From Stutzerimonas decontaminans (GTDB taxonomy: Bacteria; Pseudomonadota; Gammaproteobacteria; Pseudomonadales; Pseudomonadaceae): a stretch of DNA of 64,000 bases. Location: the NCBI RefSeq assembly GCF_000661915.1, contig NZ_CP007509.1, forward strand, positions 4,661,663 through 4,725,662, given 5' to 3'. Below are positions 1 through 64,000 of the stretch, one piece after another. The notes under the pieces are model-generated. The model was not told the DNA's origin. It did no database searches and saw only the letters and a program-made list of their open reading frames with translations. Both the position numbers and the translations under genes were made by a program. Numbering within the stretch: the stretch's first letter is position 1; every line of letters begins with the position of its first letter.

Positions 1-1817
1 ATCTGGCCATCGGCAGTCTTCACTGGAGCCGGTGACGGCCCGATGATCTTGGCCAGTGCACCCTGCTCGGCCAGCTTGGCCTTGAATGCATCGATCGCTG
101 AACCATCGACGCCGTTGGCCACCAGAATGGCGATCTTGCGCGACTTGATATTGCCCGGGGCGTGGTTCATCAAGCTCAGCGCCGGCGAGTCTTGCGGGGT
201 TGGCGTCTTCGGCGTCACGGTCGGCGCGCTCGGCACCGGCAGGCCGAGGTTCTCGGCGACGCGGCGAGCCAGCTCCAGGTCGATGTTAGCGAGGATCTCG
301 TTGACCTGGCGTTCGCGGATGAACACCCGCTCCACCTTGCCTAGCTCGAAGGTGTAGGCGCCGATGATGTGCTCCTTCTCCGGCGCACTCATGCTGTTCC
401 AGAACAGCGTCGCCTGGGAGAAATGGTCGCCGAAGGATTCGCTGCGGTTGCGAATCTTGTGCCCTTCGACGCGCTCCGGATAACTCTCGAAACCGCCGCC
501 CTGGGCCGCCGGCGGGGTTTCCTTGGGCCAGCCACTGTCGATCGAGTTGGGCTCGTAGTTGGCGCGGCCCTTGTGGATCGTCTGGCGATGGAAAGCATCG
601 CGCTGGTTGTTGTGGAACGGACACAGCGGACGGTTGATCGGGATCTCGTGGAAGTTCGGCCCACCGAGACGCAGCAGCTGGGTGTCGGTGTAGGAGAACA
701 ACCGGCCCTGCAGCAGCGGGTCGTTGGTGAAGTCGATGCCCGGCACGATATGGCCGATGTGAAAGGCGGCCTGTTCGGTCTCGGCGAAGAAGTTGTCCGG
801 GTTGCGGTTGAGGATCATCTTGCCGAGCTTCTGCACCGGCACCAGCTCCTCGGGGAGGATCTTGGTCGGGTCGAGCAGGTCGAAGTCGAACTTGTGCTCG
901 TCAGCCTCTTCCACCACCTGCACGCCCAGCTCCCACTCGAAGTAGTCGCCCATCTCGATGGACTCCCACATGTCGCGGCGGTTGAAGTCCGGGTCCTTGC
1001 CGGCGATCTTCAGCGTCTCGTCCCAGACCAGCGAGAAGGCGCCGGCCACCGGTTTCCAGTGGAACTTGACGAAGCGGCTGACACCCTCGGCATTGATCAG
1101 GCGGAAGGTGTGCACGCCGAAGCCTTCCATCGCCCGGTAGCTGCGCGGCAAGGCGCGGTCGGACATGGTCCAGAGCACCATGTGCGCCGACTCCGGGGTC
1201 AGCGAGACGAAGTCCCAGAAGCTGTCGTGGGCCGACTGTGCCTGCGGGATCTCGTTGTGCGGCTCGGGTTTCACCGCATGCACGAAGTCCGGAAACTTGA
1301 TGGCGTCCTGAATGAAGAACACCGGCATGTTGTTGCCGACCAGGTCGAAGTTGCCCTCGTCGGTGTAGAACTTGGTGGCGAAGCCGCGCACGTCGCGCAC
1401 GGTGTCCGCCGAACCGCGCGAGCCCTGCACGGTGGAGAAACGCACGAATACCGGCGTTTCCTTGCCTTCGGCGGCGAGGAACGAGGCCTTGGTCAGCCAG
1501 CTGTGATCGGCGTAGCTCTGGAACACCCCGTGCGCCGCGGCGCCGCGGGCATGCACGATGCGCTCGGGGATGCGCTCATGGTCGAAGTGGGTGATCTTCT
1601 CGCGCATGATGAAATCTTCGAGCAGCGAGGGCCCACGGTCGCCGGCCTTGAGGGTGTTCTGGTTGTCAGCGATCTTCACGCCCTGATTGGTGCGCAGCGC
1701 CTCGCCGGTGGCGTCGCTGCGAAACTCTTCCAGCTGATCGAGCTTGGCGTTGTGATTGGCGCGGTCGACGGTATCGGTACCGGCCAGCTCGCTCTGTTTA
1801 GGGGTTTTGTCGGTCAT
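1..1817 (-). CDS. katE: Catalase HPII (large-subunit, partial at window edge)
   Basis: Heme catalase that breaks down hydrogen peroxide. Only the first 605 codons are inside the window; the stop lies to the left. The start is the ATG at 1817 ([11 protein letters not shown]). The catalytic region [16 protein letters not shown] has its active-site His at residue 89, and the heme-ligand Tyr is residue 376 in the [15 protein letters not shown] segment. Both align with E. coli HPII (His128, Tyr415) at a constant offset of 39. After about residue 555 a flavodoxin/DJ-1-like C-terminal domain begins ([19 protein letters not shown]), which marks the large-subunit clade rather than small catalases. It stands alone and diverges from metN. 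The long plus-strand reading frame over it (369-1844) is a GC-rich antisense shadow. Confidence 0.95.
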
Positions 1818-2081
1818 GATGGGCCTCCATTAGCGGTGAGCTGAACCGCGAACGATCGGGCCACGTTCTGGACCTGATACGTGATCAATTCACGGCGTAC
1901 CGGTTAGTGACCCCGCCAGGCGCCGCAAGGTTGCCGTCGGCGACAATTTGCTTTGCCTATTGCCGTCATGCATTTGCTCAATCGCAGCGGCACAGGCAAG
2001 CGACCTCGCCGGCAAACGGGTAGAATGCCCGGCTTTCGCCGAATATCCCGGCAACGAACGCCGCACCCACAAGGTTCGCCC

Positions 2082-3089
2082 GTGATCGAATTCCATCAAG
2101 TCCACAAAACCTATCGGACCGGCGGCAGAGATATCCCCGCCCTGCAGCCGACGCAGCTGGAGATCGCCTCCGGTGAAGTTTTCGGCCTGATCGGCCATTC
2201 CGGCGCCGGCAAGAGCACGCTGCTGCGCCTGATCAACCGTCTCGAAGAACCCTCCGGCGGACGCATTCTGGTCAACGGCGAAGATGTCACCGCGCTGGAT
2301 GCCGACGGCCTGCGGCGCTTCCGCCAGCGCGTCGGCATGATCTTCCAGCACTTCAACCTGCTGATGTCCAAGACCGTGGCGGACAACGTCGCCATGCCGC
2401 TGCGCCTGGCTGGCATCCGCTCGCGCCGTGAGATCGACGCCCGCGTCGCCGCCCTGCTCGACCGCGTTGGCCTCAAGGAGCACGCACGCAAGTACCCGGC
2501 GCAGCTCTCCGGCGGCCAGAAGCAGCGCGTCGGCATCGCCCGGGCACTGGCCACCGAGCCGAGCATCCTGCTCTGCGACGAAGCGACCAGCGCCCTCGAC
2601 CCGCAGACCACCGCATCCGTGCTGCAACTGCTGGCCGAGATCAACCGCGAGCTGAAGCTGACCATCGTGCTGATCACCCACGAGATGGACGTGATCCGCC
2701 GCGTCTGCGACCGCGTAGCGGTAATGGATGCCGGTGCCATCGTCGAACAGGGGCCGGTTACCGAGGTGTTCCTGCATCCCAAGCACCCGACCACCCAGCG
2801 CTTCGTGCTGGAAGACGAAGCCATGGACGAGAGCGAACTGCACGACGATTTCGCCCACGTGCCGGGCCGCATCCTGCGCCTGACCTTCCAGGGCGATGCC
2901 ACCTACAAGCCGCTGCTAGGCACCGTCGCCCGCGAGACCGGGGTCGACTACAGCATCCTGTCCGGGCGCATCGACCGTATCAAGGACACCCCTTACGGCC
3001 AGCTCACCCTGGCGCTGATCGGCGGTGACATGGCAGCGGCAATGGCACAACTGCAGGCCGCTGACGTGCACGTGGAGGTATTGCGCTGA
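2082..3089 (+). CDS. metN: Methionine ABC transporter ATP-binding protein MetN
   Basis: ATPase of the D/L-methionine importer MetNIQ on the cytoplasmic face of the inner membrane. 335 aa from the GTG at 2082, chosen because AAGG sits 7-10 bases upstream and the protein then starts like the family ([11 protein letters not shown]). Walker A is GHSGAGKST at residues 38-46, the ABC signature [15 protein letters not shown] is near residue 142, and Walker [13 protein letters not shown] follows. The last ~75 residues form the NIL regulatory domain, which in E. coli MetN binds methionine and inhibits transport. The TGA overlaps the metI ATG, so the two are translationally coupled. Confidence 0.96.
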
Positions 3090-3766
3090 TGGAAGCCCTT
3101 TTCAGCTCCTTGTTAGGCAATGTCGACTGGTACGAGATCTGGCTGGCGACGCTGGACACCCTGCTGATGCTCGGCGGCTCGCTGCTGTTCACCATCCTGC
3201 TTGGCCTGCCGCTGGGCGTGCTGCTGTTTCTCTGCGGCCCGCGCCAGCTGTTCGAAAACGCGCCGCTGTATGCCGCGCTGTCGTTCGTGGTCAACGTATT
3301 GCGCTCGCTGCCGTTCATCATCCTGCTGATCGTGATGATTCCGTTCACCGTGCTGATCACCGGCACCTCGCTGGGCGTGGCCGGTGCCATCCCGCCGCTG
3401 GTGGTAGGCGCCGCGCCATTCTTCGCCCGCCTGGTGGAAACCGCACTGCGCGAAGTGGACCGCGGCATCATCGAGGCGACCCAGGCGATGGGCGCGACGA
3501 CGCGGCAGATCATCTTCAGCGCATTGCTGCCGGAGGCGCGTCCGGGCATCATCGCCGCCATTACCGTCACCGCCATCACCCTGGTGTCCTACACCGCGAT
3601 GGCCGGTGTGGTGGGGGCCGGCGGCCTCGGCGACCTGGCCATCCGCTTCGGCTACCAGCGCTTCCAAACCGACGTGATGGTGGTCACCGTTGTCCTGCTG
3701 CTGGTGCTGGTGCAGGTGCTGCAAAGCGTCGGCGACAGGCTGGTCACCCATTTTTCGCGTAAATGA
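3089..3766 (+). CDS. metI: Methionine ABC transporter permease MetI
   Basis: Inner-membrane permease of the methionine importer, 225 aa, the usual family length. It shows five or six hydrophobic segments and the cytoplasmic EAA loop (IIEATQAMGATTRQIIFSALLPEA, about residues 127-150) that docks on MetN. Its ATG overlaps the metN stop (TGATG). The metQ gene follows after about 200 bases occupied by a palindromic element. Confidence 0.96.
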   Translation: MEALFSSLLGNVDWYEIWLATLDTLLMLGGSLLFTILLGLPLGVLLFLCGPRQLFENAPLYAALSFVVNVLRSLPFIILLIVMIPFTVLITGTSLGVAGAIPPLVVGAAPFFARLVETALREVDRGIIEATQAMGATTRQIIFSALLPEARPGIIAAITVTAITLVSYTAMAGVVGAGGLGDLAIRFGYQRFQTDVMVVTVVLLLVLVQVLQSVGDRLVTHFSRK

Positions 3767-3772
3767 ACCATC

Positions 3773-3915
3773 AGCAGGCCGTTGAAAAACGTAGGCGAGG
3801 CAGGCAAGACAAGGCAAAAACAGGCGAGGACGCGGAGTTTAGTACTCTAAATGAGCAGTCCGAGCCTGTTTTTAACGCAGTATTGCCAACGCAGCTAGTT
3901 TTTCGACGGCTTGCT
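3773..3915. repeat. 143-bp palindromic (MITE-like) element between metI and metQ
   Basis: The segment is a near-perfect inverted repeat centred on AGTACT at 3841-3846. Outer arms: 3781-3790 (GTTGAAAAAC) pairs with 3898-3907 (GTTTTTCGAC). Inner arms: 3816-3825 (AAAAACAGGC) pairs with 3864-3873 (GCCTGTTTTT). The core is GTTTAGTACTCTAAA. The ends AGCAGGCC and GGCTTGCT are inverted copies with one mismatch. It has no coding capacity. Its length, symmetry and position inside an operon fit a dispersed non-autonomous element. As RNA it would form a long hairpin before metQ. Confidence 0.75.
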
Positions 3916-3963
3916 AGGGCGAGCGAACTTCGCACCCTGATCTACCTACGAAGGAACCGAACG

Positions 3964-4737
3964 ATGAAGAAACTGATTGCCGCCCTGGCCACCGTCGCCG
4001 CATTTTCCGCGCAGGCCGCCGAGACCCTGACCGTAGCCGCTACCGCCGTACCGCACGCTGAGCTGCTGGAGTTCGTCAAACCGCAACTGGCCGAGCAGGG
4101 CGTAACGCTGAACGTGAAAGTCTTCACCGACTACGTGCAGCCGAACATCCAGGTTGCCGAGAAGCGCCTGGACGCCAATTTCTTCCAGCATCAGCCGTAC
4201 CTGGATGAGTTCAACAAGGGCAAGGGTACCGATCTGGTCAGCGTGGCCGGCGTGCATATCGAGCCCTTCGGTGCCTACTCGAGCAAGCACAAGTCGCTGG
4301 ATGCGCTGCCCAATGGCGCCAACGTAGTCATCCCCAACGACGCCACCAACGGCGGCCGCGCCCTGCTGCTGCTGGCCAAGGCCGGCGTGATCAGCCTCAA
4401 GGATGGCGCCGGCATCACCGCCACGCCGAAAGACATTGCCGAGAACCCGAAGAACATCAAGGTGCGTGAGCTGGAAGCCGCGACCCTGCCGCGCGTGCTG
4501 ACCCAGGTCGACCTGGCGCTGATCAACACCAACTATGCGCTGGAAGCCAAGCTGAACCCGACCCAGGACGCCCTGGTGATCGAAGGCAGCGACTCGCCCT
4601 ACGTGAACATCCTGGTTGCCCGTCCGGACAACAAGGACAGCGACGCCATGCAGAAACTGGCCGCCGCGCTGCACAGCGAAGAAGTGCGCAAGTTCATCGA
4701 GGAAAAGTACAAGGGTGCCGTGGTTCCGGCCTTCTGA
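3964..4737 (+). CDS. metQ: Methionine-binding periplasmic protein MetQ
   Basis: Substrate-binding protein of the NlpA/MetQ family that delivers methionine to MetNI. The ATG at 3964 follows GAAGGA with good spacing and gives 257 aa; an upstream in-frame extension has no support. The N-terminus MKKLIAALATVAAFSAQA is a cleavable signal peptide. It has no lipobox cysteine, so it is probably a soluble periplasmic protein rather than a lipoprotein. The family segment EKRLDANFFQHQPYLDEF is clear. It is separated from metI by the palindromic element and followed by a strong terminator. Confidence 0.95.
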   Translation: MKKLIAALATVAAFSAQAAETLTVAATAVPHAELLEFVKPQLAEQGVTLNVKVFTDYVQPNIQVAEKRLDANFFQHQPYLDEFNKGKGTDLVSVAGVHIEPFGAYSSKHKSLDALPNGANVVIPNDATNGGRALLLLAKAGVISLKDGAGITATPKDIAENPKNIKVRELEAATLPRVLTQVDLALINTNYALEAKLNPTQDALVIEGSDSPYVNILVARPDNKDSDAMQKLAAALHSEEVRKFIEEKYKGAVVPAF

Positions 4738-4761
4738 GCCTGAGCGCGCAACCTGCGTCAG

Positions 4762-4786
4762 AAACCCCGCCTCGGCGGGGTTTTTC
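4762..4786 (+). terminator. Rho-independent terminator after metQ
   Basis: AAACCCCGCC-TCG-GGCGGGGTTTTT: GC-rich stem of about eight pairs with a T run, 24 bases after the metQ stop. Confidence 0.9.
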
Positions 4787-4807
4787 GTTTCCGGGTTCGG
4801 CCATCCG

Positions 4808-4839
4808 GTGGAAAAGGCTGCGCCGTTTTCCACCCTACG
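4808..4839. repeat. Short palindromic repeat (solitary copy of the 12.9-13.2 kb family)
   Basis: GTGGAAAA, a variable middle, then GTTTTCCACCCTACG. It is the same 32-base unit that appears at 12993-13024 and, diverged, at 13081-13112. It lies between the convergent metQ and alcohol dehydrogenase genes. Confidence 0.65.
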
Positions 4840-4872
4840 AAATCTTGTGCCGACACATCCTGCACGTCGCCC

Positions 4873-5856
4873 TTACGGCACCAGCACCGCAGCACCCTGA
4901 AAGCGCCCATGGCGCAGGTCATCCAGCGCCTGGTTGGCCTGTTCCAGCGGGTAGGCATGGGTCTCGGTATGGATGCCGACCTGGGCGGCGACCGGGAAGA
5001 ACTCCAGGCCGTCCTGGCGGGTCAGGTTGGCCACCGAGACCAGTTCGCGCTCCTGCCAGAGGATGTCGTAGGGGAAGCTCGGAATATCACTCATGTGGAT
5101 GCCGGCGCAGACCACCCGGCCGCCCTTGCGCACGGCTCGCAGCGCCGCCGGCACCAGCTCACCGGCCGGTGCATAGATGATCGCCGCATCCAGCGGCACC
5201 GGTGGCAGCTCCCCTGAATCCCCGGCCCAAACCGCACCCAGCGAACGGGCGAAGTCCTGCGCGGCCACATCGCCCGGGCGGCTGAAGGCGTAGACATCAC
5301 GCCCCTGCCAGCGCGCCACCTGCATGACGATATGCGCCGCGGCGCCGAAGCCGTACAGCCCGAGACGCTTGCCGTCGCCGGCCTTGACCAATGAGCGCCA
5401 GCCGATCAGCCCGGCGCAGAGCAGCGGCGCCAGTGCCACGGCATCGCCTTGCTCGCCAAGGTCGAAGGCGAAGCGCGCGTCGGCCACCACGTATTCGGCA
5501 TAGCCGCCGGGCCGGGTGTAACCAGTGAACTGCGGCGCGTCGCAGAGGTTTTCCTCGGCGTGCTGGCAGTAGCTGCAGGTGCCGCAGGTATGCCCGAGCC
5601 AGGGAATGCCGACCCGCTGGCCCAGCTCGAAACCGCTGACGCCTTCGCCCAGCGCATCGACGCGGCCAACGATTTCGTGGCCGGGAATTATCGGCAGCGG
5701 CGCCGCCGGCAGCTCGCCATCCACCACGTGCAGGTCGGTGCGACAGACGCCGCAGGCCAGCACTCTGACCCGCAGCTCCCCAGGGCCGGGTTGCGGCTCG
5801 GGAATGTCACGCAAGTGCAGCGGTTCGCCCGTTATTTCCAGCAACATGGCACGCAT
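4873..5856 (-). CDS. Zinc-dependent alcohol dehydrogenase
   Basis: Medium-chain dehydrogenase of 327 aa that should oxidise alcohols or reduce aldehydes with NAD(P). The catalytic zinc site is visible as Cys38 (GVCRTDLH) and His60-Glu61 (PGHE). Structural zinc ligands are Cys91, Cys94, Cys97 and Cys105 ([15 protein letters not shown]). The nucleotide-binding fold begins near residue 165 ([17 protein letters not shown]). The GFGAAAH form instead of GxGxxG is typical of the AdhA-like subfamily often annotated zinc-binding alcohol dehydrogenase family protein. The true substrate cannot be read from sequence. It diverges from the VOC gene at 5954. Confidence 0.88.
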
Positions 5857-5953
5857 CGACGGCTCTCCTTTCGTCTCCGGTCTGCTGCAGGGTAGGCCGA
5901 TCGGCGAAAAAAGGCTCTAGACTCGAAGCGTCCCATGCCCAGGAGTGCCACCT

Positions 5954-6379
5954 ATGACGCTTTCGCCCTTTCATCTCGCCATTCCCGTCTACGACCTGGC
6001 CGCCGCGCGCGCCTTCTATGGCGAGGCGTTCGGCTGCGCCGAGGGCCGCAGCAGCGAGCACTGGGTGGATTTCGATTTCTTCGGTCACCAGCTAGTGATC
6101 CACGAAGCACCGAAGATGCCGCATCAGGAAGCAGCCCACAGCAACCCGGTGGATGGCCACGACGTACCGGTGCCACATTTCGGCGTGGTGCTTGGCTGGG
6201 AGCAATGGGAGGCGCTGGCCGAGCGGCTGCAGGCGCGGGGCACGCGCTTCGTCATCGAGCCCTACGTGCGCTTCCAGGGCCAGGTCGGCGAACAGGCGAC
6301 CATGTTCCTGCTCGACCCCTGCGGCAATGCGCTGGAGTTCAAGGCGTTCAAGGACATGAGTCAGCTGTTCGCCAAGTGA
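5954..6379 (+). CDS. VOC (glyoxalase/bleomycin-resistance fold) family protein
   Basis: 141-aa single-domain protein of the vicinal oxygen chelate superfamily. ATG 5954 is chosen because AGGAG lies 8 bases upstream. The N-terminal [23 protein letters not shown] strand-helix and the C-terminal [15 protein letters not shown] are the two beta-alpha-beta units, with His4-type and Glu metal-site positions retained. Close homologues are annotated only as VOC or glyoxalase-like proteins. The reaction is unknown. Confidence 0.85.
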
Positions 6380-6385
6380 GCAGGA

Positions 6386-6922
6386 TCAGCCGCGCTCAGC
6401 GATGTGCTGATCCTTGAGCTTCACGTAGTTGCCGGCGGTGTAACTGAAGAAGCTGCGCTCTTTTTCGGTCAGCGGACGGGCCTGCTTTACCGGGCTGCCA
6501 ACGTAGAGATAGCCGCTTTCCAACGTCTTGCCCGGCGGCACCAGGCTGCCGGCACCGATGATCACTTCGTCCTCGACCACCACGCCGTCCATCACGATCG
6601 AACCCATGCCCACCAGAATGCGATTGCCCAAGGTGCAACCGTGCAGCGTGACCTTGTGCCCGACGGTGACTTCGTCGCCGATGGTCAGCGGAAAGCCGCC
6701 CGGGTTGTACGGCCCGGCATGGGTGATGTGCAGCACGCTGCCGTCCTGAACACTCGAGCGCGCGCCGATGCGGATGCGGTGCATGTCGCCGCGGATCACC
6801 GTCAGCGGCCAAACCGAGCTGTCGGCGCCGATCTCGATATCGCCGATAAGCACCGCGGAGTCGTCGACGAACACGCGCTCGCCCAGTGTCGGAGTGCTGT
6901 TTTGGAAGCTGCGTATCGCCAC
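6386..6922 (-). CDS. Gamma-class carbonic anhydrase-like hexapeptide protein (YrdA type)
   Basis: 178-aa left-handed beta-helix protein that resembles E. coli YrdA across its whole length. The gamma-carbonic-anhydrase site is retained: Arg44 and Asp46 in VIRGD, Gln59 and His65/His68 in QDGSVLHITH, and the metal-ligand pair His89 and His94 in VGHKVTLHG. The hexapeptide rhythm runs to residue ~150, followed by the C-terminal helix PLTEKERSFFSYTAGNYVKLK. YrdA-type proteins bind zinc, but carbonic anhydrase activity is not established for all of them. It is convergent with the VOC gene. Confidence 0.92.
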   Translation of the reverse strand: MAIRSFQNSTPTLGERVFVDDSAVLIGDIEIGADSSVWPLTVIRGDMHRIRIGARSSVQDGSVLHITHAGPYNPGGFPLTIGDEVTVGHKVTLHGCTLGNRILVGMGSIVMDGVVVEDEVIIGAGSLVPPGKTLESGYLYVGSPVKQARPLTEKERSFFSYTAGNYVKLKDQHIAERG

Positions 6923-7180
6923 GATAGAAACCTCTTTGGCTGCGGGAAGGGCCGATTGTAATTAAGATGGCCGCCATTGCCGCTGCGGACCAATGCTGAG
7001 CAGCATGCCGCCTGCCGTGGTCAGAGTTAACTACCGGCTGCTTGCCCGGCGGCCCGTTTCGTCGCCCGGCGTTGAAAAAGCGCGGCAGCGCGTCCATCTA
7101 GGACATCTGCCTGCGCGCTGGCCTGTCCAGCCTCGCTCCAGTGAGCGGCCTGCAATCCTCTTCGTCACAAGGTGTCCCCC

Positions 7181-9232
7181 GTGAGCGCGAACAATCCCCT
7201 GCTGCAAGATTTCGACCTGCCGCCCTACTCCGAGATTCGCCCGGAGCACGTCGAGCCGGCCATCGACACCATCCTCGGTGACAACCGCGTGGCGATCCAG
7301 GAACTGCTCAGCCGCCCGGCCGACAGCCTCGACTGGCAGACCCTGGTGGTCGGCCTCGACGAACTGAACGATCGCCTCGCGCGCGCCTGGGGGCCGGTCA
7401 GCCACCTCAACTCCGTGTGCAACAGCCCGGAGCTGCGTACCGCCTATGAGGCCTGCCTGCCCAAGCTGTCGGCCTACTACACCGAACTCGGACAGAACCG
7501 CGCGCTGTTCGAGGCCTACCAGGCATTGGCCGCGAGCCCCGCGGCGGCTGGCTTCGAGGTGGCGCAGAAGACCATCCTTGAGCATTCGCTGCGTGACTTC
7601 CGCCTGTCCGGCATCGACCTGCCGCCGGTCGAGCAGCAACGCTTCGGCGCCATCCAGATGAAGCTTGCCGAGCTGGGCAGCAAGTTCTCCAACCAGCTGC
7701 TGGACGCCACCCAGGGCTGGACCCGGCACATCACGGACGAGAGCCTGCTGGCGGGCATCACAGACTCGGCCAAGGCGCAGATGGCCGAGGCAGCCAAGGC
7801 GAAGGATCTGGACGGCTGGCTGATCAGCCTGGAATTCCCCAGCTACTACGCGGTGATGACCTACGCCGACAACCGCGACCTGCGCGAGGAGGTCTACGCC
7901 GCCTACTGCACCCGCGCCTCGGACCAGGGCCCGAATGCCGGGCAGTTCGACAACGGCCCGGTAATGGCCGAGATCCTCGAGCTGCGCCACGAGCTGGCCG
8001 GGCTACTCGGCTACGGCAACTTCGCCGAGCTGTCGCTGGCGACCAAGATGGCCGAATCCACCGAGCAGGTGCTGAGCTTCCTGCGTGACCTGGCGGTGCG
8101 CAGCAAGCCGTTCGCCGAGCGCGACCTGGCCGAACTGCGCGCCTTCGCCGCCGAACAGGGACTGGACGACCTGCAGAGCTGGGACCTCGGTTACTACGCC
8201 GAGAAACTGCGCCAGCAGCGCTACAGCCTGAACCAGGAAGAACTACGCGCCTACTTCCCGATCGACAAGGTCCTATCCGGGCTGTTCTGCATCGTCCAGC
8301 GCCTGTACGGCATCGAGATCCACGAGCTGGAGCAGTTCGACGGCTGGCATCCGGAAGTGCGCCTGTTCGAGATCACCGAGAACGGTCAGCACGTCGGACG
8401 CTTCTTCTTCGATCTCTACGCGCGCCCGAACAAGCGCGGTGGCGCCTGGATGGATGGCGCCCGCGACAAGCGCCGCACCGCTGCTGGCACGCTGCAGACG
8501 CCGGTAGCCAACCTGGTCTGCAATTTCACCCCGCCGGTGGGTGAACGCCCGGCCCTGCTGACCCACGATGAAGTCACCACGCTGTTCCACGAGTTCGGCC
8601 ATGGCCTGCATCACCTGCTGACCCAGGTCGAGCACGCCGGCGCCTCGGGCATCAATGGCGTGGCCTGGGACGCGGTGGAACTGCCGAGCCAGTTCATGGA
8701 GAACTGGTGCTGGGACCCAGAGGGCCTGGCGCATATCTCCGGTCATTACCAGACCGGCGAGCGCCTGCCGCAGGACAAGCTGGACATGATGCTGGCGGCG
8801 AAGAACTTCCAGTCCGGCATGATGATGGCGCGCCAGCTGGAGTTCTCCCTGTTCGACTTCGAACTGCATGCCACCCACGGTGACGGTCGCAGCGTGCTGC
8901 AGGTGCTCGAGCACATCCGCGACGAGGTCTCGGTGATGCGCCCGCCGGCCTACAACCGTTTCCCCAACAGCTTTGCGCACATCTTCTCCGGCGGATACGC
9001 GGCCGGTTACTACAGCTACAAGTGGGCCGAGGTGCTGTCGTCCGACGCCTTCTCGCGCTTCGAGGAAGAAGGCGTGTTCAACTCCGAGACCGGGCGCGCC
9101 TTCCGCGAGGCGATCCTCGCCCGTGGCGGCTCGCAGGAGCCGATGGTACTGTTCGTCGATTTCCGAGGCCGCGAGCCGTCCATCGACGCCCTGCTGCGCC
9201 ACCTCGGGCTGGTAGCGGAGGCCGCGGCATGA
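7181..9232 (+). CDS. prlC: Oligopeptidase A (M3 family zinc metallopeptidase)
   Basis: Cytoplasmic peptidase that degrades peptides, including cleaved signal peptides. 683 aa from the GTG at 7181; the GTG at 7172 is also in frame, but AAGG at 7169-7172 is placed for 7181 and the protein then starts VSANNPLLQDFDLPPYSEI as in Pseudomonas homologues. The zinc motif is His470-Glu471-x-x-His474 in LFHEFGHGLHHLL, with the downstream ENWCWDPEGL segment carrying the third ligand region. The stop overlaps the start of the zinc-ribbon gene that follows (ATGA). Confidence 0.96.
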   Translation: MSANNPLLQDFDLPPYSEIRPEHVEPAIDTILGDNRVAIQELLSRPADSLDWQTLVVGLDELNDRLARAWGPVSHLNSVCNSPELRTAYEACLPKLSAYYTELGQNRALFEAYQALAASPAAAGFEVAQKTILEHSLRDFRLSGIDLPPVEQQRFGAIQMKLAELGSKFSNQLLDATQGWTRHITDESLLAGITDSAKAQMAEAAKAKDLDGWLISLEFPSYYAVMTYADNRDLREEVYAAYCTRASDQGPNAGQFDNGPVMAEILELRHELAGLLGYGNFAELSLATKMAESTEQVLSFLRDLAVRSKPFAERDLAELRAFAAEQGLDDLQSWDLGYYAEKLRQQRYSLNQEELRAYFPIDKVLSGLFCIVQRLYGIEIHELEQFDGWHPEVRLFEITENGQHVGRFFFDLYARPNKRGGAWMDGARDKRRTAAGTLQTPVANLVCNFTPPVGERPALLTHDEVTTLFHEFGHGLHHLLTQVEHAGASGINGVAWDAVELPSQFMENWCWDPEGLAHISGHYQTGERLPQDKLDMMLAAKNFQSGMMMARQLEFSLFDFELHATHGDGRSVLQVLEHIRDEVSVMRPPAYNRFPNSFAHIFSGGYAAGYYSYKWAEVLSSDAFSRFEEEGVFNSETGRAFREAILARGGSQEPMVLFVDFRGREPSIDALLRHLGLVAEAAA

Positions 9233-9507
9233 GCAACGAAGTATCCCGAGTCACCACCAAACGCTTCATCGCCGGGGCCGTATGCCCGGCGTGCAGCGGC
9301 ACGGACTGCATCAAGATGTGGGACGTCGACGGCGTGCCGCATCGCGAGTGCGTGATCTGCGGCTACGCCGATACCCTCAACGCCCAGGGCATCTCGGTAC
9401 CCATGGAGCTCGGCACGCGGGTCAACAAGGTCCAGCCCAAGCCGGCCGACCCGCAGGTGCAGTCGGTGCAGTTTTTCCCTAATCCGAAGTTGAAGAAGCC
9501 GGAATAG
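9229..9507 (+). CDS. YheV-type zinc-ribbon protein
   Basis: 92-aa protein with two cysteine pairs, Cys19-Pro-Ala-Cys22 and Cys41-Val-Ile-Cys44, forming a zinc ribbon. It matches the YheV family of putative metal-binding proteins, which is commonly encoded directly after prlC. Start and prlC stop overlap by four bases, so the pair is co-translated. No catalytic function is known. Confidence 0.9.
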   Translation: MSNEVSRVTTKRFIAGAVCPACSGTDCIKMWDVDGVPHRECVICGYADTLNAQGISVPMELGTRVNKVQPKPADPQVQSVQFFPNPKLKKPE

Positions 9508-9512
9508 CCGCC

Positions 9513-10289
9513 GTGCTGCACCTGACCTGCGGCGATCTGGCTGGCGACAGCGTGCGTGCGCTGCTGGCCAGGCACGAGCCCGATGTAAAGGTGCGGGTAT
9601 TGCGCGACGACCTGGCCGTCGGGCCTTTGAGCGACGTGGACAGCGCACCTTGCGCTGCTCGCGCCGCATTCTGGGAACAGGTCTGGCCCGCTGAGGTGAC
9701 TCCGCGCCCGGCCTTCGCCAACGATCTGGCGGCTGATGCACTCTGGCTAGCCGAGCTACCCAGCCCCGCCCCGGCCGTGACGGTCTGGCACGGCGACAGC
9801 GCATCCGAACAACTGCTGCTGGCGCGGATCGCCGCGGCGCTGCATGGCTCCCGCTGCGAGTTGTACGAAGTCCCCTGCGGCACCGGAGACAGCCGCGCCG
9901 GACAGCGCAAGGCGGTATCCATGCATTCACCCGACGCGCTCGCGGCGCTCTACCATCCCCAGGCCGTTTCGGCAGCACGCCAGGCCGAACTCGCCGCGGT
10001 CTGGCACGAGCAATGTGCCGGCTCGCATGAAATTCGCCGCTGGTATGAGGGTTCGTTTCGGGGCGAAGACTATCGGCTGATCGACGCGGCGCTGGTCGCT
10101 GCCAGCCCCGACAAATTCGCTCCGCTGGCGCGTGCAATGGCCGAGGTAATGGGCCATTGCGATGGTTTCTTCGCCACCGATTTCTTTCTCTACTGGCGCG
10201 CTCGCGAGCTGGCCGCTGCTGCGCAGCTGGAATTACTGGGCGATCCCGTAGCCGGCTACCGTGACCTGCAGGTACGCCGCCTCGGCTAA
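9513..10289 (+). CDS. DUF1835 domain-containing protein
   Basis: 258-aa cytoplasmic protein starting at a GTG five bases after the zinc-ribbon gene, so probably the third gene of the prlC operon. The N-terminal ~120 residues (MLHLTCGDLAGDSVRALL, then DDLAVGPLSD) fit DUF1835. The C-terminal part (EIRRWYEGSFRGEDYRLIDAAL) fits the helical DUF3658 region that often follows it. Function is unknown. Recognition is by overall pattern, without a database check. Confidence 0.8.
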   Translation: MLHLTCGDLAGDSVRALLARHEPDVKVRVLRDDLAVGPLSDVDSAPCAARAAFWEQVWPAEVTPRPAFANDLAADALWLAELPSPAPAVTVWHGDSASEQLLLARIAAALHGSRCELYEVPCGTGDSRAGQRKAVSMHSPDALAALYHPQAVSAARQAELAAVWHEQCAGSHEIRRWYEGSFRGEDYRLIDAALVAASPDKFAPLARAMAEVMGHCDGFFATDFFLYWRARELAAAAQLELLGDPVAGYRDLQVRRLG

Positions 10290-10328
10290 AAGCTTGCTGT
10301 TCGAGGACTGGGCAGGCCTACGGCCCAC

Positions 10329-10353
10329 TTCGCCGCGAGGGCGCGCCTCCCAC
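10329..10353 (-). repeat. REP-like palindrome, unit 1 of an inverted pair
   Basis: On the minus strand this reads GTGGGAGGCGCGCCCTCGCG then GCGAA. The identical 25-mer occurs on the plus strand at 22598-22622. With the unit at 10381 it forms a head-to-head pair in the gap between two convergent genes, a typical REP/BIME position. Confidence 0.75.
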
Positions 10354-10380
10354 AGGTTGTGGTGTGCACATGCTGCTTTG

Positions 10381-10405
10381 GTGGGAGGCCCGCCCCCGGG
10401 GCGAT
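10381..10405 (+). repeat. REP-like palindrome, unit 2 of an inverted pair
   Basis: GTGGGAGGCCCGCCCCCGGG then GCGAT is a diverged copy of the 10329 and 22598 units, in opposite orientation to its neighbour. It may act as a bidirectional transcript end for the DUF1835 and acyltransferase genes. Confidence 0.65.
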
Positions 10406-10443
10406 GCTTTTCAGCTTCTGGCTGTTGCGGTCGATATGGCCTC

Positions 10444-11514
10444 TCAGCCCTCGACCTTCGGCGTCGCCCGTCCCGGCTGCGGTGGCGAAGCAAACAGACG
10501 CTTGAGTTTCATCGCCGGCGCTTCGATCAGGTGCCAGGACAGCGCAGCGAGGATCAGCGTCGGCACAAAGGCGATCAGCGTCAGGCCGAGCACGCCGACC
10601 TGCGGACCGAAAAGGTAGATGGTCAGCTGTTGGAACGGGAAGGCGTAGATATACAGGCCATAGGAGAAATCGCCGTACTTGCCGAAACGCGAGATCAGCG
10701 GCAACGGCGCGTAGGCCAGGTAGAGCACCAGGTACGGCAGCGCGACGAAGTACACCAGCGGGCCGATATCGGTACGGAAGGTCGCCAGCAGCGCGGCGAA
10801 CAGCAGCGCCGCGATCCAGCCGCGCCAGGGGATGTCGTCGCGATAGAGAAACAGTGCCGAGCCGCTGTAGTAGAGCAGGCCGAGCTTGAAGATGTTCTTG
10901 ATGAAGTAGGACTCGATTCCCAGCTTGCCCAGCAGCCAGAAATGCCCGACCGCGAGCACGGCGATCGGCAGGAAGATCAGCCGGCGCTTGAGGAAACCGG
11001 TCAGCCCGAGAATCATCACGCCGATGTACATCAGCACTTCCAGCGGCAGCGTCCACAGCGAGCCGTTGACCACGTCCGGATAGATATTGCCGGTGAATAC
11101 GCCGGGCAGTTCGTAGCGCGTCACCAGCAGGATGTTCTGCAGATAGGTCCAGGTGCCGTCGGCGGCCAGATAGCGCGCGAGGTCGAACTGCGTGACCAGT
11201 GGCCCGATGACGAAGGCCGAGAGCAATACCGCGACGATCAGCGCCGGAAAGATGCGTAGCGCTCGCTTTATCAGAAAGCTTTTCGGACTGCTGCTGGCCA
11301 GCCAGGACGAGGCGATCAGGTAGCCGCTCATGACGAAGAAGATGCCGACGGCGATCGAGCCGCCCTTCTCATAGCCGGTCAGCAGCGTCAGTGGTTCGTC
11401 TTCGCGACGGCCGACCAGCGGGTAGCTGTGGGCGAACAGCACCAGAGCAGCGGCGAAGAAGCGCAGGAAATCGAAGTTGTTTTCCCGGGTGTGTAAGGAA
11501 CCGGTGGGATGCAT
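10444..11514 (-). CDS. Acyltransferase 3 family membrane protein
   Basis: 356-aa inner-membrane protein with about ten hydrophobic segments and the acyltransferase-3 opening NNFDFLRFFAAALVLFAHSY, where the Arg and His are the conserved family pair. The start is ATG 11514, preceded by AGGAG at 6 bases; an upstream in-frame extension to 11658 has no Shine-Dalgarno. Family members (OafA-like) O-acylate lipopolysaccharide O-antigen, exopolysaccharide or other envelope glycans. No glycan gene cluster adjoins it, so the target is unknown. It ends in a charged cytoplasmic tail. Confidence 0.88.
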   Translation of the reverse strand: MHPTGSLHTRENNFDFLRFFAAALVLFAHSYPLVGRREDEPLTLLTGYEKGGSIAVGIFFVMSGYLIASSWLASSSPKSFLIKRALRIFPALIVAVLLSAFVIGPLVTQFDLARYLAADGTWTYLQNILLVTRYELPGVFTGNIYPDVVNGSLWTLPLEVLMYIGVMILGLTGFLKRRLIFLPIAVLAVGHFWLLGKLGIESYFIKNIFKLGLLYYSGSALFLYRDDIPWRGWIAALLFAALLATFRTDIGPLVYFVALPYLVLYLAYAPLPLISRFGKYGDFSYGLYIYAFPFQQLTIYLFGPQVGVLGLTLIAFVPTLILAALSWHLIEAPAMKLKRLFASPPQPGRATPKVEG

Positions 11515-11778
11515 GGTCTGCTCCTGACTGTCGGCAGTGGCTGGAAGCTGAAGTGCACTGGAGTGCAATGCCGGTACTGCCGGATCGGTCGCCGGAGGCG
11601 CCCTGATCATCCTTTTGTTGTTTGCCGGCCGGCTCCAATTCGGGAAGCGCGGAAGCACAGCGCTCGCCCGATCAGCCTCCTTTGTCCGGACCTGTAAGCA
11701 AATGTTCCCGAGGCAACCGACGGGCGGTAGCGGTTGCCATCGATCAGTTGGGCTGGCGCGCGGTCGACGAGCCGTTTA

Positions 11779-11794
11779 CTGTATATATAAACAG
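11779..11794 (+). promoter_or_regulatory. LexA (SOS) box
   Basis: CTGTATATATAAACAG matches the gammaproteobacterial LexA consensus CTG-N10-CAG with an AT-rich centre. It ends 15 bases before the radical SAM gene start at 11810, where bound LexA would block the promoter. The P. aeruginosa homologue (PA0069) is, as I recall, in the LexA regulon. Confidence 0.85.
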
Positions 11795-11809
11795 CATTTG
11801 GCCACGACC

Positions 11810-12874
11810 ATGACCCTGCCCATTTCTACACCACGCGGCCGCGGTACGGCGGTGAACCCGGACAACCGCTTCGCGCCCATGCGCAGCGAGGCCTATGACG
11901 ATGGCTGGGAACAGGACGTGCCGCCGACCCGCGCCACCGAGGTGCGCCGCGAGATCGCCAAATCGGTGCTGACGCGCAACCAATCGCCGGATGTTGGCTT
12001 CGATCGCTCGGTAAATCCCTATCGCGGCTGCGAACATGGTTGCATCTACTGTTTCGCACGGCCGACGCACGCGTACTGGGATCTCTCACCCGGCATCGAT
12101 TTCGAAACGAAACTGATCGCCAAGACCAACCTCGCCGAGCGGCTGGAGGCCGAGCTGAGCAAGCCGGGCTACGTGCCGCAACCGATCGCGCTGGGGGTAA
12201 ACACCGATGCCTATCAGCCACTCGAGCGCGAGCAGCGGCTGACGCGCCAGGCGCTGGAAGTCCTGCTGCGTTTCAAGCACCCCGTGCACATCATCACCAA
12301 GGGTTCGCTGGTGTTGCGCGATCTCGATCTGCTGGTACCGCTGGCCGAGCAGCGGCTGGTGAGCGTGTCGGTCAGCCTCACGACCCTGGACGACGAGCTC
12401 AAACGCATCATGGAGCCACGCGCGGCCTCACCGACGGCGCGCCTACGGGTATTGCGCACGCTGCACGAAGCCGGCGTGCCGGTCAGCGTGATGTGTGCGC
12501 CGATGATTCCGATGATCAACGACATGGAGCTGGAGCGGATGCTCGAAGCCGCCCGCGAAGCCGGTGCGCGCTCCGCGGGCTACGTGCTGCTGCGCCTGCC
12601 GCATGAGGTGGCCGAGCTGTTCGAAGGTTGGCTGCAGGAGCATTTTCCGCAGCGCGCCGCCCATGTCATGAGCCTGGTACGCCAGTCGCGTGGCGGCAAG
12701 GATTACGACAGCCGCTTCGGCAGTCGCATGCGCGGTGAAGGCCAGTTCGCCCAGCTGCTGGCCCAGCGTTTTCAGCTGGCCTGCAAGCGGCTGGGTTTCA
12801 ACCGACGGGATCAGAACTACGGCCTGGATTGCAGCCTTTTCGCGCCGCCTGGTCAGCAGCTGAGCCTGATCTGA
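11810..12874 (+). CDS. PA0069-family radical SAM protein, SOS-controlled
   Basis: 354-aa radical SAM enzyme. The 4Fe-4S cluster motif is Cys74-x3-Cys78-x2-Cys81 (RGCEHGCIYCFARPTHAY), the SplB-like arrangement also seen in the Rv2578c family. The ATG at 11810 is the first start after the LexA box and gives the family N-terminus STPRGRGTAVNPDNRF. An upstream in-frame extension runs through the operator and is rejected. The reaction is not known. Control by LexA and the distant relation to spore photoproduct lyase suggest a role linked to DNA damage, but that is inference. Confidence 0.92.
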   Translation: MTLPISTPRGRGTAVNPDNRFAPMRSEAYDDGWEQDVPPTRATEVRREIAKSVLTRNQSPDVGFDRSVNPYRGCEHGCIYCFARPTHAYWDLSPGIDFETKLIAKTNLAERLEAELSKPGYVPQPIALGVNTDAYQPLEREQRLTRQALEVLLRFKHPVHIITKGSLVLRDLDLLVPLAEQRLVSVSVSLTTLDDELKRIMEPRAASPTARLRVLRTLHEAGVPVSVMCAPMIPMINDMELERMLEAAREAGARSAGYVLLRLPHEVAELFEGWLQEHFPQRAAHVMSLVRQSRGGKDYDSRFGSRMRGEGQFAQLLAQRFQLACKRLGFNRRDQNYGLDCSLFAPPGQQLSLI

Positions 12875-13301
12875 GCGGTTGCCCGACGGTAGGGGCCTAG
12901 GATGGATGCCGCGTCATCCATCCACCGTGACGCATACTGCCACTCATCGTGCTGGGGCCCGGCCTGGGCTGCGCGCGGGTGCCATCAGACGCGTGGAAAA
13001 TGCTTCGCAGTTTTCCACCCTACGCGGCGGATCAGTGGATGTAGGTGGAGTCACGTCCGCAGGCAGGAGGGGGCAAACGCGTAGAAAACGCTTCGCGGTT
13101 TTTCCCCCTACGCAGCGGATCGGCGGTCGTAGGGTGGATGGCGCTTCACCCATCCACCGCAACGCAGGGATGCATTGCGGTACGGGGTCGATGACGCAGC
13201 CCATCGTCCTCGGTCGTCGCGCCCGTCCGCCAGGCGCGCCCGCAAGGAACTATCCCAACCCGCTGTCGCACCAATCCCTGTATTCCTGCACCGGAGGCAT
13301 C
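12875..13301. repeat. Cluster of short palindromic repeats in a gene-free gap
   Basis: This 427-bp gap holds no convincing gene. It carries at least four related palindromes: 12890-12930 (GTAGGGGCCTAGGATGGATG, then CATCCATCCACCG), 12993-13024 (GTGGAAAATGCTTCGCAG, then TTTTCCACCCTACG), 13081-13112 (GTAGAAAACGCTTCGCGG, then TTTTTCCCCCTACG) and 13128-13160 (CGTAGGGTGGATGGCGCTTC, then ACCCATCCACCG). All share the signature GTAGGGTGGA/TCCACCCTAC around a GCTTCGC-type loop. A solitary copy lies at 4808-4839. Confidence 0.75.
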
Positions 13302-13565
13302 GTGGACTGGATCGATCTGCTGCAATGGCCGGCCATGGTGGTCACGGTGATCGCCGCCTGGCTGATCGGCTCGCTACAACCTGGGCGGCGTTTCGTCGGC
13401 TTCTGCTGTTTCCTGCTGAGCAACCTGCTGTGGGTGATCTGGGGCTGGCATGCCGAGGCCTGGGCGCTGATTACGCTGCAGGTCTGCCTGGCGCTGATGA
13501 ACCTGCGCGGCGTGAAGAAGAACGATGCCCCCGCACAGCCCGAGCCAGACACTCCCCGCGCTTAA
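13302..13565 (+). CDS. Small membrane protein, two TM helices
   Basis: 87-aa protein from a GTG at 13302 behind a strong GGAGG. Two hydrophobic stretches (about residues 7-24 and 30-48, then a third weaker one to residue 65) precede a charged tail ending in PDTPRA. It lies immediately upstream of the cytochrome oxidase locus, as a small membrane protein does in other pseudomonads, but no function can be assigned. Longer upstream starts run through the repeat cluster and are rejected. Confidence 0.7.
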   Translation: MDWIDLLQWPAMVVTVIAAWLIGSLQPGRRFVGFCCFLLSNLLWVIWGWHAEAWALITLQVCLALMNLRGVKKNDAPAQPEPDTPRA

Positions 13566-13566
13566 A

Positions 13567-13594
13567 TTGCGAGAGTGCGATCGCTGTCTATACT
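13567..13594 (+). promoter_or_regulatory. Candidate sigma70 promoter upstream of coxB
   Basis: TTGCGA and TATACT separated by 16 bases, starting two bases after the preceding stop codon and about 200 bases before coxB. The -10 match is good and the -35 is moderate. The long leader between this and coxB contains no gene. Confidence 0.4.
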
Positions 13595-13797
13595 CCGAAT
13601 CGTAGGCGTACCTGATTGAGTTCCGACTGCGCGTGCAAGCGTCCAGCTCAACCCCGAGCGTTTCGGTGGTCGTGCTGGGCAGAATCGGACTGATCGAAAA
13701 CGTAGCTGGCATGACGGGAATGGTTTCCCCGGCCAGCCGATTTTCGGCGGTGCGATGGCGGTCGGCGGGATAACAAGAATCATAAGGGGAACCCGCA

Positions 13798-14931
13798 ATG
13801 TCTCGACATCCATGCATCTGGATGGGGCTTGGGCTTTGGGCAATATTCGGCCAGGCTCAGGCGGCCTGGGACGTGAACATGCGCTCCGGTGCCACCGACG
13901 TCAGTCGGTCGGTGTTCGATCTGCACATGGCGATTTTCTGGATCTGCGTGGTCATCGGCCTGCTGGTGTTCGGCGTGATGATCTATTCGATGATCGCGCA
14001 CCGCCGCTCCAAGCGTCAGCATTCCGCTCACTTCCATGAGAACACCCGCGTCGAGGTGCTCTGGACGGTCATCCCGCTGCTGATCCTGGTGGGTATGGCG
14101 GTCCCGGCGACGCGCACGCTGATCCACATCTACGACTCCAGCGAATCCGACGTCGACGTGCAGATCACCGGCTACCAGTGGAAGTGGCACTACAAGTATC
14201 TGGGCGAGGATGTGGAATTCTTCAGCAACCTCACCACGCCGCGCGAACAGATCAACAACCAGGCGCCCAAGGGCGAGCACTACCTGCTGGAAGTCGACGA
14301 GCCGCTGGTGATCCCTGTCGGCGCCAAGGTGCGCTTCCTGATCACCGCGGCCGACGTCATCCACTCCTGGTGGGTGCCGGATCTGGCGGTGAAAAAGGAC
14401 GCCATCCCCGGCTTCATCAACGAATCCTGGACCCGCGTCGAGCAGCCCGGCATCTACCGCGGCCAGTGCACCGAGCTGTGCGGCAAGGACCACGGCTTCA
14501 TGCCGGTGGTGGTGGAGGTCAAGTCGCAGGAGGACTACGCCACCTGGCTCGCCGAGAAGAAGGCCGAAGCCGCCAAGCTGGCCGAACTGACCAGCAAGGA
14601 ATGGACGCTGGCAGAGCTCTCCGAGCGCGGCCAGAAGGTCTACCAGACCGCGTGCGCCTCCTGCCACCAGGCCGGCGGCGAAGGCATCCCGCCGATGTTC
14701 CCGGCCCTCAAGGGCTCGGCCATCGCCACCGGCGACATCGAGGCGCACATCGACATCGTGGTCAACGGCAAGCCGGGGACCGCCATGGCGGCGTTCGGCA
14801 AGCAGCTGTCGGAGGTCGATCTGGCCGCGGTCATCACCTACGAGCGCAACGCCTGGGGCAACAAGACCGACGACATGGTCACGCCGAAAGACGTGCTCGA
14901 CTTCAAACAGGCCGAAGAAGCCACCCAGTAA
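13798..14931 (+). CDS. coxB: Cytochrome c oxidase subunit II with fused cytochrome c domain
   Basis: Electron-entry subunit of the aa3-type terminal oxidase, 377 aa. It has a signal peptide (ends ...FGQAQA), two transmembrane helices (about residues 38-60 and 82-102), then the periplasmic cupredoxin domain with the binuclear CuA site Cys224-x3-Cys228, His232 and Met235 (CTELCGKDHGFM). A C-terminal cytochrome c domain carries heme motif Cys286-Ala-Ser-Cys289-His290. This fusion is the caa3-like architecture known for pseudomonad aa3 oxidases. First gene of the cox locus; coxA follows after 12 bases. Confidence 0.97.
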   Translation: MSRHPCIWMGLGLWAIFGQAQAAWDVNMRSGATDVSRSVFDLHMAIFWICVVIGLLVFGVMIYSMIAHRRSKRQHSAHFHENTRVEVLWTVIPLLILVGMAVPATRTLIHIYDSSESDVDVQITGYQWKWHYKYLGEDVEFFSNLTTPREQINNQAPKGEHYLLEVDEPLVIPVGAKVRFLITAADVIHSWWVPDLAVKKDAIPGFINESWTRVEQPGIYRGQCTELCGKDHGFMPVVVEVKSQEDYATWLAEKKAEAAKLAELTSKEWTLAELSERGQKVYQTACASCHQAGGEGIPPMFPALKGSAIATGDIEAHIDIVVNGKPGTAMAAFGKQLSEVDLAAVITYERNAWGNKTDDMVTPKDVLDFKQAEEATQ

Positions 14932-14943
14932 GAGGATCAGGTG

Positions 14944-16581
14944 ATGAGTGCAGTGATCGACGACCATGGTCATGTCGGGCATGACCACCACCACGGGCCG
15001 GCGAAGGGGCTCTCGCGCTGGCTGCTGACCACCAACCACAAGGACATCGGCTCGATGTATCTGTGGTTCAGCTTCTGCGCGTTCCTGCTCGGCGGCTCGA
15101 TGGCGATGGTGATCCGCGCCGAACTGTTCCAGCCGGGGCTGCAGATCGTGCAGCCGGAATTCTTCAACCAGATGACCACCATGCACGGCCTGATAATGGT
15201 CTTCGGCGCGGTGATGCCGGCCTTCGTCGGCCTGGCCAACTGGATGATCCCGCTGATGATCGGCGCGCCGGACATGGCGCTGCCGCGGATGAACAACTTC
15301 AGCTTCTGGCTGCTGCCGGCGGCCTTCGGCCTGCTGGTGAGCACGCTGTTCATGGAAGGCGGCGGACCGAACTTTGGCTGGACCTTCTATGCGCCGCTAT
15401 CGACGACCTACGCGCCGGAGTCGGTGACCTTCTTCATCTTCGCCATCCACCTGATGGGCATCAGCTCGATCATGGGCGCGATCAACGTGATCGCCACCAT
15501 CCTCAACCTGCGCGCGCCAGGCATGACGCTGATGAAGATGCCGCTGTTCGTCTGGACCTGGCTGATCACCGCCTTCCTCCTGATCGCGGTGATGCCGGTG
15601 CTGGCGGGCGTGGTGACCATGATGCTGATGGACATCCATTTCGGCACCAGCTTCTTCAGCGCCGCCGGCGGTGGCGACCCGGTGCTGTTCCAGCACGTGT
15701 TCTGGTTCTTCGGCCACCCCGAGGTGTACATCATGATCCTGCCGGCGTTCGGCGCGGTCAGCTCGATCATCCCGGCGTTCAGCCGCAAGCCGCTGTTCGG
15801 CTACACCTCGATGGTCTACGCCACCGGCGCCATCGCCTTCCTCTCCTTCATCGTCTGGGCACACCACATGTTCACCGTCGGCATTCCGCTGACCGGCGAG
15901 CTGTTCTTCATGTACGCGACCATGCTGATCGCCGTGCCCACCGGGGTGAAGGTGTTCAACTGGGTGTCGACCATGTGGCGCGGCTCGCTGACCTTCGAGG
16001 CGCCGATGCTGTTCGCCGTGGCCTTCGTCATCCTCTTCACCATCGGCGGCTTCTCCGGGCTGATGCTGGCCATTGCCCCGGCGGACTTCCAGTACCACGA
16101 CACCTACTTCGTGGTGGCGCACTTCCACTACGTGCTGGTGCCGGGGGCGATCTTCGGCATCTTCGCCTCGGCCTACTACTGGCTGCCGAAGTGGACCGGG
16201 CACATGTACGACGAAACCCTGGCCAAGCTGCATTTCTGGATGAGTTTTGTCGGTATGAACCTGGCGTTCTTCCCGATGCACTTCGTCGGCCTGGCCGGCA
16301 TGCCGCGGCGCATCCCTGACTACAACATGATGTTCGCCAACTTCAACATGGTCTCCAGCGTCGGCGCCTTCATGTTCGGCGCCACGCAGCTGCTGTTCCT
16401 GTTCATCGTCATCAAATGCATCCGCGGTGGCGTGCCGGCACCGGCCAAACCCTGGGACGGCGCCGAGGGCCTGGAATGGAGCGTGCCGTCGCCGGCGCCC
16501 TACCACACCTTCCAGACGCCGCCGGACATGAGCGATGTGCACGAACACCGCAAGGGCACCGGCGGGGAGCTGACGCCGTGA
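14944..16581 (+). CDS. coxA: Cytochrome c oxidase subunit I
   Basis: Catalytic heme-copper subunit, 545 aa with twelve predicted membrane helices. Visible landmarks are the N-terminal TTNHKDIGSMYLWF, the CuB region FWFFGHPEVYIMILPAFG containing the His-Tyr cross-link pair, the HHMF motif (WAHHMFTVGIP), and the heme a3/heme a ligands in HDTYFVVAHFHYVL. The K-channel and D-channel regions look intact, as expected of an A-type oxidase. ATG 14944 has GAGGA 8 bases upstream; the in-frame GTG at 14941 is the alternative. Confidence 0.97.
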   Translation: MSAVIDDHGHVGHDHHHGPAKGLSRWLLTTNHKDIGSMYLWFSFCAFLLGGSMAMVIRAELFQPGLQIVQPEFFNQMTTMHGLIMVFGAVMPAFVGLANWMIPLMIGAPDMALPRMNNFSFWLLPAAFGLLVSTLFMEGGGPNFGWTFYAPLSTTYAPESVTFFIFAIHLMGISSIMGAINVIATILNLRAPGMTLMKMPLFVWTWLITAFLLIAVMPVLAGVVTMMLMDIHFGTSFFSAAGGGDPVLFQHVFWFFGHPEVYIMILPAFGAVSSIIPAFSRKPLFGYTSMVYATGAIAFLSFIVWAHHMFTVGIPLTGELFFMYATMLIAVPTGVKVFNWVSTMWRGSLTFEAPMLFAVAFVILFTIGGFSGLMLAIAPADFQYHDTYFVVAHFHYVLVPGAIFGIFASAYYWLPKWTGHMYDETLAKLHFWMSFVGMNLAFFPMHFVGLAGMPRRIPDYNMMFANFNMVSSVGAFMFGATQLLFLFIVIKCIRGGVPAPAKPWDGAEGLEWSVPSPAPYHTFQTPPDMSDVHEHRKGTGGELTP

Positions 16582-16654
16582 GCAGGCAACACGGGCTCGC
16601 TGGCGGGCCCGGCCGGGCTTGCCAGGTCGACCACCATCAAACGGGGAGACTGCC

Positions 16655-17230
16655 ATGAACGAGTCCCTGTCCACTCGCCGCCTGGTCCGCCGCCTCGTAT
16701 TCGTCGTGATCGCCATGTTCGGCTTTGGCTTCCTGCTGGTACCGATCTACGACGTCATGTGCCAGGCCTTCGGCATCAACGGCAAGACCGCTGGCGCCTA
16801 CACTGGCGTGCAGAGCGCCGACGAGGCGCGCGCGGTGCGGGTGCAGTTCCTCGCCACCAACGCCGCCGATATGCAATGGCAGTTCGGCCCGCAGGCTGAC
16901 CAGATCAGCGTGCACCCGGGCGCCAGCCAGGAGATCCGCTTCGTCGCCTACAACCCCACCGACAAGCCGATGACCGCCCAGGCGATTCCCAGCGTCTCGC
17001 CGTCGCGGGCCGCCGCCTACTTTCACAAGACCGAGTGCTTCTGCTTCACCCAGCAGGTGTTGCAGCCGGGCGAGCGCATCGAGATGCCGGTGCGGTTCAT
17101 CGTCGATCGCGACCTGCCCGCCGACGTGCACAACCTGACCCTCGCCTACACGCTGTTCGACATAACGTCCCGCCAGCCGCCAGTGGCCGCCAACGCCACA
17201 TCGGCCCCGGCCAAGGAGAGTCTGCAATGA
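16655..17230 (+). CDS. ctaG: Cytochrome c oxidase assembly protein CtaG (Cox11)
   Basis: Copper chaperone that loads CuB into subunit I. 191 aa with one N-terminal membrane anchor (about residues 12-32) and a periplasmic immunoglobulin-like domain. It contains the copper-binding signature ECFCFTQQ (Cys-Phe-Cys). GGGGAGACTGCC provides the ribosome site. Its stop overlaps the coxC start. About 70 bases between coxA and this gene hold only an unconvincing 26-codon frame. Confidence 0.95.
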   Translation: MNESLSTRRLVRRLVFVVIAMFGFGFLLVPIYDVMCQAFGINGKTAGAYTGVQSADEARAVRVQFLATNAADMQWQFGPQADQISVHPGASQEIRFVAYNPTDKPMTAQAIPSVSPSRAAAYFHKTECFCFTQQVLQPGERIEMPVRFIVDRDLPADVHNLTLAYTLFDITSRQPPVAANATSAPAKESLQ

Positions 17231-18123
17231 GCCAACAGACCACCCACGAGCAGTACTACGTCCCTGATCAAAGCAAATGGCCGATCATCGCCACCATCGC
17301 CCTGCTGGTCACCTTCTATGGCCTGGGCAGCTGGTTCAACGACCTCAAGGCCGCACGTGATTCGTCCAACGGACCGCTGATCTTCTTCGTCGGCGCGCTG
17401 CTGATCGCCTACATGATGTTCGGCTGGTTCGGTGCCGTGGTGAAGGAAAGCCGCGCCGGGCTGTACAGCGCACAGATGGACCGCTCGTTCCGCTGGGGCA
17501 TGAGCTGGTTCATTTTCTCGGAGGTGATGTTCTTTCTCGCCTTCTTCGGCGCGCTGTTCTACATCCGCTACTGGGCTGGCCCCTGGCTCGCCGGCGAAGG
17601 CGACAAGGGCATCAGCAACATGCTCTGGCCCAACTTCGAATACACCTGGCCACTGCTCAACACCCCAGATCCCAAGCTCTATCCGGCACCGGAAGGCACC
17701 ATCAGCGCCTGGGGCCTGCCGCTGATCAACACCATCCTGCTGGTCAGCTCCAGCTTCACCCTGACCTGGGCGCACCACGCGCTGCGCAAGAACAATCGCC
17801 AGCACCTGAAGATCGGCCTGGCGCTGACCGTGCTGCTCGGCGCCGCGTTCCTGGTCCTGCAGATCGAAGAATACGTACATGCCTACACCGAACTCGGGCT
17901 GACTCTGGGCTCGGGCATCTACGGCGCGACCTTTTTCATGCTAACGGGCTTTCACGGCGCCCACGTGACCATGGGCGCGATCATCCTCACGGTGATGCTG
18001 GTGCGCATCCTGCGCGGGCACTTCAGCCCGGAGCAGCACTTCGGTTTCGAGGCGGCGGCCTGGTACTGGCACTTCGTCGACGTGGTGTGGATCGCGCTGT
18101 TCGTCTTCGTCTATGTGATCTAG
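17227..18123 (+). CDS. coxC: Cytochrome c oxidase subunit III
   Basis: Seven-helix subunit III, 298 aa, which stabilises subunit I and its proton-entry route. Recognised from the N-terminal HEQYYVPDQSKWPII, the helix pair SWFIFSEVMFFLAFFGALF with its conserved Glu, and the C-terminal EAAAWYWHFVDVVWIALFVFVYV ending. The start overlaps the ctaG stop by four bases (ATGA). A small minus-strand membrane gene follows convergently. Confidence 0.96.
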   Translation: MSQQTTHEQYYVPDQSKWPIIATIALLVTFYGLGSWFNDLKAARDSSNGPLIFFVGALLIAYMMFGWFGAVVKESRAGLYSAQMDRSFRWGMSWFIFSEVMFFLAFFGALFYIRYWAGPWLAGEGDKGISNMLWPNFEYTWPLLNTPDPKLYPAPEGTISAWGLPLINTILLVSSSFTLTWAHHALRKNNRQHLKIGLALTVLLGAAFLVLQIEEYVHAYTELGLTLGSGIYGATFFMLTGFHGAHVTMGAIILTVMLVRILRGHFSPEQHFGFEAAAWYWHFVDVVWIALFVFVYVI

Positions 18124-18127
18124 CGAA

Positions 18128-18331
18128 TCAGAAACCGAAGGCGGGGCGCAGCTGCCCCGTATAGAAACCCCAGCCGATCAGCGCAACGGTCAGCGCGCTG
18201 AGGGTGACGCGAATGAACAGGGCCGTGATCACGCGGGAGGTACGGCCCTCATCCCTGACGAGGAAGAACAACCCACTGAACAGACTGACCAGCGTGGCCA
18301 CTAACAACAGAACGATCGCCGCCTTGAGCAT
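18128..18331 (-). CDS. Twin transmembrane protein (DUF2909 type)
   Basis: 67-aa protein with two membrane helices: MLKAAIVLLLVATLVSLFSG, then LFIRVTLSALTVALIGWGFY after the linker DEGRTS. This size and position between coxC and SURF1 match the twin transmembrane (DUF2909) proteins of pseudomonads. The start at 18331 is chosen because the family begins there; longer extensions run back through the SURF1 start. It reads against the cox operon. Function unknown, presumed linked to oxidase biogenesis by position only. Confidence 0.8.
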   Translation of the reverse strand: MLKAAIVLLLVATLVSLFSGLFFLVRDEGRTSRVITALFIRVTLSALTVALIGWGFYTGQLRPAFGF

Positions 18332-18401
18332 GAGCGATTCCACGACAGGGGTATTGGGGGTGGAGTATAGCCAGCCGTATCGACACATCAGGCTGCCGGG
18401 C

Positions 18402-19139
18402 ATGAGCGGCTTCAGGCCGGGGCTGCTGCCTACCCTGCTGGTGCTGGCCATGCTGCCGGTACTGGTCTGGCTGGGCTTCTGGCAGCTGGAGCGCGGCGAA
18501 CAGAAGCGCGAACTGCTGGAGCGCCAGGAAGCTCGTCAGCAGGCCGCACCGCTGGCGCCGCACGAGATCGAACGGCTCAACGATCCGGCCTTCGCCCGCG
18601 TCCATCTGCAGGGTCGCTTCGATGCCGAACACAGCTTTCTGCTCGACAGCCGCACCCGCGACGGCCAGGTCGGCGTCGAGCTGCTGCAACCCTTCCATGA
18701 CGAACTCAGCGGCCGCTGGGTGATGGTCAACCGCGGCTGGATTCCCTGGCCGGACCGCCGCGTGCCGCCGGCCTTCGACACGCCGACGCAGCCGTTGAAG
18801 CTCGCCGCCTGGGTCTACGTGCCGCCGGGCAAGCCATTCGTCTTCAGCCATCGCACGGCCGAGGGCTGGCCCCGGTTGATCAACCATGTGGACATCGAGG
18901 CGATGTGGCAGCAGGCCGGTCGCGAAGGCTTGATCCATGAATTGCGCCTGGAACCCGGCCCAAGCGCCTACCGCGCCGACTGGGCCATCACCAGCATGAG
19001 CCCATCACAGCACCTGGGCTATGCCGTGCAGTGGTTCGCCCTGGCGGCGGCGCTGCTGGCGCTGTTCATCTATTTCGGTGTGCATCAGGCACGGGGGAAG
19101 CGCAGTGAGCACGATGAATCCAACCCTCTCCAGCGGTGA
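18402..19139 (+). CDS. SURF1 family oxidase assembly protein
   Basis: 245-aa inner-membrane protein involved in heme a insertion into subunit I. It has N- and C-terminal helices (about residues 8-28 and 210-230) around a periplasmic domain. Family marks are LGFWQLERGEQKRELL after the first helix and WVMVNRGWIPWP in the middle. ATG 18402 is the start giving the right topology. It opens the second half of the cox locus, which reads rightward from here, and it overlaps the next gene by 35 bases. Confidence 0.92.
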   Translation: MSGFRPGLLPTLLVLAMLPVLVWLGFWQLERGEQKRELLERQEARQQAAPLAPHEIERLNDPAFARVHLQGRFDAEHSFLLDSRTRDGQVGVELLQPFHDELSGRWVMVNRGWIPWPDRRVPPAFDTPTQPLKLAAWVYVPPGKPFVFSHRTAEGWPRLINHVDIEAMWQQAGREGLIHELRLEPGPSAYRADWAITSMSPSQHLGYAVQWFALAAALLALFIYFGVHQARGKRSEHDESNPLQR

Positions 19140-19692
19140 AGGGAAACGCGGCCGCGGTCGGCTGCAACTGCTGCTGATCATCGGCGTGGTGCTGGGGCCG
19201 ATGCTGCTGGCCTCGGCCATGTACCGTTTCGGCTTCTGGGTGCCGGAAAGCCGCAGCTATGACGGCGTGCTGATCGCCAACGGCCAGGACCGCGCGGCCA
19301 TCGGCGTCACTGCAGTCAATGCCGACCAGCGCTGGGAGCTGCTGGTCACCGCGCCGCAGGGTTGCGAGACCCAATGCCAGCAACTGGTCTACCTGGCCCG
19401 GCAGATCAATATCGGCCTGGCCCGCGAAGCGGCCCGCGCCAGCCACGCCCTGGCCAGCGCGACGGCGCTGGACGAGGCCTACGAACAGCGTCTGCGTCGC
19501 GAATACCCGCAGCTGCAACGCCATGCGTTGGACGCCGCCGTCTATGCCCGCAACCCCGAGGCACCAGCCGCGCCCCAGCTGTGGATCGTCGACCCCCACG
19601 GCAATCTGGTGCTGCGCTACGACGTCGGCGCCGACGGCAAGGCGATTCTCGACGACCTGAAATACCTGCTGAAGATCTCGCAGATCGGCTGA
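19105..19692 (+). CDS. Sco-like membrane-anchored protein of the cox locus
   Basis: 195-aa protein with one N-terminal helix (about residues 20-40) and a periplasmic domain. Cys87 and Cys91 in PQGCETQCQQLV form a Cys-x3-Cys motif like the copper site of Sco proteins, and the domain ends with a thioredoxin-fold-like LWIVDPHGNLVLRYDVGADG. Homologues sit at this position in pseudomonad cox loci and are annotated as hypothetical. GTG 19105 has GGGGGAAG just upstream; the in-frame ATG at 19114 is the alternative. A role in copper or thiol chemistry for CuA assembly is inference. Confidence 0.8.
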   Translation: MSTMNPTLSSGEGKRGRGRLQLLLIIGVVLGPMLLASAMYRFGFWVPESRSYDGVLIANGQDRAAIGVTAVNADQRWELLVTAPQGCETQCQQLVYLARQINIGLAREAARASHALASATALDEAYEQRLRREYPQLQRHALDAAVYARNPEAPAAPQLWIVDPHGNLVLRYDVGADGKAILDDLKYLLKISQIG

Positions 19693-19744
19693 CGCACTCT
19701 GCCGTTTCGCTGCGGTCCCAAACTGGCCGCCCAAGGAGAAACCG

Positions 19745-20800
19745 ATGGCCAAACCCGGATACCGCCTCGCCCTGATCGCCACGCTGCTGGCGGTGGTGGT
19801 CGTGCTGCTCGGCGCCTATACGCGGTTGACCCACGCCGGCCTCGGCTGCCCGGACTGGCCCGGCTGCTATGGTTTTCTCGCCGTGCCGATGAGTGAGCAC
19901 AAGCAGAACATCGCCGCGCTGCGCTTTCCCGATGCACCGCTGGAGGTGGCCAAGGGCTGGAACGAGATGGTTCATCGCTATTTCGCCGGTGCGCTGGGCC
20001 TGGTGATTCTCGCCATGGCGGTGCAGGCCGTCCGCCGCCGGGCCGAACTCGGCCAACCTGTGAAATTGCCGCTGCTGCTGCTCGCGGTTGTCATCGCCCA
20101 GGCCATCTTCGGCATGTGGACGGTGACCCTGCAGCTCTGGCCGCAGGTGGTCACCGCGCACCTGCTAGGCGGTTTCACCACACTCAGCCTGCTGTTCCTG
20201 CTGTGCCTGAGGCTGTCCGGCGCATTTGCTCCGTTGCCAGCCATCGACAGTCGCCTGCCCAGATTCGCCGGCTTCGCCCTGCTCGCGGTGATCGCCCAGA
20301 TCGCCCTCGGTGGCTGGGTCAGCAGCAACTATGCAGCGGTGGCGTGCACCGATTTTCCCACCTGCCACGGCGAATGGTGGCCGCAGATGGACTTCGCCAA
20401 CGCTTTCAACCTGACCCATCACGACATCGGGCCGAACTACCTCGGCGGCCTGCTCTACGGCGAGGCACGCACCGCCATCCACCTTACCCACCGGATCGGC
20501 GCGCTGTGCGTGACGCTGGTGTTGCTCTTGCTCGCTGCCATGCTCTGGCGCCGCGGCCTCGGCCGGCTGGCCGGGTTGCTCGTTGCCGCGCTGGCGCTGC
20601 AGGTCGGTCTCGGTATCAGCAATGTACTGCTCAATCTGCCGCTGGCGGTCGCAGTGGCGCACAACGGCGGCGGTGCAGCGCTGCTGCTGGTGCTGGTACT
20701 GGTCAATTACCGGCTGCGCCAGCCCGCGCATGCGGCTCGGCAGACCAAGGCGGCGACGATTTCGAACACGACGGGGCAGCTCAATCTGCCCCGCGCATGA
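19745..20800 (+). CDS. ctaA: Heme A synthase (COX15/CtaA)
   Basis: 351-aa integral membrane enzyme that oxidises the C8 methyl of heme O to give heme A. Eight helices are visible in two four-helix halves. Conserved elements are TRLTHAGLGCPDWPGCYGF after helix 1, the heme-ligand histidines in EMVHRYFAG and LTHRIGA, and the second-half CTDFPTCHGEWWP. A clear AAGGAG lies 6 bases before ATG 19745. It works in sequence with the farnesyltransferase encoded next. Confidence 0.95.
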   Translation: MAKPGYRLALIATLLAVVVVLLGAYTRLTHAGLGCPDWPGCYGFLAVPMSEHKQNIAALRFPDAPLEVAKGWNEMVHRYFAGALGLVILAMAVQAVRRRAELGQPVKLPLLLLAVVIAQAIFGMWTVTLQLWPQVVTAHLLGGFTTLSLLFLLCLRLSGAFAPLPAIDSRLPRFAGFALLAVIAQIALGGWVSSNYAAVACTDFPTCHGEWWPQMDFANAFNLTHHDIGPNYLGGLLYGEARTAIHLTHRIGALCVTLVLLLLAAMLWRRGLGRLAGLLVAALALQVGLGISNVLLNLPLAVAVAHNGGGAALLLVLVLVNYRLRQPAHAARQTKAATISNTTGQLNLPRA

Positions 20801-20817
20801 CCACAAGGAGAACCCCC

Positions 20818-21717
20818 ATGGCGACTCTACTCAGCGAACGCAGCGCCCAGGCCAGCTGGCGCGACTACCTGGAGCTGACCAAGCCGAAGGTGGTGCTGCT
20901 GATGCTCATCACCTCGCTGGTGGGCATGTTCCTCGCCACCCGCGCCGGCGTGCCCTGGACGGTGCTGCTGTTCGGCAACCTCGGCATCGCCCTGTGCGCC
21001 GGCGGCGCGGCGGCAGTGAACCATGTGGTGGACCGGCAGATCGATTCGGTGATGGCTCGCACCCACAAGCGACCCCTGGCCGAAGGCCGGGTCTCGCCGG
21101 CGGCGGCACTGACCTTCGCCTTCGTCCTCGGCGTCAGCGGGCTGGCCCTGCTGCTGACCTTCACCAACGCCCTCGCCGCCTGGCTGACGCTGGCCTCGTT
21201 GATCGGTTACGCGGTGATCTATACCGGCTTTCTCAAGCGCGCCACGCCGCAGAACATCGTCATCGGCGGCCTGGCCGGCGCCGCACCGCCGCTGCTCGGC
21301 TGGGTTGCGGTGACAGGCCAGGTCACCGCCGAGCCGCTGCTGCTGGTGCTGATCATCTTCGCCTGGACGCCGCCGCACTTCTGGGCCCTGGCCATCCATC
21401 GCAAGGACGAGTACGCCAAGGTCAACGTACCGATGCTGCCGGTCACCCACGGCGTGCACTACACCAAGGTGCACATCCTGCTGTACACGGTGATGCTGCT
21501 GGCGGTCAGCTTCATGCCGTTCGCCATTCACATGAGCGGCCCGTTGTACCTCGCCGCCGCGTCAGTTCTGGGCGCGCGCTTCCTCTACTGGGCCATCGCG
21601 CTGTACCGCGACAGCCGGCCACATGCGGCAATCAAGACCTTCAAATTCAGCATCTGGTACCTGTTCGCGCTGTTCATCGCGCTGCTGGTTGATCATTATC
21701 TGCTGCTCGATTTCTAA
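20818..21717 (+). CDS. cyoE: Protoheme IX farnesyltransferase (heme O synthase)
   Basis: 299-aa UbiA-family prenyltransferase, also called CtaB, that adds a farnesyl chain to heme B to make heme O, the substrate of CtaA. It has nine helices. The two Asp-rich motifs are NHVVDRQIDSVMARTHKRPL and HRKDEYAKVNVPMLP. ATG 20818 follows ACAAGGAGAACCCCC. It is 17 bases downstream of ctaA, in the same operon. Confidence 0.95.
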   Translation: MATLLSERSAQASWRDYLELTKPKVVLLMLITSLVGMFLATRAGVPWTVLLFGNLGIALCAGGAAAVNHVVDRQIDSVMARTHKRPLAEGRVSPAAALTFAFVLGVSGLALLLTFTNALAAWLTLASLIGYAVIYTGFLKRATPQNIVIGGLAGAAPPLLGWVAVTGQVTAEPLLLVLIIFAWTPPHFWALAIHRKDEYAKVNVPMLPVTHGVHYTKVHILLYTVMLLAVSFMPFAIHMSGPLYLAAASVLGARFLYWAIALYRDSRPHAAIKTFKFSIWYLFALFIALLVDHYLLLDF

Positions 21718-21738
21718 GCAGCAGCCTTAAGGACGCCC

Positions 21739-22374
21739 ATGACCCGCATCCAGAAAACCGTCTTCATCCTCGTTGCGCTGATCGCGCTGGTCGTCGGGCT
21801 GACGGTTTCCAAGGTGCTCAACAGCCAGCGCCAGCTTGACCCCACCCAATTGCTGGATGCCGGCATCGTCCTGCTGCCGCAGAGCCGCACGGTGCCTGCA
21901 CTGAGCCTGACCAATCAGGATGGCGAAACGGTGAAGCTGGATGAACTCCAAGGGCAGTGGACGCTGCTGTTCTTCGGCTACACCTTCTGCCCGGACATCT
22001 GCCCGACTACCCTGGCCGAGCTGCGCCAGCTCAACGGCATGCTGCCGGACGCGGTACGCGGCGAGTTGCGCACCATCCTGGTCAGTGTCGACCCCAACCG
22101 CGACACGCCCGCGCAGCTCAAGGAATACCTCGGCTATTTCAACGCCGGCTTCCAGGGGCTGACCGGCCCGCTGGACGATATCCAGTCCCTGGCCAATGGG
22201 GTTGGCATTCCCTTCATCCCCGGCGACACCAGCAAGGAGAATTACACCGTCGACCACAGCGGCAATCTGGTCCTGATCGGCCCGGACGGCCGTCAGCGGG
22301 GCTTTATCCGCGCACCGCTGCGGGTACAGAAGCTTGCCGAGCAGTTGCCGGAGCTGATCAGCCGGGCACCCTAG
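21739..22374 (+). CDS. SCO1/SenC copper chaperone
   Basis: 211-aa membrane-anchored thioredoxin-fold protein that supplies copper to the CuA centre of subunit II. Copper ligands are Cys84 and Cys88 (FCPDICPT) and the His of YTVDHSGNLVL. The N-terminal helix spans about residues 7-25. Last gene of the cox locus, 21 bases after cyoE. Confidence 0.94.
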   Translation: MTRIQKTVFILVALIALVVGLTVSKVLNSQRQLDPTQLLDAGIVLLPQSRTVPALSLTNQDGETVKLDELQGQWTLLFFGYTFCPDICPTTLAELRQLNGMLPDAVRGELRTILVSVDPNRDTPAQLKEYLGYFNAGFQGLTGPLDDIQSLANGVGIPFIPGDTSKENYTVDHSGNLVLIGPDGRQRGFIRAPLRVQKLAEQLPELISRAP

Positions 22375-22489
22375 TCCGGGGGTAGTGGTCGTTACCGAAG
22401 CCGACTGCAGGCCGCTCAGCAGCACCCGATCGGCGCCGACAGCGACAGCTTCGCCCCGGGGTCAGGCCTGCCACGAACAACGGACCGTG

Positions 22490-22590
22490 CACACTGAGCC
22501 GTGTAAGCCCAGTACTGCAATCGCCAGGCCCAAGCCCAAGCATGCCGATCAGAATCTGCACCGGCAGCCCTACATGCCCGGCTTCCACAC
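22490..22590 (-). pseudogene. Decayed 3' end of a PepSY membrane protein gene
   Basis: The DNA at about 22511-22588 aligns with the 3' part of the intact PepSY gene (about 22756-22835), beginning with an exact 17-base match CAGTACTGCAATCGCCA and continuing with small gaps. On the minus strand it reads GLPVQILIGMLGLG, then after a frame shift LAIAVLGL, compared with GLPGRILIAVLGVAIAVLSV in the intact gene. No start or full domain remains. It lies about 240 bases beyond the intact copy. Confidence 0.5.
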
Positions 22591-22597
22591 CTAACCA

Positions 22598-22622
22598 GTG
22601 GGAGGCGCGCCCTCGCGGCGAA
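22598..22622 (+). repeat. REP-like palindrome
   Basis: GTGGGAGGCGCGCCCTCGCG followed by GCGAA is identical to the minus-strand unit at 10329-10353. It sits between the PepSY relic and the intact PepSY gene, downstream of the convergent SCO1 gene. Confidence 0.75.
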
Positions 22623-22664
22623 TGCAGGCCACAGGCCTGCCGTCACCACAGCTCATACAGCCTC

Positions 22665-23846
22665 TCAGCCCGCCTCTGCCACCGCGCCGCGTCTCGCCGC
22701 GGTCTGCCGCCGCGCCGAAAGCTTGCGCCACCAGATCACCACCCCAGTGACTGACAGTACTGCAATCGCCACACCCAACACTGCAATCAGGATGCGCCCC
22801 GGCAGGCCGAGAATGCGCCCGCCGTGGATCGCCGGTTGCAGCAGGTGGAACTGCTGCCCCAGCGTGCCCTGCCCAGGAATCTCCTGGCCGAGCAGGCGCC
22901 CGTCGGTGCCGTGGAAGAACAGCCAGGCATTGCCCTGATTGCTGTCGTGCTCGCCGAAACCGGCGCCATAGAAGTTGTACTCGAAGCTGTAGTACAGCTC
23001 GGTGATCGCTTCGGTCAGGCCGAGCTCGGCGGCGTGCTGCATGGCGTAGTCGTACGCCTGATGGAAGTCATAGGCGGTCGTGCCCAACTGCTCGGCCGGC
23101 ATCCGCCCGCGGGCCTCGTAGACGCTCGGCTCAACGGGGGAGAACAGTGAGACCACCGGCTTGAACACCTGCTCCGGCAGGTTCATCGCCACGCTGCTGA
23201 CCGCCACTGGCGTGAGCAGCAGCCACAGCCACAGGCCGCCGGCGCGGTGCACGTCATGGTTCATGCGCTGACGCTTGATCTTCCAGGCCGTCCACCACTT
23301 GGAAAAGAACGGCCGGCCGCGAGGGAAGGTCAGCACCAGCGAGACGAAGCAATCGATTACCCAGGCGATCGCCACGATTCCCATCAACCACAGCCCCCAG
23401 TTGCCCGGCAGCGACAGGTTGTAGTGGAACTCGAGAATGAAGGGCACGAAGTTCTTGCGCGAGAAGCAGCACTCGCCCCAATAGCGCGTACCCACCGGCT
23501 CGCCGGTCACCGCATCGAGGTAATGCACCACGGGTCGTTCGTCATAGGGCTTGCCGGTCGCCGGATCGTTGCGCGGCACCAGCGCCATCAGCGCGGCGTG
23601 GCCGGGTTCGCTGGGGAACTCCATGTACCAGACCTGCATGCGCGGGTTGGCCTGCTCGACCCGCTCCACCAGTGTCCCCGGCGCCAGCACCGGCCCCTCG
23701 CTGGTGGTGTGGTAGAACTCGGGGTTGAGCCATTCGTCCAGTTCGTGGTGGAAGGCCAGGATGCTGCCGGTGATACCAGCAAGGAACAGGAAGATCGCCG
23801 TGGCCAGGCCGATGTAGCGGTGCACAAGCACAAGAATCGAACGCAT
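22665..23846 (-). CDS. PepSY-associated transmembrane protein of an iron-uptake cluster
   Basis: 393-aa inner-membrane protein of the PepSY_TM family. N-terminal helix after MRSILVLVHRYIGLATAIFLF, followed by LAGITGSILAFHHELDEWLNP, further helices near residues 145-170 and 195-220, and a final helix ILIAVLGVAIAVLSVTGVVIWWRK. Proteins of this type downstream of siderophore receptors are implicated in reductive release of iron from the siderophore. ATG 23846 matches the family start. The gene order equals that of the P. aeruginosa fox locus. Confidence 0.88.
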   Translation of the reverse strand: MRSILVLVHRYIGLATAIFLFLAGITGSILAFHHELDEWLNPEFYHTTSEGPVLAPGTLVERVEQANPRMQVWYMEFPSEPGHAALMALVPRNDPATGKPYDERPVVHYLDAVTGEPVGTRYWGECCFSRKNFVPFILEFHYNLSLPGNWGLWLMGIVAIAWVIDCFVSLVLTFPRGRPFFSKWWTAWKIKRQRMNHDVHRAGGLWLWLLLTPVAVSSVAMNLPEQVFKPVVSLFSPVEPSVYEARGRMPAEQLGTTAYDFHQAYDYAMQHAAELGLTEAITELYYSFEYNFYGAGFGEHDSNQGNAWLFFHGTDGRLLGQEIPGQGTLGQQFHLLQPAIHGGRILGLPGRILIAVLGVAIAVLSVTGVVIWWRKLSARRQTAARRGAVAEAG

Positions 23847-23877
23847 CGTCGGTTGTCCGTCTTTCAGAAAGCACAAA

Positions 23878-23903
23878 GCCGCCGGCCTTTGGGGACCGGC
23901 GGC
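23878..23903 (-). terminator. Hairpin between the receptor and PepSY genes
   Basis: GCCGCCGG and CCGGCGGC form an eight-pair stem around a ten-base loop. On the minus strand it lies 13 bases after the receptor stop and is followed by TTTGTGCTTTC. It is a weak terminator or attenuator that would make the receptor more abundant than the PepSY protein. Confidence 0.6.
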
Positions 23904-23916
23904 AGCTCAGCGTTGA

Positions 23917-26409
23917 TCAGAAGTCGTAGGTCACGGTAGCCATGACATTGCGCGCCTCGCCGTAGTAGCACTGGCTCAGGCTGTTGCACGCGGCGACATA
24001 CTTCTCGTCGGTGAGGTTGTTCAGGTTCAGGCGCACGCCAACCCCCTGCAGCCACACGCGGGAAAGGTCGTAGCCAACCATGGCGTCGTACAACGTGTAG
24101 GACGGGATGCGCAGGGTATTCTCCGCGTCCGCCCAGCTCTTGCCGAAGTAGCGCGCACCACCACCCACCTGCAGACCGGCCAGCGGTCCATGATCGAAGG
24201 TGTAGTCGGTCCACAACGAAGCCATGTTGCGCGCCACCGCGTTAGGCGTGTTGCCGCGGTTGTTGACGCCAGCAGCACCGGTGAAATCCTTGGAGTACTC
24301 GACGTCCATGTAGGTGTAGCTGGCGATCAGGTTGACCTGCTCGATGGGCCGCAGGCGCGCTTCGACTTCCACACCCTTGGAGGTAAGCTCGCCGACCGCA
24401 CGGTAGAAGTTCTCGTTGGAATCCTTGTTCGCCAGGTTGGATTGCTTCAGGTCGAAGTAGGAGATGGTGTAGAGATCGTCGGTGCCCAACGGCTGATACT
24501 TCACACCCACTTCGTATTGCTCGCCCTCGGTAGGATCGAGCAAGGTAATGTCGAAGCCGCCGCTGCCGTTGGCGTTGTAGGCCGCAGTGGCATTGGGGTT
24601 GAACGACTCCGAATAGCTGGCGTAGGGCGACAGGCCGTTGTCGAAGGCGTAGAGCACGCCGACACGACCGGTGAACTGCTCGAGTTTCGCGCTATCGGAC
24701 TGATCGCCGTAGCTCGCGTCATTGGTATGGTCGAAGGACACATCCACCCAGTCCTGGCGAACCCCCAGGGAGAAGCGCCAGTTGTCCAAGCTGATCAGAT
24801 CCTGCACGTAAAGACCGGTCTGCTCCAGCTCGCGCGTTTCGTCGTACTGGTGGTAGAACACTGGACTGCCGGCACCGACCGCACCGGTGTAAGGGTTGAT
24901 CGAGGGCAGGCCATAGGCGGCGTCATAGACGACCTTCGCCTTGCGCCGCTGGTAATCGAGGCCTGTTACGACGGTGTGGCTAAGCGCACCGGTATCGAAA
25001 AGAAACTGCAGCTGGTTATCGATTGTCCAGGCGTGCAGTGCCTCGTCCGCACCAGTGTAGTAGCGCACCAGGTCATCGGAGCCGGGCGCTACATAGCCGT
25101 ACTGGTAAACCTGTCCCGATTCAACAGTCGAGTCGAGATACTGGAAGTTCTGCCGTGCAGAAACGACGTCATTGAAGCGATGCTCCAGCTGATAGCCAAC
25201 CATCTGCTGGTCGCGCTCGAACTTCTCGTAGTCCTTGTCACCTTCGAAGAAGCTGCGAGAGATGCGCTGGCCATTTCGTGAGGTGACCGTGCCGTCGGCC
25301 GGCAAGCCACCGTGGTAGCCGCTCTCCGGATCGCGCTGCAGCATCGCCAGCAGGGTCAGGCGGGTGTCGTCGGTAAAATCGATGCTTACCGACGGCATCA
25401 CTGCATAGCGCTGCTCCTCGATGCCATCGACCTGGGTATCGGCATCCTTGGCCACGCCCACCAATCGATAGCTGATGCGTTCGTCATCAAGCGGGCCGGT
25501 GAAGTCGAAGGCGGCCTGCTTGTAGTCATGGCTGCCGTAGGAGAACTGCAGCTGACGGCTGGCTTCCTTCTGCGGCTTCTTGCTGGTCATCGCCACCAGG
25601 CCGCCGGGCAGGCTGCGGCCATAGAGTACCGAGGATGGTCCCTTGAGGATGTCGATGCGCTCGATGAAGTACGGGTCTACCTGCAGACTGCTGTAGGTGC
25701 CGCTGTCGCCCAAAAGCTTCTGACCGTCGAGGTAGAGGTTGTCCACCGAGCCATCGGTGATGCCGCGCATGGCGACATAGTCGTAGCGAGTGGTGGCGCC
25801 ATAGGGCGTGCTCATCAGGCCCGGCGTGTAGCGCACTGCCTGGGCGATGGAGCGCGAGCCCTGATCCTCGATCTGCTGGCGGGTGACCACCGAGACGGTC
25901 TGCGAGGTCTCTACCAGCGGCATACTGGTCTTGGTCGCCACGCTGCTATGGGTCGCGTTGTAGCCTTCCATCGAACCCAGTGCGTTACCGAGGGCGAAGC
26001 CTTCGACGGTCATCGGTTGCAGCTCGACGGCATCGCTCTGTGCAGTGCGGCGGGCCAGCGAGTAGTTGCCCTGGCCGTCACGTACGGCCTGCAGGCCGCT
26101 GCCCTGCAGCAGCGCGGCGAAACCGTCGTCGACGCCGTACTGGCCTTGCAGCCCGTCCGTTTCGAGGCCCTGCAGCAGGCTGCCGTCCACCGACAGCAAT
26201 ACCCCGGCCTCGCCGGCAAACCGGCTGAGTGCGCTGGACAGCGGGCCAGCAGGGATGTCGTAGCTGCGCACCGCCTGTTGGGTCGCAGCCTGTGCCAGGG
26301 CGATGCCGGGCACGACGCTGGCCATCGGCAGGCAGAGCAGCGCGGCACGAATGCCGAGTGCCAGGGCACGAGAGCGATTGGGAATGAACGGCAAGGCGGT
26401 CGAGCGCAT
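23917..26409 (-). CDS. TonB-dependent siderophore receptor with STN signalling domain (FoxA-like)
   Basis: 830-aa outer-membrane receptor. Signal peptide to about residue 40 (...GIALAQA), then an STN domain (about 48-115: SYDIPAGPLSSALSRFAGEAGVLLSV) that signals to the FecR-type protein. Then the plug domain with a TonB box region near LQPMTVEG and the plug motif IERIDILKGPSSVLYGRSLPGGLVAMTSKKP, and a beta barrel ending in the C-terminal Phe of NVMATVTYDF. The operon order sigma, anti-sigma, receptor, PepSY matches P. aeruginosa foxI-foxR-foxA-PA2465, so ferrioxamine is a reasonable guess. The ligand is not decided by sequence. Confidence 0.93.
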   Translation of the reverse strand: MRSTALPFIPNRSRALALGIRAALLCLPMASVVPGIALAQAATQQAVRSYDIPAGPLSSALSRFAGEAGVLLSVDGSLLQGLETDGLQGQYGVDDGFAALLQGSGLQAVRDGQGNYSLARRTAQSDAVELQPMTVEGFALGNALGSMEGYNATHSSVATKTSMPLVETSQTVSVVTRQQIEDQGSRSIAQAVRYTPGLMSTPYGATTRYDYVAMRGITDGSVDNLYLDGQKLLGDSGTYSSLQVDPYFIERIDILKGPSSVLYGRSLPGGLVAMTSKKPQKEASRQLQFSYGSHDYKQAAFDFTGPLDDERISYRLVGVAKDADTQVDGIEEQRYAVMPSVSIDFTDDTRLTLLAMLQRDPESGYHGGLPADGTVTSRNGQRISRSFFEGDKDYEKFERDQQMVGYQLEHRFNDVVSARQNFQYLDSTVESGQVYQYGYVAPGSDDLVRYYTGADEALHAWTIDNQLQFLFDTGALSHTVVTGLDYQRRKAKVVYDAAYGLPSINPYTGAVGAGSPVFYHQYDETRELEQTGLYVQDLISLDNWRFSLGVRQDWVDVSFDHTNDASYGDQSDSAKLEQFTGRVGVLYAFDNGLSPYASYSESFNPNATAAYNANGSGGFDITLLDPTEGEQYEVGVKYQPLGTDDLYTISYFDLKQSNLANKDSNENFYRAVGELTSKGVEVEARLRPIEQVNLIASYTYMDVEYSKDFTGAAGVNNRGNTPNAVARNMASLWTDYTFDHGPLAGLQVGGGARYFGKSWADAENTLRIPSYTLYDAMVGYDLSRVWLQGVGVRLNLNNLTDEKYVAACNSLSQCYYGEARNVMATVTYDF

Positions 26410-26476
26410 GGGTATTCCTGTTCGAATGATGGATTTAGCCCTATGCCCAACCAGATTCGAGAAAGGGAACTGCGGA

Positions 26477-26491
26477 TGAGAATATTTTTTA
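26477..26491. promoter_or_regulatory. Weak Fur-box-like site before the receptor gene
   Basis: TGAGAATATTTTTTA matches 10 of 14 specified positions of the Fur core TGATAATnATTATCA. It lies about 70 bases upstream of the receptor start, in an AT-rich patch at the end of the anti-sigma gene's downstream gap. Confidence 0.3.
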
Positions 26492-26508
26492 TTCGCGTCC
26501 GTATCACA

Positions 26509-27471
26509 TCATGCGTCGGCTCGTTTTGCTGCGGGTTCAAGGCTGACCCACCAGGCCATGCGCCGCTCGATGCGCACCGGCAGGGTCGCCGCCAGCGCTT
26601 CCAGAACGCGTTCGGTATCGCCCAGGGGAAAGGCCCCGACTACCCGCAGGTCGGCAATTCGCGGATCACAGCCGAGGTAACCGTGGCGATAACGCGACAG
26701 CTCGGCAAGAAAGTCCTCCAGCCGCTGATTGTCGGCGAGCAAGACGCCAGTGGCCCAGGCCTGGTGCTCGGCACGGGCAGCCACCAGCGGCGCAACATGA
26801 CGGCGGTCGAATTCGGCCTGCTGCCCTGCGCCAACGCTGGTGATGGCGAAACCATCTAGCTGGATATCCACCACACCGGTGAATACGCTCAGACGCGTCC
26901 GGCCATCCTCCTGGCGCAGCGAGAAGCGCGCTGCCTGCTCGCTGCGCACACGCCCTTCGCGACTGCTCAGCAGCAAAGGGCGCGCACGGCGGCTGGCCGG
27001 AGCATCGATCAACAGCTCGCCGCGATAAAGCGCCAGCGAGCGTGCATTCGTATCAAAGGCGATATCGACTGCCGTATCGGTGTTCAGCCACAGCTGTGAG
27101 CCATCGGCCAGACGCAGATCGCGCACCTCACCCACGGCGGTCCGCTCATCAGCCGCCCACTGCCGCCACGGCAGCGAGCCACCGGCCAGACTGAGCGCGG
27201 CGCCGCCACAGAGCACTGACAGCACTTTCAGCGCCTGGCGCCGATTCGGCTGACGGCTGTGCAGCATGGCGCCGGCGCTTCGTCCAATGGCATCGCTAGC
27301 CAGCGGCTGGAACTGACCACTGATGCGCTCGACCCTGGCCCAGGCCTGGGCATGCTCCGGCTGCTGCAACCATGCCGCCCAGGCCTGGCGCTCACCTGGG
27401 CTGGCCGCGCCGGACTGCAGCACGGCAAACCATTTCGCCGCTTCCTGCAGCACACGGTAGTCGATGCCCAT
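26509..27471 (-). CDS. FecR-family anti-sigma regulator
   Basis: 320-aa inner-membrane regulator that carries the receptor's signal to the ECF sigma factor. The cytoplasmic N-terminal domain (RVLQEAAKWFAVLQSG, QAWAAWLQQPEHAQAWARVE) is the DUF4880/FecR_N region. A single hydrophobic segment lies near residues 85-105, followed by the periplasmic FecR domain (TAVGEVRDLRLADGSQLWLNTDTAVDI). Its ATG overlaps the sigma factor stop (TGATG), so the regulator pair is translated together. Confidence 0.93.
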   Translation of the reverse strand: MGIDYRVLQEAAKWFAVLQSGAASPGERQAWAAWLQQPEHAQAWARVERISGQFQPLASDAIGRSAGAMLHSRQPNRRQALKVLSVLCGGAALSLAGGSLPWRQWAADERTAVGEVRDLRLADGSQLWLNTDTAVDIAFDTNARSLALYRGELLIDAPASRRARPLLLSSREGRVRSEQAARFSLRQEDGRTRLSVFTGVVDIQLDGFAITSVGAGQQAEFDRRHVAPLVAARAEHQAWATGVLLADNQRLEDFLAELSRYRHGYLGCDPRIADLRVVGAFPLGDTERVLEALAATLPVRIERRMAWWVSLEPAAKRADA

Positions 27472-27986
27472 CAGTCCTCCGCCACCAGCAACAGGCAATG
27501 CAGCATCGCCTGGGCCATGTACTTCTTCACCATGCGTTCGGAAACGCCGAGTTCGGCAGCGATGGCCGCATAGGTCATGCCCTGCAGTTGCGACATGAGA
27601 AATGCCCTGCGCACCTTGGCTGGCAGCTGGGCCAGCATGGCGTCGATCTGCAGCAGGGTTTCGACGATCAGCGCCTGCGATTCCGGCGAGGGCGCCACAA
27701 GCTCGGGTTGCAGCGCCAACGCATCGAGATAGGCCTGCTCGATCTGCCGGCGGCGCCAGTGGTTGATCAACAGGCCTTTGGCGATGGTATGCAGATACGC
27801 TCTGGGTTCGCGGATGGCGCCCATGTCCCCGTCCTTAGTCATCACCCGCACGAACGTATCCTGCGCAAGATCGGCAGCCCGCTGATTGCAGCCCAGCTGG
27901 CGCCGCAGCCAGCCGTTCAGCCAGCCGTGATGATCGCTATAGAGCCGATGCAGCATCTGCTGCCGAACCATACCTTCAGTTGCCAT
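27471..27986 (-). CDS. ECF sigma factor of the FecI type
   Basis: 171-aa extracytoplasmic-function sigma factor. Region 2 spans about residues 10-75 (YSDHHGWLNGWLRRQLGCNQRAADLAQDTFVRVM). Region 4 is near residues 115-160, with helix-turn-helix GMTYAAIAAELGVSERMVKKYMAQAM. ATG 27986 is preceded by GGGAGG; an upstream start four codons earlier is possible. It should transcribe the receptor gene when the siderophore is bound. Confidence 0.93.
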   Translation of the reverse strand: MATEGMVRQQMLHRLYSDHHGWLNGWLRRQLGCNQRAADLAQDTFVRVMTKDGDMGAIREPRAYLHTIAKGLLINHWRRRQIEQAYLDALALQPELVAPSPESQALIVETLLQIDAMLAQLPAKVRRAFLMSQLQGMTYAAIAAELGVSERMVKKYMAQAMLHCLLLVAED

Positions 27987-28016
27987 GCCGCCTCCCATGA
28001 GCGCTGCAGGCCTTAA

Positions 28017-28031
28017 TGCTAACGCTTCTCA
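28017..28031. promoter_or_regulatory. Candidate Fur box upstream of the ECF sigma gene
   Basis: On the minus strand TGAGAAGCGTTAGCA, which matches TGATAATnATTATCA at 10 of 14 positions with a symmetric pattern. It lies 31-45 bases upstream of the sigma start, where Fur control of FecI-type genes is usual. Confidence 0.45.
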
Positions 28032-28152
28032 ACAACATAAATCCATGAGCAATCGCTACAGCCGGTCGACCGGAGAATTTGCCGAGATCACAAAGCCGTC
28101 TGATCGAAGCTCGGCTAGGCTGAGAAAACCATCGATAGTCGGAGACCGAACC

Positions 28153-28680
28153 ATGACTCACCTGCCCCGCCTGGCCGTTCTTGCGGTCCTGTCGCTGACG
28201 CTGCTTCCCGCCCACGCACAGAAGATCCTGCCCGGCCTCTGGGAATTCAGCAGCGGCGACATTCAGGTGGATGGACAGCAGATGCCTGGCATGGACGCAA
28301 TGCTCGCCCAGATGCAGAACCTGCCCGCCGAGCAGCGCCGGATGATGGAGGAAATGTTGGCCGCGCAGGGCGTCAAGCTTGGCGGCAAGGGTGTGCAGAT
28401 TTGCCTGAGCAAGGCGCAGGTCGAAGCGGATGAGCTGCCCTTTCAGGACGATCCGAACTGCACGCAGGAAATCACCGAGCGCAGCGACAAGATATGGAAG
28501 TTCCGCTTCGAATGCCCTGACGCGCGCGGCCAGGGTGAGACACGCTTTATCAGCAACAAGGAATTCGTCAGCACCGTCGACAGCGAATATCGCCAGGGCA
28601 CCGAGACTGGCAGCTCACGAATCGAATCCCACGCACGTTGGGTCTCGGACGACTGCGGCACGCTGAAACCGGCACGCTGA
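28153..28680 (+). CDS. DUF3617 family exported protein
   Basis: 175-aa protein with a signal peptide ending PAHAQ at about residue 23. The mature part starts KILPGLWEFSSGDIQVDGQQMPG, the LWE signature and Met/Gln-rich helix typical of DUF3617. Cysteines near residues 84 (QICLS), 102 (PNCTQ), 119 (FECPD) and 168 (DDCGT) probably form two periplasmic disulfides. Function unknown. It diverges from the iron-uptake cluster and ends 15 bases before the parS-like site. Confidence 0.85.
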   Translation: MTHLPRLAVLAVLSLTLLPAHAQKILPGLWEFSSGDIQVDGQQMPGMDAMLAQMQNLPAEQRRMMEEMLAAQGVKLGGKGVQICLSKAQVEADELPFQDDPNCTQEITERSDKIWKFRFECPDARGQGETRFISNKEFVSTVDSEYRQGTETGSSRIESHARWVSDDCGTLKPAR

Positions 28681-28695
28681 TCGCAGGTTCGCCGA

Positions 28696-28711
28696 GGTTC
28701 CACGTGAAACC
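28696..28711. promoter_or_regulatory. Probable parS centromere site (ParB binding)
   Basis: GGTTCCACGTGAAACC is a palindrome that matches the bacterial parS consensus TGTTCCACGTGGAACA except at the two outer bases and one internal position, where a TTTCAC-type half-site occurs. It lies in a 52-bp gap between two convergent genes, about 20 kb from parB and 25 kb from the mnmG-side origin region. No other CACGTG in the window has matching flanks. Confidence 0.75.
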
Positions 28712-28732
28712 CCCATGGCCTCTGGGCTGGCG

Positions 28733-29095
28733 CTATTCGCTCGCCCAGATTCCCTGACTGTTCTGTTCGCACGCCGGCTGCAGAAAGCGCGCGTCGCTGG
28801 CGACACCGTAGTAATGGATGTCCTGACGATAGGGCATGTTGGACACCTGGGCATTGCGGCAGACACCGAACGCACCGTCCGGGCACTGTTCAACAAACTC
28901 CACCTTGACCTCATGGTCCTTCAGCTGCGGCTGACAGAAGCCGCTGCGAAACAGCTCGGCGGGAATGTTGATATTCGCCTGGCACAGCGTCACCGCCACG
29001 CGATCGTCGTGGCTGTGAATGACGCAGGCCTCGGCCATGGCGTCGCCAGCAACGAGTGCGCCGCAAATGGCTGTCAGCAAGAACGGTAACCGCAC
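28733..29095 (-). CDS. Small exported cysteine-rich protein, unknown function
   Basis: 120-aa protein from a GTG at 29095 with GAGGGG upstream. Signal peptide VRLPFLLTAICGALVAGDAMAE with cleavage around residue 22. The mature domain of about 98 residues has six cysteines (ACVIHS, TLCQAN, GFCQPQ, EQCPDG, GVCRNA, PACEQN) and so is probably disulfide-bonded in the periplasm. I do not recognise the family. Longer upstream starts collide with the divergent CobW gene and are rejected. Confidence 0.7.
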   Translation of the reverse strand: MRLPFLLTAICGALVAGDAMAEACVIHSHDDRVAVTLCQANINIPAELFRSGFCQPQLKDHEVKVEFVEQCPDGAFGVCRNAQVSNMPYRQDIHYYGVASDARFLQPACEQNSQGIWASE

Positions 29096-29183
29096 GATTT
29101 CACCCCTCTTCGAATCGCGCGACTTTATCACGGGCAGGCTCTGCCCCTTCCAGCCTTGTCGCAAAATGCGCACCATAGCCGCC

Positions 29184-30152
29184 ATGCTCGAACAGATCCC
29201 CACCCATCTTATCGGCGGCCCGCTGGGCGCCGGGAAAACCAGCCTGATCCGTCACCTGCTCAGCCAGAAGCCGGCTGACGAGCGCTGGGCGGTGCTGATC
29301 AACGAGTTCGGCCAGATTGGCCTGGATGCCGCGCTGCTGAGCACCGCCGAAGACGGCGTTACGCTGGCCGAAATCCCCGGCGGCTGCCTGTGCTGCGTCA
29401 ACGGCGTGCCGTTCCAGGTCGGCCTCGGCCGACTGCTGCGCCAGGCAAAACCTGACCGGCTGCTGATCGAGCCCTCCGGCCTGGGTCACCCCGCGCAACT
29501 GCTACGCCAGCTCGGCCAGCCGCCATGGCAGACCGTATTGCACCTCCAGCCTGTCGTGCTGGTACTGGATTCCGAAGCCCTTAGCCGCGGCGAGGCGCTA
29601 CCCGATAGCCAGCAGCAGGCGCTGCCGGACGCCGGTCTACTGCTGATGAACAAGAGCGAGTCGCTCGATGACTCCGCCCGGGCTCATCTTGCCGAGCAGC
29701 TGCCGGGCCTGCCGCTGTACTGGACGACGCAAGGGCAGTTGCCCGTGGATCGACTGCCGGGCATCGACGCGCGAGCCAGTGAACAAGCGCAAGCGTCCGC
29801 ACTACCAGAGGGCCGGGCCTCGCTGCCGCAGGTCTGGCTCGACCGCGCCAAACCCATCTGCCAGGTACAGGCGACCCCGGAGAATTGGAGCATCGGCTGG
29901 CGCTGGCACCCCAGCCAGCGCTTCGACCTCGAGAAACTCGCGCGATGCCTGGCGCAGTGGCCGTGGCGCCGCGCCAAGCTGGTCGTCCATGGCGGCAACG
30001 GCTGGCAGTCGGCCAATGCCCTGGATGGCGATACGCTGGTCTTCAAAAGCAGCGAGTGGCGCAAAGATTCGAGGTTGGAGCTGATCTTCAGCGAGCCTCA
30101 GCCACAGGCCGAACTGGAACGCGTCATGGAAGGCTGTCGTATCGGCGACTGA
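29184..30152 (+). CDS. CobW/COG0523 family GTPase (metal chaperone type)
   Basis: 322-aa P-loop GTPase. Walker A is GGPLGAGKTS (residues 11-20). The metal-binding Cys-x-Cys-Cys is Cys68, Cys70, Cys71 in IPGGCLCCVNGVPF. The guanine-specificity motif appears as LLMNKSE. The C-terminal CobW_C domain follows from about residue 230. COG0523 proteins deliver zinc, cobalt or iron to client enzymes; the metal cannot be told here and no clear Zur box is seen upstream. ATG 29184 or the in-frame ATG 29166 could be used, as neither has a strong ribosome site. Confidence 0.88.
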   Translation: MLEQIPTHLIGGPLGAGKTSLIRHLLSQKPADERWAVLINEFGQIGLDAALLSTAEDGVTLAEIPGGCLCCVNGVPFQVGLGRLLRQAKPDRLLIEPSGLGHPAQLLRQLGQPPWQTVLHLQPVVLVLDSEALSRGEALPDSQQQALPDAGLLLMNKSESLDDSARAHLAEQLPGLPLYWTTQGQLPVDRLPGIDARASEQAQASALPEGRASLPQVWLDRAKPICQVQATPENWSIGWRWHPSQRFDLEKLARCLAQWPWRRAKLVVHGGNGWQSANALDGDTLVFKSSEWRKDSRLELIFSEPQPQAELERVMEGCRIGD

Positions 30153-30157
30153 GCCGC

Positions 30158-30532
30158 TCAGTCGTGGGGACGGCGCCACTCGTCCAGCTGGATCACGCGG
30201 CCCGGCTCATCGGCGGGCCGAAATGGATGAGCAGCCAGCTCGATACGACCGACCTGCGCACCGAACATGGTGATGGTGCCCGGATGGCGCTGCTCACCAG
30301 TGACCGTGAACTCGAAACCGTAGATACGGGCGAGCCGGCGCTGACCACGCGCGTCGGGCAACAGTGTCAGTTTGCGAAAGGCAACGTTGCCGTCGAGCAG
30401 TTCGACGTCGACCTTCTTGCAATGCCGGCGCACCGCCTGCAGCGCGCGCTCGCGTATGCCGTGGGAGTGCCACAGCCAGGCGCCGGCCGCTGCCAGCAGC
30501 ATGAACAGGAACAGATTGCTCAGAGTCAGCAT
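30158..30532 (-). CDS. DUF3301 family membrane-anchored protein
   Basis: 124-aa protein with one N-terminal membrane helix (MLTLSNLFLFMLLAAAGAWLW) and a soluble domain with HCKKVDVELLDGNVAFRKL and RIYGFEFTVTGEQRHPGTI, the pattern of DUF3301. Start 30532 is the Met just before the helix. Function unknown. It converges on the CobW gene with a 5-base gap. Confidence 0.82.
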   Translation of the reverse strand: MLTLSNLFLFMLLAAAGAWLWHSHGIRERALQAVRRHCKKVDVELLDGNVAFRKLTLLPDARGQRRLARIYGFEFTVTGEQRHPGTITMFGAQVGRIELAAHPFRPADEPGRVIQLDEWRRPHD

Positions 30533-30614
30533 GGGATATCGGGAAGTGACCGGCGGGCGCACAGCTTAGCAGGCGACCGCCCTGCCGCCGTGTAGATGCG
30601 GGCGAACATGCGCC

Positions 30615-31022
30615 TCAGCTTTCCAGCCAGACGTCGCGCGCCCAATGCCAGACCGTTTCCCAGGTTTCCTCGGTCAGTTCGGCCTCGTCGCCATCCCACA
30701 GCGTGACCTCCCCGTCCAGATCGACCACGTAGTAGTCGCGTCCGTCCTGACAGAGCGGGATCAGATCGCGCGGCACACCCGCATCCCAGGCGTTGGCAGC
30801 AACTTCCGGCAGGTAGGTATGCGATTGCGGGTCGGTGGCGGTGACCGGCTCCAGGCGGCCATAGATGACATCGCTGACCTGCAGCAGAAATTCACGCAAG
30901 CCGAACGGCAGGTTGATCAGCAGCTGCTCCTCGATTTCCACCAGCAGATCATCGTCTGGCAGTTCCAGCGGCACCGGTACCGGCTCGTTGAGCTCGCGCA
31001 GCTGTTCGATGACTTCTTCCAC
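30615..31022 (-). CDS. SMI1/KNR4 (SUKH) domain protein
   Basis: 135-aa acidic protein that is a single SUKH fold: ELPDDDLLVEIEEQLLINLPFGLREFLLQVSDVIYG followed by LIPLCQDGRDYYVVDLDGEVTLWDGDE. The start is a GTG at 31022, 5 bases after AGGAGG; longer starts lack support. SUKH proteins are often immunity partners of toxins, but no toxin gene adjoins, and stand-alone housekeeping members exist in pseudomonads. The specific role is unknown. Confidence 0.85.
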   Translation of the reverse strand: MEEVIEQLRELNEPVPVPLELPDDDLLVEIEEQLLINLPFGLREFLLQVSDVIYGRLEPVTATDPQSHTYLPEVAANAWDAGVPRDLIPLCQDGRDYYVVDLDGEVTLWDGDEAELTEETWETVWHWARDVWLES

Positions 31023-31247
31023 ACCCACCTCCTGTCGTATGCCCCCAGGCAAGATCCCGTTTATACAGTCCGCCGGATTGGCGAGCCAGTTCTGTCGCGT
31101 TAAAGTGCATGGCCAAGCGAAACAGTCGGATAAGACTTTCCCAGCAACCCGCACGCTCAATCTGCACAATCGCAGACGTTAGGTAGCAACTTGCATTGGT
31201 GCCTGCCCGTCATCTCCGGTCCGTACCGGCCTGAACAAGGACACGCA

Positions 31248-33521
31248 ATGACCACTACCGAAGCCCCGGACCTGCGCCAGGCCATCGACCGATGCGCTGA
31301 CGAGCCCATCCACATTCCCGGCAGCATCCAGCCCCATGGTTTTCTGCTGGTGGTCAGCGACACCGAACTGCGCGTGCAGCAGGCCAGTGAGAACGTCCGG
31401 CATTGGCTCGGCGTCGACGCCCAGTCGCTGCTGGGCCAACCACTATCGGCGCTGCTACCGACGGCACGCATCGAAGCCGGCCTGGCGGCGCTGACCGAGG
31501 ATGACCACAATCCGTTCCATCTGAGCGATGTGAGTATCCAACTCGAACGAGGGGTCGAGCAGACCTTCGCCTTGCTCGGGCATCGCCACGGCGGCCGGCT
31601 GATCCTCGAGTTCGAGCGTGCCGACAACGTTCACCAGGCGTACGATGCGCTGTATCCGTTGATGCGCACCTTCGTCGTCCAGTTGCAGGAGACTCGCGAA
31701 CTCGAAGCGCTCTGCCAACTGGCGGTCAGGGAGGTCAAGCGCATCACCGGATTCGGCCGGGTGAAGGCGTACCGTTTCGATGCCGAGGACAACGGACTGG
31801 TGCTGGCGGAGGTCGCCGATCCCGGCTACCCAAGCTATCTGGGGCTGTGCTTCCCGGCGGCGGATATTCCGCAACAGGCGCGCCGCCTGTACCGGGAAAA
31901 CCTGATCCGCGTGATTCAGGACGCCACCTACACGCCGTCGCCGCTGGTGCCGGCACTCCATCCGGACTCCGGCGCGCCGCTGGATCTGAGCTTCGCCGCA
32001 TTGCGCAGCGTTTCCCCGGTGCATCTGCAGTACATGCGCAACATGGGCACGCTGGCGTCGATGTCGATCTCCATCGTCATTCGCGACCGGCTGTGGGGGC
32101 TGATCTCCTGCCATGATGCCGAACCGCATGCGGTCAGCTACCAGACCCGCACCGCCTGCGAGCTGCTCGGCCGTATCCTCGCGCTGCAGATCGAAGCACG
32201 GGAAGCGGAGACCCTGGCGCAGCGCAAGCTGCAATTGCGCCAGCAGATTGTCCATCTGCTTTCGGCGATGGCCGATCGCGACAGCGTGGTCGAGGGGTTT
32301 CGCCACCTACCCGAAATCGTGCTGGGCTTCGCGGCGGCCGACGGCGCGGCGATCATCGCTGCGGATAATTGCGAAGTCATCGGCGATACGCCCGACCAAG
32401 AGCAAATTCTGGAGCTGACGCGCTGGTTGGGCGAACGACGGCGCGACCAACTGATTTTTCAAAGCGACTGCATCAGCCGGGACATTCCGGACATGCCCGC
32501 GCTGGCCGCGCAGTGCGCCGGGGTCATGGCCATCTCCATCTCCCGACTGCACGCGCACTACCTGATCTGGTTCCGCCGCGAGCAGATCAAGACCGTCAAC
32601 TGGGCTGGCCAGCCAGAGAAGCGCATCGACAGTGAAAGCGGCGCGCTCAGCCCGCGGCACAGCTTCGAACAGTGGCAGGAAACCCTGCGCGGCTATGCGC
32701 AGCCCTGGGATCAGGTGGTGGTCGAAGGCGCGCTGGAGTTGCGCAACGCGGTGCTCGGCATCGTCTTGCGCAAAGCCGAGGAGATGGCCCAGCTGGCCGG
32801 CGAGCTGCGCGCCAGCAACAAGGAGCTGGAAGCGTTTTCCTACAGCGTTTCCCACGATCTGCGCGCGCCGCTGCGGCACATCGCCGGCTACACCGAACTG
32901 CTCAGCGAAATGGAAAGCAAACAGCTCAGCGAACGCGGAATGCGCTTTCTCGACAACATCGCCGATGCTGCGCGCTTCGCCGGCACGCTGGTGGACAATC
33001 TGCTGAGTTTCTCGCAGATGGGTCGCGCGGCCTTGCGGCTGTCGGATGTCGATCTCACGGCGCTGGTCGCCTCGATCCGTGAGGAGCTGGCACCCGATTG
33101 CGAGGGCCGTCAGATCGAATGGCATCTGCTGCCGATGCCGATCGTTATCGCCGATGCCGCCTTCATCCACATGGTGTTGCGCAATCTTATCGACAACGCC
33201 GTCAAGTACAGCCGCACCCGTGAAGTCGCCATCATCGAGGTGGGCGCCGAGCAACGCGCCGGCGAGGTGGTGGTCTATGTGCGCGACAACGGCGTCGGCT
33301 TCGACATGCAGTACGCCGGCAAGCTGTTCGGCGTGTTCCAGCGTTTGCACCGTATGGAAGAATTCGAAGGCACCGGTATCGGCCTGGCCAGCGTGCGCCG
33401 AATCATCGAGCGCCACGATGGCCAGGTCTGGGCCGAAGGCCAGCTGGACAAGGGCGCCACGTTCTACCTTTCACTTCCCAAACTGTCCTATACATCGTCC
33501 CTTCCGGACCGAGACATCTGA
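31248..33521 (+). CDS. bphP: Bacteriophytochrome histidine kinase
   Basis: 757-aa red/far-red photoreceptor kinase that binds biliverdin. N-terminal PAS domain with chromophore-attachment Cys16 (DRCADEPIHIPGSIQPHG). The GAF domain has CFPAADIPQQARRLY (the usual PxSDIP, here PAADIP) near residue 203, followed by a PHY domain (about 330-510). The kinase module has phosphoacceptor His536 (SYSVSHDLRAPLRH) and ATPase motifs (NLIDNAVKYS, VRDNGVGFDMQYAGKLFGVFQRLH, GTGIGLASVRRI). ATG 31248 follows AAGGACACGCA. The stop overlaps the regulator gene that follows. It leads a light-sensing operon that ends with the heme oxygenase making its chromophore. Confidence 0.96.
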   Translation: MTTTEAPDLRQAIDRCADEPIHIPGSIQPHGFLLVVSDTELRVQQASENVRHWLGVDAQSLLGQPLSALLPTARIEAGLAALTEDDHNPFHLSDVSIQLERGVEQTFALLGHRHGGRLILEFERADNVHQAYDALYPLMRTFVVQLQETRELEALCQLAVREVKRITGFGRVKAYRFDAEDNGLVLAEVADPGYPSYLGLCFPAADIPQQARRLYRENLIRVIQDATYTPSPLVPALHPDSGAPLDLSFAALRSVSPVHLQYMRNMGTLASMSISIVIRDRLWGLISCHDAEPHAVSYQTRTACELLGRILALQIEAREAETLAQRKLQLRQQIVHLLSAMADRDSVVEGFRHLPEIVLGFAAADGAAIIAADNCEVIGDTPDQEQILELTRWLGERRRDQLIFQSDCISRDIPDMPALAAQCAGVMAISISRLHAHYLIWFRREQIKTVNWAGQPEKRIDSESGALSPRHSFEQWQETLRGYAQPWDQVVVEGALELRNAVLGIVLRKAEEMAQLAGELRASNKELEAFSYSVSHDLRAPLRHIAGYTELLSEMESKQLSERGMRFLDNIADAARFAGTLVDNLLSFSQMGRAALRLSDVDLTALVASIREELAPDCEGRQIEWHLLPMPIVIADAAFIHMVLRNLIDNAVKYSRTREVAIIEVGAEQRAGEVVVYVRDNGVGFDMQYAGKLFGVFQRLHRMEEFEGTGIGLASVRRIIERHDGQVWAEGQLDKGATFYLSLPKLSYTSSLPDRDI

Positions 33522-33994
33522 TGCTCAAACCGATACTGCTGGTCGAAGACAATCCCCACGATCTGGAACTCACGCTGATCGCGCTGGAGCGCAGCCAGTT
33601 GGCCAATGAAGTGGTGATCATGCGTGACGGCGCCGAGGCGCTGAGCTATCTGCAGCGCACCGGCACCTATGCCGAGCGAGCCGATGGCAATCCAGCAGTG
33701 CTGTTGCTGGACCTCAAACTGCCCAAGATCGACGGCCTGGAAGTGCTCAAGACGGTACGCGAGACCGCCGAGCTGCGCAGCATTCCGGTAGTCATGCTGA
33801 CCTCCTCGCGGGAAGAGCCCGACCTGATGAAAGCCTACGAACTCGGGGTGAACGCTTACGTCGTCAAGCCGGTCGAATTCAAGGATTTCGTCGCCGCAAT
33901 TTCCGATCTCGGTATTTTCTGGGCAGTACTCAACGAGCCGCCTCCAGGTTCGCTGCGACTCAAGCGCGTACGCAGCAAAGAAGAAAAGCACTGA
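33521..33994 (+). CDS. Single-domain response regulator of the phytochrome operon
   Basis: 157-aa stand-alone receiver of the Rcp1/BphR type. Phosphoacceptor Asp64 in VLLLDLKLPKIDG, acidic pair Glu9-Asp10, Thr94 and Lys116 (YVVKPVEF) complete the active site. The C-terminal extension (FWAVLNEPPPGS) is common in phytochrome partners. No DNA-binding domain, so output is by protein contact or phosphotransfer. ATGA overlap with bphP. Confidence 0.94.
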   Translation: MLKPILLVEDNPHDLELTLIALERSQLANEVVIMRDGAEALSYLQRTGTYAERADGNPAVLLLDLKLPKIDGLEVLKTVRETAELRSIPVVMLTSSREEPDLMKAYELGVNAYVVKPVEFKDFVAAISDLGIFWAVLNEPPPGSLRLKRVRSKEEKH

Positions 33995-34061
33995 ACGAGC
34001 CTCAGCCGGCCATCGCTTGACGGGCCGTTACGATGACTCCTGCATCCTCGACAGGGTAGAT

Positions 34062-36467
34062 ATGCCAGCGTCAAAAAACATCAGCGTCCTGTTCATCGAG
34101 GACAGCCCGCACGACGCAGAACTGGCCCAGTTGGCGCTGGAGCGCAGTGGCTACACCCTGCATACCGAGTTGGTCTACAGCCAGGCAGGCGTCGTGGAAG
34201 CGCTGCAGCGACGATCCTTCGATCTGATCCTGGCAGACTTCATCCTGCCCGGCTTCTCCGGCAGTCAGGCGTTACAGGAAGCGCAGCGGCTGGCTCCGCA
34301 GACGCCCTTCATCTTCCTCTCCGGCGTGTTCGGCGAAGAGCATGCAGTCAGCATGATGCGTTCCGGCGCCGTCGACTATGTGCTCAAGCAGAACCTGGGT
34401 TTCCTGCCCAAAGCGGTGGAACGGGCGTTGGCAGAAGTCAACGAGCGCCGGCGGCGGCTGCAGGCCGAACAAGCGCTGCGGGAGGTGGAGGTGCGCGCGC
34501 GCCTGGCCATCGACGCGGCGCGCCTGGGCATGTGGGACTACGAGCCGCAGAGCGGCACACTGATCTGGGACCAGCGCTGCCGGGCCATGTTTGGCGTCGA
34601 TGCACAGGCTCCGGTGGACATGGCGCTGTTCGAGCGGCTCTGCCACCCGGAGGATCGCACACGGGTTCGCGCACAGATCGCCCGCGCCATCTCCGGTGAA
34701 GACGCCGGCGAGTACTGCACCACCTACCGCGTGTTATTCGACGACGGCAGCCTGCGCTGGATGGAAACCCGCGGCCAGGCATTCTTCACCGGCAGTCAAT
34801 GCGCGCGCTTCGTCGGCGTGGTGATGGATATCACCGAGCAGCAACTGGCGACACAGACACTCAAGCAACTGAACGAAGCCCTCGGCGAGCGCGTGCAGGA
34901 ACGGACTCGCGAACGCGACCGCACCTGGGAGCTGTCACGCGACCTGCTGGCCGTTACCGATCTGGAAATGATGCCGGTTGCGCTCAATCCCATGTGGGAG
35001 CTCGCATTCGACGTCCCGCTAGAACAGATGATGCAGCATCCGCTGACCTGGCTGGTGCACCCCGACGACCTGCCGGCGACGCACGAAGAAAACACCCGCG
35101 TCGGCCAAGGCAAGGTCACCAACCGCTTCGTCAATCGCATGCGCCATCGCGATGGCAGCTATCGCTGGCTGTCCTGGTCATCGGTGGCGGATGGCGGTCG
35201 TATCTATGCAGCGGCGCGGGACATCACCAGCGAAATTGCCGCGGTCGACAAACTGGCCGAAGCCAACCGTCAGCTGCGCGCGCAGATCCAGGAACGCGAG
35301 CGTGTCGAAGCTACCTTGCAGCAGATGCAGCGCCTCGAAGCGGTTGGCCAGCTGACTGCCGGCGTCGCCCATGACTTCAACAACCTGCTCACCGTCATTC
35401 TGACCAGCGCCAGCTTTCTGCAGAACGATCTGGAGCAAGGCGCGCCGGCAGAGCGCAGTCTGCGCCGGCTGCAATACATCCGCGAATCCGGCGAACGGGG
35501 CGCGACGCTGACCAGCCAGCTGCTCGCCTTCGCCCGTCGTCAGCAACTGGCACCCACTGCGATCGACCTCAACGACACCCTGGTCAACCTGCTCAGCCTG
35601 CTGAAAAGCACGCTAGGCGGCAGCGTCAGCATCGCGACCGACACCCAGGCCAACATCTGGCATGCACTGGTGGACCCGACGCAGATCGAGATGATCATCC
35701 TCAACTTGGCGATCAATGCACGCGACGCCATGGGTGATAGCGGCCGCCTCACGCTGGGCACGCGCAACGTGGTGATCACTGAACCTGCACTGCGTGCCGA
35801 GGACCCGAGCCCAGGCGAATACGTGGTGCTTTCGGTGACCGATACCGGAACCGGGATGAGCGAAGAGGTGCTGAGCAAGGCCTTCGAGCCCTTCTTCACC
35901 ACCAAGGAAGTCGGCAAGGGCTCGGGGCTGGGCCTGGCCCAGGTTTTCGGTTTCGCCAAACAGTCCGGCGGTGGTGCGCGCATCGAAAGCCGTCCGGGCG
36001 TCGGGACCACGGTCAAGGTATTCCTGCCACGTACCGCGCCGCCAGAAGCGCTGGAGCCGACCGCCGCATTGAGCGCCGGTAGCCACGCAGACAACAGTCA
36101 GCACCGTATCCTGCTGGTGGACGACGATCACAGCGTGCGCGAGGTTACCGCGCAGATGCTGCAGAATCTCGGCTTTGCCGTCACCGAAGCGGACGGCGGC
36201 GACCAGGCGCTACAGCTGCTCGGCGAGGGCATCGAGATCGATCTGTTACTGGCCGACTTCGCCATGCCCGGGATGAATGGTGGCGAGCTGGCAAGGACAG
36301 TGCGGGTACGCCATCCCGAGCTACCGGTGATTTTCGTGACCGGCTACGCCGAGCTGTGCGAACTCGGCATGGCCGGGTACTCGATCATCCAGAAGCCCTT
36401 TCGTGAAGACCAACTGGCGAACAAGCTCCACCTGGTACTGAGAGAAGGCAGCCTGGCCGATGGCTGA
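34062..36467 (+). CDS. Hybrid sensor kinase with two receiver domains and PAS repeats
   Basis: 801 aa. Domain order: N-terminal receiver (Asp59 in DLILADFILPGFSG), PAS (about 150-270), second PAS (about 300-400), HisKA with His437 in AGVAHDFNNLLTVI, HATPase (NLAINARDAMGD, VTDTGTGM, GSGLGLAQVFGFAKQSGG), then a C-terminal receiver with Asp732 in LLLADFAMPGMNG. Soluble, with no membrane helices. The N-terminal receiver could accept phosphate from the phytochrome, making it a relay component. ATG 34062 is used because the receiver starts there. The stop overlaps the heme oxygenase start. Confidence 0.92.
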   Translation: MPASKNISVLFIEDSPHDAELAQLALERSGYTLHTELVYSQAGVVEALQRRSFDLILADFILPGFSGSQALQEAQRLAPQTPFIFLSGVFGEEHAVSMMRSGAVDYVLKQNLGFLPKAVERALAEVNERRRRLQAEQALREVEVRARLAIDAARLGMWDYEPQSGTLIWDQRCRAMFGVDAQAPVDMALFERLCHPEDRTRVRAQIARAISGEDAGEYCTTYRVLFDDGSLRWMETRGQAFFTGSQCARFVGVVMDITEQQLATQTLKQLNEALGERVQERTRERDRTWELSRDLLAVTDLEMMPVALNPMWELAFDVPLEQMMQHPLTWLVHPDDLPATHEENTRVGQGKVTNRFVNRMRHRDGSYRWLSWSSVADGGRIYAAARDITSEIAAVDKLAEANRQLRAQIQERERVEATLQQMQRLEAVGQLTAGVAHDFNNLLTVILTSASFLQNDLEQGAPAERSLRRLQYIRESGERGATLTSQLLAFARRQQLAPTAIDLNDTLVNLLSLLKSTLGGSVSIATDTQANIWHALVDPTQIEMIILNLAINARDAMGDSGRLTLGTRNVVITEPALRAEDPSPGEYVVLSVTDTGTGMSEEVLSKAFEPFFTTKEVGKGSGLGLAQVFGFAKQSGGGARIESRPGVGTTVKVFLPRTAPPEALEPTAALSAGSHADNSQHRILLVDDDHSVREVTAQMLQNLGFAVTEADGGDQALQLLGEGIEIDLLLADFAMPGMNGGELARTVRVRHPELPVIFVTGYAELCELGMAGYSIIQKPFREDQLANKLHLVLREGSLADG

Positions 36468-37014
36468 GCTACGGACGCAGCTCAGAGAGGCGACGGCAGC
36501 GTTGCACGCGCAGGTCGACGCCGCCTTTTCCGGCTTCGCGCTCGACCAGCCGGATGACTATCGTCGCTTCCTGCGTGCCCATAGTCGGGTGCTGAGTGCC
36601 ACCGAAGTCGCCCTGGAACGAGCTGGGTTCGCCGAGTTGCTCGACGACTGGCCGATGCGCGTGCGCCGTCACTCCCTCCTGGCCGATCTCGAAGAGCTGG
36701 AGTGCCGTGCCCCTGCACCCTTGCAGGCGCCGCGGATAAGCGGCATCGCCAGCTGCTGGGGCGTCGCCTATGTGCTCGAGGGGTCGCGCCTGGGTGGTCG
36801 CGTACTTGCGCGGCGGATCCGCCAGGCCGATCCAAACGCACCGGTTCGCTACCTCGAACATGGCGACGTCGCCCGGCTCTGGCCGACTTTCCTTTCCCAA
36901 CTGGAACTGGCCGCGCCCGGCTGCGCCTGGGACCCGATGCTGGCTGCCGCCCAAAGCACCTTCAGGCTCTTCGCCGACGCCGCTCTGTTGGAACGAGACT
37001 GCGAATACAGCTAA
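36460..37014 (+). CDS. bphO: Biliverdin-producing heme oxygenase
   Basis: 184-aa heme oxygenase that opens heme to biliverdin, the bacteriophytochrome chromophore. Proximal heme ligand is His16 (ATAALHAQVDAAFSGF). The distal helix glycines are in SCWGVAYVLEGSRLGGRVLARRI. The start overlaps the hybrid kinase stop by eight bases. In many Pseudomonas genomes bphO precedes bphP; here it closes the operon. Confidence 0.94.
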   Translation: MAELRTQLREATAALHAQVDAAFSGFALDQPDDYRRFLRAHSRVLSATEVALERAGFAELLDDWPMRVRRHSLLADLEELECRAPAPLQAPRISGIASCWGVAYVLEGSRLGGRVLARRIRQADPNAPVRYLEHGDVARLWPTFLSQLELAAPGCAWDPMLAAAQSTFRLFADAALLERDCEYS

Positions 37015-37046
37015 ATGCAGAAAGGCCCCGGAGGGCCTTTGCATTT
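37013..37046. terminator. Terminator between bphO and glmS
   Basis: AAAGGCCC-CGGA-GGGCCTTT stem extended by AAATGC/GCATTT. It lies between convergent genes and can serve both strands. Confidence 0.85.
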
Positions 37047-37080
37047 GTGCGTGTGTGTGCTGTGCCGAGCGGAAACCTCG

Positions 37081-38916
37081 TCACTCCACCGTTACGGACT
37101 TGGCCAGGTTGCGCGGCTGGTCGACATCGGTGCCACGCAGCACGGCGACGTAGTACGACAGCAGCTGCAGCGGCAGGGTATAGAGGATAGGCGCCAGGGC
37201 GTCATGAATGTGCGGCATGTTGACCACGAAGATCCCTTCACCGTTTTCGAGCCCGGCCTCGCAATCAGCGAACACGATCAGTTCGCCACCGCGTGCGCGC
37301 ACTTCCTGCAGGTTGGACTTGAGCTTCTCCAGCAGCTCGTTGTTAGGCGCTACCGTGACCACTGGCATGTCCGCGTCCACCAGCGCCAGCGGGCCGTGCT
37401 TGAGCTCGCCAGCCGGGTAGGCCTCGGCATGGATATAGGAGATCTCCTTGAGCTTGAGCGCGCCTTCCATCGCCACCGGATACTGCGCACCGCGACCGAG
37501 GAACAGGGTGTGGTGCTTTTCGGCGAAGTGTTCGGAAATCTTCTCCACCGTGGTGTCCATGGCCAGCGCCTCGCCCAGGCGGGTCGGCAAGCGGCGCAGT
37601 TCGTCGACCAGCTCGGCTTCCCGAGCCGCACTCAGCGTGCCGCGGACATGGCCCAGCGCTAGGGTCAACAACATCAACCCGACCAGCTGGGTGGTGAAAG
37701 CCTTGGTCGATGCCACACCGATTTCCGGTCCGGCCTGGGTCAGCAGAGTCAGATCCGATTCACGCACCAGCGAACTGATTCCGACGTTGCAGATCGCCAG
37801 GCTGGCGAGATAGCCCAGCTGTTTGGCGTTGCGCAGTGCTGCCAGGGTATCGGCGGTTTCGCCGGACTGAGAGATGGTGACGAACAGCGTGTCCGGCTGC
37901 ACCACCACCTTGCGGTAGCGGAACTCGCTGGCCACTTCAACCTGGCAGGGAATGCCGGCCAGTTCTTCCAGCCAGTAACGCGCCACCATGCCGGCGTGAT
38001 AACTGGTGCCACAGGCAACGATCTGCACGTTGCGCACCTTGGCGAACAATTCGCCCGCCTGCGGGCCAAAGGCTTCGACCAGCACCTGGTGATCGCCGAG
38101 GCGGCCTTCCAGCGTGCGCTGCACCACCTTGGGCTGCTCATGAATTTCCTTGAGCATGAAGTGGCGATACGCGCCCTTGTCCGCTGCCTCGGCGCCTTCC
38201 TGATGCTGCACCGCCTCGCGCTGCACTGGCTGGCCATCGATGTCCCAGATCTGCACGGCATCGCGGCGGATCTCGGCGATGTCGCCTTCTTCCAGATACA
38301 TGAAGCGGTCGGTGACCTGACGCAGCGCCAGCTGGTCGGAAGCGAGGAAGTTTTCGCCCAGGCCGAGGCCGATCACCAGCGGACTGCCGCTGCGCGCGGC
38401 GAGCAGACGATCCGGCTGCCTGGCGCTGATCACCGCCAGACCATAGGCGCCATGCAGCTCCTTGACCGCCGCCTTGAGCGCTGCAGTGAGATCGCCTAGC
38501 GCTTCCAGCTTGTGGTGCAGCAGGTGCACGATGACTTCGGTATCGGTGTCGGAGACGAACACATAGCCCATGTCCTTGAGCTGAGCGCGCAACGCCTCGT
38601 GATTCTCGATGATGCCGTTATGCACCACGGCGAGGTCATCGCCGGAGAAATGCGGATGGGCATTGCGCTCGCAGGGCGCACCGTGTGTTGCCCAGCGGGT
38701 ATGCGCGATGCCCAGGCGGCCGACCAGCGGCGTCTGTTGCTGTGCCAGCTCCAGTTCGGCGACCTTGCCGTTGCGACGCAGACGCTCCAGCATGCCGCTG
38801 TCGTTCAGCACGGCCACCCCGGCGCTGTCGTAGCCCCGGTATTCCAGGCGCTTGAGGCCTTCAAGAAGGATCGCAGTGATGTTGCGTTCGGCGACGGCGC
38901 CAACGATGCCACACAT
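37081..38916 (-). CDS. glmS: Glutamine-fructose-6-phosphate aminotransferase
   Basis: 611-aa enzyme that makes glucosamine-6-phosphate, the first step to UDP-GlcNAc. Nucleophile Cys2 (MCGIVGAV). The glutaminase domain runs to about residue 240 ([26 protein letters not shown]). Two SIS sugar-isomerase domains follow ([52 protein letters not shown]), ending AKSVTVE. glmR lies directly upstream with a 2-base gap. Products feed GlmU, encoded 1.6 kb away. Confidence 0.98.
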
Positions 38917-38918
38917 AG

Positions 38919-39701
38919 TCAGGTCTCCAGATTGGGTTCGACAGCCACGCAGATCAGCTTTACGCCGCGGGCCAGGATGCTGGTGCGCGCCTCGTCGCTG
39001 AGGCGCTCATCGGTAATCAGGGTGTGCACGCTGCCCCACGGCAGCTCGAGATTGGGAATGCGCCGACCGATCTTGTCGGCCTCGGCGAGCACGATGACCT
39101 CACGCGCCACGTCGGCCATCACGCGCGACAATCCCAGCAGCTCGTTGAACGTAGTGGTACCGCGCTCCAGGTCGATGCCGTCGGCGCCGATGAACAACTG
39201 GTCGAAGTCGTAGGAACGCAGCACCTGTTCGGCGACCTGGCCCTGGAAGGACTCCGAATGCGGGTCCCAGGTGCCGCCAGTCATCAGCAGTACTGGCTCA
39301 TGCTCGAGTTCGCGCAGGGCGTTGACCACGTTCAGCGAGTTGGTCATCACCACCAGACCGTGCTTATGGCCCAGCTGCGGGATCATCGCGGCGGTGGTGG
39401 TACCGCTGTCGATGATGATCCGCGCATGTTCGCGAATGCAGCCGACCGCGGCGCCGGCGATAGCCTGCTTCCAGGGTGAAACGGGCTGTACGCTGTCGCC
39501 GATCAGCTCCTGGGGCAGCGGCACCGCACCGCCATATCGCCGCAGCAGCAGACCATTCTTCTCCAGCGCGGCGAGGTCCTTGCGGATGGTGACTTCCGAG
39601 GTTTCGAAGCGCCGGGACAGCTCATCGACGCTGACCTCGCCGCGCTCGTTGAGCAGCGCGAGAATCCCGTGGCGGCGTTGAGGAGTATTGCGCTTCGACA
39701 T
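38919..39701 (-). CDS. glmR: DeoR-family regulator GlmR
   Basis: 260-aa DeoR/GlpR repressor-type regulator. N-terminal winged helix ([46 protein letters not shown]) and a C-terminal sugar-phosphate sensing domain ([36 protein letters not shown]). Position immediately before glmS matches P. aeruginosa PA5550 (glmR). It probably responds to an amino-sugar phosphate and controls glmS. Confidence 0.9.
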
Positions 39702-39800
39702 TGCTATGTTTCGATTCGAAAGTTAATGGCGCGAATCAAAACATAAGCGTTCGCGGGCTGCAAGCGCGGCATTGGCCTAAGCGAAGAGCGGCAAGCCTGT

Positions 39801-40412
39801 TCAGCTGAGTGTCAGCTTGACGCCGAAGCCGATCAGGAACAGCCCGGCGAGCTTCTCCAATCCGCGCGCGATGCTGGGATTGGCCCGCATGCGCTCGGCG
39901 AGACGGTGAGTAAGCAGGACCACCAGCAAACCGTAGAGAAAGGTCAGCAGCATGATGGTGACCGCCATGAAGGCGAAGGTGCTCAGCCCCTGGTGGCGCT
40001 GCGGATCGATGAACAGCGGGAAGAAGGCCATGTAGAAGACGATGGCCTTGGGGTTGAACAGCGTGATCAGCAGCGTCTGCCACAGGTAACGGCGCGGCTT
40101 GATCGTCAGTGTCGGCGCAGCGCCCGGCTTGGCCAGCACCATGCGCGCGCCGAGCCAGATCAGATAGGCCGCCCCCAACCACTGCACCAGATGGAAAGCC
40201 GTCGGGTAGGCCTTGAGCAGCGCAGCAACGCCGGCGACCGCCAGCCACATCAGCACCTGGTCGCCGAAGATGATGCCGAACGTCGAAGCCAAGCCACCGC
40301 GGATGCCACCCTTGCCGGTGGAGAGGATCAGCGCGAGATTGCCCGGACCGGGAATGGCCAGGAGGATGATGAAGGCCACCACGAAGGCGCCGTAGTCAGT
40401 TACGCCGAACAT
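39801..40412 (-). CDS. LysE/RhtB family amino-acid exporter
   Basis: 203-aa inner-membrane translocator with about six helices. Family motif near the N-terminus: FIILLAIPGPGNLALILSTGKGGIRGGLASTFGIIFGD. ATG 40412 gives the normal family start; the longer frame has no support. Substrate unknown (LysE relatives export lysine, threonine, homoserine and similar compounds). It lies between glmU and glmR on the same strand but is separated by gaps of 64 and 99 bases. Confidence 0.9.
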   Translation of the reverse strand: MFGVTDYGAFVVAFIILLAIPGPGNLALILSTGKGGIRGGLASTFGIIFGDQVLMWLAVAGVAALLKAYPTAFHLVQWLGAAYLIWLGARMVLAKPGAAPTLTIKPRRYLWQTLLITLFNPKAIVFYMAFFPLFIDPQRHQGLSTFAFMAVTIMLLTFLYGLLVVLLTHRLAERMRANPSIARGLEKLAGLFLIGFGVKLTLS

Positions 40413-40476
40413 TGCTATCACCCGCCCGATCCGGGGTTGAGGCTGGGTTGCTGATCCCAGCCCTCTTATCTGCCCA

Positions 40477-41835
40477 TCACTTCTTGGTCGGCCGCTGCCA
40501 GCCTTCGATATTGCGCTGACGCCCACGACCAAGCCCGAGGGTGTGTGCCGGCACGTCTTCGGTGATGGTCGAGCCAGCACCGGTAGTGGCGCCGTCGCCC
40601 AGATGCAGCGGCGCCACCAGCGAGCTGTTGGAGCCGATAAAGACGTCCTCGCCCATTACTGTCTTGAACTTGTTGGCGCCATCGTAGTTGCAGGTGATGG
40701 TGCCGGCGCCGATGTTGGTCCGCGCGCCGATCTCGGCGTCGCCCAGGTAGCTGAGATGCCCGGCCTTGGCGCCGTCACCGAGTACCGCGTTCTTCAGCTC
40801 GACGAAGTTGCCCACGTGCGCTTTGGCACCCAGCACGCTGCCGGGACGCAGGCGCGCGAATGGCCCGCAATCCGCGCCCTCGCCGACTACCGCACCCTCC
40901 AGATGGGAGTTGGCCTTGATGATCGCGCCACGGCGCAGGGTGCTGTCCTTGATCACGCAGTTCGGCCCGATCTGCACATCGTCTTCGATGACCACCGTGC
41001 CTTCCAGCACCACATTCACATCGATCAGCACATCACGGCCGACACTGAGCTCCCCGCGCACGTCGAAGCGCGCCGGATCGCGCAGCGTGACGCCTTGCGC
41101 CATCAGGCGCCGGGCCGCGCGCTGCTGGTAGTGGCGCTCTAGCTCGGCCAGCTGGATGCGGTCGTTGGCGCCCTGCACTTCCATCGTATCCAGCGGCTGC
41201 TCGGTGGCCACGCGCAGGCCATCGGCCACGGCCATGGCGATCACATCCGTCAGGTAGTACTCGCCCTGGGCGTTACTGTTGGACAGGCGACCCAGCCATT
41301 CGCCGATACGACTTCCCGGAACCGCGAGAATCCCCGTATTGCCTTCGCGGATCGCCTTCTGCTCGTCGCTGGCATCCTTATGCTCGACGATGGCCTGCAC
41401 TTCGCCGCGTGGGTCACGGACGATCCGGCCATAGCCGGTCGGGTCATCCAGCGTAACCGTCAGCAGCGCCAGCTGCTCCGGCCCGACCTTCTGCAGCAGG
41501 CGCTGTAGCGTTTCGGCATCGATCAGCGGCACATCGCCATAGAGGATCAGCACGCGCTCGGCCGACAGATTCGGCAACGCCTGGGCCACTGCATGCCCGG
41601 TACCCAGCTGCTCGGCTTGAACCACGTAGTCCAGGTCATCACCGGCCAGCCGCTGGCGCACCTGCTCGGCACCGTGGCCGATGACCACTTGAATGCTCTG
41701 CGGCTGCAGCGCGCGGGCCGTGTCGATGACGTGCCCGAGCATGGATTTTCCGGCAACCGGGTGCAGTACCTTGGGCAGTGCCGAGCGCATGCGGGTGCCC
41801 TGGCCAGCGGCGAGAATGACGATATCGAGAGACAT
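40477..41835 (-). CDS. glmU: Bifunctional UDP-GlcNAc synthesis enzyme GlmU
   Basis: 452-aa cytoplasmic enzyme that acetylates glucosamine-1-phosphate and then transfers UMP to give UDP-GlcNAc. The N-terminal pyrophosphorylase has [20 protein letters not shown] (residues 6-25) and YGDVPLI. The C-terminal left-handed beta helix has the acetyltransferase motif [27 protein letters not shown]. It is encoded after atpC with a terminator between, the usual pseudomonad order. Confidence 0.98.
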
Positions 41836-41928
41836 GCAGCGATTCCTGAACGGTATCGGCCCGGCAGTTCACCCGTGCGTCTTTCCAGGGTGCAACTGGC
41901 GTCGGTGCCGTCAAATGGCAGAAAAAGA

Positions 41929-41954
41929 AAAAGGGTAGCCAAGGCTACCCTTTT
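41929..41954. terminator. Terminator after atpC
   Basis: AAAAGGGTAGCC-AA-GGCTACCCTTTT: a perfect 12-pair stem with a two-base gap and flanking A/T runs, 29 bases after the atpC stop. It ends the atp operon on the minus strand. Confidence 0.9.
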
Positions 41955-41982
41955 ACTCGTGCGCGATGAAGTCGCGAGTCGA

Positions 41983-42411
41983 TCAGTGCCGACCGTACTT
42001 CTTGCGCATTGCCTCGATGGTTCGCAGCTGGGCTGCGGCCTCGGCCAGGCGAGCGGCAGCGGAGCCGTAATCGAACTCCGCGCCCTTCTCGTGCAGGGCC
42101 TTCTCGGCAGCTTTGACGGCAGCCTGAGCGGCAGCTTCGTCGATGTCCTTGGCGCGCGTAGCGGTATCGGCGAGAACCTTCACCATGTTCGGCTGCACTT
42201 CGATGAAGCCGCCGGAGATGTAGAAGATCTCCTCGTCACCACCCTGCTTGATCACTCGAACCGGACCCGGCTTGAGATCGGTCAGCAGCGGCGCGTGACC
42301 CGGCAGAACGCCGATGTCACCCAGGTTGCCGTGGGCGACGACCATTTCCACCAGCCCCGAGAACAGCTCTTCTTCCGCACTGACGATGTCGCAATGCACT
42401 GTCATAGCCAT
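41983..42411 (-). CDS. atpC: F1Fo ATP synthase epsilon subunit
   Basis: 142-aa central-stalk subunit that couples F1 to Fo and inhibits ATP hydrolysis. N-terminal beta-barrel ([42 protein letters not shown]) and C-terminal two-helix tail ([21 protein letters not shown]). ATG 42411 (MAMTVHCD) is preferred over the Met two codons earlier because GAGG is 7 bases upstream. Last gene of the operon. Confidence 0.96.
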
Positions 42412-42485
42412 GTTCATGCCTCGGTAATCAGCCTGGCCCGCAGCTGCCGGTCAGGCTGGTTGGCGCCCGCGAACGGGCGCGCCAG

Positions 42486-43892
<1,407 letters not shown>

Positions 43893-44759
43893 TTAAACCG
43901 CGGCAGCGCCGCCGACGATTTCCGAAATTTCCTGAGTGATCGCAGCCTGACGGGCCTTGTTGTAGACCAGTTGCAGGTCGCCGATCAGCTCACCGGCGTT
44001 GTCGGTTGCGTTCTTCATGGCAATCATCCGCGCGGCCTGTTCAGCTGCGCCGTTCTCAACCACCGCCTGATAGGCCTGGGACTCGATGAACCGTACCAGC
44101 AGAGCATCCAGCAGCTGCTGGGCGTCCGGCTCGTAGAGGTAGTCCCACTGACCTTTCTTGACCGGCTCGGCGTTCTCGTCTGCGGCCAGCGGCAGCAGTT
44201 GGTCGACCGTGGGCTTCTGGGTCATGGTGTTGATGAACTTGTTGGATACCAGGTACAAGCGATCGATACGGCCGTTATGGAAGCCGTCCAGCATGACCTT
44301 GACGCTGCCGATCAGATCATTGATCGACGGCTCTTCGCCGAGGTTGCCGATCGCTGCGACGACGTTGCCGCCGAAGCTGCGGAAGAAGCTCGCGCCTTTG
44401 TTGCCGATCACGCACAGGTCGACTTCGACCTTCTGATCGTGCCACTCCTTCATGTTCTTGATCAGGACCTTGAACAGGTTGATGTTCAGGCCACCGCAAA
44501 GACCACGATCGGTCGACACGACGATGTAGCCGACACGCTTGACCGGACGCTCTACCATGAACGGATGACGGTATTCCGGGTTGGCAAAGGCCAGATGGCC
44601 GATTACCTGCCGGATCCGCTCCGCATAAGGGCGGCTGGCAGCCATGCGCATCTGTGCCTTGCGCATCTTGCTGACCGCCACCTTTTCCATGGCGCTGGTG
44701 ATCTTCTGCGTGCTTTTGATGCTCGCAATCTTGCTGCGAATCTCTTTTGCGCCTGCCAT
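43893..44759 (-). CDS. atpG: F1Fo ATP synthase gamma subunit
   Basis: 288-aa rotor shaft of F1. The N-terminal helix [28 protein letters not shown] and C-terminal helix [41 protein letters not shown] form the coiled coil that turns inside alpha3beta3. Confidence 0.98.
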
Positions 44760-44809
44760 TTGACACCTATCGGGTTAGCAGGCGGGAGCCTCACGGCTCC
44801 CGCTGCGGC

Positions 44810-46354
<1,545 letters not shown>

Positions 46355-46369
46355 GCCATGACCCTCAAA

Positions 46370-46906
46370 TCAGGATTTCAACGATTCGGCCAACTGGCTC
46401 AGTTTGCCGCGGACCGAACCGTCGACAACCACATCACCGGCGCGAATCAACACGCCGCCGATCAGCGCAGGATTCACGGCCTGCTGGAGGTTGACGGTGC
46501 GATCTAGCCGCTTCGACAGGGCGGCAGCCAAAGTTTGGAGTTGCTCGTTGCTGAGCTCGAAGGCGGTTTCAACTTCTGCCTCGAGCGTTTTCTCGGCTTG
46601 CGCCTTGATGTCCTCGTACAGCTCCCATACGGTCGGCAGAACCGACAGGCGATCATTTTCGCCAAGGGTCTGGACGTAGTTGCGGAAAGCTTCGTCGGCG
46701 TCGTCACCGAGTAGACGCACCAGCCCCTGGACCTTGCTTTCGCTGGTCAGGCGGGGGTCGTTCAGCAACGCTGCGACTTCTGGGACTTCAACAGCGATGG
46801 CGGCCAGGTTGAGCATTTTCGACCAGGAATCGGTCTGTCCTGCGGCGCTGGCGAACTCGAAAGCGGCTTTCGCGTAAGGCCGAGCAAGCGTCTGGGTATT
46901 GATCAT
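46370..46906 (-). CDS. atpH: F1Fo ATP synthase delta subunit
   Basis: 178-aa peripheral-stalk subunit that joins F1 to the b subunits. N-terminal six-helix domain (TLARPYAKAAFEFA) and C-terminal family end NPALIGGVLIRAGDVVVDGSVRGKLSQLAESL. Confidence 0.97.
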   Translation of the reverse strand: MINTQTLARPYAKAAFEFASAAGQTDSWSKMLNLAAIAVEVPEVAALLNDPRLTSESKVQGLVRLLGDDADEAFRNYVQTLGENDRLSVLPTVWELYEDIKAQAEKTLEAEVETAFELSNEQLQTLAAALSKRLDRTVNLQQAVNPALIGGVLIRAGDVVVDGSVRGKLSQLAESLKS

Positions 46907-46918
46907 CGCTTGCCTCGC

Positions 46919-47389
46919 TTAGAGTTGGGAGGCCAGTTTTTCGACCAGCTCGTTGTGCACCTTGGCGTCCACCTGGGACTCCAGGATCTTCTCTGCACCG
47001 GCGACGGCAAGAGCCGCTACCTGACTGCGCAGTTGGTCCCTGGCACGGTTCACTTCCTGTTCGATCTCGGCGCGGGCGCCGGCGACCAGTCGCTCGCCTT
47101 CGGTACGTGCCTGCTGCTTGGCTTCCTCGATGATCGCGTTAGCGTGCTTATTCGCCTGCTCGATGATCTGGGCTGCCTGCTCCTTGGTCTCACGGAGGGT
47201 GTTGGACACCTTGTCCTGAGCCAGTTTCAGGTCTTGCTGCGCACGGCCTGCCGCATCCAGTCCTTCGGCAATCTTCTTCTGGCGCGCTGCCATGGCTGCC
47301 GTGATTGGCGGCCAGACGAGCTTCATGCAGAACCAGACGAAGATAGCGAAGGCGAGCGTTTGACCGAACAGCGTCAAGTTAATGTTCAC
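46919..47389 (-). CDS. atpF: F1Fo ATP synthase b subunit
   Basis: 156-aa peripheral stalk subunit. One N-terminal membrane helix ([29 protein letters not shown]) followed by a long charged coiled coil ([27 protein letters not shown]...). Confidence 0.97.
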
Positions 47390-47481
47390 AGCGATTTACC
47401 TCGTGCTATCTCGTTCAACGCGGGAGTCATTCCACGGCGACGGGGCTCGCCCGGCGAACCCCATCTCAAACCGGAAAGTGA

Positions 47482-47724
<243 letters not shown>

Positions 47725-47766
47725 CTAAGGGGGGTTAAGGTTTTTCGGTTAAAGCGTTAGCGGTTT

Positions 47767-49034
<1,268 letters not shown>

Positions 49035-49095
49035 CTGATTTCCATCATTGCAGCAGGCCGCGTAAATAATTGTCCGCAGTCAAAAAAGCGCGGCG

Positions 49096-49124
49096 AGTAT
49101 AGGAGCAGGCCAGCCGGGGTTCAA
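49096..49124 (-). promoter_or_regulatory. Sigma70 promoter of the atp operon
   Basis: On the minus strand TTGAAC, exactly 17 bases, TATACT, about 60 bases upstream of atpI. The strongest promoter match noticed in the window. Confidence 0.8.
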
Positions 49125-49167
49125 CACTCCGGTAGTATTTTCCGACCGGCACTACAAACAATTTGTA

Positions 49168-50040
49168 TCAGCGGATGTGTGCCAATACGCCCTGCAATTC
49201 GTCGAGCGAACTGTAGCGGATAACCAGCTGCCCCTTGCCCTTCTGGCCATGCTTGATCTGCACCGGCGAGCCCAGGCGTTCCGCCAGGCGCTGTTCCAGA
49301 CGGCTGATGTCGGGATCAACCTTCACTTCGACTTTGGGCGCTTCCTTGCTGCTCAGCCACTGGCGCACCATCGCTTCGGTCTGGCGTACGGTCAGGCCAC
49401 GTGCGACAACATGCCGCGCGCCTTCGACCTGTTGTTCGGCCGGCAAGCCGAGCAAGGCGCGTGCATGGCCCATTTCCAGATCACCATGGGACAGCAGGGT
49501 CTTGATCTCTTCCGGCAGCGCAATCAGGCGCAGCAGATTGCTGACCGAGACGCGGGACTTGCCGACCGCGTCGGCCACCTGCTGTTGAGTCAGCTGGAAT
49601 TCCTGCTGCAGACGCTGCAGCGCGACAGCCTCTTCGATCGGATTGAGATCTTCGCGCTGGATGTTCTCGATCAGTGCCATGGCGATGGCGGCTTCGTCCG
49701 GCACCTCGCGAACCAGCGCCGGTACGCTTTCCAGTCCGGCCTGCTGGCTGGCCCGCCAGCGACGCTCACCGGCGATGATCTCGAAACGGCCGCCACTGAT
49801 CGGGCGCACGACGATTGGCTGCATCACGCCGTGGTTCTTGATCGACTGCGCCAGCTCTTCGAGCGCCTGCGGATCCATGTCGCGGCGTGGCTGGTACTTG
49901 CCGCGCTGAACCAGGTCCAGCGGCAGATGCTGGAGTTCACGGGTATCGACCTTGGCGGCCTCTTCCTGCATCGCCGAGACACTGGCGCCGCCGAGCAGGG
50001 CGTCGAGTCCCCGTCCTAGACCTCTTTTCTTGGTCGCCAT
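49168..50040 (-). CDS. parB: Chromosome partitioning protein ParB
   Basis: 290-aa CTPase and DNA-binding clamp that loads at parS sites near the origin. N-terminal ParA-contact region (MATKKRGLGRGLDALLGG), the CTP-binding motifs around GKYQPRRDMD and EIIAGERRWRASQQAG, helix-turn-helix LTQQQVADAVGKSRVSVSNLLRLIALP, and a C-terminal dimerisation end. A probable target site lies at 28696-28711. Confidence 0.97.
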   Translation of the reverse strand: MATKKRGLGRGLDALLGGASVSAMQEEAAKVDTRELQHLPLDLVQRGKYQPRRDMDPQALEELAQSIKNHGVMQPIVVRPISGGRFEIIAGERRWRASQQAGLESVPALVREVPDEAAIAMALIENIQREDLNPIEEAVALQRLQQEFQLTQQQVADAVGKSRVSVSNLLRLIALPEEIKTLLSHGDLEMGHARALLGLPAEQQVEGARHVVARGLTVRQTEAMVRQWLSSKEAPKVEVKVDPDISRLEQRLAERLGSPVQIKHGQKGKGQLVIRYSSLDELQGVLAHIR

Positions 50041-50049
50041 GAATAGTCC

Positions 50050-50838
50050 TTATGCGAGGGCACCGCGGGCAGACTGGCGCTGGCGTCGCGACAGTTCGCC
50101 GGCCAGGGCCAGATAGGCCAGAGCGCCCTTGGATTGCTTGTCGTAGACCAGCGCCGGCATACCGTGGCTGGGTGCCTCGGCGAGCCGGACGTTGCGCGGA
50201 ATTACGGTGTCGTAGAGCTTGTCGCCGAAATGCGCCTTGAGCTGTTCGGATACGTCGTTGGTCAGGCTGCTACGCGGGTCATACATGGTGCGCAACAGGC
50301 CTTCGATCTTCAGACTCGGATTCAGTGCCTGGCCGATGCGCTGGATCGAGTTGACCAGATCGGTAAGCCCTTCGAGTGCGTAGTATTCGCACTGCATGGG
50401 AATGATCACGCCATCGGCGGCAGATAACGCATTGATGGTCAGCATCGACAGCGACGGCGGGCAGTCGATGAGAATGTAATCGTAGTTCTCGCGGACCGGC
50501 GCCAGCGCCTCGCGCAGGCGTTTCTCCTTGGCCGGCAGATTCAGCAGCGCGACTTCGGCCGCCGTCAGGTCGCGGTTGGCCGGCAACAGCTGGTAGCCGC
50601 CGTGCTCGGAGAACTGCATGGCGTCGACCAGGCTGCATTCACCGATCAGCACGTCGTAGATCGAGTACTCCAGGCCGAGTTTATCCACACCGCTACCGGT
50701 GGTGGCGTTGCCCTGAGGATCGAGGTCGATCAGCAGCACCCGCCGGCGCGTGGCAACCAGCGAAGCCGCCAGGTTGATGCAGGTGGTGGTCTTGGCGACA
50801 CCGCCCTTCTGGTTGGCAATGGCGAAAACTTTAGCCAT
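50050..50838 (-). CDS. parA: Chromosome partitioning ATPase ParA
   Basis: 262-aa deviant Walker ATPase that moves ParB-bound origins. KGGVAKTTTCINLAASLV with the signature lysine, then DLDPQGNATTGSG and YDYILIDCPPSLSMLTINAL. Nine bases upstream of parB; same operon as rsmG and mnmG. Confidence 0.97.
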   Translation of the reverse strand: MAKVFAIANQKGGVAKTTTCINLAASLVATRRRVLLIDLDPQGNATTGSGVDKLGLEYSIYDVLIGECSLVDAMQFSEHGGYQLLPANRDLTAAEVALLNLPAKEKRLREALAPVRENYDYILIDCPPSLSMLTINALSAADGVIIPMQCEYYALEGLTDLVNSIQRIGQALNPSLKIEGLLRTMYDPRSSLTNDVSEQLKAHFGDKLYDTVIPRNVRLAEAPSHGMPALVYDKQSKGALAYLALAGELSRRQRQSARGALA

Positions 50839-50857
50839 GGTCAGTGTCTGTCCGGGG

Positions 50858-51505
50858 TCATGAAGTGCGGCGCAGTATCAGCAGATGGCGCTGGCCTTGG
50901 CAACCGGGAACCTTGAGTACGTGACAGGCATCGAGACGGAAGTCATCGGGTAGCCGTTGCAGCTCGTCGTCCGGCTGCACGCCCTTCATGGCGAGCCAGC
51001 GGGTTTCGGCATTGCCCAGATGGCGCGTCCAGCTGGTGAAGTCGTCCAGCGAGCTGAAAGCGCGCGAGGTGATGCCTTCGAAGGGTATGGCCGGCTGGTA
51101 CTGCTCGACGCGACTGTGCACCACCTCGAGGTTGGCCAGTTTCAGCTCCAGTTTCACCTGTGTCAGAAAGCGCGTCTTCTTGCCGTTCGAATCAAGCAGC
51201 GTGAAGGCCCGCTCGGGAAACATGATTGCCAGCGGCACGCCAGGCATGCCACCACCGCTGCCGACGTCCAGCCAGCTCTGCCCGGACTCGGCAACGAAAG
51301 GCACCACGCTCAGGCTGTCGAGCAGGTGCCGCGAAACCATTTCGTCGGGATCGCGCACTGCGGTGAGGTTGTAGGCCTTGTTCCACTTGATCAGCAACGC
51401 CAGGTAGGCCAGCAACTGCTGCTGTTGCCATTCGCTCAGTTCGATGCCGAGTTCGCGGGCGCCGCGAACGAGTTCTGCGGCTTGGGATTCGCTGACCAGA
51501 CTCAT
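50858..51505 (-). CDS. rsmG: 16S rRNA m7G527 methyltransferase
   Basis: 215-aa SAM-dependent methyltransferase (GidB). SAM motif [22 protein letters not shown] near residue 76, then [12 protein letters not shown]. Loss of the enzyme gives low-level streptomycin resistance in other bacteria. Its ATG overlaps the mnmG stop (ATGA). Confidence 0.97.
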
Positions 51506-53400
51506 CAGGCGCTCTGCTCCAGCTGCTGGCCGGCATTGCGCTTCTTCAGATGAATCATCAGCAACGACACCGCAGCGGGAGTGACACCGGGGATACGCGA
51601 TGCCTGGCCAAGCGTCTCGGGCCGTGCCTGGCCGAGCTTGTGCTGGATCTCCTTCGACAGTCCCGGAATCGTGGTGTAGTCGAGATCAGCCGGCAAGGCG
51701 ATGTTTTCGCTGGCACGCAGCCGCTCGATCTCGTCCTGCTGGCGTTCGATGTAGCCGGCGTACTTGGTCTTGATCTCGACCTGCTCGGCGACCTGCGGAT
51801 CCTGCGCACCGTCACCAGTCAGTTCGATCAGGCTCTGGTAATCGATTTCCGGACGGGCCAGCAGATTGAGTAGGTTGTACTCGCGGGCCAGCGGGCTGCC
51901 GAAGCGCTCGGCAATGGCATCGCCCTGCGGTGTGCCCGGACGGACCCAGCTGCTCTTCAGGCGCTGCTCCTCGAGTTCGATAGCTTCGCGCTTGGCGCAG
52001 AACGCGGCCCAGCGGGCGTCGTCCACCAGCCCCAGCTCGCGGCCCTTCTCGGTGAGGCGCAGATCAGCATTGTCCTCGCGCAGGATCAGCCGATACTCGG
52101 CGCGCGAAGTGAACATGCGATAGGGCTCCTGCGTGCCAAGAGTGATCAGGTCATCGACCAGCACGCCGAGGTAGGCCTCATCGCGGCGCGGACACCAGCT
52201 GTCCTTGCCCTGAGCACGCAGCGCCGCATTGGCGCCGGCGAGCAGGCCCTGGGCACCAGCCTCTTCGTAGCCGGTGGTGCCGTTGATCTGGCCGGCAAAG
52301 AACAACCCGCCGATCACTTTGGTTTCCAGGCTGTACTTGAGATCACGCGGATCGAAGTAGTCGTACTCGATGGCATAGCCCGGCCGCACGATGTGCGCGC
52401 TCTCCATGCCGCGGATGCTCTGCACGATCTGCAGCTGCACGTCGAACGGCAGCGAGGTGGAGATGCCGTTGGGATACAGCTCGTGGGTGGTCAGGCCTTC
52501 CGGCTCGAGGAAGACCTGGTGGCTGTCCTTGTCGGCGAAACGATGAATCTTGTCTTCGATGGACGGGCAGTAGCGCGGGCCCACACCTTCGATCACACCG
52601 GAGTACATCGGCGAGCGATCGAGGTTGGCGGCGATGATTTCGTGGGTTCGCGCGTTGGTGTGGGTGATCCAGCAGCTGACCTGCGGCGGATGCTGCTCAC
52701 GACTGCCCATGAACGACATTACCGGCAGCGGGGTATCGCCTGGCTGTTCGGTCATCAGCGAAAAGTCCACGGTCCGGCCATCGATGCGCGGCGGGGTTCC
52801 GGTCTTCAAGCGTCCCACACGCAGCGGTAGCTCACGCAGCCGATTGGCCAGAGCGATCGAAGGCGGATCGCCTGCACGGCCGCCTGAATAATTCTGCAGG
52901 CCGATGTGGATAAGTCCGCCGAGGAAGGTTCCGGTGGTCAGTACCACGGAATCTGCGAGGAAACGCAGACCCATCTGGGTCACGACACCCCGGACCTGAT
53001 CCTGCTCGACGATGAGGTCGTCCGCCGCCTGCTGGAATATCCACAGGTTAGGCTGGTTCTCCAGGGCTTCGCGGATAGCGGCCTTGTACAGCACGCGATC
53101 AGCCTGCGCACGGGTTGCGCGGACCGCCGGGCCCTTGCGGCTGTTGAGCACGCGGAACTGAATACCACCCTTGTCGGTTGCCATGGCCATGGCACCGCCC
53201 AGGGCATCGATTTCCTTGACCAGATGGCTCTTTCCGATGCCACCGATAGCCGGGTTGCAGCTCATCTGGCCGAGGGTTTCCACATTGTGGCTGAGCAGCA
53301 GGGTCTTCACGCCCATGCGTGCCGCTGCCAGCGCAGCTTCGGTACCGGCATGGCCGCCACCGATAACGATCACGTCAAAACGGGAAGGGAAGTCCACCAC
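51505..53400 (-). CDS. mnmG: tRNA uridine-5-carboxymethylaminomethyl modification enzyme MnmG
   Basis: 631-aa FAD enzyme (GidA) that, with MnmE, modifies the wobble uridine of several tRNAs. FAD-binding [20 protein letters not shown] at the N-terminus; GidA signatures [24 protein letters not shown] and [19 protein letters not shown]. Starts at one of two adjacent GTG codons (53400 or 53397). Its partner mnmE, normally close by, is here about 6 kb away across the Mrp operon. Confidence 0.97.
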
Positions 53401-53519
53401 GCACCTCGTGCCTGTTCAGATTGGATTTCGGGAAACCGCGAAGTATAGGCACTAAGGCTGCGCTAAAGAAGGGCTTTGAACAAAAAATGACCAACCGGAA
53501 GCCGGACGGTCGCTGAATT

Positions 53520-53790
53520 GCATAAATAGAAAATAGAGAAGAAATATATAAAGGGCTTGTAGATATGTTTACTAATGGTGAAGCCACTTTCTGTGGATAA
53601 GGTTCGAGAACGTAGAGCCTACGGGCGGTCCAGCGTTTTAAAAGGTTGTGCTGCGCCTGGGCTGTACCGGTGTAGATCACGTGCGCTACCTGTTGATAAA
53701 GTCGTTACTTATACACAGCAGTGTTATCCATAGGGTTCAGGCTGGGGTTATCTACTTGGCTGAACCTGGGTTATCAACAAGGCTCGTCGG
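53520..53790. other. Origin-like DnaA-box region (mnmG side)
   Basis: The gap between mnmG and mnhG begins with an AT-rich stretch (53521-53575). It contains DnaA-box matches: TGTGGATAA 53592-53600 (exact to TTATCCACA, minus), TGTTGATAA 53691-53699 (one mismatch), TTATACACA 53709-53717 (exact to TTATNCACA), TTATCCATA 53724-53732 (one mismatch), TTATCTACT 53748-53756 (weak) and TTATCAACA 53771-53779 (one mismatch). Boxes at 53592, 53709 and 53771 have counterparts exactly 10,186 bases to the right. A possible mnmG -10 (TATACT, minus) is at 53442-53447. Confidence 0.75.
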
Positions 53791-54219
53791 CTCGTCTACG
53801 TTGGCACGCAGGTCTGCTCTGCCAGGTTCTGGATTTCGCTGGGGAGGTCTTTTCTCGGTCTGTGCGAGATATTCGTCGAGCGTTAGCGGGCTGCGTTCGA
53901 GCACGCCATCCAGCGCATCGTCGCCATGCAGGCCGTCGAGCCGAGCCCCCGACACATAGGCAGCCCGCCCAAGCAGGTGACCAGCGATAGGAATGGTCAG
54001 CATCAGAAAGATCACGGTGGCGGTGCCGATGAAGGTGGCCTGGGCGTCGCCCATCTCGATCATCACCCCGACGAGGATGAGTCCGGCACCCACCGTACCG
54101 GACTTGGTCGTGGCATGGATTCGCTGCAGGGGATCGGCAAAGCGCAGCAGGCCGAACATCGCGGCGAACAGAAAGATCACACCGACCAGCATGAAAGCCA
54201 CTGCCAGGATTTCGATCAT
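53752..54219 (-). CDS. mnhG: Mrp-type Na+/H+ antiporter subunit G
   Basis: 155-aa small membrane subunit with three helices (residues 3-24, 42-58, 66-90): ILAVAFMLVGVIFLFAAMFGLLRFADPLQRIHATTKSGT. Start ATG 54219 overlaps the mnhF stop. The hydrophilic tail after residue 90 is long for the family. Its last residues (SLVDNPGSAK) are encoded by DnaA-box sequence of the origin-like region, suggesting the frame runs on into DNA that was there first. Confidence 0.92.
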   Translation of the reverse strand: MIEILAVAFMLVGVIFLFAAMFGLLRFADPLQRIHATTKSGTVGAGLILVGVMIEMGDAQATFIGTATVIFLMLTIPIAGHLLGRAAYVSGARLDGLHGDDALDGVLERSPLTLDEYLAQTEKRPPQRNPEPGRADLRANVDEPTSLVDNPGSAK

Positions 54220-54476
54220 TGCTCGCTCCTCCCCTTGCGCATGATGAAGACGGCGAAGGCGCAGGTCCCGACGAAACCGATCAGTCCGAGACCGAAACCC
54301 ACGTCGAGAAACTCCCGGCGTCCGGTCATTGCAGCGACCAGCGCGGCGATGGCAACCCCAACGCCGGTCAGCATGTCCAGCGCGACCACGCGGTCGACCA
54401 GTGTCTTCGCGACGATCATTCGCCAGAGGGTCAAGGCCAGCGGCAGCATGACCAGGATCAGCAGCGTCGTGATCAT
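54216..54476 (-). CDS. mnhF: Mrp-type Na+/H+ antiporter subunit F
   Basis: 86-aa three-helix membrane protein: ITTLLILVMLPLALTLWRMIVAKTLVDRVVALDMLTGVGVAIAALVA. ATG 54476 has GAGAGG 8 bases upstream; GTG codons at 54485 and 54482 are alternatives. Overlaps mnhG by four bases. Confidence 0.92.
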   Translation of the reverse strand: MITTLLILVMLPLALTLWRMIVAKTLVDRVVALDMLTGVGVAIAALVAAMTGRREFLDVGFGLGLIGFVGTCAFAVFIMRKGRSEQ

Positions 54477-54478
54477 GC

Positions 54479-54820
54479 TCACCACCTCTCGATGCGCGCG
54501 ATGCGGCGCTCGAAGACTTGCCTGATCGACGTGATGATCTGCTCCGGCGCGCGGCCATCCAGCGCATGCACGTAGAGCAGGCGACGATCCTCGCTGACGT
54601 GCAATGCGCAGTTGCCCGGAGTCAGCGAAACCAGACTGGCGAGCACCGCGACGCCGAGGTCGGTGCGCAGCTCGATGGGTACCGCGATGATCGAACTCTG
54701 CATGTTCGGCGCTGGCGAAAAGGCAGCGGCAGCCACTGCAACAGACGAGACGATCAGCTCATAGAGGTAGATGCCGAGCAGCTCGACCACATCGAGTACT
54801 CGGCGCAGCAGGCTGGTCAT
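54479..54820 (-). CDS. mnhE: Mrp-type Na+/H+ antiporter subunit E (short form)
   Basis: 113 aa, shorter than the ~160 aa usual for MrpE. The conserved core is present (GIYLYELIVSSVAVAAAAFSP, AVPIELRTDLGVAVLASLVSLTPGNCALHVSEDRRLLYVHALD), but the first two membrane helices of typical MrpE are absent. The ATG overlaps the mnhD stop (ATGA), so there is no room for a longer start within the gap. Either a natural short variant or an ancient N-terminal loss. Confidence 0.88.
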   Translation of the reverse strand: MTSLLRRVLDVVELLGIYLYELIVSSVAVAAAAFSPAPNMQSSIIAVPIELRTDLGVAVLASLVSLTPGNCALHVSEDRRLLYVHALDGRAPEQIITSIRQVFERRIARIERW

Positions 54821-56337
54821 GGGCGAGGCTCCAGGATCGGGTTAGCCGGCAGCACGGCCGACAGGTAAGCGCTGGGCTCCAGCAGTGCCGCGGCGGCGGT
54901 TTGCGAAAAGAGGATCAACGGTTGCGGCATGAAACCGATCACCAGGGTCAGCGCACCGAGCGAGGCGATCGCCAGCAGCATGGGCAGCGGTATCCGGCGG
55001 GCCTCGGCGCGCGGCAGTACCGGCTTCTTCCAAAAGGCTTCCATCCAGATCTTGCTCATCGAATAGAGGGTCAACAGGCCGACGAACAGCGCCAGCCCGG
55101 CTAACCAGTGCTCGCCGGCACGGAAGCTCGCGTCGATCACGAGGAACTTCGCCCAGAAGCCGGACAGCGGCGGCAAGCCGGCCAGGGACAAAGCCGGTAC
55201 CAGAAACAGCGCGGCCAGTAGAGGGTTGCGATACATCAGGCCGCCGCTCTTGCGCAGATCGAAGGTGCCGGAGGCCCGGTGAATGGCGCCGGCGAGCAGG
55301 AACAGGTTCGCCTTCACGATGATGTGGTGAATGATGTAGAAGATCGCCCCGGCGAGCGCCGCCTGGGTGGATATGGCCAAGCCAAGCAGCATGTAGCCGA
55401 TCTGGCTGACGATGTGGAACGAGAGGATTCGCCGTACGTCCCACTGCACCGCCGCACCGAAGACCCCGAACAGCATGGTGCCGGCCGCCAGCACCGCGAC
55501 GATCTCACGGATACCGCTGTCCTCGACGCTGAAGATCAGGGTGAACACGCGGAAACAGGCATATACGCCGACCTTCGTCAGCAGCCCGGCGAAGATCGCC
55601 GAAACCGTGATCGAGGCCGTGTGATACGACGCCGGCAGCCAGAAGAACAACGGGAAATAGCCGGCCTTGATGCCGAAGCCACAGAGCAGCAGCAGCGCCG
55701 ACAGCGTCAGGTTGATCGACGGTTCGGTCTCGGGCAGCACCCGGGCGAGATCCGCCATGTTCAGCGTTCCGGTCGCGCCGTAGAGCAGTGCAACCCCGGT
55801 CAGAAACAGCAGCGTGGAGAACAGGTTGAGCACTGCATAGCGCACCGTCGCATCGAGCCGGGCGCGATTGCGGCCGATCGACAGCAGGCCCATCGCGGTG
55901 ATCAGCATCACCTCAAACCAGACGTACAGGTTGAAGATATCGCCGGTGAGGAAGGCACCGTTTACGCCGGCCAGCATGCCCAGCATCAATGGATAGAAGC
56001 CTGCCTGTTCCTCGCGGCGGCGAATATCGGCCAGGCCGAAGGTCATCACCGCGGCGGCAAGGATGCCGGTAATGGCCGCCATGGCTGCGGACAGTGCATC
56101 GGCGACGAATACCACGCCGAAGGGAGCATCCCAGCCGCCAAAGCGAATCGCCAGCACGCCCTGCTGGTAAACCGCAGCGAGCAGCAGTAGCGAAGATACT
56201 AACAGCAGAGTTATGCACAGGCCGGTGACCAGTCGTTGCGCGCGGCGATGTTTCGACAGGCAGGTCGCCAGACCCGCACCGAGAATCGGCAGCAGTACCG
56301 GCCAGAGCGGCGCATGCAGGATCAGGAATTCGGTCAC
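54817..56337 (-). CDS. mnhD: Mrp-type Na+/H+ antiporter subunit D
   Basis: 506-aa antiporter subunit related to NuoM/NuoN of complex I, about fourteen helices. Proton-translocation landmarks: YVWFEVMLITAMGLLSIG with the conserved Glu, KAGYFPLFFWLPASYHTASITVSAIFAGLLTKVGVYA with the conserved Lys residues. Overlaps mnhC and mnhE by a few bases. Confidence 0.95.
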   Translation of the reverse strand: MTEFLILHAPLWPVLLPILGAGLATCLSKHRRAQRLVTGLCITLLLVSSLLLLAAVYQQGVLAIRFGGWDAPFGVVFVADALSAAMAAITGILAAAVMTFGLADIRRREEQAGFYPLMLGMLAGVNGAFLTGDIFNLYVWFEVMLITAMGLLSIGRNRARLDATVRYAVLNLFSTLLFLTGVALLYGATGTLNMADLARVLPETEPSINLTLSALLLLCGFGIKAGYFPLFFWLPASYHTASITVSAIFAGLLTKVGVYACFRVFTLIFSVEDSGIREIVAVLAAGTMLFGVFGAAVQWDVRRILSFHIVSQIGYMLLGLAISTQAALAGAIFYIIHHIIVKANLFLLAGAIHRASGTFDLRKSGGLMYRNPLLAALFLVPALSLAGLPPLSGFWAKFLVIDASFRAGEHWLAGLALFVGLLTLYSMSKIWMEAFWKKPVLPRAEARRIPLPMLLAIASLGALTLVIGFMPQPLILFSQTAAAALLEPSAYLSAVLPANPILEPRP

Positions 56338-56717
56338 GGGCGATCCTTAGTGGCCGGGAATGGCGAACCCAGGCGCTCGGCTGCATCGATATCGCGCGTA
56401 TCGACGCTGCCCGCGCTGCGGTAGGTCTGCAATGCCAGGGCAGCGAAGAACGCGGTCAGTGAAAAGCCAATGACGATTGCGGTGAGAACCAGCGCCTGGG
56501 GCAGCGGGTTGGCGGCATCGGCGGCCAGGCTGGTCTCGCCGGCGCGGATGACGGCGGGGACGTTCGTAACGATCCGCCCGGAGAGGAAGATCACCAGATT
56601 GATCGCCGCCGAGAGCATGGTCACGCCCAGCAGGATCCGCACGATATGGCGGGAAAGGATCAGGTACAGGCTGCAGCCAGCAACGATGGCGATGGCGAAT
56701 GCAAAGAGCAGATGCAT
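56334..56717 (-). CDS. mnhC: Mrp-type Na+/H+ antiporter subunit C
   Basis: 127-aa NuoK-like three-helix subunit: GCSLYLILSRHIVRILLGVTMLSAAINLVIF, then PLPQALVLTAIVIGFSLTAFFAALAL. Hydrophilic tail of about 28 residues. One base separates it from mnhB. Confidence 0.95.
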   Translation of the reverse strand: MHLLFAFAIAIVAGCSLYLILSRHIVRILLGVTMLSAAINLVIFLSGRIVTNVPAVIRAGETSLAADAANPLPQALVLTAIVIGFSLTAFFAALALQTYRSAGSVDTRDIDAAERLGSPFPATKDRP

Positions 56718-56718
56718 A

Positions 56719-57120
56719 TCAGAGGCCCTCGTAGAAACGCAGGATCAGAGAAAGGATGCCGCCCAGCACGACCAGGTAGACGCCGATATCGAACAGCAGG
56801 GTGGTGCCGATATGGACGCTGCCGAGAATTGCCCACTGGTGGGCCAGGAACGAGTCGTCCAGCCAGAGGCCTGGCAGCCCGCCAAGCAGCGCAGCGAGGA
56901 CGCCGCAACCGATCACTGTCATCGGTTCGAAGCGCAGCGTGGCGCGGGCCACGTCCACGCCACGGGCAAGCGCCAGCGTCGCGAATCCGGCCGCTGCGAT
57001 CAGCCCGCCGACGAATCCGCCACCCGGCTCGTTGTGCCCGCGGTAGAGCACGTACAGCGACACCGCCAGCATCAGGCCGAAGAGAATCCGCGAGAAGGCG
57101 GCGAAGATCAGAGAATTCAT
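56719..57120 (-). CDS. mnhB: Mrp-type Na+/H+ antiporter subunit B
   Basis: 133-aa four-helix membrane subunit with the family sequence VLYRGHNEPGGGFVGGLIAAAGFATLALA. ATG 57120 overlaps the mnhA stop (ATGA). It is separate here rather than fused to subunit A. Confidence 0.95.
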   Translation of the reverse strand: MNSLIFAAFSRILFGLMLAVSLYVLYRGHNEPGGGFVGGLIAAAGFATLALARGVDVARATLRFEPMTVIGCGVLAALLGGLPGLWLDDSFLAHQWAILGSVHIGTTLLFDIGVYLVVLGGILSLILRFYEGL

Positions 57121-59426
57121 GGCGCGGCCCTCCTGCGAGGCATAACGCGCAGCAGCCCCCACACGCTCATCGCGGCGAAGGCCACCACGATCACCTCACC
57201 CAACGTGTCGATGGCGCGGTAGTCCACCAGCACCACATTCACCACGTTGCGACCATGGGCCTCGAGATAGCTGGTCGCCGCATAGAACTCGGAGATCCGT
57301 CCATCCAGGGGCAATGCCACCGTGGCGGCCAATGCGACGAAGACCACCAGCGCGAAACCGGCCGAGAGCAGGATGTCCAGGCGCTTTTCCCGCGGCTCGC
57401 GGGTCGATGCAGCGCGCTCAGGCACCCGCAGCAGCAGCGCGACCAGAATCAGCACCATCAGCACTTCGACCGAGAACTGGGTGAGCGCAACGTCTGGCGC
57501 GCCATTGAGCAGGAAGATCAGCGCCGAGCCGAACCCCACCACGCCAACCGCGATCATGGCGCGCAGTAGCGATGGGGTGCGCGTCGCGGCAAAGGCACCC
57601 AGGCACATCAGCAGCAGCACGATGATCGAGGGCGCATCGAAGCGCCCGCCGGTCATGGCGATTAGCGGACGCGTTCCGCTGGCCAGCACGCCATAGCCGA
57701 TGATCAGCAGCACCGCTGCCGCGACCGTGGAGGTGTAGCGGTGCTGATCACCGTTCTGCAGAAACCGGGTGCAGCGTTCGGCCAGGCGCAGGAGGCCGGC
57801 GAATGCGGCGTTGAAGCCGAAATCGCCAAGCACCCGGGCCAACCCCTTGTTCAGTGACAGCGCATAGTGGATGCGATGCCAGTAGGCGATCAGTCCGCCG
57901 GCGAACGCGACCACGGTGGCGCTCAGCGCGAGCATCGGCGTAAAGCCGTGCCAGAGCGAGAAGGACAGATCCACGGTATGTCCGACCAGCACATCATTGG
58001 CCGGCTGGATCAGCCCGCGCACGAGGAAGTCAGGCGCCAGACCGAACAGGAAACCCAGCCCTCCCAGTACCAGCGGTCCGAGGTACAGGCCCAGGGTTTC
58101 CGGATGCTTGATCTCGCTGCGTGTCTTGCCGAGGTAATAGGGACGAATGGCCGCCACCCCGGCGATTGCGGCGAAAACCGCATTGACCAGAACCGCCACG
58201 GCGACCACCACCCAGCCTGAGGATGCGTTGAGCTGGCTCTCGAACAGGTATTCCTTGGTAATGAAACCCAGCGTCGGCGGCAGTCCGGCCATCGAGATCG
58301 CCGCCATGCCGGCCGCCAGGGTGGTCATCGGCAGGCGTCGGGCCAGCCCGCCGATCTTGCTCAGTCGGCCCTCGCCTACTGCATGGATGGTTGTTCCGGC
58401 GCAGAAGAACAGCGCCGCCTTGTACAGCGCGTGGGCGATGATGAAGGCAATCAGCGCGGTCACCGAGTAATCGCCGTCCAGCCCGATCAGCATCACCAGC
58501 ACCCCCAGCGAGCCCACGGTGGAATGCGCCAAGACCTCCTTGAAGCCATCAGTGGATAGCGCCCGTACCGCGGCCACCAACATGGTCAGGCTACCGACGA
58601 TCACCAGGGTCGAGCCAAAGGCAGGGATGCCCTCGAAGATGAGATCGAAGCGGGCCAGCAGGTACACCCCCAACTTGACCATGGTCGCCGAGTGCAGAAA
58701 GGCCGAGGCCGGCGCTGGCGCTTCCATGGCCTGCGGCAGCCAGAAATGAAACGGCAGCTGCGCCGACTTGGTGAAGGCGCCGAGCATGATCAGGATCATC
58801 GCCGGCACGGCCAGGGGACTGGCCAGCAGCTCCGGCGCACGCTGCGCCACTTCGGAGAGTGAGAAGGTACCCAGCGTGATGCCGATCAAGAGGATGCCGC
58901 CGAACAGTGCCAGCCCGCCGCCGCCGGTCACGATGAGCGATTGCAGCGCGGCCTTGCGTGCTTGCGCGCGGTGCGAGTTGAAGCCGATCAGCATGAACGA
59001 CAACAGGCTGGTCGCCTCCCAGAACACGAACATGACGATGAGGTTGTCGGACAGCACGGTCCCCAGCATGGCGGTCATGAACAACAGGATCAGGGTGAGG
59101 AAACGTGCAGCCTCCTCCTTCGGCGAATGCGAGAAGTAGGCGCCTGCGTAGATCGTCACCAGGGTGCCGATGCCGGTGATCAGGAGCACGAACAGCAGGG
59201 CGAAGCCATCAAGCCTCAGGGTCAGCGAGATGCCCAGTGCTGGCACCCACTCGAGGGTTTCGGTGATGGCACCGACCTCGGGAAGACTGGCGCCTTTCGC
59301 CAGAAAGAACAGGAACAGCCCGGCTGGCAACAGCGCAGCGACCCATCCCCCATGGGGAAAGGTACGGCTGACGATGAACCTGGCGAGGATCGCCCCCAGG
59401 AATGAAACGAGTAATGCAGCAAGCAC
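57117..59426 (-). CDS. mnhA: Mrp-type Na+/H+ antiporter subunit A
   Basis: 769-aa large subunit related to NuoL. Conserved FWEATSLLSFMLIGFNSH (key Glu), KSAQLPFHFWLPQAMEAPAPASAFLHSATMVKLGVYLLARF with channel Lys residues, and a C-terminal part with the MrpA-specific helices (LNGAPDVALTQFSVEVLMVLILVALLLR, VDYRAIDTLGEVIVVAFAA). GTG 59426 with GAGGA 7 bases upstream is preferred; an 18-residue extension is possible. First gene of a seven-gene operon in A-B-C-D-E-F-G order, all overlapping or nearly so. Exports Na+ in exchange for H+ under salt or alkaline stress. Confidence 0.95.
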   Translation of the reverse strand: MLAALLVSFLGAILARFIVSRTFPHGGWVAALLPAGLFLFFLAKGASLPEVGAITETLEWVPALGISLTLRLDGFALLFVLLITGIGTLVTIYAGAYFSHSPKEEAARFLTLILLFMTAMLGTVLSDNLIVMFVFWEATSLLSFMLIGFNSHRAQARKAALQSLIVTGGGGLALFGGILLIGITLGTFSLSEVAQRAPELLASPLAVPAMILIMLGAFTKSAQLPFHFWLPQAMEAPAPASAFLHSATMVKLGVYLLARFDLIFEGIPAFGSTLVIVGSLTMLVAAVRALSTDGFKEVLAHSTVGSLGVLVMLIGLDGDYSVTALIAFIIAHALYKAALFFCAGTTIHAVGEGRLSKIGGLARRLPMTTLAAGMAAISMAGLPPTLGFITKEYLFESQLNASSGWVVVAVAVLVNAVFAAIAGVAAIRPYYLGKTRSEIKHPETLGLYLGPLVLGGLGFLFGLAPDFLVRGLIQPANDVLVGHTVDLSFSLWHGFTPMLALSATVVAFAGGLIAYWHRIHYALSLNKGLARVLGDFGFNAAFAGLLRLAERCTRFLQNGDQHRYTSTVAAAVLLIIGYGVLASGTRPLIAMTGGRFDAPSIIVLLLMCLGAFAATRTPSLLRAMIAVGVVGFGSALIFLLNGAPDVALTQFSVEVLMVLILVALLLRVPERAASTREPREKRLDILLSAGFALVVFVALAATVALPLDGRISEFYAATSYLEAHGRNVVNVVLVDYRAIDTLGEVIVVAFAAMSVWGLLRVMPRRRAAP

Positions 59427-59700
59427 GGCGCCATCCTCTTGTCGGGGATTGCTGGAAACGGCTGCGTGTTTTGATAACAAAGGTAGTTCAAAGGATGCGC
59501 CGACGGCTGTTACCAGCTATGTCAGGCGCAGCGGCAGGCGGGGTACGAAGGCTGCGAGAGAAGGATGGCTGGCGGGACCCTGACGGGTCGCCAGCTCAGT
59601 GTTAACGGCGCTTGCAGCGGGGCAGGCGAAGACTGTCAGCGTGCCGGTCGGCACATCGAAACGCCGCCCGGGCGGGGTTGCCCGAACGCTTTTTCAATTG

Positions 59701-61068
59701 TTACTTGCCTATGCAGAAGCTCGAGAAGATGCGCCCGAGCAGGTCATCGGAGCTGAATGCGCCAGTGATCTCGCCCAGTGTCTGCTGTGCCAGACGCAGG
59801 TCCTCGGCGAGCAGCTCACCGGCGCCGGCCAGCGTCAGCTGGTCGTAACCGTGCCGCAGATGCTCGTCGGCCAGGCGCAGTGCATCGAGGTGCCGGCGCC
59901 GCGCGCTGAAGCTGCTTTCGGTGGTCTGCTCGTACCCCATGCACTGCTTCAGGTGTTCACGCAGCAGCTCGATGCCTTCGCCTGAACGCGCGCAAAGGCT
60001 TAGCGTCACATGCCCATCGGCGCTGACGCTCAGAGCAATCGCCTCTCCGCTGAGGTCGGCCTTGTTGCGGATCAGCGTTACCCTGCTCGGCTCCGGGCTG
60101 AAGTCCAGGAACTCGGGCCACAGCGCGAGCGGATCCTCAGCCTCTGGTGCGCTGGCGTCGACCATCAGCAAGATACGGTCCGCCTCGCCGATAGCGCTGA
60201 GGGCGCGCTGCACGCCGATGCGCTCGACCTGATCCTCGGTATCACGCAGGCCGGCGGTATCGACCACGTGCAAGGGCATGCCATCGATGAGGATGTGTTC
60301 GCGCAGCACGTCACGGGTGGTTCCGGCGATATCGGTAACGATGGCCGCCTCACGGCCTGCCAGCGCATTGAGCAGGCTGGACTTGCCGGCATTGGGCCGA
60401 CCGGCGATGACCACGGTCATCCCGTCACGCAGCAAGGCGCCCTGCCCTGCCTCACGCAACACTGTGGATAACTCTTCGCGCACGCCGTTGAGCTGTTCCA
60501 GCACGTGGCCATCGGCGAGAAAGTCGATTTCTTCTTCAGGAAAATCGATCGCTGCCTCAACGTAGATGCGCAGCTGAATCAGCTTTTCGGTCAGTTGATG
60601 CACCCGTCGCGAGAATTCGCCTTGCAGCGAGCGCACCGCATTGCGCGCCGCCTGGGTGGAGCTGGCTTCGATAAGGTCGGCAATGGCTTCGGCCTGGGCG
60701 AGATCGAGCTTGTCGTTGAGAAAGGCGCGCTCGCTGAACTCTCCGGGCCGCGCGAGTCGCACGCCGAGCTCGACACAACGTTGCAGCAGCATATCCAACA
60801 CAACCGGGCCGCCATGCCCCTGCAGTTCGAGCACGTCTTCGCCGGTAAACGAATGCGGTCCCGGAAAGAACAACAGCAGGCCTTCGTCGATCACTTCGCC
60901 GTCGTCAGCATGAAACGCGCCGTAGTGCGCATGCCGTGGCGTTGGCTCGCGGCCGCTCAGGGTAATCGCGATCCCTCTGGCACGCGGACCGGATACACGG
61001 ACGATGCCGACGCCTCCGCGGCCAGGAGCTGTGGCGACAGCGGCGATGGTGTCGCGAACTGGATTCAT
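59701..61068 (-). CDS. mnmE: tRNA modification GTPase MnmE
   Basis: 455-aa GTPase (TrmE), partner of MnmG. N-terminal formyl-THF-binding domain ([23 protein letters not shown]), G domain inserted in the helical domain: [39 protein letters not shown]-terminal CIGK carries the essential Cys. ATG 61068 is preceded by AAAGGAGGCCTC. Confidence 0.97.
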
Positions 61069-61098
61069 GAGGCCTCCTTTCTGGATGGCAGATAGCAA

Positions 61099-61120
61099 AA
61101 CGCCCCAATCAAGGGGCGTT
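61099..61120 (-). terminator. Terminator after yidC
   Basis: AACGCCCC-(6-base loop)-GGGGCGTT followed on the minus strand by TTTTGC, 22 bases after the yidC stop and 31 bases before mnmE. Confidence 0.8.
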
Positions 61121-61141
61121 CTGCATTTGGCTGTTGAGACG

Positions 61142-62812
61142 TCAGGCTGTCTTCGCCGCCGCCTCGATCTGCCGGGTAATGTACCACTGCTGGGCGATGG
61201 ACAGGACGTTGTTGACGACCCAGTACAGCACCAGACCAGCTGGGAACCAGAGGAAGAAGAAGGTGAAGATGATCGGCAACAGCTTCATCACCCGCGCCTG
61301 CATCGGATCCGGCGGTGTCGGGTTGAGCTGCTGCTGGATGAACATGGTCACGCCCATGATGATCGGCAGGATGAAGAACGGATCCTTGATCGACAGGTCG
61401 GTGATCCAGAACATCCAGGGCGCCTGGCGCATCTCGACGCTTTCCAAGAGTACCCAGTACAGCGCAAGGAAGACCGGCATCTGCACCAGAATCGGCAGGC
61501 AGCCGCCCAGCGGATTGATCTTCTCCTTCTTGTACAACTCCATCATCGCCTGGGACATCTTCTGGCGATCATCACCGAACTGCTCTTTCAGCGCCTGCAT
61601 CTTCGGCGATACCGCACGCATGCGCGCCATCGAACGATAGCTGGCGGCGGAGAGCGGGAAGAAGGCGAGTTTGATGATGATCGTCAGGACGATGATCGAC
61701 CAACCCCAGTTGCCCAGCAGCGCGTGGATATTTTCCAGCAGCCAGAAGATTGGCTGAGCGATGAACCAGAGGATGCCGTAGTCGACGGTCAGACGCAGAC
61801 CGGGCGACAGCTCTTCCAGCTTGTCCTGGCTCTTCGGACCGGCATACAGGGTGGCGCCGGTTTCACCCTGGGCGCCCGCTGCTACGGTGACCGCCGGGCC
61901 GGTGAAGCCGATGATGTAGTTGCCCTGGCTGTCCTTGCGGGTCTGCACCTGGTTGGTATCGTCGGCCTGAGGAATCCAGGCGGTGACGAAATAGTGCTGT
62001 AGCCAGGCGATCCAGCCGCCCTGAACGGTTTCGCGCAGGTTCTTGTCATCCATGTCGCCCATGGAAACCTTGCGATACGGCTCGTCCTTGGTCCACAGCG
62101 CCGCACCGAGGTAGGTGGCGGTGCCTGTGGCTGTGCTCGAGGACGGGTCGCCACTCTTGTCGCGCTTGAGCTGGCCGAACAGATAACCGGTCCAGGGCTG
62201 GTCGCTCTGGTTGTCGATCAGGTAGTTCACCTTCAACGCGTAGTTGCCACGCTCCAAGGTGAAACGCTTGATGTAGTTGACGCCGTCAGCGCTGTAGTTC
62301 AGGTCCACGACCAGCTGATCCTGGCCTTCGCCCAGCTGGTACTCGGTCTTCTCGCTGCTGTACTGAGGACGCCCGCTGGCCTTGTCCGGACCATCGCCGA
62401 TCAGCCCGCTCTGCGCCTCGTAGGTGCGCTCGCCACTGCGTTCGAACAGCTGGAACGGCACATCGGGACGATCCTGACGACGTGGAAATTGCGGCAGATG
62501 CAGCTCGACGATGTCACCACCACGCGGGTCGATGGCTACATCCAGCACATCAGTACGCACGCGGATCAGCTGGCTGCTCGGCGCCGTGGCCGGCAGGGCG
62601 CTAGCCTGTTGCTGACCAGCCACTGCTGGCACGTCATCGGCATTGCCTTCGCTGGTAGCGCTCGGACTGTCCGGAAGGGTCGGAACGCCAGGCTGGCTTT
62701 GCGCGGTTTCGGTCGGCAGTGCTGCCTGACCGTAGTCCTGATTCCATTGAAGAACCATCAGGTAGGCAACGACTGCTAATGCTACGAGCAGTATCGAGCG
62801 TTTGATATCCAT
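61142..62812 (-). CDS. yidC: Membrane protein insertase YidC
   Basis: 556-aa insertase that places proteins such as ATP synthase c subunit in the inner membrane. N-terminal helix [24 protein letters not shown], a large periplasmic beta domain (about residues 55-340), then the five-helix core. The core includes [27 protein letters not shown] with the hydrophilic-groove Arg, and [23 protein letters not shown]. Confidence 0.97.
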
Positions 62813-62814
62813 GG

Positions 62815-63060
62815 TTACTCGGCCATCGGAGATGAATTGGAAGTGTTATGGGAAGGCACGGGATCGTAGCCACCGGGATTCCACGGGTGGCAGCGTCCCA
62901 GCCTGCGCAGACTCAGCCAGCCGCCACGCAACAGACCATGATTTTCGATGGCCTCGAGTGCATAGCAGGAGCAGCTTGGATAGAAACGGCAGTGACTAGC
63001 CATCATGGGGCTGATGGCGTACTGGTAGACCTTGATCGAAGCGATGGCCAATTTACGCAT
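62815..63060 (-). CDS. yidD: Membrane insertion efficiency factor YidD
   Basis: 81-aa protein (DUF37): [58 protein letters not shown], with the three conserved cysteines and the amphipathic N-terminus. Overlaps the end of rnpA by 8 bases and lies 2 bases before yidC. Confidence 0.96.
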
Positions 63061-63448
63061 GGGTGCTGTTGGCGGCTCCAGGTTCGACGGCGGTCTTGGA
63101 TGGGCTGCGTGACAGTCGCCTCCAAAGCTTGGCGAATTGCTTCGCCAGTTCGGGATTGTCCAGATCAGCCAATCCCTTGCGGGCGACGATCACGATGTCC
63201 CAGCCCGCCAGCTCCAACTGATGATGGCGAAAGGTCTCCCGTATCTGCCGCTTGATGCGGTTACGTTCAACCGAAAGCTTGACGCTTTTCTTGCCGATCA
63301 CCAGCCCGAGGCGGGGGTGTTGCAGATCGTTCTCTCGTGCCAACAGCAGGACATTCCTGCCAGGCACCTTACCGGAAGGGGAGTCGAAGACTGCCTTGAA
63401 TTGGCGGGGAGTCAGCAGTCGCTTTTCCCGGCCGAAGCCCCGACTCAC
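63053..63448 (-). CDS. rnpA: Ribonuclease P protein component
   Basis: 131-aa basic protein that with M1 RNA trims tRNA 5' leaders. GTG start at 63448. Signature [19 protein letters not shown] and the N-terminal [20 protein letters not shown]-terminal tail is low-complexity Ser/Ala-rich. Confidence 0.96.
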
Positions 63449-63462
63449 TACCTGTTCCGATG

Positions 63463-63597
63463 TCAGACGGTCAGACGCTTACGGCCTTTGGCGCGACGAC
63501 GCGACAGAACTTGACGACCGTTCTTGGTGGCCATACGGGCACGGAAGCCATGGGTACGAGCGCGCTTGATGGTGCTGGGTTGGAAAGTGCGTTTCAT
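63463..63597 (-). CDS. rpmH: 50S ribosomal protein L34
   Basis: 44-aa ribosomal protein: starts [20 protein letters not shown] and ends KGRKRLTV. Fourteen bases separate it from rnpA. Very basic, as expected. It anchors the window to the origin region: dnaA reads away on the other side. Confidence 0.97.
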
Positions 63598-63656
63598 GGT
63601 GCGTTTACCTGGTGATCCATCGTGGGCCGGAATGGCCCCCTTTTAAGAGACCGGCG

Positions 63657-63685
63657 ATTGTAGAGAAGCTGCCAGGCCAGGTCAA
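63657..63685 (-). promoter_or_regulatory. Sigma70 promoter of rpmH-rnpA
   Basis: On the minus strand TTGACC, 17 bases, TACAAT, about 60 bases upstream of rpmH. A GGGGGCC/GGCCC stem-loop lies in the short leader near 63620-63642. Confidence 0.75.
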
Positions 63686-63705
63686 TTTCCAACCAGCCCC
63701 ATCGG

Positions 63706-64000
63706 GCTGAAAAAAATAAAAGGAAAAGAAATATAAGCTCTTAAGATGTAGTGCTTATGTATGTACAGGCCATTTTCTGTGGATAGATGGTTGCAGAGCA
63801 ATGCTGGCTTAGCGTTCAGCGAAATTGAACTGGGTGGGTAACCGGTGTCTGGGCGGTGCAGAGCTTCTGAGCAACCTGGGGATTAAATGAGGAGATATCC
63901 ACAGCGAAGTTCATGCCTAGCTTCCACACAGGCTTAAACACTGGCCTTAGGCGTGGTTATCAACAGGGCTCTGCTGAAGTTAGTTTCATATACAGAGCGC
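63706..64000. other. Replication origin region oriC (rpmH-dnaA side, cut by window end)
   Basis: AT-rich stretch at 63711-63760 followed by DnaA-box matches TGTGGATAG 63778-63786 (minus, one mismatch), ATATCCACA 63895-63903 (one mismatch) and TTATCAACA 63957-63965 (one mismatch). The rpmH-dnaA intergenic region is the known origin location in pseudomonads. The remaining sequence and dnaA are beyond the window. Only the left part of the origin can be described. Confidence 0.8.

Follow-up and report, generated by a model that had tools for sequence, protein, structure and literature searches.

Bacterial chromosomes are usually taught as carrying a single origin of replication, and in Escherichia coli that origin, oriC, lies beside mnmG, with box R1 168 bases from the gene and further DnaA boxes at +55, +106, and +180. 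The Pseudomonas origin was reportedly placed by Yee and Smith in 1990 between rpmH and dnaA, and a 2006 study is said to have described two origin-like regions in one pseudomonad, one of them dispensable. That a pseudomonad can have a second origin-like region is already published; what we did not find in the literature searched is an exact register shared by the two regions, or a joint shift of their spacing.

Three further accounts describe related arrangements. A review of Pseudomonas putida puts oriC between rpmH and dnaA (PMC3056050). A latent zone of DnaA-dependent initiation, oriK-3850, borders dnaA in E. coli rnhA mutants (PMC12000880), and the bipartite origins of Bacillus subtilis and Helicobacter pylori consist of two box clusters with a short spacer, one of which carries the unwinding element (PMC4285127).

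The stretch of Stutzerimonas decontaminans DNA analyzed here, a 64-kb window (64,000 nucleotides, the whole stretch), contains two regions with DnaA boxes: region A, which adjoins mnmG, and region B, which is the rpmH-dnaA spacer. By position and boxes, region B matches the Pseudomonas origin described above, with no difference seen, and the locus shares with the 2006 system the presence of two origin-like regions in a single genome. Region A sits beside mnmG, the place of oriC in E. coli, with side and orientation matching, and it repeats the E. coli order of an AT-rich side, R1 on the minus strand, a putative weak minus-strand box at +55, a plus-strand box, and R4 on the plus strand, the last at +179 here and +180 there. 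However, the first plus-strand box lies at +106 in E. coli and at +117 in A and B, and the present locus has an extra minus-strand box at +99 and a second region in the same register nearby; moreover, the E. coli frame suits B as well as A. The likeness to oriK-3850 would be that of a second DnaA-dependent start beside a working origin, at the other classical place, although the arrangement is a mirror image (the main origin of wild-type E. coli is on the mnmG side), the E. coli zone is broad, and a shared register is not described for it in the accessible part of that account (PMC12000880).

Two regions with one register of DnaA boxes

In S. decontaminans, both regions carry DnaA boxes at 0 (-), 99 (-), 117 (+), and 179 (+), in the same order and orientation, and region A maps onto region B with an offset of 10,186 bases (Table 1). 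An earlier, sequence-only reading of this DNA had drawn attention to three box pairs (53592/63778, 53709/63895, and 53771/63957), whose coordinates are right and whose offset is exactly 10,186 in each case; the weak pairs that it named (53691/63877 and 53748/63934) are offset likewise. Its figure of 43 to 44 bases between an AT-rich segment and a second shared sequence needs correction, as AGAAATATA starts at 53540 in A and 63727 in B and TTTCTGTGGATA at 53588 and 63774, which gives start-to-start distances of 48 and 47 bases. Region A has two further sites, at 53724 and 53748, of which only the latter has a partner in B, a degenerate one. Region B runs past the window. Window base 64000 is the last base of the record, whose sequence resumes at record base 1; beyond this junction, another box, TGTGGATAA, is found at base 42, followed by dnaA at base 112.

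Table 1. Features of regions A and B and their neighboring genes, in window coordinates
Feature	Position	Strand	Remark
Region A candidate unwinding element, AT-rich, to the left of R1	53517..53577	.	77% A+T, against 37% in the window
Region A box R1 TTATCCACA, register 0	53592..53600	-	
Region A box +99 TTATCAACA	53691..53699	-	degenerate B partner TGGGGATTA at 63877
Region A box +117 TTATACACA	53709..53717	+	E. coli R2 at +106
Region A box +132 TTATCCATA	53724..53732	+	no partner there in B of the same genome
Region A weak box +156 TTATCTACT	53748..53756	+	B partner TTAAACACT at 63934
Region A box R4, +179 TTATCAACA	53771..53779	+	E. coli R4 at +180
Region B candidate unwinding element, AT-rich, to the left of R1	63703..63763	.	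70% A+T
Region B box R1 CTATCCACA	63778..63786	-	
Region B degenerate box +99 TGGGGATTA	63877..63885	-	
Region B box +117 ATATCCACA	63895..63903	+	
Region B degenerate box +156 TTAAACACT	63934..63942	+	
Region B box R4, +179 TTATCAACA	63957..63965	+	
mnmG (gidA), left neighbor of A	51505..53400	-	NCBIfam mnmG_gidA 917 bits, cut-off 525
rpmH, left neighbor of B, without stop codon	63466..63597	-	NCBIfam rpmH_bact 90 bits, cut-off 38

The paired register is confirmed as real and beyond chance. Allowing up to one mismatch in each box, we found the 0/117/179 triple in 0/20,000 mononucleotide-shuffled versions of the rpmH-dnaA spacer, and four boxes placed randomly on B's strands produced it in 4 of 200,000 trials. 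When the two regions were aligned, the similarity reached beyond the boxes: with box columns masked, the in-register A/B identity was 0.451, whereas none of 30 other shifts exceeded 0.353. In addition, 60-bp stretches as A+T-rich as that of region A occur in the window at about 3 per 100,000, A's own included.

Conservation across the Pseudomonadaceae

We compared the spacing in named loci (L030 to L077) and S. decontaminans, among which L042 had no region A and L034 no region B within reach, leaving 48 of 49 for each region; L068, titled Paucimonas, was retained. With ties assigned to the smaller gaps, the best-fitting triple was 117/62 in 45/48 A regions and 39/48 B regions. The 117/62 register is conserved family-wide, and the conservation of both regions' spacing in relatives argues for selection. 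Outside Halopseudomonas, the exceptions to a first gap of 117 were L039 in B (118/62), L075 in A (116/63), and L192, of the genus Stutzerimonas, in A (116). In a draw of 298 family genomes, the strict pattern had at least one match in 229 and two in 121 and was absent from 69, while the reversed control gave 0.

Identity outside the boxes also peaks at zero shift, with a mean of 0.434 against at most 0.318 at other shifts (41 genomes). A gapless stack, which held 45/48 A and 43/48 B regions after those with more than five mismatches at 117/62 were left out, contained the motifs [AG]GCC near +17 (29/45 A, 33/43 B) and TGTACAG near +37 (28/45 A, 25/43 B). Between -75 and -15, the mean A+T content was 0.78 in A and 0.74 in B (44 genomes), which is a statement of composition only; in the AT-rich stretch, the majority base had a mean share of 0.75 (A) and 0.70 (B). 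The spacer between the regions ranges from 4,265 to 10,200 bp in 44 genomes, and no common helical phase of A and B was found among them (resultant 0.13).

The sequence-only reading had credited region A with the better boxes, which is true of S. decontaminans (1 mismatch in A, 3 in B) but reversed across the family, where the stack has mismatch-free boxes in 27/43 B regions and 4/45 A regions. At +55, the place of R5M in E. coli, TGTG is present in 40/45 A and 0/43 B. We considered on this basis that A might be the more E. coli-like region and rejected the idea, because counts of whole boxes with at most two mismatches reverse the picture (6/45 A, 26/43 B). A match to the IHF consensus near +226 occurs in 27/43 B and 0/45 A, and region A may lack this one part of B, the IHF-like site. 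At +27, 11 of 15 Halopseudomonas A regions have an IHF match with at most one mismatch, using a consensus that misses E. coli oriC too; this match was absent from the best positions listed for A regions outside Halopseudomonas.

A joint shift in Halopseudomonas

In Halopseudomonas, the spacing of these regions is mostly 118/62. The first gap was 118 in 13/13 A loci, and in B it was 118 in 13 of 17, 119 in three, and 117 in one, compared with 117 in 30/30 comparison loci from the family draw; neighbor genes were used to class the shift loci only for matches with a locus identifier. The nearest of ten named references was a Halopseudomonas for all 30 Halopseudomonas loci. The spacing of A and that of B moved together in this genus. 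Its regions seldom carry the GGCC motif (1/15 A, 3/19 B), and TGTACAG was found in 0/15 A and 0/19 B. A base-exact register that is conserved through the family and shifted jointly in one genus suggests that the same DnaA complex forms at both regions, and the A/B pair provides a natural test of the spacings that an initiation complex requires.

Age and origin of region A

DnaA-box clusters lie upstream of mnmG in 23 of the 30 order loci examined, and in 19/26 outside the family; these loci are the best 30 of 96 genomes, include four Pseudomonadaceae (S. decontaminans among them), and contain one, L207, with 311 bases upstream. At the level of the class, at least four boxes upstream of mnmG were found in only 2/29 loci (the best 29 new ones of 95 genomes, one of them without upstream sequence), and best-match sampling of order and class under-represents distant genomes. 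With so few mnmG box clusters across the class, a shared ancestry of region A and the oriC of E. coli is not established.

Same-genome identity outside the boxes (the 0.434 given above) exceeded that of shuffled pairings (0.422; p 0.001, 5,000 shuffles), as recent duplication or ongoing gene conversion between A and B would predict. We rejected this explanation, as relatedness accounts for the excess: relative to nearest-relative pairings, same-genome pairs showed none (mean differences of -0.0044 and -0.0005). Judged from these comparisons, region A is old: a box cluster at its place predates the family, and nothing indicates that A and B are still being copied onto each other. The proposal that A and B are duplicate origins under selection survives in part: there is one layout, and its spacing is kept in relatives, but at about 43% identity outside the boxes the regions are not recent copies, and mnmG-side box clusters are common throughout the order. 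A mobile origin was likewise rejected, a plasmid collection containing no match to A or B in a distant blastn search.

Possible roles of region A

An oriC is recognized by a box cluster of fixed order and orientation, with R1 and R4 about 180 bp apart, and by an AT-rich stretch beside R1; in region A, the boxes are 179 bp apart and the adjacent stretch averages 78% A+T over 44 genomes. We propose, with a probability of roughly one half, that region A is a second origin-type DnaA platform on the template of B, kept by selection and perhaps a latent origin. DnaA would build the same kind of complex on A and B, and region A would seldom or never be the main start in ordinary growth; its role would be that of an auxiliary or latent origin, dependent on DnaA and called on under stress or when B is weak. 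E. coli would have these roles swapped, with its main origin on the mnmG side and a latent DnaA-dependent zone on the dnaA side, and the A/B pair could represent an intermediate between dnaA-side and mnmG-side origins.

A bolder form of this proposal, unlikely as a whole, is that the Pseudomonadaceae possess two complete, separately conserved origins on one DnaA template, of which the mnmG-side origin fires conditionally. The lineage's own initiation complex would set both spacings, and both would therefore have changed together in Halopseudomonas. If so, Pseudomonadaceae chromosomes would be conditionally two-origin, and they would show how gammaproteobacteria could shift their main origin between the two classical places, the mnmG side and the dnaA side.

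Titration or recycling sites of the type of E. coli datA or DARS have DnaA boxes and an IHF site and are without an unwinding element. Region A might be such a DnaA sink or recycling site, timing initiation at B through a cooperative complex at which no replication starts, and this is the strongest of the alternatives, possible if on the unlikely side. It agrees with the strict register of the A boxes, with their being weaker on average than those of B, with the distance of 4.3 to 10.2 kb between the regions (44 genomes), and with the lack in A of B's IHF-like site near +226; an AT-rich stretch left of R1, however, would be superfluous in a sink and is kept in A as in B.

It is improbable that A and B are the halves of one bipartite origin, brought together by a DnaA-bridged loop. 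Although two box clusters lie close together, and in rnhA mutants of E. coli the dnaA-side zone is strongly induced only in the presence of oriC, about 75 kb away (PMC12000880), the spacer of A and B varies from 4.3 to 10.2 kb with free phase, and an AT-rich stretch is present in each half rather than in one, as in the bipartite origins described in PMC4285127. More improbable still is a region A that is merely a DnaA-controlled promoter region of mnmG, which would suit boxes lying 192 (R1) and 371 (R4) bases upstream of that gene but would leave unexplained why five positions keep the register of another spacer, why both regions shifted to 118, and why A and B have an AT-rich stretch in common.

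The least probable reading is that some pseudomonads, at least, use region A as their main origin or as frequently as region B. It runs counter to the leftward genes between A and B, oriented in S. decontaminans as if replicated from B, to the coding-strand GC3 skew of their block (-0.036 over five genes, nearer the codirectional range of -0.064 to -0.085 than the head-on range of -0.102 to -0.132), and to the oriC position given in the P. putida review. Strand composition is itself divided: the plus-strand GC3 skew of minus-strand genes is 0.064 and 0.081 to the left of region A, 0.036 within the 10-kb A-B block, and 0.102 in the right arm, while in total GC skew the block (0.029) agrees in sign with the right arm (0.019) rather than with the left (-0.032, -0.016), as a main origin at A would predict, so that the two measures point opposite ways within the block. 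In S. decontaminans, the higher A+T content of A's stretch and the better match of its boxes also fit a main origin there, as does the Pseudomonas-specific oriC R1 motif given in the gammaBOriS paper (PMC7174414), TTCTGTGGATAGA, which is present in 23/45 A regions and 3/43 B regions. Since the motif is mostly in A, the gammaBOriS set may hold region A, and automated sets of Pseudomonas origins may contain either region.

Regions A and B share one box register

The sequence-only reading proposed that the DnaA-box cluster upstream of mnmG (gidA; region A) and the cluster between rpmH and dnaA (region B) are paired at an offset of exactly 10,186 bases, and this offset was borne out for three strong and two weak box pairs. 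Counted from box R1, the register is 0 (-), 99 (-), 117 (+) and 179 (+; R4). The 0/117/179 triple appeared in none of 20,000 mononucleotide shuffles of B and in 4 of 200,000 random placements of four boxes. The similarity also extends beyond the boxes: once the box columns were masked, A and B of this genome were 0.451 identical in register and no more than 0.353 identical at any of 30 other shifts, and the mean of 41 genomes was 0.434 in register versus at most 0.318 at other shifts.

The spacing proved to be conserved in relatives as well. A scan of reference genomes for mnmE gave 80 named loci, in which mnmG, rpmH and dnaA were then placed by tblastn, and the best-fitting triple (-, +, +) was picked within gap limits of 95 to 135 (first) and 45 to 85 (second), ties going to the smaller gaps. 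In L030 to L077 and this genome, the best triple was 117/62 in 45 of 48 A (exceptions: two at 118/62, one at 116/63) and in 39 of 48 B (three at 117/63, three at 118/62, two at 132/47, one at 133/47). The stricter of the two regions can be A: L033, L035, L056, L069, L072 and L074 have B at 117/63, 132/47 or 133/47, and their own A is still at 117/62. A strict pattern search of 298 Pseudomonadaceae genomes found a match in 229 and two matches in 121, while the reversed control matched in 0 of the 298. Among 244 genomes of the order, 14 matched. Seven of these were Pseudomonadaceae, of which four matched twice; the remaining seven had a single match, which adjoins mnmG in two and rpmH or dnaA in five. 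We conclude that the twin of the oriC layout is real and family-wide.

The two regions also differ. The better boxes had been assigned to the left copy (A), but across the family they are in B. Gapless stacks of 45 A and 43 B regions showed an IHF-consensus match near +226 from R1, on the reverse strand, in 27 of the 43 B; none of the 45 A and none of 19 Halopseudomonas B had it, and it is absent from this genome's B. An IHF-like sequence at about +27 (at most one mismatch) was seen in 11/15 Halopseudomonas A and 2/19 B (L141 to L170). To the left of R1, A is slightly richer in A+T on average (0.78 versus 0.74 in B).

Both regions are shifted in Halopseudomonas

In one genus, 27 of 37 genomes matched a relaxed pattern, 13 of them twice. 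The first gap of A was 118 in all 13 loci, and that of B, in 17 loci, was 118 in 13, 119 in three and 117 in one; comparison loci drawn from the family had 117 in 30/30. All 30 loci of the shifted genus were closest to Halopseudomonas among ten named references, both named Halopseudomonas loci have 118/62 in A and in B, and the altered length falls between R1 and the next box (+99 or +100). Outside the family (L078 to L109), 117/62 or 117/63 was best or tied-best for B in 6/28 and 118/62 in one, and five mnmG-side regions had a first gap of 116 or 117; because such spacing is seen there on both sides, 117 may, weakly, be the older state. We regard the joint shift as the strongest indication that A and B are read by a single kind of complex, although its weight is limited by the few independent changes and by common ancestry within one genus. 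Neither the shared register nor the joint shift was described in the literature searched, as far as its text was available.

Comparison with E. coli oriC

In E. coli (box names R1, R2, R4 and R5M), oriC is likewise found upstream of mnmG: R1 is 168 bases away from the gene, further boxes follow at +55 and +106, and R4 is at +180. In region A the distance from R1 to mnmG is 192 bases, and R4 is at +179. The +55 site reads TGTG in 40/45 A and 0/43 B, and fits the box with two mismatches or fewer in 6/45 A and 26/43 B. It thus appears to occur in weak form in A and B alike. The frame seems common to A, B and E. coli, and what links A rather than B to E. coli oriC is solely its position beside mnmG.

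At least four boxes lay upstream of mnmG in 23 of 30 order loci (the best 30 of 96 genomes, with four Pseudomonadaceae among the 30; mean 5.0 boxes versus 0.7 expected). Clusters in 19 of the 26 outside the family indicate that the mnmG-side cluster predates the family. The rest of the class (the best 29 new of 95 genomes, one lacking upstream sequence) gave 2/29, and common ancestry of A and E. coli oriC is not established by these counts.

Proposed roles of the two regions

Earlier Pseudomonas work reportedly described DnaA-box regions near gidA and near dnaA; Pseudomonas origins are the reported subject of Jiang et al. 2006 and of Yee and Smith 1990. Register, orientation, AT-rich stretch and conservation are established here for A and B. 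DnaA would assemble on both, starting from R1 and R4. During ordinary growth replication would start at B, and A may serve as an auxiliary or latent origin or as a DnaA buffer. We take B as the main origin because of gene direction and a P. putida review, which places oriC between rpmH and dnaA (PMC3056050); GC skew did not discriminate between A and B. E. coli rnhA mutants have a DnaA-dependent start zone next to dnaA, and strong induction of this zone needs oriC (PMC12000880). The same two places recur in Pseudomonadaceae, probably with their roles exchanged.

Published work mentions two autonomously replicating elements in P. aeruginosa (PMC4403523) and 12 DnaA boxes at the P. putida dnaA promoter (review, PMC8203912). 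The twin layout is partly known, as a second origin; its regularities are new to the literature searched and testable, and the roles given above are predicted. The gammaBOriS paper gives the Pseudomonas R1 motif as TTCTGTGGATAGA (PMC7174414). Its occurrence in 23/45 A versus 3/43 B suggests that the gammaBOriS Pseudomonas set perhaps holds A-type sequences.

Locus and gene content

The window closes a contig of 4,725,662 bases, of which it forms the final 64,000; base 1 of the contig lies just ahead of dnaA, so both contig ends meet inside the rpmH-dnaA spacer. NCBIfam models named mnmG, mnmE, yidC, rnpA, rpmH and dnaA above cut-off, and the nearest named relative by mnmE is Stutzerimonas zhaodongensis (91% identity), which makes a Stutzerimonas the most likely source. 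A parS-type site was found in locus L029; the pattern had no match in the window or the 100 kb to its left, and no further match in the 115 kb to its right.

Between A and B lie an Mrp-type sodium/proton antiporter operon, mnmE, yidC and rnpA. The A-B distance varies from 4.3 to 10.2 kb over 44 genomes, and therefore the interval takes inserts. Within the operon, subunit G scored above and subunit B below the NCBIfam cut-off. The subunit G open frame extends to 53752, so R4 of A falls inside it; the NCBIfam match stops at residue 107 of 156.

Coordinates of features at and near the two regions
Feature	Position	Location	Basis
Mrp-type antiporter operon	window 53752-59480	between A and mnmE	five proteins with Pfam hits
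Box R4 of region A	window 53771-53779	inside the subunit G open frame	
parS-type site TGTTTCACGTGGAACA	L029 3755-3770	~3.8 kb right of record start	pattern search, one match
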